DNA of 10,324 nt, taken from the NCBI GenBank assembly GCA_946535455.1, contig CAMNDO010000013.1, forward strand, positions 1 through 10,324. The letters run 5' to 3'. Source of the DNA: an uncultured Caryophanales bacterium (GTDB lineage: Bacteria > Bacillota_I > Bacilli_A > RF39 > UBA660). The position numbers and the translations under genes are program-made. Shown here one piece after another: positions 1 through 10,324 of this stretch. Under the pieces are notes generated by a model. It saw only the letters and a program-made list of their open reading frames with translations. It did not search any database and had not been told where the DNA came from. The stretch's first letter is position 1. Each line of letters starts with the position of its first letter.

Positions 1-771
1 AATTTCTCGAATGACTTTATCCATCGTTTTTGCCATTTCTTCATGCATCTTCATAGAATCGCTTCCTGAAACGAAGAAAGGTTTCCATCCATGCGCATAA
101 AAGAAATCTTCTAATTCTCCATTGCTCATTCTTCCAAATATAGTTGGATTGGCAATCTTATATCCATTTCTGTGTAAAATAGGAAGTACGACTCCATCTG
201 TTTTTCGATTTAAAAATTTATTAATATGCCAACTACAAGCCAAAGGACCTGTTTCTGCTTCTCCATCACCTACAACACAAGCCGCAATTAAATCTTTGTT
301 GTCTAACACAGCTCCTGCTGCATGAGAAAGACTATATCCAAGTTCCCCTCCTTCATGAATAGAACCTGGTGTTTCTGGAGCTACATGAGAAGATACTCCT
401 CCTGGAAAAGAAAATTGTTTACAAAGTTTTTTTAATCCCTCTTCATCTTCTGTAATTTCTGGATAAAACTTTGTATATACCCCTTCTATATAATGATTCG
501 CAATCATAGATTGCCCACCATGGCCTGGACCAGATAAATAGATCATTTTTAAGTTATATTTTTTGATTACTCGATTTAAATGCATGTAGATAAAATTTTG
601 TCCTGGTGCTGTTCCAAAATGACCTACTACGTTCGGTTTGACATCCTCTATTTTTAACTCTCTTCTTAATAATGGATTATCTAATAAATATAATTGCGCT
701 ACACTCAAATAATTTAATACTCGAAAGTATTCATCCATTCTTTTCAATTCTTCTCTTCCTAAGATTGGCAT
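1..771 (-). CDS. xfp: Phosphoketolase, N-terminal 257 residues (cut by window edge)
   Basis: Thiamine-diphosphate enzyme that splits xylulose 5-phosphate (and often fructose 6-phosphate) with phosphate to give acetyl phosphate plus a triose or tetrose phosphate; cytoplasmic. Translating the minus strand from ATG at 771 gives an open frame to the window edge. Family motifs seen: [18 protein letters not shown] (residues 50-67), GPGHGGQ (81-87), [20 protein letters not shown] (128-147) and GDGEAETG (168-175), the last being the cofactor-binding motif. Full-length members are near 800 residues, so about a third is here; the rest lies before position 1. The start is supported by AGGAG (780-784) and GAGGG (774-778) upstream. 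The gene follows the EIIB-like gene on the same strand but is separated from it by a terminator, so it is probably its own unit. The enzyme suggests heterofermentative or bifid-type sugar breakdown. XFP versus XPK specificity cannot be told from this part. Confidence 0.95.
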
Positions 772-794
772 AACCCTCACTCCTATTCTTCCTC

Positions 795-800
795 ATTATA
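795..800 (-). promoter_or_regulatory. Possible -10 box for the phosphoketolase gene
   Basis: A perfect TATAAT on the minus strand lies in the only gap upstream of the phosphoketolase gene, just after the preceding terminator. No good -35 is found at 16-18 nt; a TTGACA-like element lies only 9 nt upstream, too close. The call rests on position and the -10 alone. Confidence 0.3.
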
Positions 801-834
801 TCTCATCTTTGTCAAAAAAAATAGTATTTGTTTC

Positions 835-864
835 AAAAAATAAAATGACATCTCTGTCATTTTA
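835..864 (-). terminator. Intrinsic terminator of the EIIB-like gene, containing its stop codon
   Basis: The arms 841-850 and 855-864 form a perfect 10-bp stem (core AAAATGACA / TGTCATTTT) with a 4-nt loop. On the minus strand it is followed by TTTTTT. The TGA stop at 857-859 of the upstream gene lies inside the stem. Confidence 0.85.
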
Positions 865-1171
865 ATGCGTCAATATATTTCTTTAACTGTTTGGAATCAT
901 TTCCTAAGATAATTTTTAATTGATTATCAATTTCTACAATTCCTTTTGCCCCTAATTTTTGAATTCCTTCTTTATTGGCTTTTGTTACATCGTGTAGTGT
1001 TACTTTAAATCTAGACATATGACTTTCTGTACTAACGATATTTTCTTTTCCTCCTAGTAATTCAACCAATCGGTTATAATCAATTCCTGCATCTTTCTTG
1101 GTTGCTTTTAAGATTGCTAAAAGGATAATCAATAATACTACTATTATTACGATATACTCTATATAATTCAT
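857..1171 (-). CDS. Membrane-anchored PTS EIIB-like domain protein lacking the catalytic cysteine
   Basis: 104 residues. One N-terminal membrane helix (about 2-22, rich in Ile/Val/Leu) is followed by a glucose-family EIIB fold: LLGGKENIVS near 38-47, then a conserved C-terminal half with KLGAKGIVEI and ILGNDSKQL. In active EIIB proteins the phosphate-carrying Cys sits in a C-x-T/S-R motif. Here the aligned stretch is S-H-M-S-R-F-K, so His51 stands where Cys should be. Phosphotransfer by the usual mechanism is therefore unlikely; a regulatory or structural role is an inference. I chose ATG at 1171 over an upstream TTG at 1183 because GGTGA (1177-1181) sits 5 nt before it. No EIIA or EIIC neighbour is present. 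It follows recO by about 50 nt and ends in its own terminator. Confidence 0.85.
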   Translation of the reverse strand: MNYIEYIVIIVVLLIILLAILKATKKDAGIDYNRLVELLGGKENIVSTESHMSRFKVTLHDVTKANKEGIQKLGAKGIVEIDNQLKIILGNDSKQLKKYIDALK

Positions 1172-1187
1172 TTTTATCACCAATCTT

Positions 1188-1193
1188 ATTATA
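1188..1193 (-). promoter_or_regulatory. Possible -10 box for the EIIB-like gene
   Basis: Perfect TATAAT on the minus strand, 6 nt before the GGTGA ribosome binding site. The -35 region is a T-rich run without a clear TTGACA. If used, transcription would begin almost at the ribosome binding site. Confidence 0.3.
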
Positions 1194-1222
1194 ACTTATT
1201 TTCCAAAAAAAAGAAAGATTTA

Positions 1223-1963
1223 TTATTGTGTCATTTGATGAATCTTTTTTTGAAAATCTTTACTCTTCATATAAATTCCTGTAAAACGATCATAATAATC
1301 TTCTAAAAATTGATTAATCTCAGAAGATACTTGTTTACTCACTTCTAATTTCGTAATATTTTGAATATCTACATAATAATACATACGAATCATTTTAATG
1401 GTCTTTTCCGATACCAATGGTTCATTTTGATAACAATTTTTACAAATATATCCTCCTTCAAAAGAAGAAAGAGTTACGATTTGTTTATCACTTCCACAAT
1501 GGGTACAAAAATCAATACTAGGAGATACTCCTAAAAAGTTTAAATATTTTAATTCTAAAATATTCGTTAATACTTGAGGATTTAGTCCTTCTTCTATTTT
1601 CACTAATGTTTGTATGAGTAATTCTAAAATTTCCTCTTCTTCATTTTGTTTTATGATTTGATGTGTTAAATCTAACAAGTAAGAAGCATAAGATATTTTT
1701 TCTAAATCTGTCATAATCTTGGAAAAAGAGTTTTTTACATCAATTCCAATCAAAGTAGATAATCCATTTTCTTTATAATAAATATGAAGTGTTCCATATA
1801 ACAGTTTACGACTCACTCCTCGTAATTTACTTTTCATGTTTCGACAACCTTTAGACATCACTCCAATCAGTCCATGTTCTTTGGTTAAAACATTTAAAAT
1901 TTTACTGGATTCACTATAATTGGTTTCGGTTAATATGATACCTTCTACACTTTCTATTTTCAT
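1223..1963 (-). CDS. recO: DNA repair protein RecO
   Basis: Recombination mediator that helps load RecA at gaps together with RecR; cytoplasmic, DNA-binding. 246 residues, the usual length. The N terminus carries the RecO OB fold (KIESVEGIILTETNYSESSK, then the KEHGLIGVMSKGCR region). The C-terminal helical part holds a zinc knuckle: Cys153, Cys156, Cys174, Cys177 (CTHC and CKNC). It starts 12 nt after the tiny yqzL gene; the start region has only a weak AAGTGAT-type ribosome binding site, so translation may depend on yqzL. The order era, yqzL, recO is as in Bacillus. No terminator is visible after the stop, so transcripts probably continue into the EIIB-like gene. Confidence 0.97.
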   Translation of the reverse strand: MKIESVEGIILTETNYSESSKILNVLTKEHGLIGVMSKGCRNMKSKLRGVSRKLLYGTLHIYYKENGLSTLIGIDVKNSFSKIMTDLEKISYASYLLDLTHQIIKQNEEEEILELLIQTLVKIEEGLNPQVLTNILELKYLNFLGVSPSIDFCTHCGSDKQIVTLSSFEGGYICKNCYQNEPLVSEKTIKMIRMYYYVDIQNITKLEVSKQVSSEINQFLEDYYDRFTGIYMKSKDFQKKIHQMTQ

Positions 1964-1975
1964 TTCATCACTTCT

Positions 1976-2062
1976 TTACTTTTTTATAATCTGACACCAT
2001 AAATAATAATACTGAATCTCTCCGGTTCTTTTAAATAATTCCCATAAGATATCTGTATTCAT
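1976..2062 (-). CDS. yqzL: YqzL family small protein (28 residues)
   Basis: Tiny gene between era and recO, the place of yqzL in Bacillus. The product MNTDILWELFKRTGEIQYYY..., ending WCQIIKK, fits the YqzL pattern as I remember it: a Trp-x-x-Phe stretch, a TG, then an aromatic run leading to Leu. Function unknown. The Bacillus protein is somewhat longer, so this one is short at the C terminus. The start is supported by a strong AGAGGTGA ribosome binding site 4 nt upstream (2067-2074), and the stop is 12 nt before the recO start. The ribosome binding site lies within a hairpin (2063-2094). Assignment rests on position, motif and ribosome binding site together, since such a short frame could arise by chance. 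Confidence 0.75.
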   Translation of the reverse strand: MNTDILWELFKRTGEIQYYYLWCQIIKK

Positions 2063-2094
2063 AAAATCACCTCTATTTTTATAGTGGTGATTTT
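2063..2094 (-). promoter_or_regulatory. Hairpin covering the yqzL ribosome binding site
   Basis: Between the era stop and the yqzL start. AAAATCACC (2063-2071) pairs perfectly with GGTGATTTT (2086-2094). After one mismatch, CTAT (2073-2076) pairs with ATAG (2081-2084) around a TTTT loop. On the minus strand the 3' arm is the GGTGATTTT directly before ATG. Only four T follow, so it reads better as a translational gate or RNA processing/stability element than as a terminator. Confidence 0.4.
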
Positions 2095-2103
2095 CATTCA
2101 TTT

Positions 2104-2991
2104 TTATTCATCTTCTTTGAATCCTAATTCTAAGATGTATTTTTCTTGATCTCTCCAATTTTTAATGGTTTTGACATAAGTTTCTAAGAATACTTTTTTT
2201 CCTAAGAAACGTTCCATATCTTCTCTTGCTCTTATTCCTACTTCTTTTAAAAGAGAACCATTCTTTCCAATGATCATCCCTTTTAAGTTTTCTCTTTCTA
2301 CTACAATCAAAACTTGTATGTGAACACTATCTTTCTTTTCTTCATAGTTTTCGACATAACAAGTAATCGTATGAGGTACTTCATCATGCGTTAACTCTAA
2401 TAGTTTTTCTCTTACAAATTCTGCCATGATGAATCTGGTAGAAACATTCGTTAATTCTTCTTCTGAAAAGATTTGTTCTTGTTCTGGTAATACTTTTTGA
2501 ATACATTGAATTAAGGTTTCAATATTATCTTTTTTCATAGAAGAGATAGGAATTATTTCTTCGAAATCATATAAGTCTTTTAATTTATTCATTTCTTCTA
2601 ATAATACTTCTTTATTTTTTACTAAATCAATTTTATTGAGTAATAAAAAGATAGGAATATTTTTATCCTTAATACGATCTAATATGAATTGATCTCCTTT
2701 TCCAAATCCTTTGGAAATATCCACTAAGAATAAAATAACATCGACTCCCTCTGTCGTATGATATGCTTTTTGATTCATCATCGATCCTAGCATATTTTTG
2801 GGTTTATGGACTCCTGGTGTATCGACAAAAATAATTTGAGAGTTTTCATCATTATAAATCCCTTGAATGATATTTCGAGTGGTTCCACTGACATTAGAAG
2901 TAATGGCTAACTTCATTCCTAAAAGGGTATTTAATAATGTACTTTTCCCAACATTTGGTCTTCCTACAATACTAACAAATCCACATTTCAT
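2104..2991 (-). CDS. era: GTPase Era
   Basis: Essential GTPase that binds 16S rRNA near its 3' end and acts in maturation of the small ribosomal subunit. 295 residues, normal for the family. GTPase motifs: P-loop GRPNVGKST (10-18), SGTTRN (35-40), DTPGVH (57-62), NKID (119-122), ISSMKK (149-154). The C-terminal KH RNA-binding domain carries GMIIGKNGSLLKEVG (238-252). The linker has DEVPHT, matching the conserved E-x-P-H segment. The ATG overlaps the cdd stop by 4 bp (ATGA), a typical sign of translational coupling. Its neighbours ybeY (rRNA processing) and rpsU (small subunit protein) share its ribosome-related role. Confidence 0.99.
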   Translation of the reverse strand: MKCGFVSIVGRPNVGKSTLLNTLLGMKLAITSNVSGTTRNIIQGIYNDENSQIIFVDTPGVHKPKNMLGSMMNQKAYHTTEGVDVILFLVDISKGFGKGDQFILDRIKDKNIPIFLLLNKIDLVKNKEVLLEEMNKLKDLYDFEEIIPISSMKKDNIETLIQCIQKVLPEQEQIFSEEELTNVSTRFIMAEFVREKLLELTHDEVPHTITCYVENYEEKKDSVHIQVLIVVERENLKGMIIGKNGSLLKEVGIRAREDMERFLGKKVFLETYVKTIKNWRDQEKYILELGFKEDE

Positions 2992-3374
2992 GCTAAATCA
3001 TCCTCTCCAAAAGGATAAGGACAAAGTTCTTCAATGGTATAGTCCTTCATTTCTCCTTCTAAAGAACAACAATGTACCACGACATCTTTTTCGAGTAATT
3101 CCGAAAGCACTTGTCTACATTCAAAACAAGGAGTTCCTATTTTTTTAGAAGGGGTTAATACATATAGTTCTTGGAAATCTTTCTTCGTATATCCTCTACT
3201 AATGGCAGATAAAATAGCACTTCTTTCCGCACAAATTCCTGCACCATAAGAAGCGTTTTCTACATTCACTCCTGTAAACTCTTTTCCATCTTTTGTGATT
3301 AAAATGGCACTAACTGGAAAATGAGAATAAGGACTATAACTATTTTTTTGAATTTCTTTTAACTTCTCTATCAT
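2988..3374 (-). CDS. cdd: Cytidine deaminase
   Basis: Zinc enzyme of pyrimidine salvage that converts cytidine or deoxycytidine to uridine or deoxyuridine; cytoplasmic. 128 residues, the size of the small homotetrameric class. The substrate-binding NVENASYGAG lies at 37-46. The catalytic CAE (Cys48, Glu50) and PCFEC (Cys83, Cys86) supply the three Cys zinc ligands and the proton-shuttling Glu. The ribosome binding site AGGAGG lies 5 nt before the ATG, one of the strongest in the window. It follows dgkA after about 10 nt and overlaps era by 4 bp, as in the Bacillus dgkA-cdd-era order. Confidence 0.98.
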   Translation of the reverse strand: MIEKLKEIQKNSYSPYSHFPVSAILITKDGKEFTGVNVENASYGAGICAERSAILSAISRGYTKKDFQELYVLTPSKKIGTPCFECRQVLSELLEKDVVVHCCSLEGEMKDYTIEELCPYPFGEDDLA

Positions 3375-3383
3375 AATATCCTC

Positions 3384-3806
3384 CTATCCAAACATTTCTA
3401 TCACTTTAGGAAGGAAAATCATAATTCCTCCTATCAAAGCTGTAATACATAATAGTAATGTCGCTGTACTAGCCGTATCTTTTGATATTTTAGCTAGTGG
3501 ATGTTTTTCTGTGGTACATAAATCTACTACTGCTTCAATCGATGAATTTAAAGCTTCACAAGCAGCAATTCCTCCACACATACTCATCACAAATAACCAT
3601 TCTGGTAATGTAATTTGAAAGAAAATACCACAAGCCACTACGAGAATCGTTGCGATAACAATAATGATCATATTGTGTTCATATCGAAAACAATAAATAA
3701 ATCCATCTACCGCATGATAAAAACTTTTTCCATATCGTTCTACTGCATTTCCATCATCTTTATTTCTCTTTGGTGGTTTTCTAAATATTTTCCCTAACAA
3801 TCCCAT
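3384..3806 (-). CDS. dgkA: Diacylglycerol/undecaprenol kinase, DgkA family
   Basis: Small integral membrane kinase. Gram-positive members phosphorylate undecaprenol, feeding the lipid carrier of cell wall synthesis; that substrate is inferred from the family. 140 residues with three membrane helices (about 45-63, 68-83, 115-133). The active-site signature reads EALNSSIEAVVD (84-95), followed by HPLAKISKD (102-110); Glu84, Asn87, Glu91, Asp95, Lys109 and Asp110 match conserved positions. A short Lys/Arg-rich tail precedes the first helix. The start lies 26 bp inside the end of ybeY, with AGGAGG about 12 nt upstream inside ybeY, so the two are probably co-translated. Confidence 0.95.
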   Translation of the reverse strand: MGLLGKIFRKPPKRNKDDGNAVERYGKSFYHAVDGFIYCFRYEHNMIIIVIATILVVACGIFFQITLPEWLFVMSMCGGIAACEALNSSIEAVVDLCTTEKHPLAKISKDTASTATLLLCITALIGGIMIFLPKVIEMFG

Positions 3807-4239
3807 ACTCTTCTAGTACCTCCTCTTGTTTTCCAAACATTACTTTTTCTTCTTCCTCTGTCATATGATCATATCCTAATAAATGATAAAATCCATGTAC
3901 TGCTAAAAAAGCTAATTCTCGTAAAAACGAATGACCATATTCCCTACTTTGTTCTCTTGCTTTCTCAATCGATATATAAATATCTCCTAAGATTCTTTCT
4001 TCCGTTGGTAAAATCAAACTATCTTCATCTTCTAATGCAAACGTAATCACATCGGTTTCACGGTCAATATTTCGATACGTTTGATTTAGTTCATGAATAT
4101 ACTGATTATCTACAATAATCAAATTCAAAGAAGCATTTTCTAACTGTTCTTTTTTCATAGCACTTTCTAATACTTTTTTCACCGTATCTAATTCTTCTAT
4201 TTTTTCATCTACATTCACAAAAACTTCTATTTTATTCAT
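3781..4239 (-). CDS. ybeY: Endoribonuclease YbeY (rRNA maturation)
   Basis: Zinc-dependent endoribonuclease linked to 16S rRNA 3'-end maturation and 70S ribosome quality control. 152 residues from the ATG at 4239. The metal-binding signature HGFYHLLGYDH spans 115-125 with His115, His119 and His125. Upstream, RNIDRETDVITFAL (57-70) is the usual conserved strand region. I chose this start rather than an upstream one at 4308 because AGGAGTGA lies just before it and the upstream stretch (within the vanZ-like gene) lacks family similarity. It starts 8 nt after the vanZ-like stop, and its 3' end overlaps dgkA. Confidence 0.97.
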   Translation of the reverse strand: MNKIEVFVNVDEKIEELDTVKKVLESAMKKEQLENASLNLIIVDNQYIHELNQTYRNIDRETDVITFALEDEDSLILPTEERILGDIYISIEKAREQSREYGHSFLRELAFLAVHGFYHLLGYDHMTEEEEKVMFGKQEEVLEEYGIVRENI

Positions 4240-4247
4240 TTTCACTC

Positions 4248-4850
4248 CTATATTAATAACATCACTAATCCGATTAAAACGATAACGGATAGGATATTTA
4301 AAAACCAATCTTTTTTACAAAAACTTGGTAGTTTTTCACTAATCATTCGAAATATCATGTAAAGAGCAATTCCTAAGGTTCCTCCGAGTACATTTAATAA
4401 AATATCATCAACATCAAATACTCTTCCAATCATCATTTGAACGACTTCAATCGAAATGGAAGCAATCACCGTTAATAAAATAGGTAAATTCATTTTTTCT
4501 GCTTTTAAATAGTAACTCGTAAAAAATCCAAACGGTAAGAATAAAATCATATTCCCAATCACATTTTTCATAAACAATCTACTACGAATATCATATCGAA
4601 GGATTTCTTTAAAAGGAATAAAGTTATTGCTAGCCCAAGTTACATCATCTTGAAAGGTAACAACTTGGAATAAGCATAAAATATATAATCCAAAAATTAA
4701 CATCATTAATTCTTTATAAACAATAATTTTTTCATGATTCTTGATCAAATAACATAATCGGAAAGATATCATAATCACAGAAGATATCAAAATCATTGGC
4801 CAAGTAAAACGAATGACCCCTTGTATGGTATTCGATAATGGTGCTAACAT
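4248..4850 (-). CDS. VanZ-like membrane protein
   Basis: Polytopic membrane protein of 200 residues. Segments rich in hydrophobic residues fall at about 17-35, 47-65, 95-113, 122-140, 152-169 and 183-199. VanZ-family features are NNFIPFKEI (75-83), GNMILFLPFGF (99-109), and SIEVVQMMIGRVFDVDDILLN (133-153), where the E-x-x-Q and GR-x-x-D-x-DD residues are conserved. VanZ proteins have been linked to low-level glycopeptide or lipopeptide tolerance, but most members have no known role and that should not be assumed here. The GGGAGTGA ribosome binding site precedes ATG at 4850. It sits between yqfD and ybeY, where Bacillus has phoH and the 7TM-HD gene, with a 4-nt gap to yqfD and 8 nt to ybeY. 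Confidence 0.85.
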   Translation of the reverse strand: MLAPLSNTIQGVIRFTWPMILISSVIMISFRLCYLIKNHEKIIVYKELMMLIFGLYILCLFQVVTFQDDVTWASNNFIPFKEILRYDIRSRLFMKNVIGNMILFLPFGFFTSYYLKAEKMNLPILLTVIASISIEVVQMMIGRVFDVDDILLNVLGGTLGIALYMIFRMISEKLPSFCKKDWFLNILSVIVLIGLVMLLI

Positions 4851-4854
4851 GGAA

Positions 4855-6021
4855 TCACTCCCTTTCTTGATTCATTTCCTCAATATTCATATGACGAATA
4901 TCAAAATAGTCTGTAATGTTTTCTTTTACCTTACAAAAAACTGTTACTTCTATTTTACTATTATTTTGTCTCTTTTTCAAAACTTTTTTCTCTAATATGA
5001 CAGCATCCTCTTCTAATAATTTTTCTAATTCTATTTTTGCTTCTTCCAATGCCTTTTCTTCTATTTTTTGAAAAGACAAAGTATTCTTACTCGTTTTTAA
5101 TTCCAAAAACTGCAAAAGACCAAAGGATATGGGAAAAATAGAATCACCTACGATAGGATACTTTTTTTGTTCATAATCTTCATACGGATTTCCTAGTTTC
5201 TTTTTTTGATTCCCAAAGTCTAGGAATAATCCATATCGTTTTTTACCGGTTTCTTCTTTTTCTTTTTTCTCTTTTGGAACATTCACAATCACTCGATACC
5301 AAACTTCTCCATATACAGTTCCCACAGCACATCTTTTCTGTACAATCTTGTCTTTGTTGTATATGAATCCACTAATGATAATATCTCCTTTTTCGACATA
5401 ATCATTTTTCTTTTTTTGAATTTCTCCATTCGAAGCTTGTATTTCTAAAATCATGGCTTTTTTCTTGGAGATAATATGTCTTTCATAGCAAGTTTCTTCT
5501 TTTGTTTCTTTTTTTCTTTGTTCGATGGTTACTTGATACTTTGTTCCTATTTTGTCAATTTCTAACCATTCAATAAAATCTTTTTCTTTTTCCAAAATCT
5601 TTTCTTTGATTTCTTCTTTTTTTTGGTAAGAAACTTGAAAATGATATTTTTGAATCCCAAATTCTTCTAGATCTTCTTTCACTCGTTTTACCAGTTCTTG
5701 ATTTTGGTGAATCACTTCTACTTGAAAAATCAAAGAAGATAAAAAGAGATTACATAAAATTCCTAATCCTATGAAGAAAAGAAGATACGAATACTTTTTC
5801 AAATATCTTTTCCACTTTCCGATCCCATACCATTTGATAATTTTAATTTGATAACTGGTTTTCATTTGAATGATTTTTTCAAAATCTTCTTGTTCTATTA
5901 ATAGATATAAATTTTTTTCTTCTTTTTCTAAATCATAAATCTTAATATTTTCGGTAATACATCTTTTGAGAAAAAGATGTGGATTCTTTCCCGTTATTTT
6001 GATTTTTAATTTACTTTTCAT
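4855..6021 (-). CDS. yqfD: Sporulation protein YqfD-like
   Basis: 388 residues. A cytoplasmic N-terminal domain (1-70, with IKWYGIGKW at 62-70) is followed by one membrane helix (about 78-99). A long external part follows, with a Lys/Glu-rich helical stretch and then the segment around KKKAMILEIQASNGEIQKKK and the VEKGDIIISGFI motif, resembling the YqfD family. In spore formers the protein belongs to the mother-cell program and affects a late stage of spore formation; its molecular role is unknown. It overlaps yqfC by 11 bp and has AGAGG before its ATG. The unusual Lys/Glu richness is in keeping with the AT-rich base composition. The presence of yqfC-yqfD is the only direct hint of sporulation here. 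Confidence 0.9.
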   Translation of the reverse strand: MKSKLKIKITGKNPHLFLKRCITENIKIYDLEKEEKNLYLLIEQEDFEKIIQMKTSYQIKIIKWYGIGKWKRYLKKYSYLLFFIGLGILCNLFLSSLIFQVEVIHQNQELVKRVKEDLEEFGIQKYHFQVSYQKKEEIKEKILEKEKDFIEWLEIDKIGTKYQVTIEQRKKETKEETCYERHIISKKKAMILEIQASNGEIQKKKNDYVEKGDIIISGFIYNKDKIVQKRCAVGTVYGEVWYRVIVNVPKEKKEKEETGKKRYGLFLDFGNQKKKLGNPYEDYEQKKYPIVGDSIFPISFGLLQFLELKTSKNTLSFQKIEEKALEEAKIELEKLLEEDAVILEKKVLKKRQNNSKIEVTVFCKVKENITDYFDIRHMNIEEMNQERE

Positions 6022-6253
6022 TTTGAACCTCTATACTTTTGATTTTTCCCTCTATTAATACTTCTCTTTCTAATAGTTTTTTTAAGATAAATTGTTCTCC
6101 TTTTAGTATCATTTTTTGAGATTCACTTTGAAAAGATATGATATCTTCTTCTACTGTAATCAATCTTTTGTAATTGATGATATGAATTTTATGACCATAT
6201 ACCGTAAAACGAAATTCAGAATCATTCACATATTGTTTTACTTTTTCTAACAT
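6011..6253 (-). CDS. yqfC: Sporulation protein YqfC-like
   Basis: 80 residues of beta-rich sequence with a late conserved part QKMILKGEQFILKKL...VLIEGKIKSIEV, as in YqfC, where an ...I.G..L.I..I....I.I.G.I..I pattern is typical. Small protein paired with YqfD in spore formers; molecular role unknown. Two ATGs are possible. I prefer 6253 because GGTGA (6259-6263) lies 5 nt before it; ATG at 6265 adds four residues but has no binding site. It heads the overlapping run that continues through yqfD, the vanZ-like gene, ybeY, dgkA, cdd, era, yqzL and recO. The gap to yqeY holds the yqeY terminator, so a promoter for this run is expected around 6264-6290. Only a TATAAT (6264-6269) is visible, oddly abutting the ribosome binding site. 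Confidence 0.85.
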   Translation of the reverse strand: MLEKVKQYVNDSEFRFTVYGHKIHIINYKRLITVEEDIISFQSESQKMILKGEQFILKKLLEREVLIEGKIKSIEVQNEK

Positions 6254-6289
6254 ATTCTTCACCATTATAACTATATGAAATAAAGAAAG

Positions 6290-6317
6290 AAAAAAACATT
6301 AATCTCGGATTAATGTT
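6290..6317 (-). terminator. Intrinsic terminator of yqeY, containing its stop codon
   Basis: Arms 6295-6304 and 6308-6317 form a 10-bp stem (core ACATTAATC / GATTAATGT) with a 3-nt loop. On the minus strand a TTTTTTT run follows. The TAA stop (6310-6312) is inside the stem. Confidence 0.85.
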
Positions 6318-6753
6318 CTTCTAATTTTTCTCGAATCATGTTAGATACTTCTTTCATATCCGCTTTTCCTTTTAATTCACTTTGTGCTTGTCCCATAACA
6401 CGACCCATATCTTTTTGACTTTCTGGTTTTAATTCCTCAAATAGTCTATTGATAACTTCTTCTATTTCTTCTTTCGATAATTGTTCTGGAAGATATTCCA
6501 TTAAGATATTAATTTCACTTTGTGTTTGATCAATTAAATCTTGTCTTCCTCCTTTTTCAAATTCTGAAATAGAATCTTTTCTCATTTTAATTTGACGATT
6601 CAAAACATCAATCAATAAATCTTCATTTACTTCTTTTTTATGATCAATTTCTTCTTGTTTTAAAGAAGCCTTTACCATACGAATAACCGTTAATTTTTCT
6701 TTTTCATGATTTTTCATTGCCTCAATCATATCTTTATCTAATTTTTCTAACAT
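6310..6753 (-). CDS. yqeY: GatB/YqeY domain protein
   Basis: 147 residues, almost entirely helical and charged. It matches YqeY, a free-standing form of the C-terminal helical domain of the GatB amidotransferase subunit, which in GatB contacts tRNA. The physiological role of the stand-alone form is not settled. Recognised parts: TVIRMVKASLKQEEID near 22-37, MEYLPEQLS around 85-93, and GRVMGQAQSELKGKADMKEVS in the C-terminal third. The start at 6753 is preceded by AGGAG (6762-6766); an upstream in-frame start at 6819 is rejected because it would run back through the promoter and rpsU terminator. The rpsU-yqeY order is the Bacillus one. It has its own promoter and terminator, so it appears to be a one-gene unit. 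Confidence 0.95.
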   Translation of the reverse strand: MLEKLDKDMIEAMKNHEKEKLTVIRMVKASLKQEEIDHKKEVNEDLLIDVLNRQIKMRKDSISEFEKGGRQDLIDQTQSEINILMEYLPEQLSKEEIEEVINRLFEELKPESQKDMGRVMGQAQSELKGKADMKEVSNMIREKLEEH

Positions 6754-6772
6754 ATTCTCAACTCCTATTCTT

Positions 6773-6801
6773 ATTATATAAAACTTTTCATTTGTTTTCA
6801 A
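6773..6801 (-). promoter_or_regulatory. Sigma-A type promoter of yqeY
   Basis: TTGAAA (6796-6801), a 17-nt spacer, then TATAAT (6773-6778) on the minus strand. The expected start near 6766 falls at the AGGAG of yqeY, giving an untranslated leader of only about 13 nt. Confidence 0.75.
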
Positions 6802-6803
6802 CG

Positions 6804-6832
6804 AAAAAATAGTATCCAATGGATACTATTTT
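6804..6832 (-). terminator. Intrinsic terminator of rpsU, overlapping its stop codon
   Basis: A perfect 12-bp stem between 6806-6817 and 6821-6832 (AAAATAGTATCC / GGATACTATTTT) with a 3-nt loop, and TTTTTT on the minus strand at its end. The first two bases of the plus-strand complement of the rpsU TAA (6831-6833) lie in the stem. Confidence 0.9.
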
Positions 6833-7034
6833 AATAATCTCTACTTCTATTTGCACGATCTCTTTTTCTAGAATTTTTAATTCCTTCTTTTTTAGCAGCT
6901 CTTCTACGAACTCCTGGTTTATCATATGCTTCTCTTTTTTTCCATTCAGAAGGGACACCGTCTCTTGCTACTTTTTGTTTGAACTTTCTTAGAGCTTGAT
7001 CTAAATTTCCTCTAACAGTTACTTTAGTTGCCAT
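6831..7034 (-). CDS. rpsU: 30S ribosomal protein S21
   Basis: Small, strongly basic protein of the 30S platform. 67 residues; the S21 signature is LDQALRKFKQKVARDG (11-26), then KKREAYDKPGVRRR (32-45) and a Lys/Arg-rich tail. Common Bacillota S21 proteins are about 57-58 residues, so this has a longer basic C terminus (KKEGIKNSRKRDRANRSRDY). GGGAGGG (7044-7050) precedes ATG at 7034. A strong promoter with extended -10 lies just upstream and a terminator just downstream, so it is an independent unit. It borders the exporter/peptide operon on one side and yqeY on the other. Confidence 0.97.
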   Translation of the reverse strand: MATKVTVRGNLDQALRKFKQKVARDGVPSEWKKREAYDKPGVRRRAAKKEGIKNSRKRDRANRSRDY

Positions 7035-7069
7035 CTACTATTTCCCTCCCTTCGTTTTCACTAAAATGA

Positions 7070-7098
7070 ATTATACCAAAAGATATTCGGTTTTTCAA
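7070..7098 (-). promoter_or_regulatory. Strong sigma-A type promoter of rpsU
   Basis: TTGAAA (7093-7098), 17-nt spacer, TATAAT (7070-7075), with TGG just before the -10 (extended -10). It lies between the end of the five-gene operon and rpsU. No terminator is visible between that operon and this promoter. Confidence 0.85.
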
Positions 7099-7115
7099 CT
7101 GTTTTTCAAGTTTTT

Positions 7116-7277
7116 TTAAGGAAAAACAACGAAATGATACAAATTTCGTAAAAAACATCCATGATAAATTCCTATTTGAAAAATAAATTTCATAACAAAA
7201 GGAATAAATGGTAATAAAAATCCCATTAAGATTCCTTTCCATAAAAAGGATGGATTTTGAATTATTTTAAAGGACAT
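7116..7277 (-). CDS. Small hydrophobic protein, candidate bacteriocin immunity protein
   Basis: 53 residues starting MSFKIIQNPSFLWKGI. One long or two short membrane segments (about 12-27 and 29-40) are flanked by basic residues; there is no double-glycine leader. I recognise no family. It begins 16 bp inside the second leader-peptide gene, with AGGAG about 10 nt before its ATG, so it is translated as part of that operon. Bacteriocin genes are usually followed by a short membrane immunity gene that protects the producer; position, size and hydrophobicity fit this, but the function is inferred. A longer frame on the same strand (7024-7242) overlaps it in another register but has no ribosome binding site and runs into rpsU, so I prefer this one. 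It could instead be a third peptide or a chance frame. Confidence 0.55.
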   Translation of the reverse strand: MSFKIIQNPSFLWKGILMGFLLPFIPFVMKFIFQIGIYHGCFLRNLYHFVVFP

Positions 7278-7435
7278 AAATGGTTTTCTCCTATTCTACG
7301 AATGCCAGAACCTAAAGAATGTCCTGCTTCTCTTAACACTTCAATAATACTGACAATGGCATTTAAGATAGGACCACTAATACTTACATTTCCTCCTTTA
7401 ATTTCCTCTAATTTTTCTTCTTCTATTCTCCTCAT
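7262..7435 (-). CDS. Double-glycine leader peptide B, putative two-peptide bacteriocin component
   Basis: 57 residues. The leader MRRIEEEKLEEIKGG (1-15) ends in Gly-Gly with Ile at -4, Leu at -7 and Ile at -12, the hydrophobic positions read by C39 leader peptidases. The predicted mature part (16-57, 42 residues) begins NVSISGP, has an amphipathic hydrophobic stretch (ILNAIVSIIEVLREAG), a GxxxG motif (GHSLG, 38-42), a basic IRRI and a single Cys54 in LCPLK. GAGGTG lies 6 nt before ATG. Its start overlaps the stop of peptide A by 4 bp (ATGA), implying matched production. Known class IIb bacteriocins act as pairs with GxxxG in both peptides; a membrane-permeabilising role is inferred. A signalling peptide is the alternative. 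I cannot name a characterised homologue. Confidence 0.85.
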   Translation of the reverse strand: MRRIEEEKLEEIKGGNVSISGPILNAIVSIIEVLREAGHSLGSGIRRIGENHLCPLK

Positions 7436-7566
7436 CCATTACACCTCTTTGGATTCGTAATCCCCTCAATCACACCAGATAAAAATATCACAATTGCGGT
7501 AATCGCAATTCCTGTCCAAACAGTGACTCCTCCCCCTTTAATTCTTTCTAATTGTTCATCATTCAT
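7432..7566 (-). CDS. Double-glycine leader peptide A, putative two-peptide bacteriocin component
   Basis: 44 residues from ATG at 7566; an in-frame ATG at 7581 would add five (leader MNIRKMNDEQLERIKGG, 17 residues, closer to the usual length). The leader ends LERIKGG, with Leu at -7 and Ile at -4 of the Gly-Gly. The mature part is 32 residues: GVTVWTGIAI onwards, a strongly hydrophobic single helix, GxxxG as GVIEG (31-35), then a polar tail NPKRCNG with one Cys. Neither start has a well-spaced ribosome binding site (GGGAAGGTGAT is too close to the first and too far from the second). The start overlaps the end of the upstream accessory gene by 8 bp (ATGAATGA), so coupled re-initiation is likely. 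Its stop overlaps the peptide B start. Paired bacteriocin is the best reading. Confidence 0.8.
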   Translation of the reverse strand: MNDEQLERIKGGGVTVWTGIAITAIVIFLSGVIEGITNPKRCNG

Positions 7567-7987
7567 TTTTCTGATATTCATCACCTTCCCATATTATTTT
7601 AAATAATTCTATTAATCTTTTTTTCCTTTTTTGAAAACTAAGTTCTATGATTTCATTATCATGGTATTTTTTGTTCCATTTCATTCGAATTAAGATGGCA
7701 TAGTAATTTGTTTTTTCTATCCTCATACTAATTCCTCGATCTTCTTCTATTTCATAAGAAAAAGTTTGATTTTTAAAATAGGCTTTTTGATTTTGATAAA
7801 TCATTTTTCTTTCTTCTTTTGTTACATAAAACAACACCGTATTTTGATGAGAAATAAATCCTTTTAACAATTGATACTCTTCTATTTTATAAGAATACAA
7901 AACCCCTCCTAAAATGAATTCTAATAAAAATAAAAAAGCAATTCCCAAAAAGCATAAATTCTTTTTCTCATAATTTCTAATTTTCAT
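7559..7987 (-). CDS. One-pass membrane accessory protein of the peptide exporter (possibly a minimal HlyD-like adaptor)
   Basis: 142 residues. A basic N terminus (MKIRNYEKK) and one membrane helix (about 11-31) imply a short cytoplasmic end and a C-terminal part outside. The outer part reads LFYVTKEERKMIYQNQKAYFKN and later a beta-rich stretch (YYAILIRMKW, EIIELSFQKRKKRLIELF). This recalls the final beta-barrel of HlyD/MFP adaptors of bacteriocin exporters, where an acidic helix start, an I-x-x-G/N-Q-x-hydrophobic turn and a closing strand are seen. The adaptor coiled coil and lipoyl-like domains are missing, and usual accessory proteins are 300-450 residues. The similarity is my reading by eye. 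The start overlaps the exporter gene by 11 bp, with AAGGA 7 nt upstream. Confidence 0.6.
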   Translation of the reverse strand: MKIRNYEKKNLCFLGIAFLFLLEFILGGVLYSYKIEEYQLLKGFISHQNTVLFYVTKEERKMIYQNQKAYFKNQTFSYEIEEDRGISMRIEKTNYYAILIRMKWNKKYHDNEIIELSFQKRKKRLIELFKIIWEGDEYQKNE

Positions 7988-10049
7988 AAATTTTTCCTTT
8001 TTCTAACCTTAAAACCCTTTGAAATAGTTTTTTATTATGAAATCGATGAGATATGACAATCACTGTTTTATCCGATAAATAAGAAAAAATACTTTGTAAT
8101 ATTTTTTTCTCACTTTCCACATCAATTCCAGAAAAAGCCTCATCAAAAATATAAATATTACTTTTCCGCATTAAACTCCTTGCGAGCACAATTCTTTGAC
8201 GTTCTCCATTACTAAAATTAAATCCATCTTCTTCAATCCACATATCATATCTACTAGTATGACTTTGAATCAAATGATTTAATTGACATATCTCGCAAAC
8301 TTTTTCCAATTCCTCTTCCTTTTCATCTTTATATAAGCAAATATTATTTCGAAGGGTATCGGTAAATAAGTATTCATGACTGGTGACATATGTAATATGA
8401 GATCTAATATTTTCTAAATGATAGTGATTAATATCAATCCCACAAATTAAAATATTTTGATAGGGAACTTCAATATAACGTAGTAACATTTTGAATAACG
8501 TACTTTTTCCGCAACCACTCTCTCCACTCAATAATATTTTATCTCCTTTCCGAATGGTTACATTTAACGCATCCAAAAGTTTTTTACTTCCTACTTGATA
8601 GGTAACATTTTGAAATGCAATATCTCCTTCCAGCGTATAAGGTAAATAAAAGTAATGGTTTTGAAACATTTCAAAATCAATCATAAAAATTTCTTCTATT
8701 CTCTCTAATGCAATTCTATAGGTAGGATATTCTTCTAATAATGCTGTCAGTCGATAATAACTTTGTAAAAAGTAAGAAACAAACGATTGATAGACAATCA
8801 AACTACTTAAGGATATTCTTCCTTGAATCACTTCATAACTACCTAATCCATACAAAAATAAAAATAGAAAATCATTCCAATTATTTTGAAAGAACGAATG
8901 AATTTCTTGAAAGAATTGGTATTGATATACTCTTTCTAAAAAAGATTTATAATATAACCCAAATTGATCCACCATTCTTTTTTCTAAATGACTCCCTTTG
9001 GTAGTATCCACATTCTGAATTCCTTGAATCATATAGGAATTGATCGTATCTTCTCCTTTCCGAATTCCTTTTTGAAGTGTTTTCTTTTTCTTCATCCAAA
9101 CTAGTAGATAAAAAACTCGAATTAGAAGAAGACCTAAAAGAAGGAAAGATAATTTTTTTTGATAATATAACATCATTCCAAAAAACAAAATCATACTAAC
9201 CAAATCCGTAATAAAAACAGCAAAAAAGTTTTGAATAAAATTCTTAACCGTGTTTAGATCTTTTAATCTGGAAATCACTTCTCCTGTCGTTCTATTTTTA
9301 TAATATAAATAAGGAAGCAAAAGAATTTGTTTGTAAGTATGAGAAGTGATTATTTGATCTAAAATAGAACTCCATTTCATTAACAAAACATTTCGATACA
9401 AGAGGTTCATGTTTTTGAAAATATATAAAACTCCTATCAGAAAACTAATGATCCATATTGGTCGGGATAATTGATAATAAATTGCATAATCTAAAAGGTA
9501 TTTAAAGTGAAATGAGACAATTACATTGAAAATAAAAAATGAAAACATACAAACAATCATGAAAATGAAACTTTTCTTTTGTTTGTGAAAAGAAATTTTA
9601 ATATATTTGGGAATCACATTTTTCTTTTTCATAATAGGCAGCTTTTTGATTGGTTTTAAAAACAAATAATGAGAGCTTGTTAATAAACGAAATTCTGAAA
9701 ATGAGATTATCTTTTTTCCTTTTTCAGGATCCATTAAGGTAATCCGTTGTTTCTTGAAATCGATATCGTAGATTACAACAAAATGTTGAAAGGATTTTTT
9801 CACAATAAAATGAGCAATACAGGGTAAGTTATTTACTGTTATATTTTCTAGATTTCCTTCTACTCCTATCGCATCAAATCCTAATCGTTTTGCTGCTTCT
9901 AGCAAATGATAGAGAGAAACACCTTCTTTTGTCGTATTGGTAAGTTCTCTTAAATATTCTTTCGAAACTTCTCCTCCATAAAATCGAATAATAGATAAAA
10001 GACAACAAACACCACAATCTTTCATGCCATCCTGTAGAACGACTTTCAC
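7977..10049 (-). CDS. Peptidase-containing ABC exporter (C39 leader peptidase, membrane domain, ATPase)
   Basis: 690 residues; cleaves double-glycine leaders in the cytoplasm and exports the mature peptides. The C39 domain (1-130) has Gln6, Cys12 in DCGVCC, His89 in QHF and Asp107 in DPEKG, the full catalytic set. The membrane domain (about 155-440) has six likely helices. The ATPase (470-690) has Walker A GESGCGKST (509-517), signature FSNGE (612-616), Walker B IYIFDE (632-637) and H-loop His668. Where a Q-loop Gln is usual (YVPQ...LF), this has YVTSHEYLF with Ser557. The start is GTG at 10049: a stop codon directly precedes it, and the next Met lies beyond Gln6. AGGAGGTGA lies upstream, though 11-14 nt away. 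It heads the five-gene operon and by position serves peptides A and B. Confidence 0.97.
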   Translation of the reverse strand: MKVVLQDGMKDCGVCCLLSIIRFYGGEVSKEYLRELTNTTKEGVSLYHLLEAAKRLGFDAIGVEGNLENITVNNLPCIAHFIVKKSFQHFVVIYDIDFKKQRITLMDPEKGKKIISFSEFRLLTSSHYLFLKPIKKLPIMKKKNVIPKYIKISFHKQKKSFIFMIVCMFSFFIFNVIVSFHFKYLLDYAIYYQLSRPIWIISFLIGVLYIFKNMNLLYRNVLLMKWSSILDQIITSHTYKQILLLPYLYYKNRTTGEVISRLKDLNTVKNFIQNFFAVFITDLVSMILFFGMMLYYQKKLSFLLLGLLLIRVFYLLVWMKKKKTLQKGIRKGEDTINSYMIQGIQNVDTTKGSHLEKRMVDQFGLYYKSFLERVYQYQFFQEIHSFFQNNWNDFLFLFLYGLGSYEVIQGRISLSSLIVYQSFVSYFLQSYYRLTALLEEYPTYRIALERIEEIFMIDFEMFQNHYFYLPYTLEGDIAFQNVTYQVGSKKLLDALNVTIRKGDKILLSGESGCGKSTLFKMLLRYIEVPYQNILICGIDINHYHLENIRSHITYVTSHEYLFTDTLRNNICLYKDEKEEELEKVCEICQLNHLIQSHTSRYDMWIEEDGFNFSNGERQRIVLARSLMRKSNIYIFDEAFSGIDVESEKKILQSIFSYLSDKTVIVISHRFHNKKLFQRVLRLEKGKIYEN

Positions 10050-10102
10050 TTACTTTTCTTTCACCTCCTATCTCTATTATTCGCAAGTAGATTTGATGTT
10101 TA

Positions 10103-10140
10103 CGATAAAAAACAAAAAAAAGAAGAGAAAGTTCTCTTCT
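10103..10140 (-). terminator. Intrinsic terminator upstream of the exporter gene
   Basis: Stem AGAAGAGA (10121-10128) / TCTCTTCT (10133-10140) with a 4-nt loop, or 9 bp with a 2-nt loop. On the minus strand it is followed by TTTTTTT-G-TTTTTT. It stands between the candidate promoter and the GTG of the exporter, so it either ends a small RNA or attenuates the operon. Confidence 0.8.
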
Positions 10141-10218
10141 ACTGGGATAAATAATTTCTTAACCAAACGCGTGATAATTGATAAGAATTTGAAAAAAACA
10201 AGTTTTTCTATTCATCCC
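10105..10218 (-). ncRNA. Candidate structured leader RNA or small RNA
   Basis: The predicted transcript begins at the GGG near 10218, seven bases after an extended -10. GGGATGAATA (10209-10218) pairs with TATTTATCCC (10144-10153) as a 10-bp closing helix with one G-U. It encloses hairpin GAAAAA (10203-10208) / TTTTTC (10191-10196) and hairpin TTCTTA (10182-10187) / TAAGAA (10156-10161), giving a three-way junction. A strong terminator follows a few bases later. I recognise no known riboswitch or RNA family. AT-rich DNA makes chance pairing easy, so the two inner hairpins are weak evidence. The coincidence of start, closing helix and terminator is the main support. No convincing reading frame lies inside. 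Confidence 0.45.
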
Positions 10219-10224
10219 TCAACC

Positions 10225-10252
10225 ATTATAACATAAAAAGGACTTTATACAA
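10225..10252 (-). promoter_or_regulatory. Candidate extended -10 promoter for the leader RNA / exporter operon
   Basis: TATAAT (10225-10230) preceded by TGT (extended -10). A weak -35 TTGTAT (10247-10252) is 16 nt upstream and lies inside the tRNA terminator hairpin. Predicted start near 10218. No comparable promoter is seen between the downstream terminator and the exporter start. Confidence 0.55.
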
Positions 10253-10259
10253 GTCCTTT
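10234..10259 (-). terminator. Terminator after tRNA-Ala
   Basis: Perfect 9-bp stem AAAGGACTT (10237-10245) / AAGTCCTTT (10251-10259), 5-nt loop, followed on the minus strand by TTTTTAT. It lies 11 nt beyond the tRNA 3' end. Confidence 0.85.
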
Positions 10260-10270
10260 CTCTTTCTTCA

Positions 10271-10324
10271 TGGTGGAGCATAGCGGGATCGAACCGCTGA
10301 CCTCCACGGTGCAAACGTGGCGCT
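10271..10324 (-). tRNA. tRNA-Ala (anticodon TGC), 3' part; 5' end outside the window
   Basis: On the minus strand the last 54 bases of a tRNA are present. The anticodon stem CCACG/CGTGG surrounds the loop TTTGCAC, with TGC at 10311-10313. The T arm is AGCGG-TTCGATC-CCGCT. The 3' acceptor strand is ATGCTCC, then discriminator A and an encoded CCA (10271-10273). TGC reads GCA and, with wobble modification, other Ala codons. The D arm and 5' acceptor strand lie beyond position 10324. It is followed by its own terminator and then by the exporter/peptide cluster. Confidence 0.97.

Follow-up and report, generated by a model that had tools for sequence, protein, structure and literature searches.

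Bacteriocins are usually regarded as accessory and strain-specific, and often as mobile. The closest described systems to the operon reported here are the class IIb bacteriocins (e.g., lactococcin G, plantaricin EF/JK, and lactobin A/cerein 7B), in which adjacent GG-leader peptides with GxxxG motifs are likewise accompanied by a C39 exporter and a small membrane protein; GxxxG is given as a hallmark of this class in the available portions of two papers (PMC8538875, PMC6957408). Gallocin A of Streptococcus gallolyticus (GllA1/GllA2/GIP) also has two peptides followed by a small protein that resembles them by modelling, and immunity by competition was proposed for GIP (excerpts of PMC10100652). 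In the literature excerpts at hand, the immunity mechanism of such systems is called a mystery or offered as a hypothesis only. Two further systems recall the last gene of our operon or its general make-up, namely CbnZ of carnobacteriocin XY, a very small protein (42 aa) with one predicted membrane helix (excerpts of PMC8538875), and the glycine-zipper system Cdz of Caulobacter, with two small exported GxxxG proteins and a small membrane immunity protein (excerpts of PMC5380434).

The window (the whole stretch of DNA analysed, 10,324 nucleotides) holds a five-gene operon on its minus strand. All five reading frames that a preliminary description had proposed were recovered, with their order and coordinates confirmed, together with the flanking features:

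7977..10049, minus strand: C39-peptidase ABC exporter, 690 aa, GTG start (PF03412, PF00664, PF00005)
7559..7987, minus strand: ACC, one-pass membrane protein of 142 aa; one membrane helix plus a beta-barrel in the structure model
7432..7584, minus strand: peptide A precursor, start at 7584, 7581, or 7566; GG leader and GxxxG (called from TIGR03949 and conservation)
7262..7435, minus strand: precursor of peptide B (57 aa), with a GG leader, a GxxxG motif, RR, and a Cys at the C terminus (called from conservation)
7116..7277, minus strand: HYD, leaderless hydrophobic membrane protein of 53 aa, resembling the B core (GxxxGxxxR)
6831..7034, minus strand: rpsU (S21), the usual downstream neighbour of the operon
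10144..10218, minus strand: structured leader RNA element with closing stem P1 and a conserved CACGCG loop
10121..10140, minus strand: hairpin terminator with a U-run after it, lying between the RNA element and the exporter
10225..10252, minus strand: tentative leader RNA promoter (TTGTAT and TATAAT, 16 nt apart), identified by eye and absent from the promoter scan output

Gene overlaps of 11, 4, and 16 bp were as first described, but the remaining one (8 bp) is true only if peptide A starts at 7566; the starts ATG 7581 and GTG 7584 match homologues better, and A and ACC then overlap by 23–26 bp. Most of the 82 loci fetched show this gene order too, which excludes chance, and rpsU lies within 3.5 kb downstream of the operon in 59 of 73 loci. 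At one locus (L054), the operon is linked to mreC and M23/M50 peptidases.

The exporter was correctly recognized as a C39 ABC exporter, with Peptidase_C39 (PF03412, E 4.8e-30), ABC_membrane (PF00664), and ABC_tran (PF00005) all far over their Pfam cut-offs; its domain set is that expected of the peptide cleavage/export ABC transporter model TIGR01193, the cut-off of which it does not reach (331.5 versus 523.85 bits). Each of 12 genomes has a single strong C39 exporter, located at the operon in the 11 with a listed B position. Upstream of B, the exporter was present in 68 of 70 loci, and the other two (L043 and L140) have sufficient flank, yet no exporter. ACC was present in 54 of 70 loci, and its structure was modelled with a mean pLDDT of 84.5; no Pfam or NCBIfam family matched it over cut-off. 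Its sole NCBIfam match was Mycoplasma MAG1140 (NF045999, E 0.041, far under the 35-bit cut-off), and the exporter resembles the Mycoplasma C39 exporter Mbov_0121 (NF045998) at 291 bits, far under the cut-off of 500. A Mycoplasma-like link of the system was rejected, as matches were at leader level only.

Evidence from the two small peptides agrees with the earlier proposal that they form a two-peptide pair with GG leaders. The leaders share an I-K-G-G ending and resemble each other in a profile comparison (hhalign probability 95.8, E 8e-9), and each core carries one conserved, C-terminal Cys, which in peptide A stands with a Pro near the C terminus. GxxxG is kept in 73 of 76 A cores and 79 of 80 B cores. 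A adjoins B in 76 of 79 loci, so that with the exporter frequency above the expected co-occurrence was borne out, and loss of either peptide is rare; at one locus (L166), the pair has been doubled as a unit (A-B-A-B). Pooled dN/dS values of the cores (0.23 for A and 0.32 for B) indicate purifying selection on both, and the cores are under stronger constraint than the leaders. Peptide A passes TIGR03949 (class IIb, lactobin A/cerein 7B; 23.1 bits, cut-off 21.5), as do 4 of 10 A peptides of other genera, and scores 19.6 bits against NF038034 (lactococcin G-beta/enterocin 1071B), where the cut-off of 37 is not reached. Peptide B of the window matched no NCBIfam family at E<=1 and stayed under the TIGR03949 cut-off; among 34 B peptides, five matched this model at E<=0.1 (best 0.0028). 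The search of solved structures related to A gave a single weak leader match, carnobacteriocin B2 (E 0.86).

The operon is a near-universal, vertically inherited core trait of one uncultured gut family (RF39-like). Within the window's family, the B profile matched 357 of the 386 genomes sampled, in 144 of 150 genera, and a class-wide draw (n=296) gave only two B-profile matches outside the family, both at leader level. Distances track those of housekeeping genes, at a divergence well over theirs (median distance 0.51 versus 0.29). Two genomes (G142 and G229) retain rpsU-yqeY without the operon and represent true absences. Within the window's genus, no real loss was seen: seven of the eight mates without an operon match fit assembly gaps, and the last (G033) is unclear. 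The contigs of G026 and G031 start 38 and 299 bp ahead of rpsU, that of G020 ends within ACC, and yqeY is unmatched in G012, G015, G017, and G038, which is compatible with assembly gaps. A crowding of contig ends at the operon was unconvincing (11 of 29 within 4 kb versus 8.4 expected), and spread by mobile elements was rejected, with no tblastn match to B in 72,556 plasmid and 50,697 phage records. In titles and abstract openings of the open-access PMC literature, we found no account of this operon, or of any bacteriocin that is core to a whole family of RF39-like Bacilli; the word bacteriocin was absent from the main texts of those papers mentioning RF39 that were examined, and none of five terms sought occurs in the accessible part of PMC13289728.

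The last gene had been proposed to give immunity, a claim that emerges less supported. In its favour, the HYD profile resembles the B core, with a likeness that no column-shuffled profile reached in sets of 300 and 200, but only half of the loci (41 of 82) have HYD, and ten genomes without it at the operon site yielded no convincing copy elsewhere. A likeness to A was discarded (score 6.6; 106 of 150 shuffles equally good), as was a replacement immunity gene of about 100 aa after B in L132 and L152, for which a scan of the L132 copy gave no family over cut-off. HYD thus appears to be an optional mimic of B and perhaps an immunity protein.

Upstream, a covarying structured RNA and a terminator precede the exporter in the window's genus and a few near genera, the arms having been matched per sequence and the alignment rebuilt with the model, which biases it towards the model's structure. 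RNAalifold on a plain MAFFT alignment gave 4 pairs only, and the window's single sequence folds with a z of -1.73 relative to shuffles. Not all P1 stems were better than shuffled arms (200 each), as good a stem being obtained in 108 shuffles for L071, 71 for L065, 42 for L055, 41 for L124, 37 for L056, 25 for L063, and 24 for the window. The sole Rfam match over gathering was a partial tRNA, and we regard the element as a new candidate structured RNA. The model has 22 hits, of which 11 are its own seeds, two (L133 and L088) are one sequence, and three (L053, L090, and L074) have E >0.5. Its structure suggests that the leader RNA with its terminator probably governs operon expression in the window's genus, and a serious, if less favoured, alternative is that it is an independent small RNA gene rather than an attenuator of the operon. 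The element has its own promoter-like box and its own terminator, some loci of the genus lack it just upstream (e.g., L059 and L064), and in G021 (L177) about 670 nt, including a further reading frame, separate the element from the exporter start. An independent gene fits less well with the exporter start falling 79–105 nt after the element in all 19 of the 22 hits that have a readable start, with G032, where the exporter follows directly, and with there never being more than one hit per genome (14 of 59 genomes have one).

Taken together, we consider it probable (roughly 60%) that the operon encodes a two-peptide bacteriocin system of class IIb type, now fixed in the core genome, with killing as a prediction. 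This reading is favoured by the co-occurrence of A, B, and the exporter, the alike GG leaders, the GxxxG cores under purifying selection, the TIGR03949 match of A, the likeness of HYD to B, and the one strong C39 exporter in each genome checked. Mechanistically, the exporter, perhaps aided by ACC, would remove both GG leaders and secrete the cores, the helices of which may pair via GxxxG in the target membrane and permeabilise it; a disulfide joining their single conserved Cys residues would perhaps lock the pair. HYD, where present, copies the GxxxGxxxR of B and could shield the producer, either as a partner for A or in place of B, and in the window's genus the leader RNA, whose terminator lies ahead of the exporter, probably controls expression. 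Several observations speak against a bacteriocin, as near-universal vertical inheritance is unusual for one, half of the loci lack HYD with no substitute immunity gene identified in the loci examined, the window's B passes no bacteriocin model, and L043 and L140 lack the upstream exporter and G142 and G229 the operon.

That A and B instead form a family-wide secreted signal (a pheromone pair or surface-sensed cue) seems unlikely to us. The core, vertical, single-copy distribution, the higher constraint on cores than leaders, the ability of GG-leader peptides to serve as pheromones, a weak match of A (17.6 bits) to the model of the EntF induction factor, which has a cut-off of 35, and LytTR regulators in 8 of 12 genomes would all suit a signal, but the neighbouring kinase or response regulator that the preliminary description named as a sign of signalling was found in none of 10 upstream proteins scanned (5 loci), LytTR genes are missing from the other 4 genomes, which do carry the operon, and lie away from it in the 7 of 8 where they could be placed, and two large hydrophobic GxxxG peptides with a B-like membrane protein suit pores better than a short ligand. 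An unlikely elaboration of the bacteriocin reading is a family-defining scavenging weapon that would lyse neighbours for lipids and other nutrients in a lineage where no FabH-type fatty-acid synthase is detectable, through one exporter and one A-B-disulfide pore, with a previously unknown attenuator RNA in some genera and an optional leaderless B copy as protection. We find it quite improbable that the target of A and B is the envelope of the producer itself, in a housekeeping membrane or cell-surface role with a dedicated exporter: near-universal retention in reduced genomes, linkage to housekeeping genes (including mreC and the peptidases at L054), and the dispensability of HYD, which immunity would need, stand against a divergence exceeding that of housekeeping genes, the true absences, and the class IIb match of A.

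If A and B kill, a whole family carries a fixed weapon and the ecology of these auxotrophic gut bacteria becomes testable; if they do not, two-peptide systems of the GxxxG type have a core role other than killing. The likeness of HYD to B means that immunity by mimicry can be tested directly, by comparing the loci that have HYD with those that lack it among the 82.

Compared with known systems, Gallocin A differs in having two Cys per peptide with an intramolecular bond and BlpHR control (excerpts of PMC10100652), whereas here there is one Cys each and HYD is often absent. CbnZ, known here by description, differs from HYD, which has 53 aa and is B-like by profile, and Cdz is set apart, again by description, by Gram-negative type I secretion, surface aggregates, and larger proteins (excerpts of PMC5380434). 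Unlike class IIb bacteriocins, the operon places the exporter first, a departure from the usual layout that had already been pointed out, is near-universal and vertical in one family, has one conserved Cys per peptide and an optional immunity candidate, and encodes a B that passes no model. The suggestion that the system might be undescribed holds in part: its kind is known, since peptide A falls within the class IIb model TIGR03949, but the family-wide fixation, the single-Cys pairing, the B-mimic, and the leader RNA are new.

All five open reading frames of the preliminary description, which had proposed an overlapping operon for a putative two-peptide bacteriocin, were present in the window, with the exporter first, then ACC, A, B and HYD, and a structured RNA was found just ahead of them:

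10144-10218, minus strand: structured RNA element with a conserved CACGCG loop, then a terminator, just before the exporter
7977-10049, minus strand: exporter
7559-7987, minus strand: one-pass accessory protein (ACC)
7432-7584, minus strand: GG-leader peptide A
7262-7435, minus strand: GG-leader peptide B
7116-7277, minus strand: small hydrophobic last-gene product (HYD)

The described overlaps of 11, 4 and 16 bp stand, but the 8 bp between ACC and A holds only with an A start at 7566, over which homologues support ATG/GTG at 7581/7584. The exporter carries Peptidase_C39, ABC_membrane and ABC_tran domains, and peptide A matched TIGR03949 (23.1 bits; cut-off 21.5); for peptide B of the window there was no NCBIfam or Pfam match, and for its HYD none exceeding the cut-off. 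At the level of sequence, the comparisons reported here establish the A-B pair, its exporter and their fixation in the window's family; the peptides would be secreted and may act by pore formation.

Among 5.8 billion proteins, 8 matches were found for B and 12 for A, counting the window's own, and close B peptides occurred in 21 named records, labeled as uncultured Erysipelotrichaceae, Bacillales, Tenericutes, Bacilli, Bacillota or bacterium, with several titled as rumen (RUG), goat or rabbit (Lapin) assemblies. Queried alone, peptide B matched 49 of 99 genomes, namely the window's own, 30/38 genus mates and 18/21 other family members, with 0/39 in other families. A profile built from 34 B peptides (E<=0.01) matched 357/386 family genomes in 144/150 genera, and 241/251 of the more complete, clean ones. 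In a draw across the order, 138/146 genomes had B, and every genome drawn belonged to the same family; in a draw across the class, 37/296 matched, 35 within the family and 2 in another, the latter at model positions 1-31 only. In these two outside genomes (0.8 Mb; mycoplasma-like), the matching GG leader belongs to a protein of 130 aa (L164, 9039-9431, minus strand; L165, 1470-1862), encoded beside rplU-like and rpmA-like genes. The PF08541 (FabH-type) domain was found in 0/16 family genomes and 11/14 control genomes (completeness of the window's own assembly, 60%), which is consistent with loss of fatty-acid synthesis. Small genomes, the missing FabH-type domain and a one-family order agree with GTDB order RF39, family UBA660, as described in PMC13155120 and PMC6784871.

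None of eight B-negative genus mates had an intact empty site: two contigs start 38 and 299 bp before rpsU (G026, G031), one stops within ACC (G020), four genomes lack a yqeY match (G012, G015, G017, G038) and G033 has a distant one only. Seven other B-negative family members were traced, of which G317 has its contig cut at the exporter and G156, G176, G300 and G469 lack a yqeY match. In G142 and G229, rpsU-yqeY lies mid-contig with the operon missing, and therefore true loss or relocation does happen.

Co-occurrence of A and B beside C39 exporters, which the preliminary description had suggested checking, was examined in 82 loci: relatives supplied 40, another 40 came from as many additional genomes of the family, and 2 were added to these. 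Counting loci with enough flank, the exporter was present in 68/70 (missing from L043 and L140), A in 76/79 (L041, one of the three misses, has A by tblastn), ACC in 54/70 and rpsU within 3.5 kb downstream in 59/73. L043 has B and HYD but neither an A nor, over roughly 9.9 kb of upstream sequence, an exporter. Each of 12 genomes had one strong C39 exporter-type match, at the operon in 11/11 with a listed B position; two of the 12 had an extra weak partial match.

Across 29 taxa, distances followed those of the housekeeping reference YqeY+YbeY+Era for both the exporter (Mantel rho 0.92) and A+B (0.78), with 0/999 permutations as high in either case; supported splits conflicting with supported housekeeping splits numbered 0/8 for A+B and 1/14 for the exporter. 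Pooled dN/dS from closest pairs, which are not independent and have synonymous sites near saturation, was 0.23 and 0.32 for the A and B cores (25 pairs each), 0.51 and 0.45 for their leaders (25 and 19 pairs), 0.29 for the exporter (19), 0.52 for ACC (23) and 0.46 for HYD (8).

HYD, proposed earlier as the immunity gene, was found by iterative search in 41/82 loci (one weak, 8.6 bits), starting 12-16 nt ahead of B's last base in 38/41. It contains GxxxG in 40/41 and GxxxGxxxR/K in 38/41, and a GG leader in 0/41. Its profile aligned to the B core (score 22.2, hhalign probability 59, P 9e-5) with a score reached by 0/300 column-shuffled B and 0/200 column-shuffled HYD profiles, and gave nothing against A. 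We read HYD as a putative mimic of B, through homology or convergence, that may confer immunity. No convincing copy was found elsewhere in ten HYD-minus genomes. A 20-residue HYD-like match at the HYD site of L066 (G006:C6:18330-18389; E 8.4e-4) may be a relic and suggests recent decay, and a related ~100-aa frame after B in two HYD-minus loci (L132, 6215-6520, without a family match; same place in L152) is possibly a replacement gene.

No kinase or response regulator was found among 10 upstream proteins scanned in five loci; one of the proteins has sigma-70 regions. Upstream genes in L054 include mreC and M23/M50 peptidases. LytTR proteins occurred in 8/12 genomes, away from the operon in all 7 placeable. 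The RNA element matched no Rfam family. Its model (R2) matched L053-L074, L087, L088, L090, L091 and L133; 14/59 genomes, all of the window's genus, had one match each genome-wide, and 79 fetched sources gave 22 (E<=1), a few near genera included. The closing stem P1 covaries, using different complementary letters from species to species: on the model-based alignment 98.6% of P1 cells pair and each of the 7 pairs has both partners altered in at least one sequence, equaled by 0/500 shuffles and no slid control. A U-run follows in 22/22, and the exporter starts 79-105 nt past the element in 19 loci with a readable start, G021 being an exception with about 670 nt and another frame between. A putative transcription attenuator of the operon is the better fit, and an independent small RNA is a plausible second reading.

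The peptides keep a common anatomy. Among 78 A peptides, GG is present in 77, the motif glycines in 76 and 77, Pro in 76/77 and Cys in 76/76 having a residue at that position; in the set of 83 B peptides, the counts are 82 and 83 for the motif glycines, 80 and 79 for the two Arg and 81/81 for Cys. In L166 (5878-6451, minus strand) the pair is tandemly duplicated as A-B-A-B, the final copies of both being without the C-terminal Cys. According to PMC10100652, class IIb peptides are mostly without Cys and the gallocin A peptides have an intramolecular disulfide. A and B instead mostly have exactly one Cys per core (70/76 and 76/80), and we infer that a disulfide would join A to B. Gallocin also offers a precedent for HYD as a B-mimic in GIP, whose immunity was shown experimentally and for which competition was proposed from low-confidence models (PMC10100652). 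The system is of an already known, class IIb-like kind, and what is new is its family-wide fixation, the single-Cys pairing, the B-mimic at the sequence level and the leader RNA.
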